From: Desulfoscipio geothermicus | GTDB lineage: Bacteria > Bacillota > Desulfotomaculia > Desulfotomaculales > Desulfallaceae | Assembly: GCA_016841905.1 (NCBI GenBank) | Contig: JAENYF010000015.1 | Span: forward strand, 1-60,891 | DNA length: 60,891 nt | Direction: 5' to 3' | Shown: piece after piece, positions 1 through 60,891 of the stretch | Position numbering within the stretch: position 1 is the stretch's first letter | Layout: each line of letters begins with the position of its first letter | Notes under the pieces: generated by a model | Told to the model about the DNA's origin: nothing | The model's input: only the letters and a program-made list of their open reading frames with translations | The model's database searches: none | Translations under genes and position numbers: made by a program

Positions 1-353
1 TAGTTCTAATTTTGGCATTGAATTTTATGCTACAGCAATTATGCAAATTGCTTATTTAATTTGAAAATGTAAGTGTAATTTATTTTAAACGGCCAAATAT
101 AATTTATCTTAGGGATTTTTATGTGCTGATTGAACTACATGTCGGAACTTTTAGTACGGTAATTGTGTCTAATAGATGTTTTAGATTATTATGGTATGTG
201 AGGAATATTTAATAAGTTTGAAAAAAAATTATACGGAGGGAGTGATGCATGGAAAGTGCATATCTCAATAAGGGGGTGAGGAGGTAGTACCATATACCAA
301 CAATTTAATAGGGTTTATTAAAAATCAACTAATTAAAAGGAGGGAAAATTTAA
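1..353. other. AT-rich leader before the first surface gene
   Basis: No long reading frame is convincing in this stretch. It is strongly AT-rich. A ribosome site GGAGGG (235-240) stands before a tiny frame at 245-271 (ATG to TAA, peptide MHGKCISQ). A second, strong site AAAAGGAGGG (335-344) serves the GTG start at 354. I could not place a promoter with confidence, so the leader may be long. Whether the 8-codon frame is translated is not known. Confidence 0.4.
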
Positions 354-3290
354 GTGTCATATCTTAGAAATAAAAAAATGGCGTTTGTGCTAACCATAGC
401 GCTCATCTGCTGCTTTGTGTTTGCCGGCGCGGCATTTGCAGCAACAAACCTAACAGTTTATTCTGACAGCAAGAATCCTGCCACTGGAGAATACACTAAT
501 AATTTTAAAGCGGACCATGATTATTCCTTAAATATCGAACTAAATGACATCAGTGTACCGCTTAATAACTTCTGCAGCGATAAAAAACCTGCCGATGCAA
601 CGAATAAGTTATATGTTGATTTTGAGTTTGTTGACGAAGATTATAACTTTGACATTGCAAAAGACCAGGTAGTAAATGTGGTTTTAGACGTTAATGGTAC
701 TGATTACCTGGTGCGGGTAATTCCTGAAATTATGGAAGAGGAAGCCTGCGGTTCGGTAGCAGATAGGGTATACTTTACCATTGAAAGACAGAGAATTCCT
801 GTATCCGGTTTGAACGCGGTTGTTAACAATGTAAAGATCTCAGGTCTTAAAGTAACAACACCTAGTACGCCTGACGATAATTACAATGTATGTATTGGAC
901 ATACAAATGCAATGTGTGCTATCCAGGCTTGCACTAATGTTCGAGTAGTCGAAACCGTTGCTAAGATTGAACTGGATGCACCTGAAGGTTGCCTGTATGC
1001 CGGCAATGTGGTTCAGATAGGTGGTACGGTTTACAGCACCGAACCAGTTGAGTGTGGCAGTGATGAGCTTAAACCTTGGTCCCATACAACATGGCCGGTG
1101 GTTATTGAAATTATGCAAAAAATAACCGGTTACGATGATTGTGATAAAAAGGTAGTAACTTATAAGAATGCCATTAATCCTAGTGGTGAAAATGGAGTGG
1201 ACGAATGCGGTAATGTAACTTGCGTAGATCCTTGCGTTGGTGAGCCCATTGCTGCTGTAATCGCCCATACCGATTCAAATGGCGAATACAAAGCTTCTAT
1301 TAAGCTGCCGGCCTGCTTATACGATGAGGATGGCAATGCCATTGAATACATCGTCAGGGCTCGGACTATCGAAGTACAGGATGAAAATCTTGATGGAGCT
1401 GTTGAGTACTTCAATGATTATGTTGTATCAAAAGACTTTGTTCCTGCCGAAGCAATTGAAGACCTAGGCAATAAAAAAGAGTCCGCTGACCGCAACCATA
1501 TCAAGCGTTCTGTTGTAGCACCGGCTGCCAAAGCCCATGCCTGGTTGCAATCGGACGAAGATTTCATCAATATTATCCCTGGCGAACCTTGGACAATTAA
1601 AATGAGTGACCTCGGTCAGCAAATTGATTGTGATGGAATTTACCCGGTAACTATTTGCTTGACTGACAAGTATTGTAATGTAACCCCCAATATGGATCCT
1701 TGCGGTGAAAACCGTGAAGCTCTTAAAGTTGAATTAATCGCTCTTGTGGACGGTACCAAATCCATAGTAGCCGGCGAATTCTTTGATGCAGAATATGGCA
1801 ATAAGATTGTGTTTACAGAAATTCTGCCTGGTGAAGAATGTGTTACCGTATGGTTTAAACCCACTAAGACCGGTGTGATTAATCTTGAAGCTTCAGCCAT
1901 CATTGGTAACCAAAACAGGTTTGCCGGTGATTGCAACCTGGAAGTAAACTGTGACGATTGCTTACTCGAAGCCACTTACCTGGTTGTGGCGGATGGTTGC
2001 GAATTATTCGACTACAATCCTCCGATGGCAGGCTGGCCGGTAAAGGTTTCCGTGCACTATGAAGACGCAGGAGATCTGCGGGTTGAACTGTTAGATCCGG
2101 AAACCAGAGAAGCTGTTGAATGGGCAACTTGGGATACCATACTTTATAAGACCGGTTATAACTTAAACTATGATGCAGATGGCACAAAAGTAACCGGTGA
2201 CTACTTCACTCATCCCAATCTCACGGGTTATACACCGCTTAAGTCTGATTTCTACGTATATGTAGACGCTTGTGATGCCATTGGCAAATCGTTGATTGTA
2301 AAGATTGTTGACGAAGCCAACCGCGTTCATGATGAGATCTTGATTGGCGAATTTGTCACTCCGGTTGAATTGGTCCGCGCAATGGAACCCAATGGTTGGC
2401 AAATCCTGTCCACACCTAAGACATTGGCCGGTGACGGCAACATGAAATTCTTATTGGGTGTTGAACAAAACGCTGCTAATCCGTATTCCGACATTCTTAC
2501 TTTCAAGAATGGAGCATGGCAGCAGGTGTCTGACAGCGCTCAGCTGCAGCCGCTGGATGCATACTATGTGAACTTTAAGCAGAACTGGTGTGAAGATGTG
2601 TGCGTAGAGTGCTCTGGTGCTGAAAAGCCAATCTACGCTGCCTATGTATATGATCGCATTACCGACCCACGTGGATTGACTTTAACCACTAAGAACCTGC
2701 AACAGGGTTGGAACTTTGTAGGACCATCTTTCAATGAAGAAGAAATTTCTTATAAGGAAGCTTACACTTGGTTCTGCAGTATGGATGATTATTTCTATTA
2801 CGACCCCTGCGATGCAGTATGTGAAGAAAATGTTCCTACATTTGATGGACAGATTAACCCGTATATGCTGTTCCAAAATGACGCTTTGTACCGTATGCTA
2901 GGCGCTGCTTGTGCAGACTGCAAAGTAGTTATTAACCATGGTGGTTCCGGTTTAGAAGCAGCAACCTTCGATACAATGCCTGAATATGGAAACGAGTGGG
3001 TGGATATGTTCTACGGCGAAGAGTTAGGTGACCGGGAAGATGATACATTCTTCTTTGGCGACCCCAACACCTTGGCCAACCTGGCGCACTTCACCACTGC
3101 TGCTGTAAGTAACGGGACACAGCCTGCTTGGGCTAACGACCCGTACTACATGGCCTTCAATGGTGACGGTTACTGGGTATACGTTGCTAACTCTACTCAG
3201 CCGATTGTAGCGCAAGCTCAGCTGGAAATGCTTGAAAACGTTCAGGCACAGCCTATCCAGTTAATTCCTACTTTAAATGATGCTAAATAG
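354..3290 (+). CDS. large cysteine-rich secreted surface protein, function unknown
   Basis: This 978-residue exported protein starts at GTG, nine bases after AAAAGGAGGG. It has a signal peptide (about residues 1-29, ending AGAAFA). The mature part is acidic and contains about 30 cysteines, many in pairs such as NCDDC and EDVCVEC, so disulphides or metal binding are likely. The middle looks like a string of beta-sandwich modules. The C-terminal third has Trp/Gly motifs (NGWQILSTP, QGWNFVGPS, GDGYWVYVANS) seen in many cell-surface proteins. No SLH, CWB2, LPxTG or membrane anchor is visible, so how it stays on the cell is unclear. It heads a run of surface genes and may be an S-layer or matrix component. 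I do not recognise a family. Confidence 0.85.
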   Translation: MSYLRNKKMAFVLTIALICCFVFAGAAFAATNLTVYSDSKNPATGEYTNNFKADHDYSLNIELNDISVPLNNFCSDKKPADATNKLYVDFEFVDEDYNFDIAKDQVVNVVLDVNGTDYLVRVIPEIMEEEACGSVADRVYFTIERQRIPVSGLNAVVNNVKISGLKVTTPSTPDDNYNVCIGHTNAMCAIQACTNVRVVETVAKIELDAPEGCLYAGNVVQIGGTVYSTEPVECGSDELKPWSHTTWPVVIEIMQKITGYDDCDKKVVTYKNAINPSGENGVDECGNVTCVDPCVGEPIAAVIAHTDSNGEYKASIKLPACLYDEDGNAIEYIVRARTIEVQDENLDGAVEYFNDYVVSKDFVPAEAIEDLGNKKESADRNHIKRSVVAPAAKAHAWLQSDEDFINIIPGEPWTIKMSDLGQQIDCDGIYPVTICLTDKYCNVTPNMDPCGENREALKVELIALVDGTKSIVAGEFFDAEYGNKIVFTEILPGEECVTVWFKPTKTGVINLEASAIIGNQNRFAGDCNLEVNCDDCLLEATYLVVADGCELFDYNPPMAGWPVKVSVHYEDAGDLRVELLDPETREAVEWATWDTILYKTGYNLNYDADGTKVTGDYFTHPNLTGYTPLKSDFYVYVDACDAIGKSLIVKIVDEANRVHDEILIGEFVTPVELVRAMEPNGWQILSTPKTLAGDGNMKFLLGVEQNAANPYSDILTFKNGAWQQVSDSAQLQPLDAYYVNFKQNWCEDVCVECSGAEKPIYAAYVYDRITDPRGLTLTTKNLQQGWNFVGPSFNEEEISYKEAYTWFCSMDDYFYYDPCDAVCEENVPTFDGQINPYMLFQNDALYRMLGAACADCKVVINHGGSGLEAATFDTMPEYGNEWVDMFYGEELGDREDDTFFFGDPNTLANLAHFTTAAVSNGTQPAWANDPYYMAFNGDGYWVYVANSTQPIVAQAQLEMLENVQAQPIQLIPTLNDAK

Positions 3291-3339
3291 TTTGCGTTTT
3301 GATTGCTATTAAATTAATTGAACAATTAGTTTGCTTACC

Positions 3340-3373
3340 ATTACCTGCGAGGGCATTTGCTCTCGCAGGTAAT
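3340..3373 (+). terminator. stem-loop terminator after the cysteine-rich gene
   Basis: A perfect 12-bp inverted repeat (ATTACCTGCGAG at 3340-3351, CTCGCAGGTAAT at 3362-3373) lies 50 bp after the stop. The following bases are AT-rich but lack a clean T run, so it may be a terminator or an mRNA-end stabiliser that gives the first gene higher expression than those downstream. Confidence 0.6.
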
Positions 3374-3408
3374 ATTATTAAGCCAAAAACCTGATGGGAG
3401 GAAAGACC

Positions 3409-4407
3409 ATGCATAAACTACTGGCTAAAAGTTTCCTAATCACAGGTTTTCTACTATGTGTGTTTGTAGCTTTTAGCTGCCCGGCAATGGCCGAAAATGA
3501 GTCTGGGCAGCTTGACCCCGCACCACAATTTCCCGCCATATATTATGGTACTGTGATGGATAAGGATAGCCAAGCAATAAGTACAGGTATTATTAAAGCT
3601 TATGTCGAGGATGAACTTTGCGGTGAACTTCCCTTTAGTGCCGGTCAATATGGTATGCCTGCTGACGATGCTAATGTGAAAAGGTTGCTGGTGTACAGCG
3701 CAGAAGATTTAACCGACAAGGAAGTAACCTTTAAAGTGTTTATTGATAATCGTGCTTACCCGGCGATTACCGAACCCGAATCGGTTATTTGGAAAAGCAA
3801 AGATAAAATTCAGGTTAATTTAATTATAGAAAAGCCTTCAGATTCCTTGAATCCTTATTGGGATATGCAGGGTCACTGGGCCGGTGAGGTTGTGCGAGAA
3901 CTAGTAAACAAAGGTATCATCAGCGGCTATGAGGACAGTTCATTTAGACCGGATAATTTTATTACCCGCACTGAATGTGCTGCTATAGTTGCGCGCGCTC
4001 TGTCAATGCCCCCCGGGGATGTCGATCAACTAAATGAATTTGCAGATTGTAATGATATTCCTGCCTGGTCAAGAGGCAATATTGCTGCCGTGACAGAAGC
4101 AGGATATATTAACGGTTATTTAAGTGCTGATAATTCCAAAACATTTTTACCAAATAAACCCGTTACCAGAATCGAATTGGCAGTTATTTTAAGCAGGCTA
4201 TTAACAAGCGAGGAACAGACTCAGCAGGTGACAGTCCAAAGCTTTACCGACCAGGAAAAAATCCCCGTTTGGGCGCGGGAGGAAGTTGTAATTGCCGTAC
4301 AAAATGGGCTGGTGAGCGGCTACCCTGACGGAACCTTTCAACCGCAGCAAAATGTTACCCGTGCTGAGGCGGCCTCTATGATTTCACGTATGCTAGACAA
4401 TAAATAA
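3409..4407 (+). CDS. SLH-domain surface protein
   Basis: An exported 332-residue protein that should attach to the pyruvylated wall polymer. I choose ATG 3409 because GGGAGGAAAG (3396-3405) sits just upstream; the in-frame ATG at 3394 has no site. The order is a signal peptide (about 1-27, ending CPAMA), then a roughly 110-residue beta-rich module beginning IYYGTVMDKD, then three SLH repeats (about 150-332) with the motifs ITRTE, VTRIE and VTRAE. The N-terminal module resembles those of the next two genes. Homologous modules are common on surface proteins of this bacterial group; their role is not known. Confidence 0.9.
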   Translation: MHKLLAKSFLITGFLLCVFVAFSCPAMAENESGQLDPAPQFPAIYYGTVMDKDSQAISTGIIKAYVEDELCGELPFSAGQYGMPADDANVKRLLVYSAEDLTDKEVTFKVFIDNRAYPAITEPESVIWKSKDKIQVNLIIEKPSDSLNPYWDMQGHWAGEVVRELVNKGIISGYEDSSFRPDNFITRTECAAIVARALSMPPGDVDQLNEFADCNDIPAWSRGNIAAVTEAGYINGYLSADNSKTFLPNKPVTRIELAVILSRLLTSEEQTQQVTVQSFTDQEKIPVWAREEVVIAVQNGLVSGYPDGTFQPQQNVTRAEAASMISRMLDNK

Positions 4408-4467
4408 ACCTGGTTTGTCTTGCTTTGTGTAAACCGATCTATATTTTAAATTAAGGGGGAAATTACA

Positions 4468-5808
4468 GTGCGGCAAATTACTAAGGGACACTTGTGGATA
4501 GTAGCACTTGTTATGTTATTATCAATGGCGTTGGTGGCACCTGCTTTTGCAGCAGAAATGCCGGTGCTTCCCATGGGTGTACAAGGAACGGTGCAAAACA
4601 ACGATGGCACTACTATAACTAACGGCACAGTTAAAGTATATATCGATGGAAATGCTATCGAAGATGTGGCTATTAGCAAAGACGGTAAATTTACCGGGTT
4701 TTCCGCTGAAGTACCCAGGAGCGCAGTGGGGAAGGCAATAACCTTTAAAATAGAGGTTGTTGGTAAAGAATATGCGGCAACTTCTACACCTGAGCTGAAA
4801 TATCAGGAATTAGGCATGGTTGATAATGTTGTGGTTAAAGCCGACGAGCAGATTAACATTACTGCTGCTGGTGAGCCGGATGACCAAGATGAGCCAGATA
4901 ATGACTCGAGTACTAGTGGCAATGGCGGCGGAATTACCGCTCCCGCAGCACCGACGGCTAATCCAAAAGCCGGCAGTTATACAAATAATGTAGAGGTTGA
5001 ATTAGCAACTACTTCAAGCCAGGCTGAGATATACTATACCGTTGATGGTACAAGCCCTGAAACCAGTGCAACTAAACAAGAATATAGCGTAAAAGTTAAA
5101 ATTGAGAAAGATACCACTCTTAAAGCAGTTGCTTATAAAAACAATAAATACAGTTCCGTGACCGTATTTGATTATAAGATAACCACACCTGATACCCCTG
5201 ATACACCTGCTAAGCCAGATGTGCCAGATACAACAGTTGAGGTTAATTTTAATGACTTGCAAGGGCACTGGGCAGCCGGCGTTATCAATGAACTGGCGGG
5301 TCAAGGTATAATTAACGGCTATCAGGATAATACCTTTAAGCCTAATAACCTAATTTCACGGGTTGAATGTGCAGCGATTATTGTGCGCGCCCTGGATTTA
5401 ACCGGTGGTGACGTTAACGCGGTGAATTCGTTTAGCGATGCGTCTGAAGTACCAGCCTGGGCCAAGCAAATTGTCGCTTCGGCAGTGGAAGAGAATTTGT
5501 TAAAAGGCTATCCCGATACTAACGGGGCCACAAAATTTTTACCTAACAAACAGGTCACCCGAGTAGAATTGGCTGCTATAATGGAACGGGTATTAACTCA
5601 AAAACTAGGAGCGCAGCAGGCTGCCGAATTGAGTTTCAAAGATAAGGATAACGTACCTGCCTGGGCCAAGGGTGCTGTGGCGGTGGTTAGTCAAAAAGGG
5701 CTTGTGCAAGGTTATCCTGATGGAACCTTCATGCCTATGAAGGAAGTTAGCAGAGCGGAAGCAGCCGCTATGATTTCCAGACTGTTGGAAGCTGTTGGAA
5801 ATAATTAA
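4468..5808 (+). CDS. SLH-domain protein with chitobiase-C-like domain
   Basis: A 446-residue exported protein with a GTG start behind AAGGGGGAA. It has a signal peptide (about 1-29, ending VAPAFA), an N-terminal module (VQGTVQNNDG onward) related to those of its two neighbours, and a low-complexity Asp/Ser/Gly linker. A CHB_HEX_C_1-type immunoglobulin-like domain follows (about 155-230; signature IYYTVDGTSPE), then three SLH repeats (about 255-446; ISRVE, VTRVE, VSRAE). The CHB_HEX_C domain is a structural spacer in many surface proteins and does not imply chitinase activity. The next gene starts 18 bp after the stop, so they are probably cotranscribed. Confidence 0.9.
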   Translation: MRQITKGHLWIVALVMLLSMALVAPAFAAEMPVLPMGVQGTVQNNDGTTITNGTVKVYIDGNAIEDVAISKDGKFTGFSAEVPRSAVGKAITFKIEVVGKEYAATSTPELKYQELGMVDNVVVKADEQINITAAGEPDDQDEPDNDSSTSGNGGGITAPAAPTANPKAGSYTNNVEVELATTSSQAEIYYTVDGTSPETSATKQEYSVKVKIEKDTTLKAVAYKNNKYSSVTVFDYKITTPDTPDTPAKPDVPDTTVEVNFNDLQGHWAAGVINELAGQGIINGYQDNTFKPNNLISRVECAAIIVRALDLTGGDVNAVNSFSDASEVPAWAKQIVASAVEENLLKGYPDTNGATKFLPNKQVTRVELAAIMERVLTQKLGAQQAAELSFKDKDNVPAWAKGAVAVVSQKGLVQGYPDGTFMPMKEVSRAEAAAMISRLLEAVGNN

Positions 5809-5825
5809 TTTTGGAGGATACTTGT

Positions 5826-7313
5826 ATGGGAAAGTCAGGTAAGCGGATGGCGACTAAGTACCTAATTCCGATTTTGTTGGTTTCGTTTATTGCTATCTTT
5901 AGCTTTAGCAGTGCGGCATTTGCCGATGATCCGTTCCCGCTGTTCCCAGCTATGTTTTACGGGCATGTCCAAGATTTAAACGGTAATGCTGTAGCCTGGG
6001 ATGAGATCCAGGGCTGTGTTGGTGGTGAGTGCTATACATTAACGAAAACGGCCGTGGAGGTTTATGAACCTGGAAGCTATAAAGCCGGCGAGTATGGGCT
6101 GCCATGGGGTAAATATGAAAGACCAAAGAAATTGCAGATCGATGGCACTGCAGATGATAGCGGTAGGCTAATTACCTTCAAAGTTGTTGTAGCCGGTAAA
6201 ACCTATGGCGCCGTATCTTATGCCGAAGAATATGCGTATCAGACAGGTGTTAATTGGTATGAAGGTTTAGAACAACATGTTGATTTGCGGATAGATACAA
6301 CACCAACCCCCACAAATCATATAATCAGATTTGAAGGTGGTGTCAGAGTAGAAACGGCCGGAAATATTGCTTCATACCTTTTCCCAGAGGGTGTGAATAA
6401 AGTAGTCATAGCTGAAAGTCGTAAGATGGCGGACAGCATGATTGGTACCATCTTGGCCGGTGCATTAAATGCGCCTATACTGTTAGTTGATCTGCAAACC
6501 GATAAAACTCCTAGCCATTACAGTGTTTTAAAAGGCCAGATCGACAGCTTAAACCCAAGCGAAGCATATTTGCTTGGTGGCGAAACTGTAGTACCTGTAG
6601 AAATTTCTAACTATCTGCAGGACAAAGGTTGTACAGTTAAACGTGTCGCCGGTGATGACCGCTTCTTAACTGCAGTGGAAATAATTAAAGAAGTGAAGAA
6701 ACAAGGGAAGAATATTGGCACTACCCTTTATATCGCGAATGGTCGTGGGGAAACTGTTAATGGATTGATGACAGCTGCGGATGGTTATGCGTTGGCACCC
6801 AGTGCTGATGTTGCCAGTAATTTTAACCCGGTACTGCTGATCGATAAAAACTGGAACAATGCAGAAAAGGCAGCAAATGTAAACACATTAATCGATAATG
6901 CCGGGCTTAGCAATATTGATAAGTGTATTATTTTAGGCGATACAGACCAAGTACCTGAAGCAGTACAAACCGTCCTCACTGCTAAGCTAGGCAGCGAAAA
7001 GATCACCCGCGAAAAAGGTGACGTTTATACAGTCTCGGCAAGCCTCGCTGCGAAATATGCAGATGCTAACGATGCCTCAGATATCGTGATTGCCCGGGGT
7101 GATATATTAGCTGACGCGCTTTCCGGCGGTTTGCTGGCAGCCAAGCAAAACGCACCGGTCATCTTTGTGAATACAAATAGTATTCCAGTTGAAGCACGTG
7201 TAGCCATAAAATCGATAGTTAACAGAGATAGTGAAGCATTCGTACTGGGAAGCACTTCTGCGGTAAGCACTGCTGTAGCTGATGAAATTAATCAAATTAT
7301 CAACCAAAAATAG
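5826..7313 (+). CDS. surface protein with three CWB2 repeats
   Basis: An exported 495-residue protein. Start ATG 5826 follows TTTTGGAGG; an in-frame TTG at 5811 lies inside that ribosome site and is rejected. After the signal peptide (about 1-33) comes the same kind of N-terminal module as in the two SLH proteins (MFYGHVQDLNG). From about residue 168 there are three cell-wall-binding repeat 2 units (PF04122; RVETAGNIASYLF, RVAGDDRFLTAVEI, and a third). In Clostridioides difficile trimers of this domain bind the anionic polymer PSII. The repeat block is closely similar, also at the DNA level, to that of the gene at 8611, so the two are paralogues. Confidence 0.9.
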   Translation: MGKSGKRMATKYLIPILLVSFIAIFSFSSAAFADDPFPLFPAMFYGHVQDLNGNAVAWDEIQGCVGGECYTLTKTAVEVYEPGSYKAGEYGLPWGKYERPKKLQIDGTADDSGRLITFKVVVAGKTYGAVSYAEEYAYQTGVNWYEGLEQHVDLRIDTTPTPTNHIIRFEGGVRVETAGNIASYLFPEGVNKVVIAESRKMADSMIGTILAGALNAPILLVDLQTDKTPSHYSVLKGQIDSLNPSEAYLLGGETVVPVEISNYLQDKGCTVKRVAGDDRFLTAVEIIKEVKKQGKNIGTTLYIANGRGETVNGLMTAADGYALAPSADVASNFNPVLLIDKNWNNAEKAANVNTLIDNAGLSNIDKCIILGDTDQVPEAVQTVLTAKLGSEKITREKGDVYTVSASLAAKYADANDASDIVIARGDILADALSGGLLAAKQNAPVIFVNTNSIPVEARVAIKSIVNRDSEAFVLGSTSAVSTAVADEINQIINQK

Positions 7314-7321
7314 TTAAAATA

Positions 7322-7355
7322 AAGGGCTGTTGCGATAGATTAAGTAACAGCCCTT
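7322..7355 (+). terminator. intrinsic terminator-like hairpin
   Basis: AAGGGCTGTT (7322-7331) pairs with AACAGCCCTT (7346-7355) just after the CWB2 gene. It probably separates the first surface-protein group from the TGA-containing pair. Confidence 0.6.
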
Positions 7356-7392
7356 CATGGATTTAAGGTGCTCAACTTAGCTTATTAAACAC

Positions 7393-7417
7393 AGTACCGG
7401 GTAACTTACCCGGTACT
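7393..7417. other. strong short-loop hairpin upstream of the Ig-SLH gene
   Basis: AGTACCGGGTAA (7393-7404) and TTACCCGGTACT (7406-7417) form an almost perfect palindrome. It lies just before the TAGGTGA ribosome site of the gene at 7440. It could be a second terminator, a transcript 5' structure or a protein-binding dyad; no T run follows it. Confidence 0.45.
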
Positions 7418-7439
7418 TATCTGTAGGTGAACATAAATT

Positions 7440-8588
7440 ATGAAAAAAATAAAAAGTAAACCAATTAAGCTTTGCCTAATAACCTGTTTAATGGCTGCTC
7501 TAGCTATTACCTGTATGTTGACAAGCGCAGGAGGTGTCCTGGCGGCAGATAAACCAGGGGTAGTTGCTCAATACCCAATAGACAAGTCTGGGAACGTATC
7601 CGTTGACACAGCCGTCTACGTAACATTTAATTGTGACGTTGAAGCCAGCTATTTATTAGGTGTAAATATCCAGGGCAACGGTACGCAATTGCCTGGAGTT
7701 ATGGTGGCATTAAATGGACGAATGCTTAGCTTAAGTCATCCTGGGGATTTCGACTATGAGACTGAATATAAAGTAACGGTACCGGCCGGAAGCGTATTCA
7801 ATTATGTTTATAACGACGAGTATAACTGGAGTTTTGTCACTGAGCCGACAACCAATAACGATGATGATGACAACAATAATGGAAGCGGCGGCGGCTGAGG
7901 CTGCACAGACAGCGGCGGAGGTGGATCCTCCGAATCAAAACCAGCAGCAAATACATACGCGCCGGCCAAGGATGCTGATAATGCTAAACAGCAGGAACAA
8001 GTGGAACCGGGGTCAGAGCAAGTTCCAGGTATAAATCGCTTATTTACAGATGTGCAAAGCAATTATTGGGCGGCACAGATGATCGAACGGCTGAGCGAGC
8101 AAAATATTATTGCCGGTTACCCGGACAATACCTTTAAACCAAACAACAACATAACCAGAGCCGAATTTACCCGGATGCTTAGCCTGGCGCTGGGCCTGGA
8201 GCAAGTAACCACCGGCTCTCAATATAAAGATCTGATATCCGGTGCCTGGTATAGTGACAGTATTGCTGCTGCCAGCCATGCCGGTCTGGTTAAGGGCAAT
8301 AGTAACGGCGAGTTTAAGCCCAACGCGGAAATTACCAGGCAGGAAATTGTGGTTATTATGGCTAGAGCAATGCAAGATGAACCAATGAGCTTTGACGGTC
8401 AGAAAACCCTATTTATTGATGATGCAGATATTGCCTTCTGGGCTAAAGCCGGTGTAATAGCAGTCAGCCAAAAGGAACTGGTGGGCGGTTATCCAGACCG
8501 GACTTTTAAACCCAACAACAAAGCAACGAGAGCGGAAGCATGTGCTGTTATATCCAGGTATATGGATGATTTAGATACTCGGGAATAA
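7440..8588 (+). CDS. Ig-like SLH surface protein with in-frame TGA (candidate selenoprotein)
   Basis: The reading frame opened at ATG 7440 meets a single TGA at 7896-7898 and then runs open in the same frame to 8588, giving 382 codons including position 153. Order: signal peptide (about 1-35), SbsA/Big_5-type Ig-like domain (about 38-135), acidic Asn/Asp then Gly-rich linker, the TGA, Gly/Ser linker, and three SLH repeats (about 201-382; ITRAE, ITRQE, ATRAE). The codons after the TGA continue the same Gly/Ser linker and lead into intact SLH repeats. The local peptide would read GGG-U-GCTDSGG. A hairpin at 7916-7932 fits a bacterial SECIS. TGA ends other genes here, so it is not a general Trp codon. 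The alternative is a recent nonsense mutation. Confidence 0.75.
7916..7932 (+). promoter_or_regulatory. SECIS-like hairpin after the TGA at 7896
   Basis: CGGAGG (7916-7921) pairs perfectly with CCTCCG (7927-7932) around the 5-base loop TGGAT. The loop begins 23 bases after the TGA. The broad bacterial SECIS pattern, as I recall it, asks for a short stem, a small apical loop with a G in its first two bases, and a loop 16-37 bases from the TGA; this fits. The hairpin is also partly a by-product of Gly and Ser codons, so its meaning is not certain. Confidence 0.45.
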
Positions 8589-8610
8589 CCAAAAAGTGAG
8601 GTGTATACAA

Positions 8611-10029
8611 ATGGGCTTTTTAAAAAAGATGATTTGTTTTGTTGGCTGCTTAATACTGGTAATCTTGATCAGTGCCGGGATGCAAACGGGGACAGCAGAA
8701 GCCGGCTGAGGAAGTGATAGCACTCCACCGTCGGTTAGGAGCATAGATCCTGCAAACAATGCGGAGAATGTTGAAGTAGATAAACGAATAAATGTCATAT
8801 TTAGTGAAAGTATCGATCCAGACACAAATTATGACAATATTAGAGTTCTGCTGGATAACAATATTATTGAAATATCTACCTTGATTCTTGATAATGAACT
8901 AAATATTTATCCTGTCGGCGAATGGCCGAAGGGTGCGGAACTGACAGTTTATATTCCAGCTAAAGCAGTTAAGGATGCTAACTGTAACTCGTTAAAAATT
9001 CCTTTTTCTTCTACGTTTAAAACTATAACAGAAGATGTGAATGTCGTCAGGTTTGAAGGACTTACCAGAGTGGAAACGGCCGGTAATATAGCATCATACC
9101 TTTTCGGAAAAGATGCCGGTACAATAATTATCGCCGAAAGCCGTAAGATGGCGGACAGCATGATTGGTACGATACTGGCAGGTGCATTGGAAGCGCCAAT
9201 TCTGTTAGTAGATAAACGAACAGATCTTGATAATTATAGTATTTTAAAAGAACAAATTAATAATTTTGACACGTATATGGTATATCTATTGGGTGGAACA
9301 AGTGTAGTGCCTGAAGAAATTTCCACCTATCTACTGGAAAAAGGTTGTACAGTTAAACGCATCGCCGGTGATGACCGCTTTGCCACAGCAGTGGAAATAA
9401 TAAAAGAAGTAAAGAACCAAGGGAAGATTCTTGGCAGTACTCTTTATATCGCGAATGGCCGTGGCCAGGTCGATAGTAACGGATTAATGATGGCAGCGGA
9501 TGGTTATGCTTTAGCACCCAGCGCAGATGTTGCCGGTCATTTCAACCCGGTACTGCTGGTAGACAAAAAGTGGAATACTGAAACCACCGCATTAAAAGTC
9601 AATGAGTTAATTGATAATTCAGGGCTTAGCGAAATAACCAAATGCATTATTCTGGGTGATACAACTCAGGTACCCGAGGCGGTAGAAAACGCCCTGAAAA
9701 ATAAACTTAATGGTGCAGCGATCGACCGTATGGCAGGTGATGTATACACAGTTTCGGCAAACCTGGCGAAGGAGTATGCAGAAGCCAATGATGCAACAGA
9801 CGTCGTAATATCCCGGGGTGATGTATTAGCCGACGCTCTTGCAGGTGGTTCGCTGGCGGCCAAGCAAAATGCCCCGCTAATCTTTGTAGAAACAGATAAT
9901 ATTCCATCAGATGCAGCTGAAGCTATAGATTCAATAGTTAATGGGGGAAGTACGGCGTATATTTTAGGCAGTACCAGCGCTGTTAGCGATACCGTAGCTA
10001 ATGAGATAAAGAAATATAAAACAAACTAA
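8611..10029 (+). CDS. Ig-like CWB2 surface protein with in-frame TGA (candidate selenoprotein)
   Basis: The frame starts at ATG 8611 behind GTGAGGTG and is interrupted only by TGA 8707-8709 (codon 33), then runs open to 10029, 472 codons in all. Residues 1-31 are a clear signal peptide ending TAEA, so the mature protein would begin Gly-Sec-Gly-Ser if the TGA is decoded. Then come a Big_5/SbsA-type Ig-like domain (about 36-138; SIDPANNAENVEVD) and three CWB2 repeats (about 147-472). The 57 codons between the TGA and the next possible TTG start encode the first half of the Ig domain, so translation from an internal start would give a broken domain without a signal peptide. Readthrough, selenocysteine or a nonsense mutation remain the options. 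Confidence 0.75.
8723..8741 (+). promoter_or_regulatory. SECIS-like hairpin after the TGA at 8707
   Basis: CTCCACC (8723-8729) pairs with GGT and GGAG (8733-8735, 8738-8741) around the loop GTC, leaving a TA bulge on the 3' side. The loop starts 20 bases after the TGA and begins with G, as the loose bacterial SECIS consensus asks. The stem is short, so this is weaker evidence than the hairpin of the neighbouring gene. Confidence 0.35.
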
Positions 10030-10061
10030 ATGTGCTGCCGGCCATCGTCACGTATGGTAAG

Positions 10062-10093
10062 GATCTCTGCGAGGAAACTCCGGAGATCTTTTT
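10062..10093 (+). terminator. intrinsic terminator closing the surface-protein block
   Basis: GATCTC (10062-10067) pairs with GAGATC (10083-10088), with an inner GAG-GAAA-CTC hairpin, followed by TTTTT. It lies 32 bp after the CWB2 gene and separates it from the glycan locus. Confidence 0.7.
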
Positions 10094-10217
10094 CTATTTA
10101 GTTCCATAAAATGCTATGTTAGAATAAAAAGGTTTATGTAATTTGAAAAGGAAATTTTAATCTAAATGTTGAACTGTACTAGGGTATCTATTATGAGGCG
10201 ATGGAGTGTAGTGTAGA

Positions 10218-12611
10218 ATGTCTGCAAAAAATAAACGAGTTAGGACAGAAGCACCTAACCAATCTATAGCTCAGAATAACCCTAAAGCAGGCTTGCTGTA
10301 CCAGATAGCTTTCTGGGGACTGGCCATACTGCTCTTTTTATCACCATACTTTCGCGGCCTGTACTTCGCCCCGGAGCAGGAGAAAGCTCTGATCCTGGCC
10401 GCCGTGGTATTTTGGCTCGTCTTCCTATGGCGCTGGCTGCAAAACGATAATCAATTCCTGCGTCACCCGCTGGACTATTTTGCCCTGGCACTGCCGGTAG
10501 TTTACTTAATTGCAACTATTACTGCCGTTAATAAAGGCCTGGCTATCGATGCGGTAATCAAAAACCTTCTGTATTTCATGGTATATTGGTCCGCAGCGCG
10601 GCTGGTGCGCAGCCCAAAGGACATCAATAAACTACTGCATGTTTTCTATCTAAGCGCTATCGGTGTGGCTTTGGCCGGGCTAGCTACTGCTACCAAGGTA
10701 ATCTTTATTGATGATGGCTATAATGTTGCGCAATACGGTGGCTTTATATCATCTACCTTTCAGTATCATAATGCGCTGGCCACGTACCTGGGTGCAGTTC
10801 TCTTTATTGGCCTGTACTTCTGGTACCAGTCTTTTAATAAACCTATAGCAAATATAGGGCAAGACTCTGCGGTCCAGAACCTGTTTACCAAAATAAATGG
10901 GCTAAATTACCTTTATGCTTGCGGCAACCTTTTGCTATTGATAGTATTGTTCTCCTCCAAGTCCAGGGCAGGACTATTAGTTTTTGCCCTTGTATTTGCT
11001 ATCTACCTGCTTGGCGTAGGCAGTAAAATGCGCTTTTACCTACTGCTCATGGCTGGAGGCCTGGGCGTTGCAGCATACGTAATAAGCAATAAGTTCATAA
11101 GCCTGGTTGAGAACGTTAATTATGGCCAGGCCTGGTTTTGGCTTGTGGTCGGCTTTCTGGCGACAATTGCCCTACAAATGTTGTTTAATTTAGTTCAAAC
11201 CTACTTTCAAAAAAACTGGCAGGATAACAATAAACAATATCTCATAGCCTTTGCTTCCCTGGTGACGATGATCTTAATGGCCGGGGTAGTCTGGCTTGTC
11301 GGTAAACCTGCGATTATTGAAAAGATAACTAGTTTTAGTTATCTTTGGACTGCTTACCATCGCGTTTATTATGTCGAAAGTGCCATTGACATGATTAAAG
11401 CACGCCCTCTATTAGGTTGGGGTGGCGGCGGCTGGCAGGAAGCTTACGAAGCCTTCTTAAATTTCCGGTACACTACACGGGAAGCACACAGCTTTTATTT
11501 CCAGGTGGGTGTGGAAACGGGTCTTGCCGGCATAATAATTGTTTTAGGTATCTGGATTTCCTATATTGTAATGACGTACAGGCTATTCAGAGAAAACCTG
11601 AACAACTTGGTCATAAGGCAATTATTATGGCTGCTCCTGGTCGTTTTCCTGATGATTGCAGGACATGCTTTAATCGATTTTGACTTATCGCTATCAGCCA
11701 TAACAATATTCTTATGGTGCGTATTTGGTATGGTATCAGGCCTGGTTACGCCCATCGAAGTTAAATCGCCGGCAGAACATGCAGCATTAAAACCTGTATC
11801 GCTTGTCATTGTTAGTATTTCTATGGTAATTATCGCTTCGGTTGCGGGCCTGCTTGCTCAAGCTAACAGTTTGGGCCTCAGTGCTTATAACTATTTTACT
11901 TCAAATAATGTAGATCAAGGTATTGAATACTACGAAAAGGCATCGTCATACAACCCATTAAATGCTAATTATCATATGTATTTATCCCGTGCTTATATTA
12001 ATAAAGGTCTCCCCCAAATAGCTCTGACAGAGGCCGAAAAAGCGGTAAATCAAAGCCAATACTCGTATGCCATCAGAAATAATTATATTCAAATCGCATT
12101 AGCTGCCGGCAACAGAAATCTGGCAGCAGGGGAAAACGAATTTATCTATAAGCTGGCACCCAATAATATTGAGACTTATGAACAATATGCCATTAACTAT
12201 ATGAACCTTGGTATTAATGAGTTAAAATCAGGCAACCGGGATGATGCTAAGGTTTATTTAAATAAGGTGTTAAATGTAAGCCAATTATTAGACCGGCAAA
12301 ATAAGTCATTAAGCGATATTGATAAAGGTTTATGGGAAGGGCCACAGTTAAAGGACACCGACAAAATAATTCTTTCTAAGGGGCAGGCCGCCTATTGCCT
12401 GGGTAAGTTTGCTGATGCCCAGGGTTACCTGCAACAGGCTGCTCAAAGCCAGAACAGTGACATAAACGGCCAGGCCCTGTTATGGCAGGCATTAGTACAG
12501 GATAGAAAAGGCAACCAGGCAGAAGCTAATCAGTTGCTTAATCAGATAAGCCAAGCAAATCCCCAGCTAATGCAAAATTACAAGGCATTAAAGAGCATCC
12601 CTATATTATAA
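10218..12611 (+). CDS. O-antigen ligase/polymerase-like membrane protein with TPR tail
   Basis: A 797-residue polytopic membrane protein. About ten to twelve hydrophobic segments fill residues 30-550. The Wzy_C/WaaL-type loop is visible around residues 395-440 (RPLLGWGGGGWQ, then REAHSFYFQVGVETG). The C-terminal 220 residues are soluble TPR-like helices (NPLNANYHMYLSRAYINKG). In S-layer glycosylation loci an enzyme with this build (WsaB of Geobacillus) transfers the finished glycan to the S-layer protein. That role is inferred here from the WbaP and ABC exporter genes directly downstream; a polymerase role is the alternative. Confidence 0.8.
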   Translation: MSAKNKRVRTEAPNQSIAQNNPKAGLLYQIAFWGLAILLFLSPYFRGLYFAPEQEKALILAAVVFWLVFLWRWLQNDNQFLRHPLDYFALALPVVYLIATITAVNKGLAIDAVIKNLLYFMVYWSAARLVRSPKDINKLLHVFYLSAIGVALAGLATATKVIFIDDGYNVAQYGGFISSTFQYHNALATYLGAVLFIGLYFWYQSFNKPIANIGQDSAVQNLFTKINGLNYLYACGNLLLLIVLFSSKSRAGLLVFALVFAIYLLGVGSKMRFYLLLMAGGLGVAAYVISNKFISLVENVNYGQAWFWLVVGFLATIALQMLFNLVQTYFQKNWQDNNKQYLIAFASLVTMILMAGVVWLVGKPAIIEKITSFSYLWTAYHRVYYVESAIDMIKARPLLGWGGGGWQEAYEAFLNFRYTTREAHSFYFQVGVETGLAGIIIVLGIWISYIVMTYRLFRENLNNLVIRQLLWLLLVVFLMIAGHALIDFDLSLSAITIFLWCVFGMVSGLVTPIEVKSPAEHAALKPVSLVIVSISMVIIASVAGLLAQANSLGLSAYNYFTSNNVDQGIEYYEKASSYNPLNANYHMYLSRAYINKGLPQIALTEAEKAVNQSQYSYAIRNNYIQIALAAGNRNLAAGENEFIYKLAPNNIETYEQYAINYMNLGINELKSGNRDDAKVYLNKVLNVSQLLDRQNKSLSDIDKGLWEGPQLKDTDKIILSKGQAAYCLGKFADAQGYLQQAAQSQNSDINGQALLWQALVQDRKGNQAEANQLLNQISQANPQLMQNYKALKSIPIL

Positions 12612-12669
12612 GGACCAGCCAGGACTAGCTGGCCAGCTTCTGTTAGGTTAGAAAGGGCTTGTGGTATAA

Positions 12670-14196
12670 GTGGGCTATGATAACGGTTTAGGCGTTGTGG
12701 GCGGGGCATACCCTGGGGCGATACAAAGTGCTTCTGCAGATATACCTGTGGTTACCTATAGTAAACGCCAATATCTAGCTATTCCTTTATTAATCACGAC
12801 TGACGTTACAGCTTTCTGCCTTAGTATTATAATGGCTTATCTAATCCGTGTAGAATTATTTCCAGTGTTATTTAACAACCTGCCCGGGACTTCATGGAAC
12901 TTTGTTTATGCGCTTTGGTGGTTACCCCTACTGGGATGTGTTTTTTTTATAATCGACAAAGCCTATTCCCGGCGGGCTCCCTTCTGGCAGGAGGCAGGAC
13001 AAATAGTCAAAACTACCACTCTTGCGTTTTTAGCGGCGGCCAGTTTTGTGTTTTTAACCAAACAGGGTGATGAGAATTCAAGAACTTTGGTGTTTTTTGC
13101 CTGGATATTTAGTTTATTTCTGGTGCCCGCCCTGCGATATTTTAGCAAAAAACTGTTATTTAAAGCACATATCTGGGAAAGGCCGGTGATTATTTTAGGG
13201 GCCGGTGAAACAGGTAAACTCGTGCTTAACGCTTTTTACCGGGAACCCTTCATGGGCTATAAACCCATTGGTTTTTTGGATGACGATATTCTTAAGCAGA
13301 AGCACCCGCCGGAACTGCCGTCAGGAGAAAAGGTGCCGGTGCTGGGAGGCTTTAACGATGCCGAAGCTGTACTGGCCAAGAGCCAGGTTCATGACGTTAT
13401 TGTGGCTGCTCCCGGGTTAGCCGGTAAAAAACTGGTGAATTTGGTCAACAAACTGCAGCGTAAAACTTATAACCTGATGGTGGTACCGGACCTTTTTGAT
13501 ATGGCTATGGAAGGTGTAGAGGTTCAGCACTTATTTAACGAAAGAACCCTGGTCTTAAAGCTGAAAAACAACCTGAATGACCGGTTTAATCTGGTCACAA
13601 AAACAATTTTTGATATCAGCGTCTCTTTAATACTGATTATCATACTTATCCCACTAATGATTATCCTGGCCATTGCTATCAAGCTGGATTCAAGGGGCAC
13701 TATTTTTTTTAGTGATACTCGTATTGGTAAAGACGGGACAGAGTTTATCTGTTATAAATTCAGGACCATGTACTCCAATGCCGAGCAAATTTTAGGACGG
13801 CACCTGACAGCCAACGTGATGGCACGGCAGCAGTGGGAGAAATATGCCAAGCTTAAGGATTATGATCCCCGTCTAACCAGAGTAGGCAAGTTTTTAAGAA
13901 GATTTAGCCTCGATGAACTGCCCCAGATATTTAATGTAATTAAAGGTGATATGAGCCTGGTGGGACCGCGCCCCTATCTACCACGGGAAAGGGGAAAAAT
14001 GATGGAGCGGGAGGATATCTTAATCACCAGGCCAGGCATAACCGGTCTCTGGCAGGTCAGCGGACGCAACGATGTTGAGTTTACAGAACGCTTGCGGCTT
14101 GACTCGTGGTATGTCAAGAATTGGTCTTTGTGGCTGGATATATCAATATTGATGCGTACTGTGCTGGTAGTTTTGAGAGGTAAGGGAGCTTATTAA
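12670..14196 (+). CDS. wbaP: WbaP-type undecaprenyl-phosphate sugar phosphotransferase
   Basis: A 508-residue enzyme that would place the first sugar-phosphate on undecaprenyl phosphate at the inner membrane face. Residues 35-165 hold about four membrane segments, 170-270 a Rossmann-like region ([11 protein letters not shown]), and about 310-508 the catalytic domain after one more hydrophobic segment. Typical motifs are [32 protein letters not shown] and [11 protein letters not shown]. The start is a GTG with a weak ribosome site, so the exact N-terminus is unsure. The donor sugar cannot be read from sequence; galactose is common in the family. Confidence 0.9.
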
Positions 14197-14250
14197 TTTG
14201 CTTAGCGAGATTTTGGATTGAAAAAATTTATATGCGTGGGTGGGTAAGAA

Positions 14251-15030
14251 ATGTGGCAGCGTATTCAGGAAATAATGGCTTACAGAGAAATGTTGCGTAA
14301 TTTAGTACACAAAGAATTAAGAGCTCGATATAAAGGCTCTGCGCTTGGCTTTCTGTGGACATTTTTTCATCCTCTGTTATTGTTGGTAGTATATTCTTTT
14401 GTTTTTTCTTTTGTGATGAGGGTTGAGATGGAAAATTACAGCCTTTATCTTTTTACTGGTTTACTGCCATGGACTTTTCATGCAACTTCTCTAACGGTAG
14501 GTACCAATATTATAGTTAGCAATAGCAATCTTATAACAAAGATCTACTTCCCCAGAGAGGTATTGCCATTATCTGTTGTTTTGGCAAATTCAATAAATTA
14601 TCTTTTAGCTTTGCCGATATTACTAGGCGCATTAGTGTATTTGAAATGGGATATAGGAATTAGTCTATTAGCTTTTCCAATAGTACTGGTTATTCAGTTG
14701 CTAATGGTGATTGGTTTGACATTAATTGTATCGGGAATTAATGTATATTTTAGGGATCTTGAGCATTTGTTAAATGTGTTTTTAACAGGATGGTTTTTTT
14801 TATGTCCTATTGTGTATCCCATTACTTTGATTCCTAAAGAATATAGTGGTATTTATTATACATTAAATCCTGTTACACCATTAATTGTTGCCTACACTGA
14901 TATCTTTTATTACTCAAAGTTTCCGGACTGGAACAGTCTTTTTTATATGTTTGTTTTATCGCTTATAATTTTCTTTACAGGCTTTTATGTCTTTAATAGC
15001 TTGCAAAAATCCTTTGCCGAAGAGGTGTAA
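14251..15030 (+). CDS. wzm: polysaccharide ABC exporter, permease
   Basis: A 259-residue membrane protein of the ABC-2 Wzm/TagG/RfbA type, with six predicted membrane segments and the cytoplasmic N-terminal segment typical of the family (LRARYKGSALGFLWTF). It pairs with the ATPase that begins 10 bp downstream to move the lipid-linked glycan across the membrane. From here base composition drops sharply to AT-rich, unlike the gene before it. Confidence 0.92.
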   Translation: MWQRIQEIMAYREMLRNLVHKELRARYKGSALGFLWTFFHPLLLLVVYSFVFSFVMRVEMENYSLYLFTGLLPWTFHATSLTVGTNIIVSNSNLITKIYFPREVLPLSVVLANSINYLLALPILLGALVYLKWDIGISLLAFPIVLVIQLLMVIGLTLIVSGINVYFRDLEHLLNVFLTGWFFLCPIVYPITLIPKEYSGIYYTLNPVTPLIVAYTDIFYYSKFPDWNSLFYMFVLSLIIFFTGFYVFNSLQKSFAEEV

Positions 15031-15040
15031 TTATTAAGTT

Positions 15041-16357
15041 ATGAATATGGCTATTCAAGTACAGGGGGTTAGCAAGAAATACAGACTATATATCGATAGA
15101 GCCCGTACCTTAAAAGAAACTATGTTATTTTGGCATAGATGCAAATATCATGAATTACAAGTTTTAAAAGATATTAATATAAGCATTAAAGCGGGATCAA
15201 CTGTAGGACTTATCGGTAGAAATGGCTCTGGTAAAAGTACATTATTGAAATTACTTAGTAAAATTATTTATCCTGACCTCGGAACAATTATGATTAGTGG
15301 TAAAGTTTCTACATTACTTGAACTTGGTGCAGGATTTCATCCTGATTTTACAGGCAGGGAGAATATTTATCTTAATGCGTCAATACTTGGTCTTAGCCGT
15401 TCTGAGGTGGATGAGAGAATCGGAGATGTTATTGCCTTTGCCGAATTGGAAGATTTTATTGATAATCCGGTGAGAAACTATTCGACCGGTATGTACATGC
15501 GACTTGGTTTTGCTGTGGCTATCAATGTTGATCCGGATATACTTCTGATTGATGAAGTTCTAGCAGTTGGTGATGCAGCATTTCAAAGCAAGTGTCAAGA
15601 AAAAATAGATAGTTTTAGAACGCGCGGTAAGACTATTGTTTTGGTGACTCATGATACCTCACAGGCTGAATCATTATGTGATTATACAATATGGTTGGAT
15701 AACGGAGAAATTAAGGCCGAAGGGGCTCCCCATGATGTGGTTGGGGCTTATTTGGATCATTTGTCTAAGTTAGAGGCAAACGCTGCCATAATTGCACGCG
15801 AAAAGTATGTGGATATCAGTGAGCAATCGGAAGATGAAAAATGTAACATTCAAGATGTCAAAAGAATTAGCGTTCAGGAAGAAACTTTTAATAATGATTT
15901 TAATAACTATCAAAATAAAATGAAGCCTGAGCGTTGGGGCAATGGAAATGTACATATAAACACGACACGAATGTTTGACGATACTGGAAACGAAAGATAT
16001 GTATTTCAATGTGGTGAAACAGCCAAGGTATTTATTTACTATGAAATGAAACAGGAGATTAAAGACTTGGTTTTTGGGATTGGTATATTCCGTAGTGACG
16101 GATTGCAGTGTTATGGAACAAATACCTATCTAGATAAATATAATCAGGAGAGTTATCCCTTAAAGGGTGTGGTAAAAATCACCATTGATAAGCTAAATCT
16201 TTTACATGGAAAGTACTTTCTAGATGTAGCTGCCCACTCTAAGACGGGTTTGCCGTATGATTATTTGACTAGGCACTGGTCATTTACTGTGAGGTCTAGA
16301 ATAAAAGATGCTGGGGTTACTCGTTTGGATCACCAGTGGGAGATTAGGGGTAATTGA
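15041..16357 (+). CDS. wzt: polysaccharide ABC exporter, ATPase with C-terminal glycan-recognition domain
   Basis: A 438-residue protein. The ABC domain (about 1-245) has Walker A GRNGSGKST (59-67), the signature YSTGM and Walker B DILLIDEVLAVGD. After a charged linker (about 250-300), residues 300-438 form the beta-rich C-terminal domain found in Wzt proteins that export capped glycans (WGNGNVHINTTRMFDDTGN onward). In E. coli O8/O9a this domain recognises the chain-terminating modification. A methyltransferase two genes downstream could provide such a cap. The stop overlaps the next start. Confidence 0.9.
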   Translation: MNMAIQVQGVSKKYRLYIDRARTLKETMLFWHRCKYHELQVLKDINISIKAGSTVGLIGRNGSGKSTLLKLLSKIIYPDLGTIMISGKVSTLLELGAGFHPDFTGRENIYLNASILGLSRSEVDERIGDVIAFAELEDFIDNPVRNYSTGMYMRLGFAVAINVDPDILLIDEVLAVGDAAFQSKCQEKIDSFRTRGKTIVLVTHDTSQAESLCDYTIWLDNGEIKAEGAPHDVVGAYLDHLSKLEANAAIIAREKYVDISEQSEDEKCNIQDVKRISVQEETFNNDFNNYQNKMKPERWGNGNVHINTTRMFDDTGNERYVFQCGETAKVFIYYEMKQEIKDLVFGIGIFRSDGLQCYGTNTYLDKYNQESYPLKGVVKITIDKLNLLHGKYFLDVAAHSKTGLPYDYLTRHWSFTVRSRIKDAGVTRLDHQWEIRGN

Positions 16358-17505
16358 TGATGAGGATAGTTGTAAATGCCATCCCTTTACTATCTAGTAA
16401 AACAGGAGTAGGACAATATATTTATAATATATGTAGAAATATAGAACACCTTGATGAGGAAAATATTTATACTTATTTTTACGGATATTTTAGTAATCAG
16501 ATTATTGAAACTTCCGAGCATGCACAGAGAAAAATCAAAAATATTAAGGCTATTGCACGGAATGTCCCGCTAATTGGGCGATATTTAGCTGGTTTTAAGG
16601 ACAAATTGGCGCAACTAAACACTAATATAACACAAGTTCAAGAGTTTGATTTGTATTATGAGCCTAATTTCATACCGATAATGGGAATAAAAGCTAGAAA
16701 AAAAGTTGTTACTGTGCATGATCTAAGTTTTAAATTGCATCCTTATTGGTTTCCAACTGAGGAGAACAAAGCATTTAATAAACGTTTTGATAGAGCTCTT
16801 AGTAGTATTGATCACTTCATCACAGTATCTCATTATGTAAAAGACGAAATGATTGCAAGCTTGGGGTTGGATGAGCGGCAAGTAAGTGTTGTATATAATG
16901 GGTATAACAAAAATATTTTTAAGGTTTATCAAGCTGACATTATTCGAAATACATTAATAAAATTTGGTATTGACCGGCCTTATATTTTATATATAGGTAC
17001 TTTAGAACCTCGAAAGAATATTATATCTTTGCTTAAAGCTTATAAAGAATTGCCTTTATATATGCGCAACGAATATAAACTAGTGTTGGCTGGCGCAAAT
17101 GGGTGGTTGAACGGTGAAGTATATGATTACGCTGAAGGGGTACTTATAGATTCAACTATTTTCACGGGCTATGTCTCGGATTACGAAGTAGCACACTTGA
17201 TGAATGGAGCTTCGGTTTTTGTATACCCTTCCTTTTATGAAGGATTCGGGTTGCCGCCTTTAGAGGCGATGGCCTGCGGAACGCCAGTAATAGTTTCCGA
17301 TACATCATCTATGTTAGAATTGTATGCTGATGTGGCTTATATGATTGATCCCAACGATTTTATAACAATAAAAGTTGCTTTAGAAAAAATCTTGAATGAT
17401 GAGCAATTCAGAAATGGTTTAATAAAGAAAGGTACAAGCTTTGTAGAAAAATTTGATTGGAAGTTATCGGCAAAGCAAACCTTAGAAATTTTTAGCCGTA
17501 TATAA
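16354..17505 (+). CDS. GT4 family glycosyltransferase
   Basis: A 383-residue GT-B fold retaining glycosyltransferase. It has the N-terminal glycine-poor strand and an STGVGQY-like region (SSKTGVGQYIYNI), the donor-site motif LEPRKNI, and the E-x7-E block YEGFGLPPLEAMACGTP near residue 295. The closest general type is the mannosyltransferase group around WbaZ/WbdC, which fits the GDP-mannose genes downstream, but the sugar and linkage are not deducible. The start overlaps the end of wzt (ATGA), so translation is coupled. Confidence 0.88.
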   Translation: MMMRIVVNAIPLLSSKTGVGQYIYNICRNIEHLDEENIYTYFYGYFSNQIIETSEHAQRKIKNIKAIARNVPLIGRYLAGFKDKLAQLNTNITQVQEFDLYYEPNFIPIMGIKARKKVVTVHDLSFKLHPYWFPTEENKAFNKRFDRALSSIDHFITVSHYVKDEMIASLGLDERQVSVVYNGYNKNIFKVYQADIIRNTLIKFGIDRPYILYIGTLEPRKNIISLLKAYKELPLYMRNEYKLVLAGANGWLNGEVYDYAEGVLIDSTIFTGYVSDYEVAHLMNGASVFVYPSFYEGFGLPPLEAMACGTPVIVSDTSSMLELYADVAYMIDPNDFITIKVALEKILNDEQFRNGLIKKGTSFVEKFDWKLSAKQTLEIFSRI

Positions 17506-17713
17506 ATTAAACCCATTTGAAGGTTTTTAAATTGTTACATATCTTTTAACTTAACACATTTGATTAAAATTGCTGTATGCTCATTTCGTTATTTTAGAAC
17601 AATTAAGCTGTGAAAGTATTCGTGCTAACTGCCGCATCAAAGGCCTATTCTTGTGTATTATTTCTTAAGTCAATTAAAACACAAAGAATAAGGATAGAAA
17701 GAGAGGAATTATA

Positions 17714-19264
17714 ATGGACTATGCAAAAATTAGTGAAGAATCTCTTGATAAAATAATGCAGCAGATTAGAATTGAGAATGGAATGGTTTCAACAGTTGTT
17801 AATACCCCAACACCATCTGATGATAAAAGTGAATCAACTATTTTTGCAGGATCTGAAAATTTAGCTATGATCGATAAGTTTCTTGCTGAAGCCGTCATTG
17901 GTAAACAAATTGGACTTTACAGGGCTCCAATGTACAAACAAAAAGGAATTAAACGAGTTATTGCTCGTTTAATTGAGAAGGTATATTTGCGGGTATCAAT
18001 GCTAATTAGTCGTGATATTCGTGATTTTAATGGAATTATTTTATCAGTAATTCATGCAATTAAAAGAGAGCTAGAGAATTTACAGAGTAACGATATGACC
18101 TTTCAAAATGAAGTTGAAAACTTTGGAACTGAAATTAAAGTTCTTGGAAGTAGATTTGGCACTTTGAGTGATGAAATTAGAATGTTACAGAATGAATATG
18201 GAACTTTGGAAAATGATTTAATAACATTACGCAATAAATACGGTACTTTGAAAGATGAACTAGTAACCTTACGAGATGAATACGGGGTTTTGAAAGATGA
18301 ACTAGTAACCTTACGAAATGATATTGGGATCTTAAGAGATGAAAATGCATGCGCAAGAGCTGAAATTGAACGTACAGAACAAAATAATATAAATTTAGAA
18401 AATCGATTAACTGAACATACATCCATTCTTTTAGAGAAAGGCAATAAGAATGAATTGTTGCTGCGCGAGTTGAACGAAGAAATGGTTGCGACAAAAGCAA
18501 TTGTTAAATGGGTTAATAATGAGCAATTTACCAAAGCTGTAGAAACAAAAATCGGAACTGAGACTTTAAATAACCCGGTATTTTACCATGAGTTTGAAGA
18601 AAGATTCCGCGGACCCCAGCATGACATTCGACAAAGGCTCATGGTCTACATGCCTGTGTTGGAGGGGCATTTTGGCACTTTAACAGACAAGAAGTTTATA
18701 GATATTGGTTGTGGGCGCGGAGAATGGATGGATCTGTTAAAAGAAAGAGGCGCCAAGGACTATATTGGTGTTGATATAAACGAAATCCAACTGGGAATAA
18801 GTAAAGAGAAAGGTCATCCCGTTGTAAATCAAGATTGTGTGGCATACATAGCCGGGTTGGCGGATGCCAGCGTTGATATGGTCAGTGGTATTCAAATCAT
18901 TGAACACTTGCCATTAAATATTTTACTGGTGCTTTTGCAAGAATGTAAGCGTGTCCTTAAACCTGGGGGGATGATCCTATTTGAAACTCCTAATCCAAGC
19001 AATTTGGTAACGGCAGCTACTTGGTTCTATACAGACCCTACCCATGAACGTCCCATTCACCAAGAAATAGCTACGTTTTTAGCAGAACACTCTGGATTTA
19101 AGAATGTGAGGATTATAGAAGTTAACCCTGCCCGTTATTCTCAAAATTTGATAACGCCAACTATTTTTGATGGTAACCAAAACGTTTGGGTTGAGAATAT
19201 AGAATTACTAAATAATCTTTTATACGGGCCACAAGATTATGCATTGCTAGGGACAAAGGCATGA
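17714..19264 (+). CDS. coiled-coil SAM-dependent methyltransferase, possible glycan chain terminator
   Basis: A 516-residue protein. Residues 1-110 are soluble with a basic amphipathic stretch (about 75-105). Residues 115-260 are a long coiled coil, in which 149-204 are four near-identical 14-residue units of the type GTLKDELVTLRDEY. A class I methyltransferase domain follows (about 300-460), with motif I FIDIGCGRGEW (from residue 328), the acidic VDIN, and ETPNPSN. The GCGRGEW type is shared with WbdD, the O9a chain-terminating enzyme, whose coiled coil acts as a length ruler. WbdD carries its coil after the catalytic parts and also has a kinase domain; this protein has neither feature. A terminator role is inferred from its place next to a Wzt with a glycan-recognition domain. 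Confidence 0.82.
   Translation: MDYAKISEESLDKIMQQIRIENGMVSTVVNTPTPSDDKSESTIFAGSENLAMIDKFLAEAVIGKQIGLYRAPMYKQKGIKRVIARLIEKVYLRVSMLISRDIRDFNGIILSVIHAIKRELENLQSNDMTFQNEVENFGTEIKVLGSRFGTLSDEIRMLQNEYGTLENDLITLRNKYGTLKDELVTLRDEYGVLKDELVTLRNDIGILRDENACARAEIERTEQNNINLENRLTEHTSILLEKGNKNELLLRELNEEMVATKAIVKWVNNEQFTKAVETKIGTETLNNPVFYHEFEERFRGPQHDIRQRLMVYMPVLEGHFGTLTDKKFIDIGCGRGEWMDLLKERGAKDYIGVDINEIQLGISKEKGHPVVNQDCVAYIAGLADASVDMVSGIQIIEHLPLNILLVLLQECKRVLKPGGMILFETPNPSNLVTAATWFYTDPTHERPIHQEIATFLAEHSGFKNVRIIEVNPARYSQNLITPTIFDGNQNVWVENIELLNNLLYGPQDYALLGTKA
18158..18325 (+). repeat. four tandem 42-bp units in the methyltransferase coiled coil
   Basis: Four units of exactly 42 bp begin at 18158, 18200, 18242 and 18284, each coding for a 14-residue double heptad. 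The third and fourth units are nearly identical in DNA, which points to recent duplication. A degenerate fifth unit follows. Unit changes would keep frame and coil register. Confidence 0.85.
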
Positions 19265-20283
19265 GTAAAATAAGAAAATTGGCTTTTATTTCTAATGCCC
19301 CCCTTTCGGGGGAACGTGGCGGGGCTGAGATTTTTAACGAACAGATTGTAGAGCATTTCAGCAAATATGTTCCTTATGTAAAGCATATACCGGTTATATG
19401 CTCCGAAGCTACTTTTGAAGCCATTTTGAAAGGATATGTTACCTGTTATGATCTGGACCTTAGTGAGTTTGATGGTGTAGTCTCAGCAAAAGCGCCAACA
19501 TTTGCAGTAAGACATCCAAACCATGTGTGTTATTTGCAGCATACTATTCGGGTGTTCTATGATATGTTCGATGAAATTAAGGACGATCCCGGCAATTATG
19601 CTAAGAGGAAGTTAATCCAGCGGATGGACACAGAGTTGCTTAGTCCGCCCAGAGTAAAAAAGCTTTTTTCAATTGGCCATGAGGTAAACCGGCGGTTGGA
19701 GAAATATAATGGAATTAGCAGTACCGTAATGCATCATGGATTGTCGGCAGGAGAATTTTATTGTAAAAATTATGATTATATTTATATGCCCGGCAGACTG
19801 CATAAATGGAAACGCGTCGATCTGATGGTAAAAGCGATGCATTACGTTAAGGCGCCTATCCAATTGAAGATTGCCGGCACAGGTGACCGGTTGCAGGAAT
19901 TAAAGGCCTTGGCTGGGAATGACCTGCGCATAGAATTTTTGGGATTTGTAACAGACGAAGAGATGAAAGAGCAATATTCTAATGCTCTGGTAGTTATATT
20001 TACTCCGATACGTGAAGACTATGGTCTTATTCTCCATGAAGGATTTAAAAGCAAAAAGCCTGTTATTACCTGCACCGATTCCGGTGAACCAAGCCGGTTT
20101 ATCAAGCAGGGTGAGAACGGTTTTGCAGTAGATCCGAATCCAAAAGAGATTGCCAAATGCATTGACTATTTATATGAGCATAAGGAAAAAGTAAAGCTAA
20201 TGGGCCAGTGTGGCTTTGAGACGATTGCTCATATAACATGGGATAATGTGGTGAAAACTCTTTTGGCGGCATTGGAGGCATAA
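19261..20283 (+). CDS. GT4 family glycosyltransferase
   Basis: A 340-residue GT-B fold protein. The N-terminus has SNAPLSGERGGAEIFNEQ (a GGAE nucleotide-sugar region), then PGRLHKWKRVDLMVKA as the second domain begins, and the E-x7-E type block REDYGLILHEGFKSKKPV. It overlaps the methyltransferase stop by 4 bp (ATGA), so the two are translationally coupled and may act on the same glycan. Donor and acceptor are unknown. Confidence 0.85.
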   Translation: MSKIRKLAFISNAPLSGERGGAEIFNEQIVEHFSKYVPYVKHIPVICSEATFEAILKGYVTCYDLDLSEFDGVVSAKAPTFAVRHPNHVCYLQHTIRVFYDMFDEIKDDPGNYAKRKLIQRMDTELLSPPRVKKLFSIGHEVNRRLEKYNGISSTVMHHGLSAGEFYCKNYDYIYMPGRLHKWKRVDLMVKAMHYVKAPIQLKIAGTGDRLQELKALAGNDLRIEFLGFVTDEEMKEQYSNALVVIFTPIREDYGLILHEGFKSKKPVITCTDSGEPSRFIKQGENGFAVDPNPKEIAKCIDYLYEHKEKVKLMGQCGFETIAHITWDNVVKTLLAALEA

Positions 20284-20284
20284 A

Positions 20285-22375
20285 ATGAAGAATATAAAGA
20301 TTACGATTCTGGATATGCAGCCGATTGAGCCACCAACAGGTGGCGGGCGATTGCGGTTGCTGGGGTTATACAGCGGTTTTAAAAATGATATAGAAGCGAT
20401 CTATGTAGGTTCATATGATTGGCGTGGGCCTGGTTACCGTAATCATAAACTATCTGATTGTTTGACAGAAATCGATGTTCCCCTTTCCGAAGCTCATTTT
20501 AAAGCGCATGATGCTCTTTCCGTCCGTTTGGGCAAAGGGTGCATTGATACAGCTTTTTCTTTACAAGGACACCTTTCTGCAAAGTTCATCCAACAAGCCA
20601 AGGTCGAAGCCCAAAGTGCAGAAATTGTTATTTTTTCTCATCAGTGGCTTTTCCCGTATGTAGCACAGGTGCTGGATGAAAAAAAACAGCTTATAGTTTA
20701 TGACGCTCACAATTGTGAGGGGTTGCTTCGGGTTAAGTTACTGGATGATGGTACGAAATTAGCAAATGAGGTGTGCCGTGCAGCGGTAAAATGTGAGTAC
20801 GAGTTATGTCATGCTGCAGATTTGATTTTTGCTTGTTCTCAGGAGGACAAGAATAACTTCGTGAAATTATACAGCGTTAATCCAAACAAAATCATAATTG
20901 TCCCTAACGGTGTTTTTACTACTCGGATAATGCCATGTGACGATCAAAGAAAGAGGCAACAAATTAAAGCCCGACTTGGTATTACAAAACCTGCAGTTTG
21001 TTTTATTGGCAGCGGTTATTATCCCAATGAGGAAGCCGGACGTTTAATCATAGAGGTAGCTGATATGCTGCCTCAATATCACTTTATTATTATTGGCGGC
21101 GTCGGCAACAATTTGCAAGACTTTGATGTGCATAAACATCCCAATGTGATTATTACTGGTTTCGTTGAGGAACAGGAGAAATTAGATTACTTCGCTGCAA
21201 GTGATATTGCTCTCAACCCAATGCTATCCGGTTCCGGTACGAACATAAAGATGTTTGACTTTATGGCGGCAGGCCTGCCTATTATTACAACAGATATTGG
21301 CGCGCGTGGAATTGCCAATACGTCAGGAAAAGTATATCAGCTCTGTGATAGAAATAAGCAGGACCTTGCCCAAAAGATTTGTCATCTTATGGAGGCTCCG
21401 GATCATTATGCTGAACTTAAACAATATGGACGTATTGAAGCTTGTGAGAAATATAGTTGGGAACAAATTTCTTATGAGCTTGGCTATAAATTGGTACAAA
21501 AATACAGGAAAAAATTCAGTAGAACTCCCTTTTTTTCTGTAATCATCCCCACCTATGAGCGCCATGCTCTTCTGACAAAGTTGCTGGACAACCTTCGGAA
21601 GCAGACATATCGGGATTTCGAAGTGATTATTGTGGACCAGTCGGAAGAAAAATATTCCGGTCTTGTTCGTTACCAAAACATGGACATTACATATTTTAAA
21701 ACAAGTATCAGGGGGGCATCAAAGGCCAGGAATACTGGTATTAGATTGGCCAAGGGGTGTGTGGCAGCCTTCATTGATGATGATTGTATTCCTGAAACTA
21801 CATGGCTCCAAAATTCGGAACGTTACCTAAAAAAGCCGAACGTAGTTGGAGTAGAGGGCTGCATTAAAGCGGATATTTATGATAATGTCAATTATCGGGT
21901 TGTAAGTAATGTGAATTTTGAAGGAATTGGTTTTATGACAGCCAATCTATTTGTCCGCATGGACGTGCTCAATGAAATTGATGGACTTGATGAGACTTTT
22001 GATAATCCTCATTTTCGGGAAGATACCGACCTTGGCTGGCGCGTACAGGAAAGGGGCGATATTCCCTATGGAAGGGATGTTGTGGTTCTTCACCCTTCTC
22101 ATAAACGCGATAGTGTAAGGGAAAGTATTGATGAACGGAACAAATTCTTTGTTCATGACCCGCTACTTATGAAAAAACACCCCAAAAAGTTTATAGACTT
22201 ATTCGTGGCGGAGGGACACTACAGGGAAAAGGTATACTGGAAATATTTTAGTGAAGGCATAAAACGCCATGGCATTCCCAATGAGATATTGAAGAGGATT
22301 CTGGAGGATAAACGGGTTGATCATAGTCTTATTCCAAAAGATATCTTGGAATCAATTCTCAAGGACATGCAATAA
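20285..22375 (+). CDS. bifunctional glycosyltransferase, GT4-GT2 fusion
   Basis: A 696-residue protein with two catalytic domains. Residues 1-400 are GT4-like (TPPTGGGRLRLLG-type start, GSGYYPNEEAGRLI, SGSGTNIKMFDFMAAGLPI). Residues about 412-640 are GT2-like (FFSVIIPTYERHALL, FEVIIVDQSEE, IDDDCIPETTW). A GT2 domain of this kind needs the acidic DDD for metal binding, and it is present. Such a fusion can add two successive sugars. It starts 1 bp after the previous gene ends. Confidence 0.85.
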   Translation: MKNIKITILDMQPIEPPTGGGRLRLLGLYSGFKNDIEAIYVGSYDWRGPGYRNHKLSDCLTEIDVPLSEAHFKAHDALSVRLGKGCIDTAFSLQGHLSAKFIQQAKVEAQSAEIVIFSHQWLFPYVAQVLDEKKQLIVYDAHNCEGLLRVKLLDDGTKLANEVCRAAVKCEYELCHAADLIFACSQEDKNNFVKLYSVNPNKIIIVPNGVFTTRIMPCDDQRKRQQIKARLGITKPAVCFIGSGYYPNEEAGRLIIEVADMLPQYHFIIIGGVGNNLQDFDVHKHPNVIITGFVEEQEKLDYFAASDIALNPMLSGSGTNIKMFDFMAAGLPIITTDIGARGIANTSGKVYQLCDRNKQDLAQKICHLMEAPDHYAELKQYGRIEACEKYSWEQISYELGYKLVQKYRKKFSRTPFFSVIIPTYERHALLTKLLDNLRKQTYRDFEVIIVDQSEEKYSGLVRYQNMDITYFKTSIRGASKARNTGIRLAKGCVAAFIDDDCIPETTWLQNSERYLKKPNVVGVEGCIKADIYDNVNYRVVSNVNFEGIGFMTANLFVRMDVLNEIDGLDETFDNPHFREDTDLGWRVQERGDIPYGRDVVVLHPSHKRDSVRESIDERNKFFVHDPLLMKKHPKKFIDLFVAEGHYREKVYWKYFSEGIKRHGIPNEILKRILEDKRVDHSLIPKDILESILKDMQ

Positions 22376-22666
22376 CTAATGAATATTAAATATGTTGAAG
22401 TTGAAACAGTTAGTTGCAGACAATGATTATAGAGTACTTATTGGGCTTGCTGCTAGAAAACATATAGAGGAAAATTAGAGGAAAATTGCTCGGTTAAGTT
22501 ATTTGCGGAAGAGTTGATGAATTTTATTAAAAATAATGCATTAAAAGACTCTTGTGTAGCTTGGTAGATAAGGTAAGTAATGAACTATATGATATGGGTA
22601 TAGAGTATCAGAGTGATTTAATTGATAATATCGCGGAACAAATTTTGACGGTGAGCGGTTGATGTT
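22376..22666 (+). pseudogene. degraded short coding remnant between glycosyltransferases
   Basis: This 291-bp stretch has no intact gene but carries pieces of coding-like sequence broken by stops and shifts. One piece reads LKQLVADNDYRVLIGLAARK, similar in style to the C-terminal helix of GT4 enzymes. A later piece reads VSNELYDMGIEYQSDLIDNI. A direct repeat of the 11-mer TAGAGGAAAAT (22465-22475 and 22476-22486) marks a small duplication. It may be the scar of a lost gene at the point where glycan genes were exchanged. Confidence 0.4.
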
Positions 22667-23803
22667 ATGATTAATAAATCTTTAATAAAAGAATTTTTAA
22701 TAGTTATTTTTATAGTTGCGTTGTCAAGGTTTGTTTTTTGGTTAAGTGCTTTGGTCTGGAATATATTGCATAATTCAAATATGGGTTTGATAGAGTTATT
22801 ATGCCAATGGGATGCTGGATGGTATTCCGGTATTGTTACAAATGGTTATATGAAAGAACCTAGCGAGCATCCTAATGGTGATGCAGCGAATTGGGCTTTT
22901 TTCCCGTTGTACCCTTTACTCGTAAGGTTTTTTGTCTGGCTAACTGGTTTAAGTGCTGGTTATGCTGGTGTAATATCTTCAACCATTTTTTTGGTAATAG
23001 CATTAGTTTTTGTGTTTAGGTATATTTCTATAACTCGTAATAGTTGTTATGCTTTTTCTGTAATAGTTCTTATGGCATTTGGGCCTTATTCATTTTATTA
23101 TTCATCATTATATACAGAGTCATTATTTGTAGCTCTAACTGCAATTTGTTTCTATTTCTTGGAAAAAGAACGGTGGCTTTTATGTGGCATTTTTGGTGCC
23201 TTATTATCCGCAACTCGCCCTGTTGGGGTATTTTTCTTTATACCGTTATTATTAAAAATAATTACTCCATATGTAATTAAGCATGAATCTTTATTTGGTA
23301 CAATTAAAAGCGTAATTAACAACGAAAAACAGGTATTTTCACTTTTATTAGTTCCCGCCGGTTTGTTTGCGTATATGACATATTTATATTTCTATGTAGG
23401 TGACCCCTTTGCTTTCCAACACATTCAGATATCTTGGGGACGTGAGAATGGAAATCCTTTTATAGTGCTATATAGAGGCTTATTGGGCCAAGGGGCTTTT
23501 GGGGGAATTCAATCTCAATATTTGTCACTGTGGGGGCTTCTAGGTTTGGTTCTATCTGGGTATTTGATAATACAAAAAAGATACTATGAAGGCATTTTCG
23601 CTTTGTTTTGCATTTTAATTCCTATGACATCAAACGTTCAATCGTTGCCAAGGTACTTAATGGGATCTGTTGTTTTGGTTTATGCCATCAATGATATCCT
23701 TAGTCGTTTTAATAAATTTAAGTGGCCAATTATTGCTGCGTTAAGTTCCATCAATGTTTTACTATTATTCTTGTGGTTTTCAGGGCATCTTATAACAACG
23801 TAG
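22667..23803 (+). CDS. PIG-V-like GT-C mannosyltransferase family membrane protein
   Basis: A 378-residue protein with about nine to ten membrane segments. The motif LCQWDAGWYSGIVTNGY (about 46-62) matches the first loop of PIG-V-related GT-C transferases, whose WDA carries the catalytic acid, and FFPLYPLLVR follows in the usual place. Such enzymes use polyprenyl-phosphate sugars outside the membrane. The GtrB-like and GtrA-like genes just downstream could supply and flip that donor. Substrate is inferred only. Confidence 0.8.
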   Translation: MINKSLIKEFLIVIFIVALSRFVFWLSALVWNILHNSNMGLIELLCQWDAGWYSGIVTNGYMKEPSEHPNGDAANWAFFPLYPLLVRFFVWLTGLSAGYAGVISSTIFLVIALVFVFRYISITRNSCYAFSVIVLMAFGPYSFYYSSLYTESLFVALTAICFYFLEKERWLLCGIFGALLSATRPVGVFFFIPLLLKIITPYVIKHESLFGTIKSVINNEKQVFSLLLVPAGLFAYMTYLYFYVGDPFAFQHIQISWGRENGNPFIVLYRGLLGQGAFGGIQSQYLSLWGLLGLVLSGYLIIQKRYYEGIFALFCILIPMTSNVQSLPRYLMGSVVLVYAINDILSRFNKFKWPIIAALSSINVLLLFLWFSGHLITT

Positions 23804-23813
23804 AGGTGTAGTA

Positions 23814-24416
23814 ATGAAATTGCCTATTAGAGGATTGCTATATATTGTTTCAATATGCTTATGTTTTTGGTATGCCACTGTATTATACTGGGCACAAATA
23901 CCTAATGTTTGTCCTGAATATAAGTTGTACTATTTGGACAAGAAATTAATCGACTGGCCGGGATACGGTGGGTTAAGCTACAATTTAGGCGAAAAAATAT
24001 TTTTTAAGACCGATGATAATGGTATGCAAAAGGTTCCATTCAGAGGACAGGGATGGTCGGGCATTGAGTCCTGGGGAACTTGGACTATTGGTCATAATGC
24101 TGATTTATTTTTCGCATTAGAGGATGATATTGACTCAGATTTAATTATGACGACCAAGGCAACGGCGTTTAGGCCGGGGGGTTATCAATTGGTTGATGTC
24201 TCGGTTAATAATGAAATGGTTGGTGCTCTTAATTTTAAGCATTCTGAAATTATGGAGTACAATATTAAGATACCTAAAAAATTGTCAACCAAAAGCGAAA
24301 TCATGAACATTAATTTTAATATCCATAACCCAGCTTCCCCAGAACAATATGGTTTATCTAATGATAATCGTTTGTTGGGAATTGGCTTAGTTTGGTTGCA
24401 AATAGATAAAACATAG
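23814..24416 (+). CDS. membrane-anchored protein with DUF7024-like domain
   Basis: A 200-residue protein with one N-terminal hydrophobic anchor (about 6-27) and an extracytoplasmic beta-rich domain. The pattern GWSGIESWGTWTIG, then a strand-rich region ending LGIGLVWLQID, resembles the small domain (DUF7024 type) found beside or fused to GT-C and phosphoglycerol transferases. It starts 10 bp after the PIG-V-like gene and probably works with it, perhaps in binding acceptor glycan. Family assignment is by pattern only. Confidence 0.65.
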   Translation: MKLPIRGLLYIVSICLCFWYATVLYWAQIPNVCPEYKLYYLDKKLIDWPGYGGLSYNLGEKIFFKTDDNGMQKVPFRGQGWSGIESWGTWTIGHNADLFFALEDDIDSDLIMTTKATAFRPGGYQLVDVSVNNEMVGALNFKHSEIMEYNIKIPKKLSTKSEIMNINFNIHNPASPEQYGLSNDNRLLGIGLVWLQIDKT

Positions 24417-24483
24417 TTTAGTTATATTTTTCTAAGGATATTTTAAAAGGTTTCATTGGAATCTTCTGGGGAGGGGGAAAGAA

Positions 24484-25479
24484 ATGCAGAATAGCAGACC
24501 TGAAAGCGTTCTGATTTCAATTGTTGTTCCCATGTACAATGAATCTGAAAATATTAATGTTTTTTATAATAGAATAATTAATGTTTTAAATAAAACGGGT
24601 GATTCCTTCGAGATTGTTTGCATTAACGATGGTAGCAAAGATGATACATTAGAACGTTTAGAGAGATTAAATAATAATGACCATCGAGTTAAGATCATTA
24701 ATCTTTCCCGTAACTTTGGTCAGGAAATTGCTTTGAGCGCTGGAATTGACTTTGCAACAGGGCATGCCGTGATACCTATTGATGCAGATTTACAGGATCC
24801 CCCTGAAGTAATTCCTGAGTTGCTGGCTAAATGGCGGGAGGGATACGACGTTGTTTATGCAACACGGGTGAAGAGGGAAGGTGAAACTTGGTTAAAACGT
24901 TTTACTGCTCATTCATTTTACGGGGTAATTAGTAAATTAACCCCATTTAAAATCCCTAAGGATACTGGTAATTTCCGGGTAATGGACAGAAAGGTTATTG
25001 ATGCAATAAAACAATTACGAGAGCAGCACCGGTTTATGAAGGGGTTGTTTAGTTGGGTTGGTTTTAGGCAAATTGGCGTTCCTTATACCCGGGAACCACG
25101 ATTTGCTGGTAAAACCAAATGGAATTATTGGAAACTTTGGAATTTAGCATTAGAAGGTATAACATCCTTTAGTTACCTTCCTTTGCAATTAGCTACTTAT
25201 TTGGGTATGTCTGTTTCATTAGGAGCTCTTGTGTTTGGTTTTTATATTCTTATTAAGACCTTGCTAATGGGTAATCCAGTCCCGGGTTATCCTTCTTTAA
25301 TGACGGTAATGTTATTTTTAGGTGGAGTGCAACTTTTCACTATTGGTATTATTGGCGAATATGTTGGCCGTATTTACAATGAATCCAAAAGGAGGCCCTT
25401 ATATTTTGTCAGTAATACTTTAGGCTTTGATAATACTTTTTTACAGACTACTCGGAAGCAAAAAGTTGGAAGCCTGTAA
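24484..25479 (+). CDS. GT2 polyprenyl-phosphate glycosyltransferase (GtrB/DPM1 type)
   Basis: A 331-residue enzyme that should move a sugar from a nucleotide donor onto undecaprenyl phosphate on the cytoplasmic face. The GT-A domain shows VVPMYNESENINVF, CINDGSKDDT and the metal motif DADLQDPPE. Two C-terminal membrane helices (about 235-300) are as in GtrB. The product would feed the PIG-V-like transferase after flipping by the GtrA-like protein encoded next. The strong site GGGGAGGGGG precedes the ATG. Confidence 0.9.
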   Translation: MQNSRPESVLISIVVPMYNESENINVFYNRIINVLNKTGDSFEIVCINDGSKDDTLERLERLNNNDHRVKIINLSRNFGQEIALSAGIDFATGHAVIPIDADLQDPPEVIPELLAKWREGYDVVYATRVKREGETWLKRFTAHSFYGVISKLTPFKIPKDTGNFRVMDRKVIDAIKQLREQHRFMKGLFSWVGFRQIGVPYTREPRFAGKTKWNYWKLWNLALEGITSFSYLPLQLATYLGMSVSLGALVFGFYILIKTLLMGNPVPGYPSLMTVMLFLGGVQLFTIGIIGEYVGRIYNESKRRPLYFVSNTLGFDNTFLQTTRKQKVGSL

Positions 25480-25499
25480 AACCACCATTTGGAGGGGAT

Positions 25500-25943
25500 T
25501 TGATTAATAACCATATTCAGCTAATTAACCAATTGATCCGTTTTGGTTTAGTCGGGCTTTTATCGACAATTACCCATATGGGTACTTTAATAATATTAGT
25601 AGAAATTTTTAAATTTCTACCTCTGGTTGCTTCAACAATTGGATTTATTTTAGCTGTAATTATTTCATATATTCTAAACTATAGTTTTACTTTTGATGCC
25701 ACCGGCAAACATGCGATTATATTTCCACGGTATTGTACAGTATGTATTGTTGGTTTAATGCTTAATACCGGTATAATGTATTTGACTGTTGAAATTTTGG
25801 GTATATGGTATGTAATAGGCCAGGTCTGTACTCTACTTGTTGTACCGGTTTCCAATTTTACATTAAACAAACTATGGGCATTTAAAGTTCCCGATACAAA
25901 TGTTGACCGAGTTGTAAACAGCAATGACTTAGATGAGCGATAA
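25500..25943 (+). CDS. GtrA-family membrane protein (putative flippase)
   Basis: A 147-residue protein with four membrane helices typical of GtrA, with RFGLVGLLSTITHMGTL at the start and FTLNKLWAFK at the end. The start is TTG 25500, right behind GGAGGGG; spacing is short but no better start exists. The GtrB-GtrA pair is known from O-antigen glucosylation and similar side-branch modification in Gram-positive cell walls. Confidence 0.85.
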   Translation: MINNHIQLINQLIRFGLVGLLSTITHMGTLIILVEIFKFLPLVASTIGFILAVIISYILNYSFTFDATGKHAIIFPRYCTVCIVGLMLNTGIMYLTVEILGIWYVIGQVCTLLVVPVSNFTLNKLWAFKVPDTNVDRVVNSNDLDER

Positions 25944-26007
25944 TCGAAAGGTTAAGAAAGCTTTTACATTATGGTCGGCATGATTTATTATAACGGAGGC
26001 GTGATGT

Positions 26008-27108
26008 TTGCTCATAAAATTAGCAATAAATGCCCGGTTTCTTACTCAACAGGTAACCGGTGTGCAGAGATATGCACGAGAAATAGTGAATGAAATAGTA
26101 CCTATAGCCGGGCAAGAACAAGTGGTATTGCTTGCGCCAAAGGGAGCTCCTGCTAACTTTGCAGGCCTAAATGTACATAGATCGGCATTAAGAATCCAAG
26201 GTCAGCTGTGGGAACAAATGATATTGCCATTTATGACAAAGGGTATTGGCGCTGATATATTATGGTCTCCGGGAAATATCGGGCCTATTATGGTTTCACG
26301 ACAGGTTTTAACTATCCACGACGCGGCGGTTTTTGCACATCCTGAAGGATACAACCCGCTATTTAGTAAATGGTACCGCACAAACCTGCCTATTCTAGCT
26401 AAACGGGTCGATAAAATTATTACGGTAAGCGATTTCTCTAGAAGAGAAATAATACGCTATTTAAATATACCTCAGGTTAAAGTGGTTGTTGTTCCCAATG
26501 GCGTATCTTCAATGTTTCACCTCTATTCTCAAAAAGACATTAATAAATTTAGATGGCGTGAGGAACTGCCGGAAAGTTTTATTTTAGCACTGGGTTCCAG
26601 GGGATGTAACAAGAATTACAGACGGCTACTGGAAGCATGGGAAATTATTAGCCAAAAACAAGAGTATAAAGACTTATGGCTGGTTACAGCTGGGGGTAGG
26701 GCGGCTACTCTTGCCGGGGATAATCCGGATAAGGACTACCAATTAACACGCATAAAAAATTTAGGTTATGTTGATGATAGTAAATTACCTTTGCTTTATA
26801 ATGCTGCAGATGCTTTTATATTCCCATCAATATATGAGGGTTTTGGATTACCTCCGCTGGAAGCAATGGCTTGTGGCTGCCCGGTGATTGCTGCCGGATC
26901 ATCCTCACTGCCTGAAGTTTGTGGTGATGCAGCAATATACTGTGACCCATATAATGTTGGAGATATGGCCGCCAAGATCGAGCTGGTAATGAGTGACGCA
27001 ACGCTAAGAAAGGCCATGACTAAAAAAGGATTGAAACATGTTTCAAAATACACATGGCGGCGGAGTGCCACAAAAACCCTTGAATTGATAAAGCAGGTGT
27101 CACTGTAA
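26008..27108 (+). CDS. GT4 family glycosyltransferase
   Basis: A 366-residue GT-B enzyme. TTG 26008 is used, eight bases after GGAGG; no in-frame ATG fits. The N-terminus has the TGVQRYARE acceptor-side loop; further on are LGSRGCNKNYRRLLEA and the donor-site block YEGFGLPPLEAMACGCP. It is similar in build to the gene at 16354. Base composition here rises again above that of the AT-rich island. Its stop codon shares one base with the next start, so both are coupled. Confidence 0.88.
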   Translation: MLIKLAINARFLTQQVTGVQRYAREIVNEIVPIAGQEQVVLLAPKGAPANFAGLNVHRSALRIQGQLWEQMILPFMTKGIGADILWSPGNIGPIMVSRQVLTIHDAAVFAHPEGYNPLFSKWYRTNLPILAKRVDKIITVSDFSRREIIRYLNIPQVKVVVVPNGVSSMFHLYSQKDINKFRWREELPESFILALGSRGCNKNYRRLLEAWEIISQKQEYKDLWLVTAGGRAATLAGDNPDKDYQLTRIKNLGYVDDSKLPLLYNAADAFIFPSIYEGFGLPPLEAMACGCPVIAAGSSSLPEVCGDAAIYCDPYNVGDMAAKIELVMSDATLRKAMTKKGLKHVSKYTWRRSATKTLELIKQVSL

Positions 27109-28256
27109 TGAAGGTTGCTGTTATTCATGACTGGCTGGTCACCTATGCTGGTGCCGAAAAAGTTTTGGAACAATTATTATTACTATACCCGGAGGCTGAT
27201 TTGTACAGTGTGGTAGATTTTTTGCCTGCAGGCCAACGGGGGTTTATTCAGAATAAATCGGTTACGACAACATTTGTTCAAAACATGCCTTTAGCCAAAA
27301 AAAAATACCGTCAGTATCTCCCTCTAATGCCGCTTGCTATTGAACAGTTGGATCTGTCGGGGTATGATTTAATCATCTCCAGTTCACATGCAGTGGCAAA
27401 AGGTGTGTTAACAGGACCGGGGCAATTACATGTTTCGTATGTTCATTCACCAATTCGTTATGCCTGGGATTTGCAGCATCAGTATCTCAAAGAGTCAGGG
27501 TTAGACATAGGCCTTAAAGGACTGGCAGCGAGGTGGATGCTGCATAAAATACGGTTATGGGATTATCGTACAGCTAATGGTGTGGATGCATTTATAGCCA
27601 ATTCCCAGTTTATTTCTCAGCGCATCTGGAAGGTTTACCGGCGTAAGTCCGTGGTTATTTACCCGCCAGTAGAAGTTGATTTCTTTACCCCAAGACAAGA
27701 GAAAGAAGATTTTTATCTTACCGCTTCACGCATGGTACCCTATAAAAGGATTGATTTAATTGTGGAAGCTTTTACTCGAATGCCTGATAAAAAACTAGTG
27801 GTAATTGGCTATGGTCCTGATTTTGAGAAAATAAAGAGAAAAGCCGGGCCTAATATAATATTACTGGGTTTTCAACCCCATGAAGTATTAAAAGATTATT
27901 TGCAAAGAGCTCGTGCCTTTGTTTTTGCAGCACTAGAAGACTTTGGGATAATAACCGTAGAAGCGCAAGCTTGTGGGACACCTGTAATTGCATTCGGTAA
28001 AGGAGGCTCACTAGAAACAATTTGTAATTTGGACACTATAACACCAACCGGGGTATTCTTCTTTGAACAGGATGTTGCATCTTTAGTAGAAGCGGTAAAG
28101 CTTTTTGAACTTGAAGAAATCAATATATCCACGCAAAACTGTCGGAATAATGCACTGCGTTTTTCACCAGAGCGATTTAGAATTGATATAAATGAATACA
28201 TTGCAGAACAATGCCAATTATGGGTTGCAAGAACTAGCTTAAGTGGAAAGATTTAA
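27108..28256 (+). CDS. GT4 family glycosyltransferase, WbaZ-like
   Basis: A 382-residue GT-B enzyme of the group that includes mannosyltransferases of the WbaZ type. Marks are VIHDWLVTYAGAEKVLEQL at the N-terminus, SYVHSPIRYAWDL, YLTASRMVPYKRIDLIVEAF and the donor-site segment AALEDFGIITVEAQACGTP. It lies directly before manC and manB, so GDP-mannose is the likely donor, which is an inference from context. Confidence 0.88.
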   Translation: MKVAVIHDWLVTYAGAEKVLEQLLLLYPEADLYSVVDFLPAGQRGFIQNKSVTTTFVQNMPLAKKKYRQYLPLMPLAIEQLDLSGYDLIISSSHAVAKGVLTGPGQLHVSYVHSPIRYAWDLQHQYLKESGLDIGLKGLAARWMLHKIRLWDYRTANGVDAFIANSQFISQRIWKVYRRKSVVIYPPVEVDFFTPRQEKEDFYLTASRMVPYKRIDLIVEAFTRMPDKKLVVIGYGPDFEKIKRKAGPNIILLGFQPHEVLKDYLQRARAFVFAALEDFGIITVEAQACGTPVIAFGKGGSLETICNLDTITPTGVFFFEQDVASLVEAVKLFELEEINISTQNCRNNALRFSPERFRIDINEYIAEQCQLWVARTSLSGKI

Positions 28257-28278
28257 TTTGTGTATTGGGGGATAAAAC

Positions 28279-29709
28279 ATGAAAGCTGTTATACTAGCCG
28301 GAGGCAGCGGAACCAGATTATGGCCGTTAAGCAGAAGCAACTACCCTAAGCAATTTTTAAAGCTAAAAAGCATGGATAAGTCAATATTTCAACTGTCTTT
28401 TGAAAGATGCCTTAAATTGACTGGTTTGTCCCAAATATACATAGTCACTAACATAAATTATAAATTTTTAGTATTAGGACAAATTGAAGAGCTCGGTTAC
28501 AAATTTAATGAAGAGCTGATCCTTGTTGAGCCGTCAGGTAAAAATACCCTGCCGGCAATTTGTTATGCCGTTAAGGAGATTAAAAAACAAGGTAACGATA
28601 TAGCGGTGGTCTTGCCATCCGACCATTTGATTGCAGAAGATGAAAAGTTCATTCAAACTATCATGAAGGGTGAACAAATGGCCGGGGAATATATCATAAC
28701 TTTTGGCATGCAGCCGGACAAGCCACATACGGGTTACGGCTATATCAAGCCAGCTAGACCTTTGGAGCAAGGTTATCAAGTTGCAGAATTCAAGGAAAAA
28801 CCGGATTATAACACTGCGGTGAGGTATCTTAAAGAAGGTTATTTGTGGAATAGCGGAATGTTTATGTTTAGAACAGATATTTTTGCAGAAGAAGTAAAGC
28901 GATATAATTACGAAGTTTATGAAGCATTTAACTTAACCGTTATCGGAGAAATATATGATAAAACGCCCAGCATATCTATAGATTACGGTTTAATGGAAAA
29001 GTCAAGCCGGGTAGCGGTCATCCCTTTAAACATTAAGTGGAGGGACCTGGGTAGTTTCGATACCTTTTATGATGAATTTACTAGCGATGAAAGAGGCAAT
29101 ATCACTTTTAACGGAGATATATTAATTGATGCTGCAAATAATCTTTTATATACAAGTAATGATAAATCTGTAGCGTTAATTGGGGTTAATGATTTAATTG
29201 TGGTTGATCAAAGAGATGCTTTGTTAATATGCAAAAAAGATCAGTCCCAAAAAGTTAAAGATGTTGTGGAACAATTAAAAGCGGCTAATAATCCTAGGGC
29301 GGATTATCATCTGACCACTTACAGACCGTGGGGTTCTTATACTGTTTTGGAAGAAGGGTTGTTTTATAAAATTAAACGCATTACTGTTTTGCCCGGGAAA
29401 AAGTTGAGCTACCAACTGCACTACCATCGCAGTGAACACTGGATCGTGGTTAAAGGTACGGCCAGAGTTAAAGTGGAAAGCGTAGAAACTTTCGTGCGCA
29501 GTGGTGAGAGCACGTTTGTGAAAACTGGGCTCAAGCACCGACTGGAGAATCCAGGTAAGGTGTTGCTAGAGGTAATAGAGGTTCAATTGGGCGAATACTT
29601 AGAGGAAGACGATATTGTACGTTTTGATGATGATTTTGGCAGGTCAGATGCGCAGATTGATTCCATGTTGCACTCAAGCTATAAAGAAATTGCTACCGCA
29701 AAAGATTGA
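28279..29709 (+). CDS. manC: mannose-1-phosphate guanylyltransferase / mannose-6-phosphate isomerase
   Basis: A 476-residue bifunctional enzyme of full family length. The nucleotidyltransferase domain (about 1-340) has GGSGTRLWPLSRSNYPKQF and the sugar-binding WNSGMFMF. The C-terminal cupin domain (about 350-465) has RPWGSYTVLEEG and LHYHRSEHWIVVKG, the latter holding the metal-binding histidines of type II PMI. It makes GDP-mannose from mannose-1-phosphate and can interconvert fructose- and mannose-6-phosphate. It is followed by the matching phosphomannomutase gene. Confidence 0.93.
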   Translation: MKAVILAGGSGTRLWPLSRSNYPKQFLKLKSMDKSIFQLSFERCLKLTGLSQIYIVTNINYKFLVLGQIEELGYKFNEELILVEPSGKNTLPAICYAVKEIKKQGNDIAVVLPSDHLIAEDEKFIQTIMKGEQMAGEYIITFGMQPDKPHTGYGYIKPARPLEQGYQVAEFKEKPDYNTAVRYLKEGYLWNSGMFMFRTDIFAEEVKRYNYEVYEAFNLTVIGEIYDKTPSISIDYGLMEKSSRVAVIPLNIKWRDLGSFDTFYDEFTSDERGNITFNGDILIDAANNLLYTSNDKSVALIGVNDLIVVDQRDALLICKKDQSQKVKDVVEQLKAANNPRADYHLTTYRPWGSYTVLEEGLFYKIKRITVLPGKKLSYQLHYHRSEHWIVVKGTARVKVESVETFVRSGESTFVKTGLKHRLENPGKVLLEVIEVQLGEYLEEDDIVRFDDDFGRSDAQIDSMLHSSYKEIATAKD

Positions 29710-29744
29710 AGACTAATGAATAATTATTACATGGAGTGATTTGG

Positions 29745-31112
29745 ATGGGCAGTGCTTTTAAGGCGTACGACGTTCGGGGCAAGGTTCCGGAAGAATTAAA
29801 TGAAGAAACAGCATATCGCATAGGGCGAGCTTATGTTGAGCTCTTTAAAACTAAAAAAGTGGCGGTGGGGTATGATGTGCGCACATCTAGCCAACCTCTT
29901 GTCAATTCGCTTGTCAAAGGCTTATTAGAAAGCGGTTGTGATGCTATTGATATTGGTCTTTGTGGTACTGAGCAAATCTATTTTGCAACATTCCACCTGG
30001 AACTCGACGGTGGCATTATGGTTACGGCCAGTCATAATCCGCAGGACTATAACGGTATGAAATTGGTTCGCTCCGGCGCCAGGCCAATCAGTGGGGATAG
30101 CGGGTTACGTGAACTGGAGGAAAAAGTGATTAGTGGTACCTATGCGTCAAGCCCCGATGCCAATACCAGTTTTGGTAATCATATTCACCAGGATATTAAG
30201 GCTGAATATGTGCAGCACCTTTTATCATATTTGGACCCATCCATTCTTCGCTCTTTCAAAGTGGTAGTGAATGCTGGAAATGGTTGTGCCGGGCCGGTAA
30301 TTGATTTATTGGAAAAATACCTGCCTTTTCAATTTATTAAAATCAATCATACACCCGATGGCACATTTCCCAATGGTATTCCCAACCCCCTATTGCCTGA
30401 AAACCGGGAAGTAACGGCAAAGGCGGTAAGGGAAGCGGGAGCGGATGTTGGTATTGCTTGGGATGGTGATTTTGACCGGTGTTTTTTCTTTGATGAACAG
30501 GGTAATTTTATTGAAGGTTATTACATAGTTGGTTTGTTAGCTAAAGTTTTTTTACAATGTTATGCTGGGTGTAAGATCATATGCGATCCTCGGTTAACCT
30601 GGAATACCCTGGAGTTAGTGCGTGAAGCCGGCGGCATACCTGTGCTTTGCAAAACAGGGCATGCTTTTATTAAGGAACGTATGCGCTCGGAGGATGCACT
30701 TTACGGTGGGGAGATGTCGGCACACCATTATTTCAGAGATTTTGCTTATTGTGACAGCGGTATGATTCCCTGGTTGTTGGTTCTGGAAATGATGAGCAGA
30801 GAGGGAAAGCATTTATCAGAGTTAATTCAGGGAAGAATGAAGCGTTTTCCGGTCAGTGGAGAAATTAACCGCGTGGTAGCACAACCAAAAGAAGTTATGC
30901 AATGTGTAGAACAAAAGTATGCTATGGGGAAACCAATTATTGATCGAACAGATGGGTTGAGTATGGAATTTGATACATGGCGTTTTAACTTGCGTATGTC
31001 TAATACGGAGCCTTTGTTAAGATTGAATGTCGAATCGAAGGGTGATTTTAATCGCCTTAAACAAAAAACAAATGAACTCCTTACATTTATTGATTCTGTA
31101 TCTAAGCATTGA
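29745..31112 (+). CDS. manB: phosphomannomutase / phosphoglucomutase
   Basis: A 455-residue alpha-D-phosphohexomutase. ATG 29745 is preferred to the in-frame GTG 29736, since GGAGTG (29733-29738) overlaps the latter. The active-site serine loop [11 protein letters not shown], metal loop DGDFDR and the C-terminal phosphate-binding loop [11 protein letters not shown] are all present. It turns mannose-6-phosphate into mannose-1-phosphate for the ManC enzyme encoded upstream. A second, different phosphohexomutase is encoded at 50143. Confidence 0.92.
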
Positions 31113-31174
31113 TTCGATTATTATTGTGTCTTTGCCCGTCCTGTCGAAGTTAGGAAATCATTGAGGATGCCCGA

Positions 31175-31212
31175 GGATTTTCTGGAAGGCCTAGCTGGCT
31201 TCCATAAAATCC
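31175..31212. terminator. bidirectional terminator between manB and the protease gene
   Basis: GGATTTT-c-TGGAAG (31175-31188) pairs with CTTCCA-t-AAAATCC (31199-31212), with one mismatch. The flanking genes converge here, so it can serve both. A second small hairpin, GAGGG-CAAT-CCCTC, lies at 31218-31231. Confidence 0.65.
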
Positions 31213-31258
31213 CTAAAGAGGGCAATCCCTCACTAAGATAATACATTTAATTTATAAT

Positions 31259-33577
31259 TTAACTTTCAACACTCAATATAATGTTCACTACCTTTACCAC
31301 ATCTAATATGTTAATCTCCCCGTCATCACACAAATTGGCGCAATAAAACTGCCTGGGTGTTGGTTCTAGATGACCAAGAACAATATCTACTAGCACAACA
31401 ACATCCAATATGTTGACAAACGTATCGCCGTTAACGTCTCCCTTGAGCAGGTCCGTGCTAGCGTTGAAATTCAGCGCAGAGGAGTTCTCGCTACTGAAAG
31501 AAAAATCAACCGGATTAAAAGTATAGCTTTGTTTAGTCGGCGTCACTTTATAAATTGAGTCAGGCGCAAAGCCGCTCTGGCTCCAGTTGCCGTCCGAATC
31601 AGTATAAACATCACCAGGCATATTATCATCTGTAGTGCCATCGGAGTAAGCAAAACTCATTTTTACTCCGCCAAGGCCGTTTGCTATAGGTTCCGGCGTT
31701 TCGTTTGACCTGGTTAGGCTTAGGCTATAGTTACCAATTGCTTCGGGAAGTGCTGAACCAGCACTTATTACATATAGGCCAGGCTCTAGAGATTTATAGC
31801 CGATAACAGGTATGCGTGAATTGGTGTTGCCGTTTTCATAATCAATATCGTCATTATATTCCAGCGTCTCCAAGGTGCTATCTTCATTAACTTTGAACAA
31901 ATCCAGCCAAGTATCTAATTCCGATGAATTCATGGCCACGGCTATTTCCGTTGTGGAACTCAATTCAAAGTAATAAAAATCGCAATAATAGATGGAATCA
32001 TATTCATCCAAATATTGGTCGGTCGACGACAATGCACCGTTTATTGTGCTGCCAACTTCTATAGGTTGGGCAGTTATGGTTGCATTGACAATTGCGTTAT
32101 GTAAACTATTAGAAATTCCGCGTCTGGTAATGGATTTTTGGGTTAAGTTTGTCTGGCTGTCACTTGCTGTTACCTTACCGGATACTTCGTAGTCAATAGG
32201 ACCGCTGCCCGGGTAGATCCATTGTATACCGGCTGCATCAGCCGGGTGCAAAGTTCGCTTGGTCTCACCCGTAGAACCATAACCATACATTACTTTTTGC
32301 GTGTCCTGAGGATAGTTCGGTTCATTACCGTATAAATCTCTTAGATTTAACCAGTGGCCCATTTCATGTAGCAGGATAGTTTGCACATCAAAGGCATTAG
32401 ATGGAGTTGTTGTTGCAAAGCTCCAGTTAAACGTATCATTAAATTTTATATCGCATTCTACTAATGCACCAGTGGCGGTACTGCTCCACATGCTGGCCTG
32501 TGCTAGAACCCCCTGAGAAAGGCCGGTGCCCCACATTACCTCATTGTTATAGTTACGGCCAGTATTGGTTGCAGAAGTTGTTCCTGCATAATTAAGCGTA
32601 AAATCCTTATTTGGAACGTTACTCCAAACGGCAGCAGCATTTGCTACAGCTACTTCTTCGCCTGAACAGTCACTGGTATTAGGGTTTACTTGATAATTGA
32701 CTATCGGGTTCTCACCGGGCCAATATAAGCCTCCGTAACTAAAGGTAACAGTAAAAGGATATTTGTTGCTGCTAACTCCGGATGATGTTTGTACGGTTAC
32801 AGGGCCGCTGCAGGCAGACCCAGGGTAGCCATTAACAGTTCCAATAGGAACTTTAGCTGTTATTTGAGTATCTGACCAGTTGACCACAGAATTAAAATCT
32901 ACTGAGGATCCTTGATAATAAAACATTACCTTACCGACTGTCTCGCCAAACCCGAAGCCATTAATGGTAACAATATTATCCGTTCCGGCTGAAGCTGTGC
33001 TGGGGGTAATGCTAGTTATATTTGGCCCTCCCGTGGCATTTTGCACCTCCACGCCGGCATTGAATTCATTAAACTTAAGGGTCTGTACTTGCTCGCCTTT
33101 GATCGCTTTACTTAATAACTGCTTAAATTCTTCTCTTGGGAAATGGCCCACTTTGCCATTTTTTATATTAAATTTACCTTGCCTTTGACCATGAACACTG
33201 TATATGGAATTGTTTTCTTTGGTGAGAAATAATATTACTTCTTCGTTCTTGCTAAACGCCGGTGTGTCGCTGACCCATTCTGTTATATCATCCACTGCTC
33301 CTCCGGGGACGGTTACGGTTATTTGTTGTTCAGCGCTACCTTTTAGATATTCGCGGGCAGATATTTTTACATTGGTTAGTATGTGAGTATGTTCAGCATT
33401 CCACTGACAAGCTGTATCAGTTACTGTCCCATCGATAATTGAGTCTGCCCCGGTAGAAAGCTCGTTGAGGCTCATTTCTACCATTTGAGCCTGGGCAATA
33501 CCGGTAGTTGATAGGAGCAGCATACTGGTAGTTACCATGAAAATAAAAAGCCTTCTAAAATACCCCTTGACTTTCAA
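31259..33577 (-). CDS. secreted matrixin-like metalloprotease with TIG, PPC-like and dockerin domains
   Basis: A 772-residue exported protein, TTG start at 33577 with AAGGAGG ten bases upstream. Order: signal peptide (about 1-30); an N-terminal domain (about 35-165) often seen before matrixins; an IPT/TIG domain (about 185-280); a zinc metalloprotease domain (about 285-460) with LLHEMGHWLNLRD and the downstream VMYGYG turn; a linker; a PPC-like beta domain (about 505-630); and a C-terminal type I dockerin with two calcium loops (DVNGDTFVNILD and CDDGEINILD). The third zinc ligand position holds Asp, not the His usual in matrixins. No cohesin gene is in the window. It stands alone on the minus strand. 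Confidence 0.85.
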   Translation of the reverse strand: MKVKGYFRRLFIFMVTTSMLLLSTTGIAQAQMVEMSLNELSTGADSIIDGTVTDTACQWNAEHTHILTNVKISAREYLKGSAEQQITVTVPGGAVDDITEWVSDTPAFSKNEEVILFLTKENNSIYSVHGQRQGKFNIKNGKVGHFPREEFKQLLSKAIKGEQVQTLKFNEFNAGVEVQNATGGPNITSITPSTASAGTDNIVTINGFGFGETVGKVMFYYQGSSVDFNSVVNWSDTQITAKVPIGTVNGYPGSACSGPVTVQTSSGVSSNKYPFTVTFSYGGLYWPGENPIVNYQVNPNTSDCSGEEVAVANAAAVWSNVPNKDFTLNYAGTTSATNTGRNYNNEVMWGTGLSQGVLAQASMWSSTATGALVECDIKFNDTFNWSFATTTPSNAFDVQTILLHEMGHWLNLRDLYGNEPNYPQDTQKVMYGYGSTGETKRTLHPADAAGIQWIYPGSGPIDYEVSGKVTASDSQTNLTQKSITRRGISNSLHNAIVNATITAQPIEVGSTINGALSSTDQYLDEYDSIYYCDFYYFELSSTTEIAVAMNSSELDTWLDLFKVNEDSTLETLEYNDDIDYENGNTNSRIPVIGYKSLEPGLYVISAGSALPEAIGNYSLSLTRSNETPEPIANGLGGVKMSFAYSDGTTDDNMPGDVYTDSDGNWSQSGFAPDSIYKVTPTKQSYTFNPVDFSFSSENSSALNFNASTDLLKGDVNGDTFVNILDVVVLVDIVLGHLEPTPRQFYCANLCDDGEINILDVVKVVNIILSVES

Positions 33578-33807
33578 TGCTTACAATCCTCCTTCTGTAT
33601 TTTTGCGTACGGTTGGATCTGGGATAATATACTATTCTTCTAAAGAGCAACCATTCCTGCCGTTTTTCTGCCTATTACTTAATGTTTCCTTTTCAAAATT
33701 TACCCTCATAGTATCAAGCTGTTAAGAATTTGTGCCTGTGAAGGAACAACTTAGGAGGTTCATGCGTCAAATAATTAAACAATAAAAGTTATTAGGAGGG
33801 ATTGGTC

Positions 33808-34869
33808 TTGAAAAAAAGATTGGTGTTACTGGTTATGGCAGCTTTTATGCTGTTGATTTTTGGCAGTATGGCGGAAGCAACGGTGGCCAACAAGCAGATT
33901 CTGGTTAACTATAATAATGTGAAGATTGTAACTAATGGCAAGGCGGTTAGTTTAACAGCAGCCCAGGAACCTTTCTTGCTGAACGGGGTCACCTATGTGC
34001 CGCTGCGCGTGGCTGGCCAAGCTTTGAATAGTGTGGTGAACTGGGATTCCGCAACAAAAACTGTTTATATCACCGGTAACGGTACCTCTGCTAGTAACAG
34101 CCAGTTGCTAGCCCAATTGGCGGAAAAGAATCAGGAAATTGCCAAATTGAAGGCGCAAGTCGCCAGTTTAGAGGCAAAATTAGACGATGACAATGATTAT
34201 AATGGTGATGACGATGAAGATTATGATTTAGATGACATTGAAGAAAACTTAATGGATGATTACGGTGACCTGGAGGATGTATACATTGATCAATTCACGC
34301 TTAAAGGCAACAGCGATTTTTTGAAGGTTGAAGTCGATGTTGATCTGGACGATTATAAAGATGAGTGGAAAGAATTATCTGAGCGGGATATTGAAGATTG
34401 GTTGGAAGAAGTGGTGGAATATATCCAGGATGAGCTGGACGACGATACTGTAGTTGACGGTGTAATATACAGCACGGATGAAGAAAAACTGGTGGAATTC
34501 TATAAAAAAGGCAAGAAACAGCTGGATGTAGATGTCATCAATGACTACAAAGGCGAAAATGCCTCGGAGGTGGAAGATAGCCTGCTGGGTGATAGATATG
34601 CAATAGATGACTTGAAATTTTCGATAGGTGATATCGAATACGATGAGGATGATGAAATAGTGATCGTGAATTTTGAAGCTGAGGTAGATGATTTTGGGGA
34701 ATTATGGGATGATCTGAGCAGGAGCACTATTGAAGATGCCGTGGCTGATATTGGTGAGGATATCGCTAATGAATTTGAAGATGAAGATGTTCCAGTTGAA
34801 GCTGTGCGGATGTTTTTCTACGATGAAGACGACGATAGACTGGGTGGTTATCGATATAATGTAAATTAA
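33808..34869 (+). CDS. exported copper-amine-oxidase-N domain protein with acidic tandem repeat
   Basis: A 353-residue exported protein. TTG 33808 is chosen because AGGAGGG (33794-33800) is seven bases away; TTG 33802 is too close. A signal peptide (about 1-25) is followed by a Cu_amine_oxidN1-type domain (PF07833; YVPLRVAGQALNSVVNWD), a short coiled coil (LAEKNQEIAKLKAQVASLEA), a run of Asp/Glu, and two diverged tandem copies of a roughly 95-residue acidic domain (starting near EENLMDDYGDLEDV and EDSLLGDRYAIDDL). The N-terminal domain is a wall-associated module and not an oxidase. The function of the repeat domain is unknown; its charge suggests cation binding. Confidence 0.82.
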   Translation: MKKRLVLLVMAAFMLLIFGSMAEATVANKQILVNYNNVKIVTNGKAVSLTAAQEPFLLNGVTYVPLRVAGQALNSVVNWDSATKTVYITGNGTSASNSQLLAQLAEKNQEIAKLKAQVASLEAKLDDDNDYNGDDDEDYDLDDIEENLMDDYGDLEDVYIDQFTLKGNSDFLKVEVDVDLDDYKDEWKELSERDIEDWLEEVVEYIQDELDDDTVVDGVIYSTDEEKLVEFYKKGKKQLDVDVINDYKGENASEVEDSLLGDRYAIDDLKFSIGDIEYDEDDEIVIVNFEAEVDDFGELWDDLSRSTIEDAVADIGEDIANEFEDEDVPVEAVRMFFYDEDDDRLGGYRYNVN

Positions 34870-34878
34870 GGAGCACGG

Positions 34879-34911
34879 AACCTCCTGTCGGTTTTCGGCA
34901 GGAGGTTTTTT
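34879..34911 (+). terminator. strong intrinsic terminator
   Basis: AACCTCCTGTCGG (34879-34891) pairs along its whole length, with G-U pairs, with TCGGCAGGAGGTT (34895-34907), and a run of Ts follows. It closes the gene at 33808. Confidence 0.88.
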
Positions 34912-35024
34912 GTTTAACCGTATTCTTATCGGCGTCTACTTCGCCTGTTCAGCTTGTCCAAATGCAGGAAATGCAATTGTACTGTCGAAGTAGGGTACCA
35001 TATATTAAATGATGGAGGTAGGAT

Positions 35025-35504
35025 ATGGTGAGAAATATGAAGACTAAAGCTGTGCTGGTATCCCTGCTGCTCGTCGCAGCGGCCATGATCGGGTATGCAG
35101 GCCTGGCTGCAGCCGACAGCAGAGACCCCGGTTCAATCAGTGATCCCCTGGTCACCAAAAGTTTTGTGGAAAAGTATGTACAGGAATACATAAACAACCT
35201 GGTTCCTCAAGGTGGCTCCGGCTCTTTGGTATGGACGGTAGTGAATCTGGAAGCCGGCCAGGAATTCATTGGTAAGGCTGGGACCGAAATTATTGTGCGC
35301 AGCGGCAGTGCTGTGGTGGTGGATCCCAGCAGCGGCGGTATTCCTGACCTGACGGATGGTAAAAACGTCATGGCTGGCCAGGTGGTGGCCAATAATCACC
35401 TGCTCAGTGTACCCAGGTCCGATGGCCGTGGTATCCAGGCGCAAAAACCGGCTACCATCATGTACCGGGGCTTTGAACCTGAGGCAGCGGCTCTGGTTCA
35501 GTAA
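35025..35504 (+). CDS. small exported protein of unknown function
   Basis: A 159-residue protein with ATG six bases after GGAGG. It has a signal peptide (about 1-31, LLLVAAAMIGYAGLAAADS), a short helix (SFVEKYVQEYINNL), a Gly/Ser linker, and a beta-rich domain (about 69-150; LEAGQEFIGKAGTEIIVRSG). That domain looks like a small exported fold common in Clostridia, but I cannot name a characterised family. It has its own terminator and lies upstream of the DUF5693-type gene. Confidence 0.72.
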   Translation: MVRNMKTKAVLVSLLLVAAAMIGYAGLAAADSRDPGSISDPLVTKSFVEKYVQEYINNLVPQGGSGSLVWTVVNLEAGQEFIGKAGTEIIVRSGSAVVVDPSSGGIPDLTDGKNVMAGQVVANNHLLSVPRSDGRGIQAQKPATIMYRGFEPEAAALVQ

Positions 35505-35516
35505 GCTAAAACTTAA

Positions 35517-35556
35517 AAAAGCACCGGTGCAACTAAGTACAGTGCCCGGTGCTTTT
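35517..35556 (+). terminator. intrinsic terminator
   Basis: AAAAGCACCGG (35517-35527) pairs perfectly with CCGGTGCTTTT (35546-35556), 13 bp after the stop of the small exported gene. Confidence 0.85.
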
Positions 35557-35739
35557 ATGAACAGGGCAGGATTTATAAAGGGGGTCTAAATATTGGCCGG
35601 GCAAATGAGGTGCTCGTGCCCGGGCTTGGGTTGGCCTCTGGCGGTTATAATAAGACATGAACAGTTAAGAAACCATTAAGCCACGGGGCTGCGTATTTGT
35701 TGCTAAGCAATTACGAATCTGCCTTTGGAGGTATTGCAT

Positions 35740-37698
35740 TTGAGCGAGAGTAAATGGAAGGCCTTGTTAATGGGTATTATCCTGGTAGCACTGCTGGCTG
35801 CCGGGTATACGGCCTGGCAGCGGCAGGGGCTGGAAAAAAACAATCAAAGCGTGGCGTTGTCCGTTGTTTATGATGAAGTAGCGGCACTGGCCCGAATGAA
35901 TGGCCAGAGCGTAGCAGAAGTGCTCAGTATGTTCAAAGAAAAAGGAGTAAGTACGGTCTTAGTTAAAGAGCCCACTGTCGGGGATGCCGAAGCTAACGGT
36001 GAGCTGCTGCTGCGGAGCGGCAGCGAACTGCTTTTGCTGGATAATACGGTTCTCTGGCAGCAGTTTGGCGAGCAATTCCGGGAGCAGATTAAACCGGATT
36101 ATCGCTATTTGCTTTTAGAGGACCCTACTGTGTATCACAGGGTGCTGGGCCAATTGCAGGCCAAGCAGGTGCCGGTTCGTTCGTGGGCAGGCGAAGCGGG
36201 GAAGAATGTTTATATCATCGAGGTTGCTTACCATTGGAACCTGTTTGAACAACTGGGCCTGGGCTTCCCGTCCGGTGCATTAGAGGAGATCAATTCAGCC
36301 GGGTTAAAGACGATGGTCCAGGTGCGCTCCTGGAATCAGGTAACCCCGGGCGGGCTGACCTATGTTTTGCGGGAGCTGAAAAAAATACCTAATCTTTCCG
36401 GGGTATTATTTAATGATCCAGTACTGCCAGGTTACCCCAAAAATATCAGGTTGCTTTCGTATTTAATTATAGAGCTGGATGTTCCCCTGGTGCAGATTGA
36501 GTTTACCACCCAGAAAGGTTTGGCCAACCTGGGCCTGCTGCTGGATAAAAACGTGGTCAGGTTGCACACGCTATCCCTGGAGGAAGATAATAAGAAAAAT
36601 TACGATATTGCTGCAATGGTGGACCGCTTTAACTTGGCGGCTACGGAACGCAATATCAGGGTTTTGCTGCTGCATACATATATGAAAAGCGATGAGCCGG
36701 ATATGCTGACCTTTAATCTCCAACTGGCTCAGGCCACACGGGACAACCTCGAAGCCGAGGGACTGCAGGTGGGAGAGGCGTCAGAGCTGCAGCCCATGCA
36801 AAATTCCCGGCTGGTTCTGTTTGTGACCGGGCTGGGTGTAATTGCTGGGGCAGTACTGCTGGTGTTAATGCTGGGCTGGACCAGGGCAGCCATGGGCATT
36901 GGTCTGCTTGGCCTGCTGGCCTGGACCGGCATGTTGGCCGTTGAGCTGGTTACCCCGGCCCGCAAAATAATGGCCTTTCTTGCGGTGGTGGTTTTCCCCA
37001 CCCTGTCCTTGATGGTAAACGTGAGGCAGGGCGGGGCTTCGGTGGGCCAAAGTATCCTGCTGCTGCTGCGCACTTCCCTTTATTCACTGGCCGGGGCCTT
37101 ATTGATGGTGGGCTTGTTAGGCGATATCGGCTTTATGCTGAAGCTGGACCAGTTTTCCGGCGTTAAATTGGCCCACGTGGTGCCATTACTGCTGCTGGTG
37201 GTGATATTTTTCTTCAGGGGGACTAAGGGCGGCAGCTGGCAGCGTAAATTGCAGGAACTGCTGGAAGAGCCGATACTGGTCAAGTTTGTCCTTATCGGTG
37301 GGTTGCTCTTAGTGGCGCTGATGGTTTATGTTTCCCGTACCGGCAACGAATCCGCGGCGATATCAAGTTGGGAATTGCAGTTTCGTGCCTTACTGGACAA
37401 TATCCTGGGCGTGCGTCCCCGCACCAAGGAGTTTTTGCTGGGGCACCCATTGATGCTGCTTATGTTATACCTGGGCTACCGGAACAACATGTATCTACCG
37501 CTGCTGCTGGGCGGGACTATTGGTCAAATCTCCCTGGTTAACACATACGCCCATATCCACACTCCGCTGGTTATTTCATTGCTGCGCAGCCTGCACGGTC
37601 TCTGGCTGGGTATACTTATTGGCCTGATGCTGATTGCCCTCTGGCGCTTTAGCGAAGCACTGCTGGTTAATCACCGGGGCTGGCTTCGGAGGGATTAA
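35740..37698 (+). CDS. DUF5693-type multi-pass membrane protein
   Basis: A 652-residue protein. TTG 35740 is the start, seven bases after GGAGGT; an in-frame TTG at 35725 overlaps that site. One N-terminal membrane helix (about 7-25) is followed by a large extracytoplasmic region (about 30-350) with a TIM-barrel-like look, and then about eight to nine membrane helices to the end. This build matches the DUF5693 family of Firmicutes, which often stands next to the WecG/TagA and CsaB genes of wall-polymer synthesis; both genes occur downstream. A transport or polymer-transfer role is suspected but unproven. Confidence 0.75.
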   Translation: MSESKWKALLMGIILVALLAAGYTAWQRQGLEKNNQSVALSVVYDEVAALARMNGQSVAEVLSMFKEKGVSTVLVKEPTVGDAEANGELLLRSGSELLLLDNTVLWQQFGEQFREQIKPDYRYLLLEDPTVYHRVLGQLQAKQVPVRSWAGEAGKNVYIIEVAYHWNLFEQLGLGFPSGALEEINSAGLKTMVQVRSWNQVTPGGLTYVLRELKKIPNLSGVLFNDPVLPGYPKNIRLLSYLIIELDVPLVQIEFTTQKGLANLGLLLDKNVVRLHTLSLEEDNKKNYDIAAMVDRFNLAATERNIRVLLLHTYMKSDEPDMLTFNLQLAQATRDNLEAEGLQVGEASELQPMQNSRLVLFVTGLGVIAGAVLLVLMLGWTRAAMGIGLLGLLAWTGMLAVELVTPARKIMAFLAVVVFPTLSLMVNVRQGGASVGQSILLLLRTSLYSLAGALLMVGLLGDIGFMLKLDQFSGVKLAHVVPLLLLVVIFFFRGTKGGSWQRKLQELLEEPILVKFVLIGGLLLVALMVYVSRTGNESAAISSWELQFRALLDNILGVRPRTKEFLLGHPLMLLMLYLGYRNNMYLPLLLGGTIGQISLVNTYAHIHTPLVISLLRSLHGLWLGILIGLMLIALWRFSEALLVNHRGWLRRD

Positions 37699-37729
37699 AG
37701 GTCAATGGTGAGATGTGGAAGGGCAATCT

Positions 37730-37761
37730 GGGGAACACATATTAGTGTTCCCCATTTTTTT
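37730..37761. terminator. terminator between convergent genes
   Basis: GGGGAACAC (37730-37738) pairs perfectly with GTGTTCCCC (37745-37753) around a 6-base loop, followed by seven Ts on the + strand. It ends the DUF5693-type gene; on the minus strand the end of the FAD-protein gene is only about 30 bp away. Confidence 0.88.
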
Positions 37762-37784
37762 GCAGCCGGCGAAGGGTCGGCACT

Positions 37785-39647
37785 TTATAACAGCTTTCCC
37801 TTTTCTACATAACTTTTTAATATCATATAAGCAGTACCATTGGTTATTTCCCCGTCATTGTTATCAATCTGCTGCAGTACCCGGGGGTCAAAGAAATCCT
37901 GCTTTAATAAAAGTTGATATGCCTGCTTCTTAGTTAAATCCTTCTTCCCAAGATACTGCAGCAGCATGTAGGAAACGTCCTGCACCGTTAAGGCATTGCC
38001 CTCGGAATAAAGCAGTGGTGTTTCTATCTCCTCGGTGTTAAGCTTAGTTACCCAAAGCAGCAGGTTAATAAACTTCCCCTCACTCATCTTCTCATCCAGA
38101 TCGTATTCATTCTCATAGCCGCCAAAAACCAGACCGTAACTTCGCACAAATTTTAAACCTGGGTAAGCCCAGTGTTTCGTTTCCGGCGTCTGGTAGTGGA
38201 AGGGCTTAAGCTCCATCCCCTGTTGGTTTAAACGCTGCCGCAGCTCAGTAAGATAAGCTTTGTGTCCACTTAGCTCGCTCACCGGAACACCTTTGGCACT
38301 ACTCAACGCGGCGGCTACCCCGGCAGCCTGACCGGCGGCCATCCCCACCGGGATAACCCTGGCGCTGCCGTGAGCCAAAGAATCAAAGCTGGCAGCTCGG
38401 CCCACGACCATTAAACCAGCGATATTTTGGGGAATTAAAGCCCGCAGCGGAATCCCGTATTGTTTCGGCACCCCGACAATAGCCCCTTTAAAGTTGGTGT
38501 CCAGCGCCTGAATGTCAATTGGGTAGGAGCCGCAGGCTATCGTGTCGGGAAAATCCCGGTTTTCCAAAACATCGTCCACCGTCAGCCGGTACTCACCATA
38601 AATATGGCGTGACTCCCGGACATAGAATTCGGGCGCTAGCGCCACCAGTTCAGCGTGGGCGAAGCCGGGAATATGCTCCCTGAAATATTCAATAATAAGC
38701 GGAAGCTCCTGCTCTGCCAGCGCACGGGCCGTGGCCAGCTGTTGTTTATCCAGCGGGTTAATATTATACACATGCAGCGCATTCACCAGCACCGTGCCAT
38801 CCTTTTGCCGGCCAATGTTTAAGCCCCGTATCCCTACCTGCTCATTACTTGGCCGGTACTTGGCCATCACCTCGCCAAAGCCCCAGGCGCTGACCGTGTT
38901 GATGCCGACATAGTGGGTGCCCGATAACCTTTGGAGGACAATGTTAAAGCCTAATTTAAGCCAGTCCAGCCTGGAGATCCCCTTCAGCTGGAAAACAGGG
39001 GTCACGGCCATATTCCTTGTCTCATAGCCCATATCACTCTGCCCGAAGCTGTAGGCTGCCCCGGCCAAGGCTGCCAGGTCGGCATCCTGAGTGGCATCAA
39101 TGACAATGTCTGCAGTGAAAGGCCGCTCACCGCCGTCTTGTTCAGTGACCAGAATACCGGTTACCGTGCAAGGTCCGACTGCGTCAGGGGTTACGACAGG
39201 CTTGATCGAGGCCGCACCGAGCAAAATCTGGATATTGGGCTCATTTTCAACCAGTTTATTAAATACTTTCGAAGCAGTACTGACATCAAAGGAATCTCCT
39301 TCTACCTGCTCAAAGAATTCGAGAAAAATTCCTTTGTTTAAAATCTCTCCCCCGGGAGCGTAGTTCATATCAATAGTATTTAACCAGCCCCGGGTCATTA
39401 AGCCACCCAGCACCGGCCGGGTATCCACCAGCAGTGTGGCTAGCCCATTCCTGGCCCCGGATACAGCTGCGACAACCCCTTCCGGGTCACTGCCCACCAC
39501 AATTAAATTGTAGTGCCGGTTTTGGGCAGCGGGTGCCGCCGGCGGTGCTGGAGACATGGGTGTAGGCTCTGGACGCCTGTCTAACAAAAAATATAAGCCT
39601 GTAACTGCAGTGATCAGCAGGACAGCCCATAATATGCAGCGCTTCAT
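37785..39647 (-). CDS. exported FAD-dependent oxidoreductase with SLH-like C-terminus
   Basis: A 620-residue protein; ATG 39647 follows AAGGTGA, better than the in-frame GTG 39656. Residues 1-20 are a hydrophobic signal or anchor with a basic start, then a Pro/Ala linker, then an FAD-oxidoreductase domain of PF12831 type (dinucleotide loop VVGSDPEGVVAAVSGA near residue 50; RPVLGGLMTRGWLNT; DIVIDATQDADLAALAG; RVIPVGMAAGQAAGVAA near the end). The last 140 residues contain a degenerate SLH pattern (HWAYPGLKFVRSYGLVFGGY, then KMSEGKFINLLLWV). Charge layout puts the flavin domain outside the cell, with the SLH-like tail for wall binding. Its substrate is unknown. Confidence 0.82.
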   Translation of the reverse strand: MKRCILWAVLLITAVTGLYFLLDRRPEPTPMSPAPPAAPAAQNRHYNLIVVGSDPEGVVAAVSGARNGLATLLVDTRPVLGGLMTRGWLNTIDMNYAPGGEILNKGIFLEFFEQVEGDSFDVSTASKVFNKLVENEPNIQILLGAASIKPVVTPDAVGPCTVTGILVTEQDGGERPFTADIVIDATQDADLAALAGAAYSFGQSDMGYETRNMAVTPVFQLKGISRLDWLKLGFNIVLQRLSGTHYVGINTVSAWGFGEVMAKYRPSNEQVGIRGLNIGRQKDGTVLVNALHVYNINPLDKQQLATARALAEQELPLIIEYFREHIPGFAHAELVALAPEFYVRESRHIYGEYRLTVDDVLENRDFPDTIACGSYPIDIQALDTNFKGAIVGVPKQYGIPLRALIPQNIAGLMVVGRAASFDSLAHGSARVIPVGMAAGQAAGVAAALSSAKGVPVSELSGHKAYLTELRQRLNQQGMELKPFHYQTPETKHWAYPGLKFVRSYGLVFGGYENEYDLDEKMSEGKFINLLLWVTKLNTEEIETPLLYSEGNALTVQDVSYMLLQYLGKKDLTKKQAYQLLLKQDFFDPRVLQQIDNNDGEITNGTAYMILKSYVEKGKLL

Positions 39648-39656
39648 TTTGCTCAC

Positions 39657-39962
39657 CTTATTTATTCAACATTTTCCAATTACGTTATCATTATATATCA
39701 TAAAACCTTCATTTAATAGAGCGTGTAATAGAAGCGTGTGGTAACCTGATTTCATCAACATATTTTTTATTAATAATGGTAATCATGGTATTGACGCCAG
39801 TATGTTGGGAGGTTTTAACAAAGGTTGGGATCGATTAGGACAGGGTAAGGGGCAGGAAATATAACAGACTTGTCGAATAAAAACTAGAAGCTGTTATTCT
39901 GCTCTTGATTTTTGCGCAACAAAATACTGCCTAAGTACGTCTAAAATTATATAACGGGTGAT
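39657..39962. other. divergent intergenic region, no gene seen
   Basis: About 300 bp between the divergent FAD-protein and tagA genes. It must hold promoters in both directions. I see an AT-rich stretch near 39660-39720 and no convincing open frame, terminator or riboswitch. A direct repeat of GCGTGT with flanking A/G lies at 39720-39740. Confidence 0.4.
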
Positions 39963-40700
39963 ATGATGAGAGTTAAACTACTAAACGCACCAGTAGACAG
40001 CCTAACCATGGAGCAATGTGTTGAACGGGTAGCGGAATTAATCAAGGTAGGGAGCCCGCATCGGGTGATTACCCTGAACCCTGAAATCCTCTACCAGGCT
40101 GTGCAGTCTGACCATACCCTGCTGGGGCTGCTCAACAAGGCCGACCTGGTTACCGCCGATGGAGAGGGTATCGTCTGGGCCGGCCGGGTGGCGGGCACGC
40201 CGTTCCCGGAGCGGGTTACCGGTATAGACTTAATGCTGCGCCTAGTGGAGCGGGCTGCTGCCGAAGGATGGCCCATCTACCTACTGGGGTCCGCGCCCGG
40301 GGTGGCCGAAGAGGCCGCGGCCAATTTAACCCGCCGCTATCCCGGACTGCAGGTGGCCGGGACCCGGCATGGCTACTTTAAGCCCGACGAGGAAGCCGGC
40401 CTGGCGCAGGCCATTTTAGAAGCCGCGCCGCAGCTGCTCTTTGTGGCCCTGGGAGCGCCGGCCCAGGAAAGGTGGATTGACTGCCATATTGAGCACTTAG
40501 GCTCCGTGGTAGCTATCGGGGTGGGCGGCAGTATGGACGTCATCTCCGGCCGGGTGGCGCGAGCGCCCCTGTGGATGCGAAAATTAAAAATTGAATGGCT
40601 GTGCCGGCTGTTCATGGAGCCGTCGCGCTGGCGGCGCATGCTGGTACTGCCAAAATTCGCCTGGCTGGTGCTGAAGACTTACCGGTTCAGCCGCCAATAA
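39963..40700 (+). CDS. tagA: WecG/TagA/CpsF family glycosyltransferase (GT26)
   Basis: A 245-residue enzyme of typical family length. Marks are TLNPEILYQAV, the catalytic-region TADGEGIVWAGR, ERVTGIDLMLRLVE, IYLLGSAPGVAEEAA and FVALGAPAQERWI. TagA adds N-acetylmannosamine to undecaprenyl-PP-GlcNAc, the second step of wall teichoic acid and related polymer linkage units. The TagO-like enzyme for the first step is encoded at 48739, and an LCP ligase gene comes next. The exact sugar is inferred from the family. From here base composition is GC-rich. Confidence 0.93.
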   Translation: MMRVKLLNAPVDSLTMEQCVERVAELIKVGSPHRVITLNPEILYQAVQSDHTLLGLLNKADLVTADGEGIVWAGRVAGTPFPERVTGIDLMLRLVERAAAEGWPIYLLGSAPGVAEEAAANLTRRYPGLQVAGTRHGYFKPDEEAGLAQAILEAAPQLLFVALGAPAQERWIDCHIEHLGSVVAIGVGGSMDVISGRVARAPLWMRKLKIEWLCRLFMEPSRWRRMLVLPKFAWLVLKTYRFSRQ

Positions 40701-40808
40701 GGATAATTTTAGTTGAAGAAAACCCTGGAAAGATATATTATGTGGGTGTAGGTTTTTTTATCCAGTTAACTATTTGGATGGTGGCAAAAGGGAGGCGTGC
40801 TTGCAAGT

Positions 40809-42122
40809 ATGTCTGAAAGAAAAAAAAGGAAATTAAAAAGCAAACTGCGCCTGGCAGTATTTATCGTGGCGTTGGTCGGCCTGTTTGCCGGCGGTTTTGC
40901 AGCGGCGAACAGCTTTCTGTGGCCACTGCTAACCGGCAAATCTCTGGTGGGCCTGGGTAACGATGACGCCGAAGATCTTGCCCAAATGCCGGGTATCAAT
41001 GTGCTGATGATGGGTGTCGATGAGCGCGACGATGATGTAAGCCAGCGAACAGATACCATGATCCTGGCCAACATCAATAACAAGGAAAACCGGGTGGCGA
41101 TGCTCTCCATACCCCGCGATACAAAAGTAAATATTCCAGGTTACGGAGTTAATAAAATTAATTCAGCCAACATTTTCGGCGGCCCCGAGCTGGCTATGCA
41201 AGAGGTAGCCGAGCTTACCGGCGTGAATGTGGATTACTATGTGCTCACTAACTTTAGCGGGTTTAAGGATATCGTGGACGCCCTAGGTGGGGTTACAGTG
41301 GATGTAGAAAAGAACATGGATTACGCTGAAGGGCTTTATAACGGTGTCTATGACATCCACCTGGCCAAAGGAGTGCAGGAACTTAACGGTACCCAGGCTT
41401 TAATGTATGCCCGCTTCCGCAATGATGAGCTGGGTGACATCTCCCGTACCCAGCGCCAGCTCAAATTATTGCAGGCCATCGGCAACGAAGCGATGCAGCC
41501 CAGTTCAATCGGCAAGCTGCACAAGCTGGTGCCCGAAATCTATAAAAATGTGGATACCAACTTAGGGCTGTCGCAAATGGTAGCCCTGGCCAAGGCGGCC
41601 AAAAACCTGGGCAACGTGCAAATAGTCACCCAGACCATGCCGGGCTGGTTTTTAGATGAACCCGGGGCCAGCTATTGGTATGTGGATCCTTCGACAGCCA
41701 AGCAGGTAGCCACAGCTTTATTTGAAGAAGGCAAGGTTGTGGAAGTGGTGCAGGGAGCTCTCACGGACGGCCAAAAGCCCACCCAGGTAGCCCTGGAACA
41801 CATCAGGCCGGCCGAGCAGGTGCAGAAGGATGATTCCGAGGCAGGCTCCGGCACTACTACTGATAACAGATCTGAATACGAATATGAAAATGACACACAG
41901 GATTATGACGAGCCGGATACCGGTGAATTTATATACGAGGACAGCGGAGAGGAGCCGTTCATCGAAGGCGATGCCGGCGACAGCAACGCATATGCTGACA
42001 ATGAGCAGCCGCTGGAGGACTCGTTTACAGACACATTTGACCCTGCCGTACCCGAGTCAATTAACCAGCCGGAACCTGAGACGAACGAGCATGTAGATGT
42101 CATTATTAATACTTATCCATAG
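40809..42122 (+). CDS. LytR-CpsA-Psr (LCP) family wall-polymer ligase
   Basis: A 437-residue membrane-anchored protein. ATG 40809 is likely; the in-frame GTG 40797 is only one base from GGAGG. One membrane helix (about 15-35) precedes the LCP domain (about 60-315), with VLMMGVDERDDD, the lipid-phosphate-binding SIPRDTKVNIPGYG and KINSANIFGG, and YARFRNDELGDISRTQRQ. The last 100 residues are an acidic, disordered tail. LCP proteins transfer polymers from undecaprenyl-PP to peptidoglycan, so this one is a candidate for attaching the polymer begun by TagO and TagA. Confidence 0.93.
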   Translation: MSERKKRKLKSKLRLAVFIVALVGLFAGGFAAANSFLWPLLTGKSLVGLGNDDAEDLAQMPGINVLMMGVDERDDDVSQRTDTMILANINNKENRVAMLSIPRDTKVNIPGYGVNKINSANIFGGPELAMQEVAELTGVNVDYYVLTNFSGFKDIVDALGGVTVDVEKNMDYAEGLYNGVYDIHLAKGVQELNGTQALMYARFRNDELGDISRTQRQLKLLQAIGNEAMQPSSIGKLHKLVPEIYKNVDTNLGLSQMVALAKAAKNLGNVQIVTQTMPGWFLDEPGASYWYVDPSTAKQVATALFEEGKVVEVVQGALTDGQKPTQVALEHIRPAEQVQKDDSEAGSGTTTDNRSEYEYENDTQDYDEPDTGEFIYEDSGEEPFIEGDAGDSNAYADNEQPLEDSFTDTFDPAVPESINQPEPETNEHVDVIINTYP

Positions 42123-42137
42123 GATAAATTAAATTTC

Positions 42138-42176
42138 CACGCCCGCCTCTGATTTGTCATGGACGGGTGTGTTTTT
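42138..42176 (+). terminator. intrinsic terminator after the LCP gene
   Basis: CACGCCCG (42138-42145) pairs with CGGGTGTG (42164-42171), with one G-U pair, followed by TTTTT. Confidence 0.75.
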
Positions 42177-42266
42177 ATTTAGCTATGGAGCGGGGACAAT
42201 TAAACAATGCAATTATACGGAAAAATTTTCGTTAGTTGGCAGGAAAAAATAAAAGAATGTTGAAGC

Positions 42267-42320
42267 TTATGCTAATTAGGCTGCTATGATTTTGTCACTA
42301 GATTAACTAATTAGCATAAA
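42267..42320 (+). promoter_or_regulatory. promoter overlapped by a 13-bp inverted repeat
   Basis: TTATGCTAATTAG (42267-42279) is exactly repeated in inverted form as CTAATTAGCATAA (42307-42319). Each arm contains the palindrome CTAATTAG, and their centres are 35 bp apart. Between and over them is a promoter-like pair, TTGTCA (42292-42297), 17 bp, CATAAA (42315-42320), so the right arm overlaps the spacer and -10. This is the layout of a repressor binding two sites with looping. It precedes the SLH gene at 42385. Confidence 0.55.
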
Positions 42321-42384
42321 GGCAGTTCTAGATAATAGACGTTTTCCAAGAACGGATATTAATTTAATGAAAGGAGAGAAGAAA

Positions 42385-43791
42385 TTGTTAAGGAAAAAAT
42401 TTATTGTGGTGCTGGTATTGGCATTCTGTTTGGCGTTAACCGCAGGGGGGCTGGCCTGGGCAGCCGGTTTCAGCGACGTTCAGGGACACTGGGCTGAGGA
42501 TGAGATCAATGAGTGGGATTCACTGGAGATGACCAATGGTTACCCTGATGGCACCTTTAAGCCAAACAAGCAAGTGACCAGGGCAGAGTTTGTGGCGTTA
42601 GTTAACCGGGCCTTCTGCATAGATGAAACAGACAGCGACCCGGGCTTCACCGATGTGCGCCCTGGCCAGTGGTATTACGATGACGTGGCTGCCGCCAAAA
42701 CTGCGGGCTATATTGAGGGTTATCCCGATAATAAATTTAAGCCTAACAACGGTATTTCCCGCCAGGAAGTAGCTGCCATTTTAACCAGACTGTTGGACCT
42801 TGAAGAAACCACTGACGGGTTGGATAGCCTCACGGATGATAACAAAATTGCTGACTGGGCACGGGGCTATGTCGGCACAAATGTAGACAGCGGTGTGTTT
42901 ATTGGTATGCCTGACGGCACCTTCCAGCCTGCAAGAGGGATCACGCGTGCTGAGACACTGGTTGTTCTAGACAGGGCATTAGGAGATAAAACCCCCGGAG
43001 ATTGCGACGGTAATGGAAGTACTGATGACAGCACCGATATAATAAGTGATGATAAAAGCGGTATTGAAGGCACTGTGACCTTAAACGGCAAGCCGGTAGA
43101 AGACGCAACAGTCAAGGTTTATAAAGCTAATGTAAATAAAGTACTTGAAACAGAATACACCAACGAAGATGGTAAATTTGCATTTAAGTTGACTCCTGGT
43201 AAATATGATATTACCGCCAGCTCTGATAACAAAAAAGACAGTAAAAACAATATCGAAGTGGAAGAATCAGAGTACACCAATTTGGAACTAAAATTAAGAA
43301 GAACTAGTTCAGGCGGTGGTGGAGGTGGTGGCAGTAGCCACAGCACAACACCTAAATTAACAGCTGCTACAATTACAATTAATCCCCAGGGTGATAACAA
43401 CGCTAACATAACGATACCCATAACCCTCACCAGTGACGGCTTGAAGGGGACAATTGATTTAAGCGGATATAAAGATTTGGATTGCGTGATCAGCAGTTCG
43501 GTAACTTGTAACGAAGCTGCAGACCTAAAAGCAACCAGCGTCATTGGGGATTACGGTGACATGCTTAGCCTAGTGCAGAGCAAGCCGAAAACCCAGACAT
43601 TGGCGGCTGACACAGTTGTAGAATTAGATTTGCTTAAATATCTTGACGAGCTTGAGCCCCAGGATGACGGTATAAGCATGTTGTACCTGCGCGTACTGCT
43701 GGGCAATCAGGCAACCATTAACGGTACACTAACTCATAACGGCGACACCGAAAATGTTAGTCTAACGGTAATTCTGGATAAAGCTGTCTAA
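42385..43791 (+). CDS. SLH-domain surface protein with N-terminal SLH repeats and CarboxypepD_reg-like domain
   Basis: A 468-residue exported protein. TTG 42385 is preferred because AAGGAGAG (42370-42377) lies between it and the in-frame ATG 42367. Order: signal peptide (about 1-23); three SLH repeats (about 25-205; VTRAE, ISRQE, ITRAE); a carboxypeptidase-regulatory-like domain (about 225-305; EGTVTLNGKPVEDATVKVYK); a poly-Gly linker; and a C-terminal beta domain of about 140 residues with no family I know. SLH repeats are N-terminal here, opposite to the SLH proteins at 3.4-8.6 kb. It has its own promoter and terminator. Confidence 0.9.
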   Translation: MLRKKFIVVLVLAFCLALTAGGLAWAAGFSDVQGHWAEDEINEWDSLEMTNGYPDGTFKPNKQVTRAEFVALVNRAFCIDETDSDPGFTDVRPGQWYYDDVAAAKTAGYIEGYPDNKFKPNNGISRQEVAAILTRLLDLEETTDGLDSLTDDNKIADWARGYVGTNVDSGVFIGMPDGTFQPARGITRAETLVVLDRALGDKTPGDCDGNGSTDDSTDIISDDKSGIEGTVTLNGKPVEDATVKVYKANVNKVLETEYTNEDGKFAFKLTPGKYDITASSDNKKDSKNNIEVEESEYTNLELKLRRTSSGGGGGGGSSHSTTPKLTAATITINPQGDNNANITIPITLTSDGLKGTIDLSGYKDLDCVISSSVTCNEAADLKATSVIGDYGDMLSLVQSKPKTQTLAADTVVELDLLKYLDELEPQDDGISMLYLRVLLGNQATINGTLTHNGDTENVSLTVILDKAV

Positions 43792-43821
43792 GCCTATATT
43801 AGAAAGCAACAAGTTCCAATG

Positions 43822-43862
43822 AATGCCCCTTGCCGGGTTTAATACCCCAGGGGCATTTTTTT
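43822..43862 (+). terminator. intrinsic terminator
   Basis: AATGCCCCT (43822-43830) pairs perfectly with AGGGGCATT (43849-43857), followed by a T run. It closes the SLH gene; the next gene starts 16 bp later. Confidence 0.88.
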
Positions 43863-43877
43863 GATGGGGGGACAACA

Positions 43878-44549
43878 TTGCAACGGGAAAAACACAAAAA
43901 GAGAAGAAAGCACCGCAGAAGTATTAAAATACCCAGCTACTGGTGGGTGGTGGCGCTGGCCGTTGGCTTATGTATACTAACGGTAGGTCTGGTTAGTTTT
44001 AGCAGTACTAACCGATTTCAGCCTATTTCCTATATTCCTATGGAGCATCTGGTTGCCTTGAACAAAGGTGAGGACACCGGAGGCGGTTACGTATTCGGAC
44101 CACCCCAGGGCTCAACGCCCCCGGCATTCGGCCAGGGCGAAATCGCGGTGAATTTATACGAACCTGCCCCGAGCGGCCTGAGCAGGGAAGGAAAACTGCT
44201 TTTTATTCAGAATAAATATCTTAACCTGTTCAACAGGCTCGAAACTGCTTACCGGCAGGAGCTGCAGCGCCTAGCTCAGTCTGCCTGGCAGGATTACCAG
44301 GCCAGCCGGAGCGGCCACCATGATATTTCCGTGCCTGCCCTGGCCCGGCAGTATATCAGTGCGGCCCGCAGCCTGGAAAAGCAAGCCGATGCGGAATTTG
44401 CCGGCATGCTGGTGATCATGAAATCCGAGCTTAAGGCCGAGGAACTGCCCACAGACCTGGTCCAACAGGCGGAAAAGGAATACGAGCGGCAAAAAAGTGA
44501 AACGCGTAAAGAAATGCTTAAACAGGTGGCGAGCTTAATAAATGATTGA
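43878..44549 (+). CDS. single-pass membrane protein of unknown function
   Basis: A 223-residue protein. TTG 43878 follows GGGGGG with a 6-base gap; an earlier in-frame ATG (43830) lies in the terminator stem and is rejected. The N-terminus is very basic (QREKHKKRRKHRR), then one membrane helix (about 24-44), a linker, and a charged alpha-helical outer domain (about 95-223). Its end overlaps the CpsB-type phosphatase gene by 8 bp, so it is translationally coupled to the polysaccharide regulators. Family unknown. Confidence 0.75.
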   Translation: MQREKHKKRRKHRRSIKIPSYWWVVALAVGLCILTVGLVSFSSTNRFQPISYIPMEHLVALNKGEDTGGGYVFGPPQGSTPPAFGQGEIAVNLYEPAPSGLSREGKLLFIQNKYLNLFNRLETAYRQELQRLAQSAWQDYQASRSGHHDISVPALARQYISAARSLEKQADAEFAGMLVIMKSELKAEELPTDLVQQAEKEYERQKSETRKEMLKQVASLIND

Positions 44550-45330
44550 CCTGCATATACATATCCTACCGGGCATCGATGATGGTCCTGTCACCCTGCA
44601 GGAAGCCGCAGCCATGGCCCGCCTGGCCTTGGCTGCAGGTACCAGTGCTGTTGTAGCCACTCCCCACGTGGCGCCCGGCCTGTATGACAACGACAAAGCA
44701 GGTATATTGGCAGCCGTGCAGGATCTCCAAAGTTACCTGCAGCAGTGCGAAATCGGTTTACAGGTTTACCCCGGGGCGGAATACCTGCTGGAGCCTGGCC
44801 TGGCGGAAGGACTGGCCGCAGGGGAGGTGCTTACTCTGGCGAACGACGGCAGGTATCTACTGGTGGAATTCCCGGCCATGGGTATACCGGTATTCTCGGA
44901 ACAGGCTCTGTTTGAAATCTGTCTTCAGGGGGTAACCCCCGTCATAGCCCACCCCGAGCGCAATGGCGACTTCCTGCGGGACCCCGGCAAACTGCTGTCC
45001 CTGCTGGACCGGGGGGCTCTGTGCCAGGGCACTGCGCACAGCTTTAACGGTTTATTCGGAAAACGGGTGCGCCAGGTAGCTTTAACCTACCTGCGTGAGG
45101 GCTGCTACAGCTTTATCAGCAGCGACGCTCACGGCGACGGTGCCCGCGGCCCCGCCCTGTCAGATTTCCTAACCGTGGCAGGGGATTATGACCCGAACGT
45201 GGGCGAATTGCTGACCGCTGTCAATCCCAGGCTGCTGCTTAGCGGGGACCCCTTGCAGGTCGCGCCAAAACTCACACAAACCAGCGGGTTAAAAAAACGT
45301 GGTTTTTGGAGTCGGCTGTGGAGTAAATAG
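44542..45330 (+). CDS. CpsB/CapC-type tyrosine-protein phosphatase (PHP family)
   Basis: A 262-residue PHP-domain metallophosphatase, the type that removes phosphate from the Tyr cluster of BY-kinases (CpsB of pneumococcus, YwqE of Bacillus). Metal-binding motifs: DLHIHILPGIDDGP at the N-terminus, TPHVAPGLYDN, the Glu in PGAEYLLEP, AHPERN, and SSDAHGDGAR. Its expected partners, a Wzz-type activator and a BY-kinase, are encoded at 45403 and 51751. The kinase is 6 kb away, separated by csaB, fabZ and tagO. Confidence 0.92.
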   Translation: MIDLHIHILPGIDDGPVTLQEAAAMARLALAAGTSAVVATPHVAPGLYDNDKAGILAAVQDLQSYLQQCEIGLQVYPGAEYLLEPGLAEGLAAGEVLTLANDGRYLLVEFPAMGIPVFSEQALFEICLQGVTPVIAHPERNGDFLRDPGKLLSLLDRGALCQGTAHSFNGLFGKRVRQVALTYLREGCYSFISSDAHGDGARGPALSDFLTVAGDYDPNVGELLTAVNPRLLLSGDPLQVAPKLTQTSGLKKRGFWSRLWSK

Positions 45331-45402
45331 GAGGACCAGGCAGGAAAAATATTATTTACCGTTGAATTATACAGTTAAGCAACTTGGGGGAGTGAACTAC
45401 TT

Positions 45403-46815
45403 TTGGAAGAGAAACAGGATTATGTTGAATCCGATGTTATAGACTTGCGGCAAATTCTTGAGGTTTTGCGAAAATGGCGCTGGTTAATTATCGCCATAAG
45501 CTCTCTGGCGTTAACTATTAGTGTGGTTATGAGCTATTTCGTGATTGATCCGGTATACGAAGCCAAGTCTATGCTGGTGGTCACTATGCCCGTTACCGAT
45601 CCCACTAAGTTTGGAACCACAGGTCAAGCTAATACCGATGACCTGGAATCGGTAATCAGCACCGTATCCCGCATGCCCGTTATGACCATGAATACCTATG
45701 TGGGACAGCTGACCAGTGACACCATGTATGAGCGGACAGTCAAAAGTATGGGCTTGGATAAGCAGGGCTATAGCGGCAAGAACCTTGCCGGCATGGTTAA
45801 GGCCGAGGTGGCCAAGGACAGTAACATTATCATGCTCAAGGTACAGCACACCGACCCCCGGCTGGCGTCCGATGTGGCTAATGGCCTGGCAGGAGAATAC
45901 CTTGCCTACCTTTCGGAAGAAAACAAGAGAAAGATGACCCAGTCTACCGAATTTCTAAGCGTGCAAAAAGCTGAGACTGAGCAGCAGCTGAATAAATTAC
46001 TAACTGAGTTGAAAAATTTTAATTCCGGCTCCACCAGCGTTGAGTTCATGCAGAAACAGTTTGAAATCCTGACCACAGATCTGAACACCTACCAGAACAA
46101 CCTGGACGCGGCCCGGGTGCAGGTTGCGCAGCTGCAGTCAGCGGTAAACAGCCTGCGGGACAAGCTGAACTCCACGCCGCAGAAGATTACCACCCAGTAT
46201 ACCCGGCCGGCGGATACTTTTGTACCTATTGATCCTGCTGCTGAAACTGAACCGGCTCAACCCACGGCGACTGTCGTGACTGAGGAACAAATTAACCCGG
46301 TTTACCTTTCACTAAGCGAACAGCTCAGCGCCAAGGAAACCGAGCTGGCGGAAAAAAGGGCCCTATTTACGGCTAACCAGAACACCGTCACCCGGCTGAA
46401 ATCTGAGCTGGCCGAGCTGCAGTCGCAGCTGGGCAGCAAGCAAATTGATCAGCAAAAGCTGCAAAATGAAATAAACCGCCTGCAGGAAACCCAGAACCTG
46501 CTGGCCCAAAAGGTTACTCAAACCCAGATTGCCCAGTCCATCGATATGGGCAACACCACCATTGATATAGCTTCACCGGCACTGGTGCCCTCTGGCCCGG
46601 TAAGGCCCAATAAACAAATGAACGTGGCGGTGGCTCTGGTACTGGGCTTGATGATCTCGGTAGGCCTGGCCTTTCTGTTGGAATTCATGGATAACACTAT
46701 CAAAACCCCTGATGATGTGCAAAAACACCTGGGCCTTCCGGTGGTGGGCACAATTCCATCTAAGCCGGCAGAAGGCAAATCAAGTCGCAGGTTCTTCAGG
46801 CTGCGCCGGAACTGA
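45403..46815 (+). CDS. Wzz-family chain-length determinant / BY-kinase activator
   Basis: A 470-residue inner-membrane protein. TTG 45403 lies ten bases after GGGGGAG. An N-terminal Wzz domain starts at about residue 10 with a membrane helix at 28-48 (LIIAISSLALTISVVMSYF); a long coiled coil with a GNVR-type region follows (about 180-390); and a second membrane helix (about 405-430) precedes a short cytoplasmic tail (DVQKHLGLPVVGTIPS). There is no kinase domain, so it needs the separate BY-kinase encoded at 51751. It likely controls glycan length. Confidence 0.92.
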   Translation: MEEKQDYVESDVIDLRQILEVLRKWRWLIIAISSLALTISVVMSYFVIDPVYEAKSMLVVTMPVTDPTKFGTTGQANTDDLESVISTVSRMPVMTMNTYVGQLTSDTMYERTVKSMGLDKQGYSGKNLAGMVKAEVAKDSNIIMLKVQHTDPRLASDVANGLAGEYLAYLSEENKRKMTQSTEFLSVQKAETEQQLNKLLTELKNFNSGSTSVEFMQKQFEILTTDLNTYQNNLDAARVQVAQLQSAVNSLRDKLNSTPQKITTQYTRPADTFVPIDPAAETEPAQPTATVVTEEQINPVYLSLSEQLSAKETELAEKRALFTANQNTVTRLKSELAELQSQLGSKQIDQQKLQNEINRLQETQNLLAQKVTQTQIAQSIDMGNTTIDIASPALVPSGPVRPNKQMNVAVALVLGLMISVGLAFLLEFMDNTIKTPDDVQKHLGLPVVGTIPSKPAEGKSSRRFFRLRRN

Positions 46816-46860
46816 CACGTATTGAATTTAAAACCAATAAACTTTAGCTATCTTGAAGCC

Positions 46861-46884
46861 AAGCCCGGGGTCTTGCCCGGGTTT
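46861..46884 (+). terminator. hairpin between wzz-like gene and csaB
   Basis: AAGCCCGGG (46861-46869) pairs with CCCGGGTTT (46876-46884), with one G-U pair and a short loop. The T run is short, so it may only partly stop transcription before csaB. Confidence 0.6.
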
Positions 46885-46921
46885 AATTAACTAAATCCCA
46901 ATGAACCAGCGAGGTGCAAAA

Positions 46922-48022
46922 ATGGGACACAGAATAGTCATATCCGGTTATTACGGGTTTGACAATCTGGGGGACGAAGCAGTGCTCTTCAGCATGCTGC
47001 AGTCCCTGCGCCGGGAGATACCCGGCCTGGAAATTACCGTGTTATCCAACAACCCGGCTGCCACGATGCGGGAATACGGCGTGGCGGCAGTGAACCGCTG
47101 GAGCATGCGCCAGGTGGCCGACGCCCTGCTGCGCAGTGAATTACTTATCAGCGGCGGAGGCAGCCTGCTCCAGGACGTCACCGGAGGCAAAAGCATGTTT
47201 TATTATCTGGGCATCATCTGGCTGGCCCGTCTGCTCCGCCGCCCGGTGATGTATTACGCCCAGGGTATCGGCCCGGTAAACACGTCCACCGGGCGGTGGC
47301 TGGTGGGTATGACCACTCAGCGCGTGCAGGTCATTACTGTGCGTGATGGCGAATCCTTAAAGGACCTGCGTGCCATGGGCGTGCAGCGGACCGTTGAGGT
47401 AACCGCCGACCCGGTGCTGGGCCTGCACCCCGGCGATATCAACCTGGCGGAGGGGGCGGGGATACTCGCCCGGTACGGTATAATCCCGGGCAGCCCGGTG
47501 GTGGGGATTGCCGTGCGCCCCATACCTGGCCGGTCAACCTGGGAAACCAGGCTGGTGCAGGCCTGCGATAACTTGGCCAGGGCCGGGATGCAGGTGGTAT
47601 TTATCCCCATGCAAATCCCCGCAGACCTGACCTTGTCCCAGAGGCTGGGCGCGGCTATGCTTGATCCCTATGTCATCATCGAAGAAAAATTAAACGTGTC
47701 CCAGATGCTTGCCCTGGTGGGCAACTTGGACCTGCTGGTGGGTATGCGCCTGCACGCCCTGATTTTCGCTGCGGTCAACGGTGTGCCTCCCCTGGGCATT
47801 GTATATGACCCCAAGGTGGAGAGGTTTTTGAACCGCCTGGGCATTCCCCACGCCGGTCAGCCCGGGGATGTGCGGAGTGACGAACTTACCCGCATGGCCC
47901 AGAATTTTTTATCCAGCCGGAAGGAACTGCGGGAGCAGATTTCCCGCCGGGTTTTCGATCTGCGGAGCACATCCGAGCAAACCGTCAGGATAGCTCACCA
48001 GATATTAAAGGGTCGGTCTTAA
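46922..48022 (+). CDS. csaB: polysaccharide pyruvyl transferase CsaB
   Basis: A 366-residue enzyme of the CsaB type. ATG 46922 is preferred to ATG 46901 because GAGGTG (46911-46916) lies just before it. Marks are SGYYGFDNLGDEAVL at the start, SGGGSLLQDVTGGKS, YYAQGIGPV and LVGMRLHALIFAA. CsaB adds ketal-pyruvate to the secondary cell-wall polymer, which is what SLH domains bind. Its presence with four to five SLH proteins in the same window explains how those proteins can be anchored. Confidence 0.94.
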   Translation: MGHRIVISGYYGFDNLGDEAVLFSMLQSLRREIPGLEITVLSNNPAATMREYGVAAVNRWSMRQVADALLRSELLISGGGSLLQDVTGGKSMFYYLGIIWLARLLRRPVMYYAQGIGPVNTSTGRWLVGMTTQRVQVITVRDGESLKDLRAMGVQRTVEVTADPVLGLHPGDINLAEGAGILARYGIIPGSPVVGIAVRPIPGRSTWETRLVQACDNLARAGMQVVFIPMQIPADLTLSQRLGAAMLDPYVIIEEKLNVSQMLALVGNLDLLVGMRLHALIFAAVNGVPPLGIVYDPKVERFLNRLGIPHAGQPGDVRSDELTRMAQNFLSSRKELREQISRRVFDLRSTSEQTVRIAHQILKGRS

Positions 48023-48049
48023 ACATCACGAAATTAGCCAATAATATAT

Positions 48050-48082
48050 GGGGTCAGGCTTTAACTTTATTAAACTAACTGT
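48050..48082 (+). repeat. dispersed 33-bp repeat, copy 1
   Basis: GGGGTCAGGCTTTAACTTT followed by a TTAAA-rich tail; 31 of 33 bases match a second copy at 54660-54692 in the same orientation. It lies between csaB and fabZ. A longer in-frame extension of fabZ would begin inside it, which is a reason to reject that start. Confidence 0.8.
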
Positions 48083-48116
48083 GCACGCTCTAAATCAAGG
48101 AGGATTACCCAAAACT

Positions 48117-48545
48117 ATGGATATTAAGGAAATTATGGAGATATTGCCCCACCGGTATCCTTTTCTGCTGGTGGACCGCATTGAAGAAGTAGTGCCCGGC
48201 GTAAAAGCAGCGGGCATTAAAAACGTGTCCGCCAATGAACCTTATTTTCAAGGGCACTTTCCGGGCTTCCCGGTGATGCCCGGGGTACTGGTGATTGAGG
48301 CGATGGCCCAGGTGGGAGCAGTGGCCGTGCTGAGCATGCCGGGGTTTGCCGGCAAACTGGCTCTGTTTGCGGGGATTGACAAAGCCCGCTTCCGGCGCCA
48401 GGTGATGCCCGGCGATGTGCTGCGCCTGGAAGTGGAGCTGCTTAAGGTACGCAGCAGCCTGGGAAAGGGCAAAGCCGTGGCAACCGTGGACGGTGATACT
48501 GTCGCCGAAGCTGAACTAATGTTTGCCATCGTGGACCGGGAGTAG
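48117..48545 (+). CDS. fabZ: 3-hydroxyacyl-ACP dehydratase FabZ
   Basis: A 142-residue hot-dog fold dehydratase of fatty-acid synthesis, acting on 3-hydroxyacyl-ACP in the cytoplasm. ATG 48117 follows AAGGAGG with a suitable gap and gives the normal N-terminus [20 protein letters not shown]. The catalytic His and Glu are in [19 protein letters not shown]. It stands alone among wall-polymer genes; no other fatty-acid gene is in the window. Confidence 0.95.
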
Positions 48546-48644
48546 TGACGGTATGCCGCAACATGTAAGATAAACGCCGTGAGACGGGGAGAAGTGGGAC
48601 AAACTCGGGCAATTTACGAGCTAATCAATGAATCAGCCCGAATA

Positions 48645-48674
48645 TTGACTGTTTTTGTCCTTTATGCATATAAC
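48645..48674 (+). promoter_or_regulatory. putative sigma-A promoter upstream of tagO
   Basis: TTGACT (48645-48650), 18 bp, TATAAC (48669-48674). It lies 65 bp before the tagO start. Confidence 0.5.
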
Positions 48675-48738
48675 ACTAGGTGCTAAAATAAGCATAGCTA
48701 CGTGTACGTTGACTTAACTGGATGTTGGAGGGATAAAA

Positions 48739-49818
48739 TTGGCCTACTACATATTGCCCCTGCTGCTGGCCCTAATAGTGGGATACCTGTTAACCCCGGC
48801 GGTGCGGGTGCTGGCCTTAAAAGTTGGGGCGATGGATCTCCCGGACCCGCGCAAGGTGCATCGCGGCATCATGCCCCGCATGGGCGGGCTGGCCGTTTAC
48901 CTGGCCTTCGTCGCGGCTGTGCTCATGTTTCGTGAACTAACCCTGCAGGTTTGGGGTCTGCTGGCAGGGGCAACAGTAATCCTGCTGGTGGGAATTCTGG
49001 ACGATATCAAGGGACTTTCTGCCCGGGTCAAGCTGGCCGGTCAAATTTTGGCCGCAGCGGTAATTGTGCCTTTTGGCATTCAAGTTCATTATATAACTAA
49101 CCCGTTAAACGGTGAATTGATCTTCCTGGGCGTGCTTAGCATTCCGGTGACTATCTTCTGGGTGGTGGCGGTCACCAACGCCGTTAACCTAATCGATGGC
49201 CTGGACGGCCTAGCCGGTGGTGTCTCAGCCATTGCAGCCATGACCATGGCCGCTGTAACCTTGACCCAGTGGGGCTCTGCGGGCATGGAAAATATTATGC
49301 TGGAGCTCACCCTGGTGGCGGCGCTGATTGGTTTTTTGAAACACAACTTTTTCCCGGCTAAAATCTTTATGGGTGACACCGGCTCGTTGTTCCTGGGCTT
49401 CACCCTGGCAGTCATGGCCATCACGGGCCTGACCAAGAGCGTTGCGGCTGTTTCCGTGATTATCCCGCTGGTCATCCTGGGCGTACCCCTGCTGGACACC
49501 TTCTTTGCGGTGGTCAGGCGCTACCATGAGCACAAGCCCATTTTTGAACCCGACAAGGAACACCTGCACCACTGCCTTATGGCCATGGGCCTCAGTCACC
49601 GGCAGACGGTGCTGGCCATATACGTGCTTAGCGCTTTCCTGGGTCTCACCGCGGTAGTCTTGAACATGGTGACCAGCCACCAGGCCCTGGCTTTGCTGGT
49701 GCTACTGGCGGTGGTAGTGATTTACCTGGCCAACCGGGTGGGTGTACTGGGCAGAACGCAGCAGTCTGGCTACAGCCTGACTACCGAAGAAAACACAAAA
49801 CAATCCACGAAAATGTAA
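48739..49818 (+). CDS. tagO: undecaprenyl-phosphate GlcNAc-1-phosphate transferase (TagO/WecA)
   Basis: A 359-residue membrane enzyme with about ten to eleven helices; TTG 48739 lies six bases after GGAGGG. Family motifs are present in order: KVHRGIMPRMGG, the Mg-binding LDDIKGLSARVKLAGQ, NLIDGLDGLAGG, FFPAKIFMGDTGS, and the HLHHCLMAMG cytoplasmic loop. It links GlcNAc-1-phosphate to undecaprenyl phosphate and so starts the wall polymer that TagA extends. Confidence 0.95.
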   Translation: MAYYILPLLLALIVGYLLTPAVRVLALKVGAMDLPDPRKVHRGIMPRMGGLAVYLAFVAAVLMFRELTLQVWGLLAGATVILLVGILDDIKGLSARVKLAGQILAAAVIVPFGIQVHYITNPLNGELIFLGVLSIPVTIFWVVAVTNAVNLIDGLDGLAGGVSAIAAMTMAAVTLTQWGSAGMENIMLELTLVAALIGFLKHNFFPAKIFMGDTGSLFLGFTLAVMAITGLTKSVAAVSVIIPLVILGVPLLDTFFAVVRRYHEHKPIFEPDKEHLHHCLMAMGLSHRQTVLAIYVLSAFLGLTAVVLNMVTSHQALALLVLLAVVVIYLANRVGVLGRTQQSGYSLTTEENTKQSTKM

Positions 49819-49819
49819 G

Positions 49820-49984
49820 CTAGGACAGGCAGTTGCCTGTTCCTTTCTTATCCCGGCTTAAACCAGGCAACGCTGTCTGCCGGTCCACCTGCCTGTCCCG
49901 GTTAAGGCGCACCAGGTAGTCTTTGTACATATCCTCCCGCCGTAAATCCTCCAATTTAATTAACTTAATCTTCTTAACTTTCAT
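49820..49984 (-). CDS. possible small basic protein
   Basis: A 54-codon frame starting at ATG 49984 (minus strand), ten bases after AAAGGAGA. The peptide is rich in Lys and Arg (MKVKKIKLIKLEDLRRED at the start) and helical in look. The good ribosome site and its place in an otherwise empty gap between tagO and the phosphohexomutase gene support it. I know no family for it. Confidence 0.4.
   Translation of the reverse strand: MKVKKIKLIKLEDLRREDMYKDYLVRLNRDRQVDRQTALPGLSRDKKGTGNCLS
49822..49843 (+). terminator. hairpin after tagO
   Basis: AGGACAGGC (49822-49830) and GCCTGTTCCT form a stem with a small loop just after the tagO stop, followed by TTCTTA. It may also end the small minus-strand frame, whose stop lies at 49820. 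Confidence 0.55.
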
Positions 49985-50142
49985 TGACCTTAGTTCTCCT
50001 TTGGCGGATAATGAATAAACAAACAGTCCGCAGGTAAAATATAGCTTGTACAATATATGAAACACACTGGTTAAAAATACTCATTTTTGATAAAATCTGT
50101 ATATTGGCAATGGCTGAGCAAATTGGTAGGAGGTTGATTGGT

Positions 50143-51597
50143 ATGCAACAAATTAAATTCGGTACAGACGGCTGGCGCGGCATTATTGCGGACGACTTTA
50201 CCTTTGAAAACGTGAGGATTGTAGCCCAGGCCGTGGCTGAATACGTAAACGGGCAGGACATGGGTCACAAGGGCATTGTGGTGGGCTACGACAACCGCTT
50301 TCTATCGAACCGGTTCGCAGACACCATAGCGGACGTCATGGTTCAGAACGGCATCAAGGTCTATCTGTCTAACGGACCGCTGCCCACCCCGGTAACTGCC
50401 TTCGCCGTTAAAGTGCACGACGCCGCCGGCGCGGTGATGCTTACCGCCAGCCACAACCCGCCGGAATATAACGGCTTTAAATTTATCCCCGATTACGCCG
50501 GCCCCGCGCTGCCCCACATCACCGAAGCCATCGAAGAAAATATCGCTCGGCTGCAGAGCGGCGCTGGGAAGCAGAAGTTCTTTTTTCAGGAACAGTCCGT
50601 GGAACTGGCACCAGCCCGGCCACGAGTAGCCGAGCGCATCATGATTGACCCGCGCTCCGAATACTTCGAACACCTGGAGAAGCTGGTGGACATGAAGGCC
50701 ATCGTCGAGTCCAACTTGCAGATCATGGTAGACGCTATGCACGGCAGCGGCATAGGCTACCTGGACGCCATGCTGGTGCGGGCCGGCCTCACTGTGGAAC
50801 AGCGCCGCTGCTCCCGAGACCCGTTGTTTGGCGGCAACCTGCCGGAACCCACGGGCCAAACCCTGTCCTGTAACTGTGACTGGGTCAAGGAAAAGCACGG
50901 CCGACTGGGGCTGGCTATGGACGGTGACGCCGACCGGTTCGGCATCATCGACAGCACCGGCGAGTACATTACCCCCAACCAGTTCTATCCTGTGCTCTAC
51001 CACCACCTGATCACCAAAAAAGGTTTGCTCGGGCCGGTAACCCGTACGGTAGCCACCACCCACAAGCTGGACCGCATTGCGGAAAAATACGGGCAGGCGG
51101 TTTACGAAACCGCCGTGGGTTTCAAATATATCGGTCAGAATCTTCTGGAGAAGGGCTGCGTATTGGGCTGTGAGGAAAGCGGCGGCCTGTCCATTAAGGG
51201 GCACATTCCGGAGAAGGACGGTATTCTGGCCGGCCTGCTGGCGGCGGAAATAGTGGCCGTCAACCGCAAGAGCCTGGCTGAATTAGCCCGAGAACTGGAC
51301 CAGGAATATGGCAAATTATACAGCGACCGGCTGGATGTGCACACCACACCTAGCCAAAAGCAAGATGTGCTGGATAAGCTAAAAGGTTTTGCCCCGGCGC
51401 AGGTGGCAGGGGAGGCGGTAAAAGATAAAATTACCTTAGACGGGCTCAAACTGGTGCTGGCCAGTGGGGAATGGACGCTAGTGAGGGCCTCGGGCACCGA
51501 GCCATTATTCAGAATCTACGCCGAAGCAAAGGATGAGCTGCGGGTCCAACAAATTCAGGCCGATATGATGTATCAAATCGGCTTAACTAGGTCTTAA
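50143..51597 (+). CDS. phosphohexomutase (phosphoglucomutase/phosphomannomutase family)
   Basis: A 484-residue enzyme that moves phosphate between C6 and C1 of a hexose. ATG 50143 follows TAGGAGGT by eight bases; the in-frame ATG at 50104 has no such site. Motifs: KFGTDGWRGIIADDF, the phosphoserine loop TASHNPPEYNGFKF, the metal loop DGDADRFG, GCEESGGLSIKGH and RASGTEPLFRIYAEA. The glycine-rich GCEESGG sugar loop is closer to phosphoglucomutases than that of the ManB at 29745. It likely supplies glucose-1-phosphate for the wall polymers. Confidence 0.92.
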   Translation: MQQIKFGTDGWRGIIADDFTFENVRIVAQAVAEYVNGQDMGHKGIVVGYDNRFLSNRFADTIADVMVQNGIKVYLSNGPLPTPVTAFAVKVHDAAGAVMLTASHNPPEYNGFKFIPDYAGPALPHITEAIEENIARLQSGAGKQKFFFQEQSVELAPARPRVAERIMIDPRSEYFEHLEKLVDMKAIVESNLQIMVDAMHGSGIGYLDAMLVRAGLTVEQRRCSRDPLFGGNLPEPTGQTLSCNCDWVKEKHGRLGLAMDGDADRFGIIDSTGEYITPNQFYPVLYHHLITKKGLLGPVTRTVATTHKLDRIAEKYGQAVYETAVGFKYIGQNLLEKGCVLGCEESGGLSIKGHIPEKDGILAGLLAAEIVAVNRKSLAELARELDQEYGKLYSDRLDVHTTPSQKQDVLDKLKGFAPAQVAGEAVKDKITLDGLKLVLASGEWTLVRASGTEPLFRIYAEAKDELRVQQIQADMMYQIGLTRS

Positions 51598-51608
51598 AGA
51601 GCAATAAA

Positions 51609-51640
51609 AAGGGAGATGCCTTTTTGGAGGTATCTCCCTT
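51609..51640 (+). terminator. intrinsic terminator
   Basis: AAGGGAGATGCC (51609-51620) pairs with GGTATCTCCCTT (51629-51640), with one G-U pair, followed by AATTATTTAT. Confidence 0.82.
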
Positions 51641-51750
51641 AATTATTTATAAATATTGTAAAATTAAGCAGGATAATCAGTGTTTTATGCCGAAGTAATG
51701 GTCCACAGTATATATTTTACAAATCATCCTTAATAAAAGAGGTACATACA

Positions 51751-52452
51751 ATGGCTGATCAAACAGCTACCGAACTGATCACAACCGCATCAAAGTCTCC
51801 TTTTGCGGAAGCTTTCCGTACCCTGCGCACTAATATTAATTATGCCGGCCTGGATAAACCTTATCGGATTATTTTGGTGACCAGCGCCGGGCCAGGAGAA
51901 GGCAAAACCACCGTAACCTCCAATCTGGGTGTGGTGATGGCTCAAGTTAATAAAAAAGTATTGATTGTCGACTGCGACCTGCGCCGGCCGAATGCGCATA
52001 AGGTATTTGGGCTGAACAACAGCGCAGGTGTTACCCAGACGCTGATCAATGACGCTGATCCGAAAGTCCTGGCGCAGGAAACTCAAATTCCAGGTTTATA
52101 TGTACTAACCAGCGGACCCATTCCCCCCAACCCGGCAGAACTAATGGGCTCCCATCGTATGCAGGCACTGCTCTCCCGGGCCGTGGAAGGTTATGACTTC
52201 GTGCTGGTGGATTCACCTCCCGTGAACATGGTTACCGATGCTCTCCTGCTCTCTTCCATGGTGAACGGGGTACTGATGGTGGTGCAGAGCGGAGATACCC
52301 GCATTGAGCACGCCAAGGAAGCCCTGAATAAGCTGAACAAGGTGGACGCCAAAATGGTTGGTGTAATACTGAACGATATGGACACCTCAGCCGGTAACTA
52401 CTATTACTACAACAACTATTACTACTCCGACAATAAACAGAACGCCTCATAA
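51751..52452 (+). CDS. BY-kinase, tyrosine-protein kinase for polysaccharide synthesis
   Basis: A 233-residue bacterial tyrosine kinase of the CpsD/CapB type. Walker A is SAGPGEGKTT (45-54), Walker A' is VLIVDCDLRRP (about 70-80), Walker B is VLVDSPP, and the C-terminus has seven Tyr in a cluster (NYYYYNNYYYSD), the autophosphorylation sites. It lacks membrane parts, so the Wzz-type protein at 45403 should recruit and activate it and the CpsB-type phosphatase at 44542 should reset it. A remnant of a second copy lies at 54795. Confidence 0.94.
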   Translation: MADQTATELITTASKSPFAEAFRTLRTNINYAGLDKPYRIILVTSAGPGEGKTTVTSNLGVVMAQVNKKVLIVDCDLRRPNAHKVFGLNNSAGVTQTLINDADPKVLAQETQIPGLYVLTSGPIPPNPAELMGSHRMQALLSRAVEGYDFVLVDSPPVNMVTDALLLSSMVNGVLMVVQSGDTRIEHAKEALNKLNKVDAKMVGVILNDMDTSAGNYYYYNNYYYSDNKQNAS

Positions 52453-52535
52453 AATTAGAGCGTTTGGATAAGTACCTGTCATATTCTACTTTAGTTATGA
52501 CTGCTTAGATATGACAGCAAAAGGAGGACATAACT

Positions 52536-52790
52536 TTGCCCATAGATTATCCTGTCCCTGGAGCACAAGACTGCAAAGCCAGTCGGTTGGCCAGGGAGAA
52601 AAATAATATTGATCTCATCAAACAAAAACTAGTTAATATTGGCTACAGTAGCACTGAAATAGAGTATTTGGCGCACCAGTTTGCCGGGAAAGACAAAATT
52701 AAAGACCTCAGTGTAGAAGACCTGCGGGCGCTAAAAGAATCGCTGCAGCAACAGCTGGACCTGGCTAATAAATGCTTGGAGATACCGTAA
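52536..52790 (+). CDS. small helical protein of unknown function
   Basis: An 84-residue protein with a TTG start behind AAGGAGG. It is soluble and mostly helical, with a C-terminal amphipathic helix (VEDLRALKESLQQQLDLANK). It lies between the BY-kinase and the FlaA1-like gene in the same direction. I know no family for it; a helper or adaptor role near the kinase is only a guess. Confidence 0.6.
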   Translation: MPIDYPVPGAQDCKASRLAREKNNIDLIKQKLVNIGYSSTEIEYLAHQFAGKDKIKDLSVEDLRALKESLQQQLDLANKCLEIP

Positions 52791-52812
52791 ATAAAAAGGG
52801 GGCAGGCTTGGT

Positions 52813-54651
52813 TTGCTGGTGAACGGACTGTTTAGAAAAATTTTACTCATGCTATGCGACGCCATACTGATTAATTTAGCCATTATAGCGGCATATATGC
52901 TGCGCTTTGAAAACTTTAATTTTACTAGTCCTTATTTAATTAACTACTATAAAATTGCGCCGCCTATCATTTTGATTTATCTGGCCAGCCTTTACCTGAT
53001 GAAGCTGTATAATCGGGTCTGGGCTTATGCCAGCACCGGCGAGCTTTTTGCCATCGTTCATGCGATATCCCTGGGTTGTCTAGGCACAGTTGCCTTCACC
53101 TACCTGTCTGAAACACTGCTCCCCCGAAGCGTCTTGGTGGTGTCCTGGGCCTTCATAATTCTACTGGTGGGCGTCTCCCGGCTGGGTTGGCGCATACGAA
53201 TGGACCACAAAAAAAGATACGGCCGCCAGGGCAAGCGCACCTTAATCGTTGGAGCCGGTGACGCCGGTGTACAGGTAGCCCGGGAACTTAAAAACCACGA
53301 CAGCGGCCTGTTGCCGGTGGGCTATATCGACGACGACGTAAACAAGCAGCACCAGAGTATACTGGATATCCCGGTGCTGGGCACCCGGGACCGGATAGCC
53401 AATCTGTGTAAGCAATATAGCATAGAGGCCATCATTATTGCCATCCCCTCCGCGGATGCATCAACCATCAGAGAAATATTCGAGTTGTGTAAAAATACCA
53501 GACTGGAAGTAAAAACACTGCCCGGCCTGTACCAGCTAATTGACGGCGAGGTATCCGTCAGTAACCTGCGACCGGTGGCAATTGAAGATTTACTGCAACG
53601 AGAGCCGGTGAAATTAGACATGGGGGAAATATCCGGCTATATCAGGGGAGAAACCGTATTGGTAACTGGGGCCGGGGGGTCCATAGGCTCAGAGCTCTGC
53701 CGGCAGGTTGCGCGGTTCAGCCCCAAAGAACTGATCCTACTGGGCCACGGAGAAAACAGCATCCACGGTATATGGTTAGAACTGGCCGATAAGTTTCTCA
53801 GATTGCCCTTGAGGGTAGAAATTGCCGACGTGCGGGACAAGGACAAGATAAACCGCATTTTCATAAAATATCGGCCAGGACTGGTATTCCACGCTGCGGC
53901 GCATAAGCACGTGCCCCTGATGGAAATGCACCCGGACGAAGCAGTGAAAACAAACATTCTGGGTACCAAAAACCTGGTTGAGGCGGCGGACAGCGCAGGC
54001 ACCAAAACCTTTGTGTTGATCTCCACCGATAAGGCGGTGAACCCCTCCAGCGTGATGGGAGCCACCAAGCGGATGGCCGAGCTCGTCGTCCAGCAAATGG
54101 ATCGGCTCAGCGAAACCCGGTTTGCAGCCGTGAGGTTTGGCAACGTGCTGGGCAGCCGTGGCAGCGTGGTGCCTATATTCGAACAGCAAATAAGAAAAGG
54201 CGGCCCGGTTACCGTCACCGACCCGGAAATGAAGCGTTACTTCATGACCATACCGGAAGCGGTGCAGCTGGTCATCCAGGCGGGCTCAATGGCCAGCGGC
54301 GGTGAAGTGTTTATCCTGGACATGGGACAGCCTGTGAAGATAGTGGATCTGGCCAGGGATTTGATCAGGCTGTCCGGTTTAGAGCCGGATAAGGATATCA
54401 AAATAAAATTTACAGGCATCAGACCTGGGGAAAAACTATTCGAAGAATTGCTCACCGCCGAGGAAGGTTCCGCGGCTACCAAGCATAAACGAATTTTCGT
54501 AGCCAGACCCTGCCTGGTGGAAATATCAACTTTAGAGCAGCAGCTACTGATGCTGGCCCAAGACCCCACCAGGCTAAAGGATAGCGATGTCTTCAGCGCC
54601 CTGGCGGCGATATTGCCTAACTTCAAGAGTTATAGGAAGCTGGTAGGTTAG
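52813..54651 (+). CDS. FlaA1/CapD-like nucleotide-sugar dehydratase/epimerase, membrane-bound
   Basis: A 612-residue protein. Four membrane helices (about 8-125) precede a Rossmann-like region (about 140-260; LIVGAGDAGVQVARE) and a second, catalytic SDR domain (about 280-600), with VTGAGGSIGSELCRQ, the TDKAVNPSSVMGATKR catalytic block (Met in place of the usual SDR Tyr, as in PglF-type UDP-GlcNAc 4,6-dehydratases), and ITGIRPGEKLFEEL-like end (KFTGIRPGEKLFEEL). It probably makes a UDP-4-keto-6-deoxy sugar. The DegT aminotransferase encoded just downstream on the other strand could use that product. Confidence 0.92.
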   Translation: MLVNGLFRKILLMLCDAILINLAIIAAYMLRFENFNFTSPYLINYYKIAPPIILIYLASLYLMKLYNRVWAYASTGELFAIVHAISLGCLGTVAFTYLSETLLPRSVLVVSWAFIILLVGVSRLGWRIRMDHKKRYGRQGKRTLIVGAGDAGVQVARELKNHDSGLLPVGYIDDDVNKQHQSILDIPVLGTRDRIANLCKQYSIEAIIIAIPSADASTIREIFELCKNTRLEVKTLPGLYQLIDGEVSVSNLRPVAIEDLLQREPVKLDMGEISGYIRGETVLVTGAGGSIGSELCRQVARFSPKELILLGHGENSIHGIWLELADKFLRLPLRVEIADVRDKDKINRIFIKYRPGLVFHAAAHKHVPLMEMHPDEAVKTNILGTKNLVEAADSAGTKTFVLISTDKAVNPSSVMGATKRMAELVVQQMDRLSETRFAAVRFGNVLGSRGSVVPIFEQQIRKGGPVTVTDPEMKRYFMTIPEAVQLVIQAGSMASGGEVFILDMGQPVKIVDLARDLIRLSGLEPDKDIKIKFTGIRPGEKLFEELLTAEEGSAATKHKRIFVARPCLVEISTLEQQLLMLAQDPTRLKDSDVFSALAAILPNFKSYRKLVG

Positions 54652-54659
54652 GGCATTTT

Positions 54660-54692
54660 GGGGTCAGGCTTTAACTTTTTTAAATTAACTGT
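54660..54692 (+). repeat. dispersed 33-bp repeat, copy 2
   Basis: The same GGGGTCAGGCTTTAACTTT element as at 48050, two mismatches in 33 bases, here 9 bp after the FlaA1-like gene and before the kinase remnant. The two copies face the same way and bracket fabZ, tagO, the phosphohexomutase, BY-kinase and FlaA1-like genes (6.6 kb). Confidence 0.8.
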
Positions 54693-54794
54693 ATTATCTG
54701 GATAATTGAATGCGTAACGGACAGACAAACATAATATGTCTGTTGGCAAAAGTGTTGATTCAATTGACCGTTTACTAAAAACGCCTCATCAAAG

Positions 54795-54893
54795 GTGAGC
54801 AGCACCCTGGCCGGGGAAGGAAAGTCCACTGTATCAGCGAATTAAGCGATTACTATCCTTAACGGCTTACAGTACAACCGTCGGTGCGTTTAA
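54795..54893 (+). pseudogene. remnant of a second BY-kinase gene
   Basis: A short reading in frame +3 gives VSSTLAGEGKSTVSAN, a stop, then AITIL. This is the Walker A region of a BY-kinase (compare SAGPGEGKTTVTSNLG in the intact gene at 51751). The rest of the gene is missing or scrambled. The whole gap 54652-55000 otherwise holds only the 33-bp repeat, so it looks like a decayed duplicate or a deletion scar. Confidence 0.6.
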
Positions 54894-55000
54894 TAATTAC
54901 CGGTATGATGAACGGTTTTTGGGTAAATAATCTAAGATTATGCGGTGAAGAATAAAAGGGCTGTCGTCAAGAAAGAAGTTGCTGTGGCAAGTGACAATGA

Positions 55001-56221
55001 TTAAGCTGTGGATTCCCGGGTAGCGGCACCGCACACTTTTTCAACCGCCAGGCAAACATCTTCCATATCTTGTTCAGTAAGGGTTGGGTGAGCCAGAAAC
55101 ATCAGTGAGGTTTCGCCCAACGCTTTTGCTGTCTTTAAACGCTCCGGCGGGCACAGCCCGGCTTTGACAAAGGCTTTTTCAAGGTAGATTTCACTGCAAC
55201 TGCCGCTCAGGCAGGGGATGCCTTCCGCGTTTATCGCATCCATGATGCGGTTCCTGTCCCAGCCTTCCTTTAAGCACTCCGGCCGGATAAAAACGTAATA
55301 TTTGTAATAGGCATGTTCCACAGCTACAGGTGGGATGGTTACTCTTAAAGCGGGAATGCCAGAAAAACCTTGGTTAAGCAGGGCCGCATTACTCCGGCGC
55401 TGCTTTAGCCAGGCGGGCAGTTTGATGAGAGCAACGCGCCCAATGGCTGCCTGCATTTCGGTTAACCGCCAGTTAGTGCCGAAGGATTCATGCAGCCAGC
55501 GAAAGCCGGGCGGGTGCCTGCGGTGGTAAACCGCCTCATAGCTTTTACCGTGATCCTTGAAGCTCCAGGCTTTCGCCCAGACATCCCGGTTGTTGGTGGT
55601 CAGCATGCCGCCTTCTCCGCCGGTGGTCATGATTTTGTCCTGGCAAAAGGAGAAAGCGGCCGCATCCCCCATTGACCCCACCGGGCGTCCCTTGTAGGTA
55701 GCCCCGTGGGCCTGGGCGCAGTCTTCAATAACGAATAGCCCGTGCTCTTGTGCAAAGGCTAAAATAGGGTCCATGTCACAGGGCCACCCGGCCAGGTGTA
55801 CCGCAATGATCGCCCTGGTCCTGGGGGTGAGGGCGGCCGCAACCGTTTGGGCGGTGATGTTCTGGCTCACCGGGTCCACGTCGGCCATCAAGGGCACGGC
55901 GCCGCGCATTACTGCGCAGCTGGCCGAGGCTATGAAGGTTCGGCTGGTGACAATAACCTCATCCCCGGGGCCGATGCCCAGGGCGTATAAGGCCAATTCC
56001 AGGGCTAAGGTGCCGTTGGCCAGGGCAATGGCGTACCGACAGCCGGCAAACCGGGCAAATTCCTCTTCAAACTGACTCCCCTCCTGGCCGGTCCAGTAGT
56101 TTACCAGGCCGGATTTTAACACGGCAGAGGCGGCTGCAATTTCATCTTCAGCAAAGTAAGGCCAGGGAGGGAAGGGTTTAGTGCGCACAGGCTCCCCGCC
56201 GTTATAGGCCAGCTTGGACAT
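55001..56221 (-). CDS. DegT/DnrJ/EryC1/StrS family aminotransferase
   Basis: A 406-residue PLP enzyme of sugar amination. ATG 56221 is chosen, as GGAG (56234-56237) overlaps the longer GTG start at 56233. Motifs: LAYNGGEPVRTKPFPPWP at the start, ANGTLALELALYALG, DCAQAHGATYKG and the PLP-lysine region FCQDKIMTTGGEGG. It acts on a 4-keto nucleotide sugar; the FlaA1-like dehydratase encoded convergently could make that substrate. No acetyltransferase partner is near. Confidence 0.92.
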   Translation of the reverse strand: MSKLAYNGGEPVRTKPFPPWPYFAEDEIAAASAVLKSGLVNYWTGQEGSQFEEEFARFAGCRYAIALANGTLALELALYALGIGPGDEVIVTSRTFIASASCAVMRGAVPLMADVDPVSQNITAQTVAAALTPRTRAIIAVHLAGWPCDMDPILAFAQEHGLFVIEDCAQAHGATYKGRPVGSMGDAAAFSFCQDKIMTTGGEGGMLTTNNRDVWAKAWSFKDHGKSYEAVYHRRHPPGFRWLHESFGTNWRLTEMQAAIGRVALIKLPAWLKQRRSNAALLNQGFSGIPALRVTIPPVAVEHAYYKYYVFIRPECLKEGWDRNRIMDAINAEGIPCLSGSCSEIYLEKAFVKAGLCPPERLKTAKALGETSLMFLAHPTLTEQDMEDVCLAVEKVCGAATRESTA

Positions 56222-56348
56222 GCTATCAATCACTCCACATTAATCATTTTTATATCAGATATATGCGGAATTAAAGGCAGTCGTTACTGGGACGTCATGC
56301 ACCAAATGAGGTGGCTCGGCATAGTATGAATCCGGGAGGTGGCCCGCG

Positions 56349-56582
56349 ATGTTTAAAATTACTGAGCTTAGCCGCAAGGATATTATTAATATCAAAGACG
56401 GCTCCAAATTGGGTGCGGTGAGGGATGTACATGTTGATTTGGCCGATGGTAAGGTGCAGGCCATTGTATTGGAAGGCACGAGGAAATATTTCCGGTTGCT
56501 GGGCGCGGGCGGGGATATTGTGATACCCTGGGAAAAGATTAAAAAAATCGGTGTGGATGCGGTACTGGTGGATCTGGATTAA
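56349..56582 (+). CDS. ymxH: YlmC/YmxH family PRC-barrel protein
   Basis: A 77-residue single PRC-barrel protein (KITELSRKDIINIKDGSKLG, then IPWEKIKKIGVDAVLVD). This is the YlmC/YmxH family, found almost only in endospore-forming Firmicutes and often under sporulation control; molecular role unknown. Start ATG 56349 behind GGGAGG. It has a terminator shared with the tRNA gene. Confidence 0.92.
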   Translation: MFKITELSRKDIINIKDGSKLGAVRDVHVDLADGKVQAIVLEGTRKYFRLLGAGGDIVIPWEKIKKIGVDAVLVDLD

Positions 56583-56620
56583 CAGCATGCTGCCGGTTAA
56601 TAATTTGGTCGGGGAATATA

Positions 56621-56652
56621 AAAAAGGAGCTCACAACTGTGAACTCCTTTTT
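56621..56652. terminator. bidirectional terminator between ymxH and tRNA-Lys
   Basis: AAAAAGGAG-c-TCAC (56621-56634) pairs with GTGA-a-CTCCTTTTT (56639-56652). A-run and T-run on either side let it stop transcription from both convergent genes. Confidence 0.88.
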
Positions 56653-56727
56653 GGTGGGCCATTAGGGACTCGAACCCTAAACCTGACGATTAAGAGTCGC
56701 CTGCTCTACCAATTGAGCTAATGACCC
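56652..56727 (-). tRNA. tRNA-Lys (anticodon CTT)
   Basis: On the minus strand the cloverleaf is complete: acceptor GGGTCAT/ATGGCCC with one T-G pair, D-arm with AGCTCAATTGGTAGAGC, anticodon stem GGCGA/TCGTC with loop CTCTTAA (anticodon CTT), T-arm with GGTTCGAGTCC, and a coded CCA end (56652-56654). It reads Lys AAG codons. Confidence 0.96.
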
Positions 56728-56831
56728 TTGTCGCCATATTAGTATACCATAACCGTTTGAAAATGCAAAATAAAATTTTTTATAAATTTAAGTTTAATTG
56801 GTGTTTATGTATAACTATGTCGTTAACTTTG

Positions 56832-56860
56832 TTGACAGTAATTTCTACCCTTGTTAGAAT
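56832..56860 (+). promoter_or_regulatory. sigma-A promoter of metK
   Basis: Consensus TTGACA (56832-56837), exactly 17 bp, then TAGAAT (56855-56860). The transcript leader would be under 100 bases. I see no SAM riboswitch in it. Confidence 0.85.
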
Positions 56861-56962
56861 AAACATGGTTTTTGTCACAGCGGAAAAAGCTAAGCTAGAT
56901 TATTATGTAACGATTGTTCCGGACTGCATGTTGCTCATGCAGCCACAAGGGAGGTATGTTTT

Positions 56963-58153
56963 TTGGCTAAGCGCCTGTTTACTTCTGAGTCGGTTACCGA
57001 GGGGCACCCGGATAAGATAGCTGATCAGATTTCCGATGCTATATTGGATGAAATAATCGGGTTGGACCCCTTCGCCCGGGTCGCTTGTGAAACCTTTGTG
57101 ACCACCGGCCTGGTGCTGGTAGGCGGGGAGATTACCACTAAGTGTTATGTGGATATCCCCCATGTAGTCCGGGAAACGGTGCGGGATATTGGCTATACCC
57201 GGGCCAAGTACGGGTTTGATTGCGATACCTGTGCAGTGCTTACTTCCATCGATGAGCAGTCTCCGGATATCGCCCAGGGCGTGGATCATGCTCTGGAGGC
57301 ACGTTCCGGTGAAAATATGGATGAAAACTTGGAGGCTACCGGCGCCGGTGACCAGGGGATGATGTTTGGTTACGCCACCAGTGAAACGCCGGAATTAATG
57401 CCTCTACCCATTTCTCTAGCCCACAGCATAGCCCGCCGGTTGTCTGTGGTGCGTAAGAACGAGGACTTAACTTACCTGCGGCCCGATGGCAAGGTGCAGG
57501 TGACTGTGGAATATAAGGATGGCCGGCCTGAGCGGCTGGATACCATTATTGTCTCAACCCAGCATTCCCCCCAGGTAGAATTGAAGGTTATCCGGAAGGA
57601 TGTCATTGAACAAGTGGTTAAGCCCATGGTGCCCGAGGGCATGATTGATGCGGGTACCCGCTTTTTGATTAACCCCACCGGGCGTTTTGTGGTAGGCGGG
57701 CCACAGGGAGACACCGGGCTCACTGGGCGCAAGATTATTGTGGATACCTATGGCGGCATGGCCCGGCACGGCGGCGGTGCTTTTTCGGGCAAGGATCCCA
57801 CCAAGGTGGATCGTTCGGCTAGTTATGCCGTGCGTTATGTGGCAAAAAATATTGTAGCTGCCGGTCTGGCGGACAGGTGCGAGGTTCAGGTGGCTTACGC
57901 TATTGGTGTCGCCCGCCCGGTGTCGGTGATGGTGCATACCTTTGGCACCGGCAAGGTGGATGAGGAAAAGTTAATGCAGGTGGTGCTGGAGGTGTTTGAC
58001 TTGCGACCGGCTGCCATTATCAGGGACCTAAATCTGCGCCGGCCTATTTATAAAAAAACCGCGGTCTACGGCCATTTTGGCCGCAGTGATGTGACGCTGC
58101 CCTGGGAAAACACCGATAAGGCGGCCATATTACGCCAGGCCTTCAACCTGTAA
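56963..58153 (+). CDS. metK: S-adenosylmethionine synthetase
   Basis: A 396-residue enzyme of normal length that makes SAM from methionine and ATP in the cytoplasm. TTG 56963 lies eight bases after GGGAGG. Motifs: [30 protein letters not shown] and the P-loop-like [19 protein letters not shown]. It has a consensus promoter and its own terminator. Confidence 0.97.
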
Positions 58154-58167
58154 CAGTTAGAGCAGGG

Positions 58168-58213
58168 GCTGTTGTACAGCGCGCCAAATGGCTCGCGTGC
58201 AGCAGCTTTTTTT
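58168..58213 (+). terminator. intrinsic terminator of metK
   Basis: GCTGTTGTAC (58168-58177) pairs, with G-U pairs, with GTGCAGCAGC (58197-58206), with a weak inner stem, followed by seven Ts. Confidence 0.85.
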
Positions 58214-58311
58214 ATGTGCTTGACATTGGCCTCGACTGGAAACGTTCCCCGGTTAACCGCTGTGCAGTATTTTGCATATGGTGGTGTATATAAACGATGG
58301 GGGGCGGCAGT

Positions 58312-58779
58312 ATGATCGCGATGTATATCGTTGCGGGGCTGTTTTTGGGTTGGCTGGCGGCTGTGTTGTTCCGGGTTAGGCAAATGGCGTTGGCCAACAG
58401 GGCAGCCGGTATGTGTAGTGTCAATGAGGTGGCTTTGCATGAGGTTACAGAGGCCGCTGTTGGTGGTGGCTGCAGCACAGCGCAGTCGCGCAGCCTCGTG
58501 GTACTGGTGCAGGATCAGGCGGATGGGGTGGAATGCCTGGTCCACCGGCTGGCGGCAGGCTTATGTTGCTGCCCGGGGCAGCGGGTAGCCCTGGTTGACG
58601 GTGGTTCTGACGATGCCACTGGATTAATATTGGAGCGCCTGGCCAGGCGGTATAACATGGATTTTTATCAGCTGGCTGGGGATGAACCGTTGGTTGATCG
58701 GGAGTCGGTGCGCCTACTGGATTTGCGGGGCATTCCCGGCAAGGATTTGCGGCGCTGTGATTTGTCTGTGCATGCTTGA
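58312..58779 (+). CDS. small membrane-anchored GT2-like protein, function unknown
   Basis: A 155-residue protein; ATG 58312 follows a G-rich site, with ATG 58297 as the longer alternative. One N-terminal membrane helix (about 3-22) is followed by a domain with SLVVLVQDQADGVECLV and then VALVDGGSDDATGLILERL. These two stretches look like the first and second strands of a GT-A glycosyltransferase (the usual VDDGSxDxT), but the domain ends before any DxD metal site. It may be a nucleotide-sensing or degenerate form. Neighbours are metK and a diguanylate cyclase gene. Confidence 0.65.
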   Translation: MIAMYIVAGLFLGWLAAVLFRVRQMALANRAAGMCSVNEVALHEVTEAAVGGGCSTAQSRSLVVLVQDQADGVECLVHRLAAGLCCCPGQRVALVDGGSDDATGLILERLARRYNMDFYQLAGDEPLVDRESVRLLDLRGIPGKDLRRCDLSVHA

Positions 58780-58886
58780 TATGTTTTCGGCGGGATAATA
58801 TGCCTAATAACTCGGAGGTATTTATGTTTCTTCTGTCGAATTCATTTCTGACCTTATAATTAATGCTTAGAAGCGGGTGAAAATGT

Positions 58887-60536
58887 TTGCGCAAAGCTAG
58901 AAGGTTACCATTTACTTTATATACGTGTCTGGTGATCGGGCTGGGCGTGGGGCTGCTCTGGTACACCTTCCCCGTGCTGAACCTTGATTTAGGGCGGGAG
59001 CTGCTGGTTATGCTGGCCTTTGGCGTGCTGGCTGAATGGCTGGCCGTAATTACCCCCCATGGGCAGTTGACCGGGGGTTTTGCTGTTGTGCTGGCTATCT
59101 ACTCGATTTACGGTCCTGTGCCTGCGGCCTGGGTAAATGCTCTGGCCGCGCTGCTGGGGCAGGGGGTGGCCAACCGCGGCAATCCACTGCGCACTACGCT
59201 GTTTAAGGCCGCCCAGTATGTGCCCGTGGTTCTGGGGGCTAATTTTGTTTATGTGCTGGTTGGCGGGGTGCCTGGTGAGAAGCTGGCCTGGGGCAACGCC
59301 TGGCCACTGGTGCTGTTTATTGGCTTATATTACTTTTTAAACCAGTTGTTCGTGTATATATTTAATTTGCTCAGGCGGGATGAGAATCCTCTGCTGCGCT
59401 GGCCAGACACGCTGAGCGGGGAAGGTTTAAACTATCTGGTGTCTGTGCCCATAGGCCTATTCATGGCCTGGTTATATCTGTATATTGGCATCTATAGCGC
59501 GCTGCTGCTATTTATCCCCATGCTGGCGGTGCAGTTAGTGTTACAATCTTACCTGCACTTGCAGTTGGCTAACCGGGAATTGCGCTTGGTTTACGAGGCG
59601 GCCAGGCGGCTGGGGGGTAGTTTGGGGTTAAAGGATTTGTTTGATTTCTATTTGCGGGAGACGCGGGAGTTGGTTAATTTTGGTGACGGGGTGATTTACC
59701 TCTGGTCGGAGGAGCAAAAATGCTTTGTGGCGGAAACCGCTCTAGGCAATTACGCTGAGCTGCTCAAGGACTCGACGGTGCAGCGGGGCGAGGGGTTTTT
59801 TGGCCTGGTGGCCGAGGGCGGGGATGCGCACCTGGTGGACGATACCAGGGAGGATGAGCGTACTTCGGGTGATATGGGGCTGACTCAGCTGCACCGTTCG
59901 CTGCTGGTGGTACCTTTAGTAGCTGAGACCGAGGTGGTCGGGCTGCTGGTGCTGGGTGACAAGCGGATCGGTTTATTTGAGGAAGAACATGTGCGGCTGC
60001 TGACCATCCTGGGCGGGCTCTCTGCCATGGCCTTCGCCAATGTACGCTTGGGCCGGCGGCTGGACCAGGCGGTGATTACCGACGGGCTTACTGGGCTTTA
60101 CAATTACCGGTATTTTCATCACCGGGCCTTGGGTGAGCTGGAGCAAGCCCGCCGGTTAAATGAGCATATCTCGTTGGTGATGTTGAATATCGAAAATTTT
60201 AAGCAGGTGAATAACCGGTACGGCCAGCTGGCCGGGGATATGGTGCTTACCGGGGTGGCCGGCGTGATTTGTGGGCAGGTGCGGGACTGTGATCTGGTGG
60301 CCCGCTACGGCGGGGATGAATTTACCGTGCTTCTGCCGCAAACAGGTCCCACTGAGGCTAAGCACGTAGCGGACAGGCTGCGCCTGGCGGTGCGGGAGTG
60401 CGTTTATGAGGCTGGTGATAGCCGCATCCTGGTTCGGGTTACTACAGGCCTAGCTACTTTCCCGGATGGCGCGGCCGATTTGGATGCTCTCTTCAAGATT
60501 GCCCTGACGGAGCTGGAGGGGGAGCCCCAGGCTTGA
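58887..60536 (+). CDS. membrane diguanylate cyclase with GAF domain
   Basis: A 549-residue signalling protein that should make cyclic di-GMP. TTG 58887 has a weak ribosome site, so the start is less sure. About seven membrane helices fill residues 10-225; a GAF-like domain lies at about 240-385; and a GGDEF domain at about 390-545 has an intact active motif RYGGDEF and the feedback site RDCD five residues before it. Both catalytic and inhibitory sites are therefore present. No c-di-GMP receptor gene is seen in the window. Confidence 0.9.
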   Translation: MRKARRLPFTLYTCLVIGLGVGLLWYTFPVLNLDLGRELLVMLAFGVLAEWLAVITPHGQLTGGFAVVLAIYSIYGPVPAAWVNALAALLGQGVANRGNPLRTTLFKAAQYVPVVLGANFVYVLVGGVPGEKLAWGNAWPLVLFIGLYYFLNQLFVYIFNLLRRDENPLLRWPDTLSGEGLNYLVSVPIGLFMAWLYLYIGIYSALLLFIPMLAVQLVLQSYLHLQLANRELRLVYEAARRLGGSLGLKDLFDFYLRETRELVNFGDGVIYLWSEEQKCFVAETALGNYAELLKDSTVQRGEGFFGLVAEGGDAHLVDDTREDERTSGDMGLTQLHRSLLVVPLVAETEVVGLLVLGDKRIGLFEEEHVRLLTILGGLSAMAFANVRLGRRLDQAVITDGLTGLYNYRYFHHRALGELEQARRLNEHISLVMLNIENFKQVNNRYGQLAGDMVLTGVAGVICGQVRDCDLVARYGGDEFTVLLPQTGPTEAKHVADRLRLAVRECVYEAGDSRILVRVTTGLATFPDGAADLDALFKIALTELEGEPQA

Positions 60537-60600
60537 GCAGAATATTGCTGGTGTGAAGGTCATTTTTGCAGGTAAATGTACTGTATGGATGGTGATGTAG

Positions 60601-60891
60601 GTGTGGCGAGAGTTGCTGCAGGCTATTATCGAATTGCTTTACCCATCGCGGATGCAGTGCCCTTTATGCGGTGCGCGTCGCCCGGACGAATCATTGTGCC
60701 TGGACTGCCGGCAACTGCTGGCGGGCTATACCGGGGAACGGATTTGTTCTCTGTGCGGGGCTTTTCTGGGCTCTACGGGAGCGGGTGGCCGGGGTAAACT
60801 CATCTGCCCGGCCTGCCGGTTTGTAAACCGCTCCTTTGACTTGGCCCGCGCGGCCGCCCCTTATGAAGGGCTGGCGAGGGCGGCGGTGCTC
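60601..60891 (+). CDS. comF: ComF family protein, 5' part only
   Basis: The frame from GTG 60601 stays open for 97 codons to the window edge. It encodes LLYPSRMQCPLCGARRPDES, CLDCR, ICSLCG and CPACR, the zinc-ribbon cysteine pairs of ComF, followed by the start of the phosphoribosyltransferase-like part (FDLARAAAPYEGLARAAV). ComF is linked to DNA uptake and fork restart. The rest lies outside the window. Confidence 0.88.
   Translation, partial: MWRELLQAIIELLYPSRMQCPLCGARRPDESLCLDCRQLLAGYTGERICSLCGAFLGSTGAGGRGKLICPACRFVNRSFDLARAAAPYEGLARAAVL

Follow-up and report, generated by a model that had tools for sequence, protein, structure and literature searches.

Two adjacent surface-protein genes of Desulfoscipio geothermicus with in-frame TGA codons are candidates for exported selenoproteins

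INTRODUCTION

Does the TGA codon that interrupts an otherwise intact surface-protein gene of Desulfoscipio geothermicus end translation, or does it encode selenocysteine (Sec)? The codon lies at positions 7896–7898 of the stretch of DNA analysed here (contig JAENYF010000015.1 of assembly GCA_016841905.1, forward strand, 60,891 nucleotides; hereafter 'the window'). A preliminary description of this DNA had proposed that a single frame, broken only by the TGA, encodes a signal peptide, an Ig-like domain, a linker and three S-layer homology (SLH) repeats; it had also noted a 6-bp hairpin with loop TGGAT, 17 bases past the TGA, and had read the codon as Sec.

Of the prokaryotic selenoprotein families in Table 1 of PMC9312934, 16 are verified and 71 predicted; many of the table's entries are redox enzymes or redox-type domains, and UGC motifs are described there in DUF1573 and in a Prx-like family. 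The nine new selenoprotein families named in PMC12013277 (deep-Sep) include none of the kind considered here.

RESULTS

A single TGA interrupts the frame of an SLH gene

The frame runs from an ATG at 7440 to a TAA at 8586–8588 with TGA 7896–7898 as its sole break, and the codons surrounding position 153 are GGC GGC GGC TGA GGC TGC. Reading of the open frame and Pfam matches bore out the domain order of the preliminary description (with the signal peptide assigned by eye), and the hairpin that it had noted was recovered exactly, at 7916–7932. The features of the gene are as follows.

7440–8588, + strand: SLH-anchored candidate selenoprotein, 382 amino acids when read through, with signal peptide, Big_5 domain, Gly-rich linker with putative Sec-Gly-Cys, and three SLH repeats
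7551–7841, + strand: Big_5 Ig-like domain of the SLH gene (PF13205, residues 38–134, E 3e-10)
7896–7898, + strand: in-frame TGA, putative Sec codon 153, followed by GGC and TGC (Cys 155); TGA or Cys is found in homologous linkers
7916–7932, + strand: 6-bp hairpin of the SLH gene (CGGAGG 7916–7921, loop TGGAT 7922–7926, CCTCCG 7927–7932), of SECIS-like geometry
8040–8573, + strand: three SLH repeats, limits approximate (PF00395, E 1.2e-41, three stretches)

Four more secreted-looking ORFs lie upstream on the same strand (window positions 354–7313), two of which encode SLH proteins. The large ORF at 354–3290 has no Pfam match, and the ORF at 5811–7313 is 68% identical to the second gene described below across its CWB2 part. 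Taken with the gene pair, these ORFs suggest a surface-layer gene cluster. One further element directly precedes the ribosome-binding site that serves the SLH gene.

7393–7420, no strand assigned: strong hairpin with an 11-bp perfect stem (-17.3 kcal/mol)

This hairpin was flagged as terminator-like on the minus strand, where such sites are no commoner than in shuffled sequences.

A neighbouring gene carries its own in-frame TGA

The gene that follows, overlooked in the preliminary description, begins 22 nt past the end of the SLH gene and contains exactly one in-frame TGA, immediately past its signal peptide.

8611–10029, + strand: second candidate selenoprotein, 472 amino acids when read through, with signal peptide, Gly-Sec-Gly at the predicted mature N-terminus, Big_5 domain and three CWB2 repeats
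8707–8709, + strand: in-frame TGA, putative Sec codon 33, within a Gly-Sec-Gly (GUG) motif that is invariant among the relatives found (seven genes in six genomes)
8723–8741, + strand: candidate SECIS hairpin, CTCCACC-[GTC]-GGT-ta-GGAG, its loop beginning 21 nt past the UGA
8983–8985, + strand: Cys codon 125 (TGT), in a Big_5 loop placed late in the domain from sequence; candidate partner of Sec33

The CWB2 repeats were matched in three stretches (PF04122, E 2.8e-39). Beyond its single in-frame TGA, neither window gene contains any lesion. Across both gene types and their relatives, Pfam detected Ig, SLH, CWB2 and dockerin domains, together with weak fn3, CopC and EF-hand matches; profile searches of the PDB returned weak matches (best E 0.023).

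The genome encodes selenocysteine machinery and uses TGA as a stop

The window genome is a draft of 3.08 Mb in 91 contigs, estimated as 93.2% complete. The preliminary description had named the Sec genes as a check on its reading of the TGA, and tRNA-Sec (68.6 bits), selB (362 bits) and, directly upstream of the latter, selA (613 bits) were all found. Three formate dehydrogenase alpha genes scoring above the family cut-off contain one in-frame TGA each. Since tRNA-Sec matches above the Rfam cut-off occur in 108 of the 113 genomes of the order (some of the weaker ones may be other tRNAs), presence of this tRNA does not discriminate among them. Genome-wide reassignment of TGA was rejected, as the codon terminates 8 of 42 other long ORFs in the window (non-overlapping, at least 150 amino acids, the fragment belonging to the finding itself set aside).

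Relatives of the second gene share a TGA immediately past the signal peptide

Relatives were sought in the 113 genomes of the order, with the N-terminal part of the second gene as query (matches in 47 of 113) and then with a six-row profile (75 of 113). Among the matches listed, at least seven, from six of the 113 genomes and three genera, contain one internal TGA at the GUG site, and in the profile search of all 113 genomes none of the matches listed contains an internal TAA or TAG. The carriers are the window genome, G092, G093, G094 and G095 (genus g49) and G098 (genus g35), the last with two copies. G092 and G095 are identical in both the GUG gene and its partner, so the distinct GUG sequences number six. 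All seven genes place the TGA within Gly-Sec-Gly directly past the signal peptide, and the GUG columns align in 21 of 21 sequence pairs. Among the matches read, none was a GUG protein with Cys throughout.

The distribution of these genes is patchy: within its family, the window genome is the only carrier of 16. A sample of 398 genomes of the phylum (E 1e-26) gave no additional TGA-containing member; the GUG genomes of g49 and g35 were absent from its matches, and we therefore take the sample not to include them. The domain that accompanies Big_5 differs, being a type I dockerin in the relatives and CWB2 in the window protein (by Pfam for three relatives and by alignment for the others; the dockerin match of L101 falls slightly below cut-off). 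By eye, cohesin-like stretches are visible in proteins of the window genome (G000:C8 and G000:C47; L096 and L100), which would fit with the dockerins of the relatives' GUG proteins.

Two candidates were set aside at this point. The single TGA of G099:C123 appears by eye to terminate its ORF in the ordinary way. A lipoprotein reading of the GUG site, in which Sec would replace the lipobox Cys, was rejected (again by eye) on the length of the stretch from hydrophobic core to Sec and on the Gly after Sec, invariant in six sequences.

The SLH partner gene of relatives carries TGA or Cys in its linker

The two gene types are adjacent in all six loci in which both can be read (window, G092, G095, G094 and G098 twice), and the partner contains a TGA in its Gly-rich linker in five genomes, with motifs UGC in the window, CSPU in G092 and G095, CGSPU in G094 and UGC in G098:C56. 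In genus g49 the SLH gene lies immediately upstream of the GUG gene and reads DDC-SP-U-SSGGG in G092 and G095 and NDC-GSP-U-SGGG in G094; in G093 the end of an SLH gene precedes the GUG gene, and the contig stops inside that upstream gene. The partner in G098:C56 follows the GUG gene, reads GG-U-GC-DSD in frame with Big_5, and leaves the contig at FSDLVGH, which we read as the probable start of an SLH repeat, Pfam detecting no SLH there. At the second G098 locus (G098:C78), SDCGCEGN stands in the SLH gene that precedes the GUG gene, giving Cys-Gly-Cys and no TGA. The linker motif therefore varies among homologues (UGC, CSPU, CGSPU and CGC). A codon alignment places the window TGA in the same column as the g49 TGAs and the TGT of G098:C78, the alignment being uncertain in these low-complexity linkers.

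Since relatives again have TGA or Cys in the corresponding Gly-rich linker of their partner gene, we regard TGA 7896–7898 as more than a chance occurrence. The suggestion made earlier that homologues should show Cys or TGA at this place holds for the partner-gene linkers (TGA, or Cys once) and fails for the best SLH match, G044, which has neither in the 170 residues ahead of its SLH repeats. Cys and TGA are both missing from the examined stretch ahead of the SLH repeats in three further SLH matches, and the high-scoring SLH matches G004, G049 and G040 have a single Cys each in a Gly-rich linker. No internal TGA was found in the other SLH matches listed, which align chiefly over the SLH part. 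One pattern, which missed the window's own linker, collected 28 Gly-rich segments from SLH ORFs; 22 of them have neither Cys nor TGA.

Across the order, the pattern RGN GGN GGN TGA GGN TGY matched 47 times, in 37 of 113 genomes, against 15 for the same pattern reversed as a control. On reading of all 47, an SLH-like frame is present only in the window and G098:C56, and the remaining matches were judged from their open frames to be chance. The contig of G098:C56 that contains the GUG and UGC genes also has, on its minus strand, an ORF that appears by eye to be formate-dehydrogenase-like (L226, TGA at 6307, DHCARLUHAPT).

Purifying selection past the TGA in relatives

For GUG pairs within genus g49, dN/dS past the TGA is 0.19 (G093/G092), 0.18 (G093/G094) and 0.25 (G092/G094); the two G098 GUG copies give 0.20, and the SLH pair G095/G094 gives 0.19. 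Pairs of the window GUG gene with relatives gave 0.30–0.41 or no value, with synonymous sites near saturation and CWB2 aligned against dockerin. These ratios indicate that translation continues beyond the TGA in the relatives; for the window we infer it from the intact frame and domains.

SECIS-like hairpins at the TGA sites do not stand out from controls

Hairpins were scored by the geometric criteria of the bacterial SECIS literature, as a loop starting 20–33 nt past the UGA with a G in one of its first two positions. Such a hairpin is found at 10 of 10 distinct sites (-5.8 to -13.8 kcal/mol), and the three formate dehydrogenase sites have hairpins of -8.9 to -10.9 kcal/mol. In the SLH gene the loop begins 24 nt past the UGA with G at loop position 2, and 13–14% of synonymous recodings fold as well or better, so that this hairpin by itself does not exceed chance; in the second gene, an alternative scoring favours a different hairpin with its loop at 32 nt. 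Mean raw hairpin energy is approximately -9.2 kcal/mol, versus -6.4 in TGA-free controls of wide spread. In synonymous-recoding tests of low power, in which codon usage of the window genes was applied to all genomes and so biases the controls, mean z is approximately -1.6 for the candidates and -1.43 for 18 TGA-free Big_5 controls, and lies between -0.3 and -1.4 for the three formate dehydrogenase sites. Covariation is weak in a consensus fold built from the GUG sites, with one compensatory pair and a covariation term that is unfavourable. The hairpins fit Sec decoding yet do not stand out from controls, and are consistent with it without being decisive.

A cysteine in a late Big_5 loop is shared by the GUG proteins and rare in other Big_5 domains

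Aligned Big_5 domains show a Cys in a late loop, as placed from sequence, in each of the six distinct GUG proteins and in 3 of 126 others (seven more did not cover the position). The residue follows AVK[DG], at a point where the usual sequence elsewhere is AGN. Widening the loop window brings the count among other Big_5 domains to 6 of 123. When Cys immediately ahead of the domain was scored together with Cys in the loop, two other Big_5 domains have both, three only the N-side residue, four only the loop residue and 114 neither, with 12 unreadable (Fisher p 0.019, resting on two cases). The two with both belong to SLH proteins of G040 and of G004, a member of the window's genus. The pattern is a hint that Big_5 proteins may form an intramolecular Sec-Cys or Cys-Cys pair.

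DISCUSSION

The reading of the SLH-gene TGA as Sec, put forward in the preliminary description, is supported by the Sec genes of the organism, by TGA or Cys in the partner-gene linkers of relatives and by recurrence across genera, and we consider it very probable that both window TGAs are Sec codons. Pseudogenes, miscalled bases and an ordinary leaky stop were rejected chiefly on conservation. Nonsense mutations in decaying genes or base-calling errors might be suspected in a draft of 91 contigs whose relatives include several drafts or metagenome assemblies; the same TGA column nevertheless recurs in seven genes of six genomes with purifying selection downstream where measurable, the two window genes have no other lesion, and the presence of TGAs at matching positions in two further genera makes a sequencing error implausible, so that we give this explanation almost no weight. 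Low-level read-through by an ordinary tRNA, yielding mostly a short product and rarely the long one, could draw on the context GGN TGA GG common to both window sites, all GUG sites and the linker site of G098:C56. At the g49 linker sites the context is TGA AGC or AGT instead, one homologue has Cys in place of TGA, neither TAA nor TAG was seen at these sites, and a truncated GUG product would be barely more than a signal peptide; leaky termination is accordingly very unlikely, if somewhat less so than decay or error.

The explanation that we favour overall, and think probable, is that the locus encodes an adjacent pair of exported, wall-attached selenoproteins that would display Sec-Cys redox centres. 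The ribosome would insert Sec at both TGAs, and SLH and CWB2 repeats, or in relatives a dockerin, would anchor the two exported proteins to the wall. The SLH protein would hold its Sec-Gly-Cys pair within a flexible Gly-rich linker, and the Big_5-CWB2 protein would begin, once mature, with Gly-Sec-Gly and find its partner Cys in the late Ig-like loop. Each would thus expose a selenenylsulphide/selenol-thiol centre outside the anaerobic cell, where it might reduce or isomerise disulphides, scavenge oxidants or exchange electrons with the other protein. Taken as a separate claim, a redox role for the Sec sites stands at about even chances on the sequences at hand. A still broader proposal, in which the wall-anchored SLH protein and its N-terminal Gly-Sec-Gly partner constitute an extracellular system of the Gram-positive surface layer dedicated to selenium, acting as a selenol/disulphide relay or through selenium cross-links that keep the layer together, is tentative and in our judgement somewhat doubtful. 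On that proposal, Sec would be used by structural proteins of the surface in which no enzyme domain is recognised.

Sec might instead be structural, with selenenylsulphide or diselenide cross-links that would fasten the GUG protein onto its SLH partner within the surface layer. Adjacency of the two gene types in the six readable loci, with an SLH gene end upstream in a seventh (G093), would suit such a role, as would a domain content confined to Ig, SLH, CWB2 and dockerin plus the weak matches listed above, and the placement of one Sec in a Gly-rich stretch and the other close to the chain end; each protein has a candidate Cys partner of its own, though, which fits an intramolecular pair, and we regard cross-linking as unlikely while still the strongest of the competing accounts. 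Binding of soft metals or metalloids on the outside of the cell, in place of redox exchange, is improbable. Exposed Sec and Cys in Gly-rich linkers could by general chemistry serve as soft ligands, but a single Sec paired with a single Cys is the arrangement typical of redox sites, and no obvious metal gene lies beside the pair among the neighbouring ORFs examined, some of which were annotated. Relative to both of these roles, the exposed Sec-Cys redox pair remains the reading that we prefer.

The candidates resemble known UGC or UxC/CxU selenoproteins (DUF1573, the UGC-containing Prx-like family and thioredoxin-like Sec.1/Sec.2 of PMC9312934) in having a putative Sec one residue from a Cys and SelA/SelB-type machinery. 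They differ in setting: the entries described there are DUF1573, AhpC-TSA and thioredoxin proteins, whereas here the site is in a Gly-rich linker or at the predicted mature N-terminus of Big_5, SLH, CWB2 or dockerin proteins. Neither Table 1 of PMC9312934 nor the nine families of PMC12013277 contains an SLH, Big_5, CWB2 or dockerin entry in a comparison by named domain, which several entries lack. NCBIfam scans matched no selenoprotein model to the two proteins, and none of the titles and abstract openings listed in searches of the open-licence literature describes such surface selenoproteins.

In their signal peptide, Ig-like Big_5 domain and three SLH or CWB2 repeats, the two products are like other wall-anchored SLH (PF00395) and CWB2 (PF04122) proteins; unlike the other SLH matches listed, which have no internal TGA, the window gene has one. 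A CXC motif was reportedly described by Woycechowsky and Raines in 2003 (cited in PMC4316792) as a mimic of protein disulphide isomerase. Of such a motif, the Cys-Gly-Cys of one homologue would represent the Cys version and the putative Sec-Gly-Cys of the window the Sec version; other homologues differ from it in having CSPU or CGSPU.

The recurring TGA sites in relatives point to selenoproteins that are absent from the lists compared here and that would be located outside the cell. If this is correct, standard translation (table 11) truncates such surface proteins at the TGA, and selenium chemistry would be in use on the exterior of anaerobic Gram-positive bacteria.
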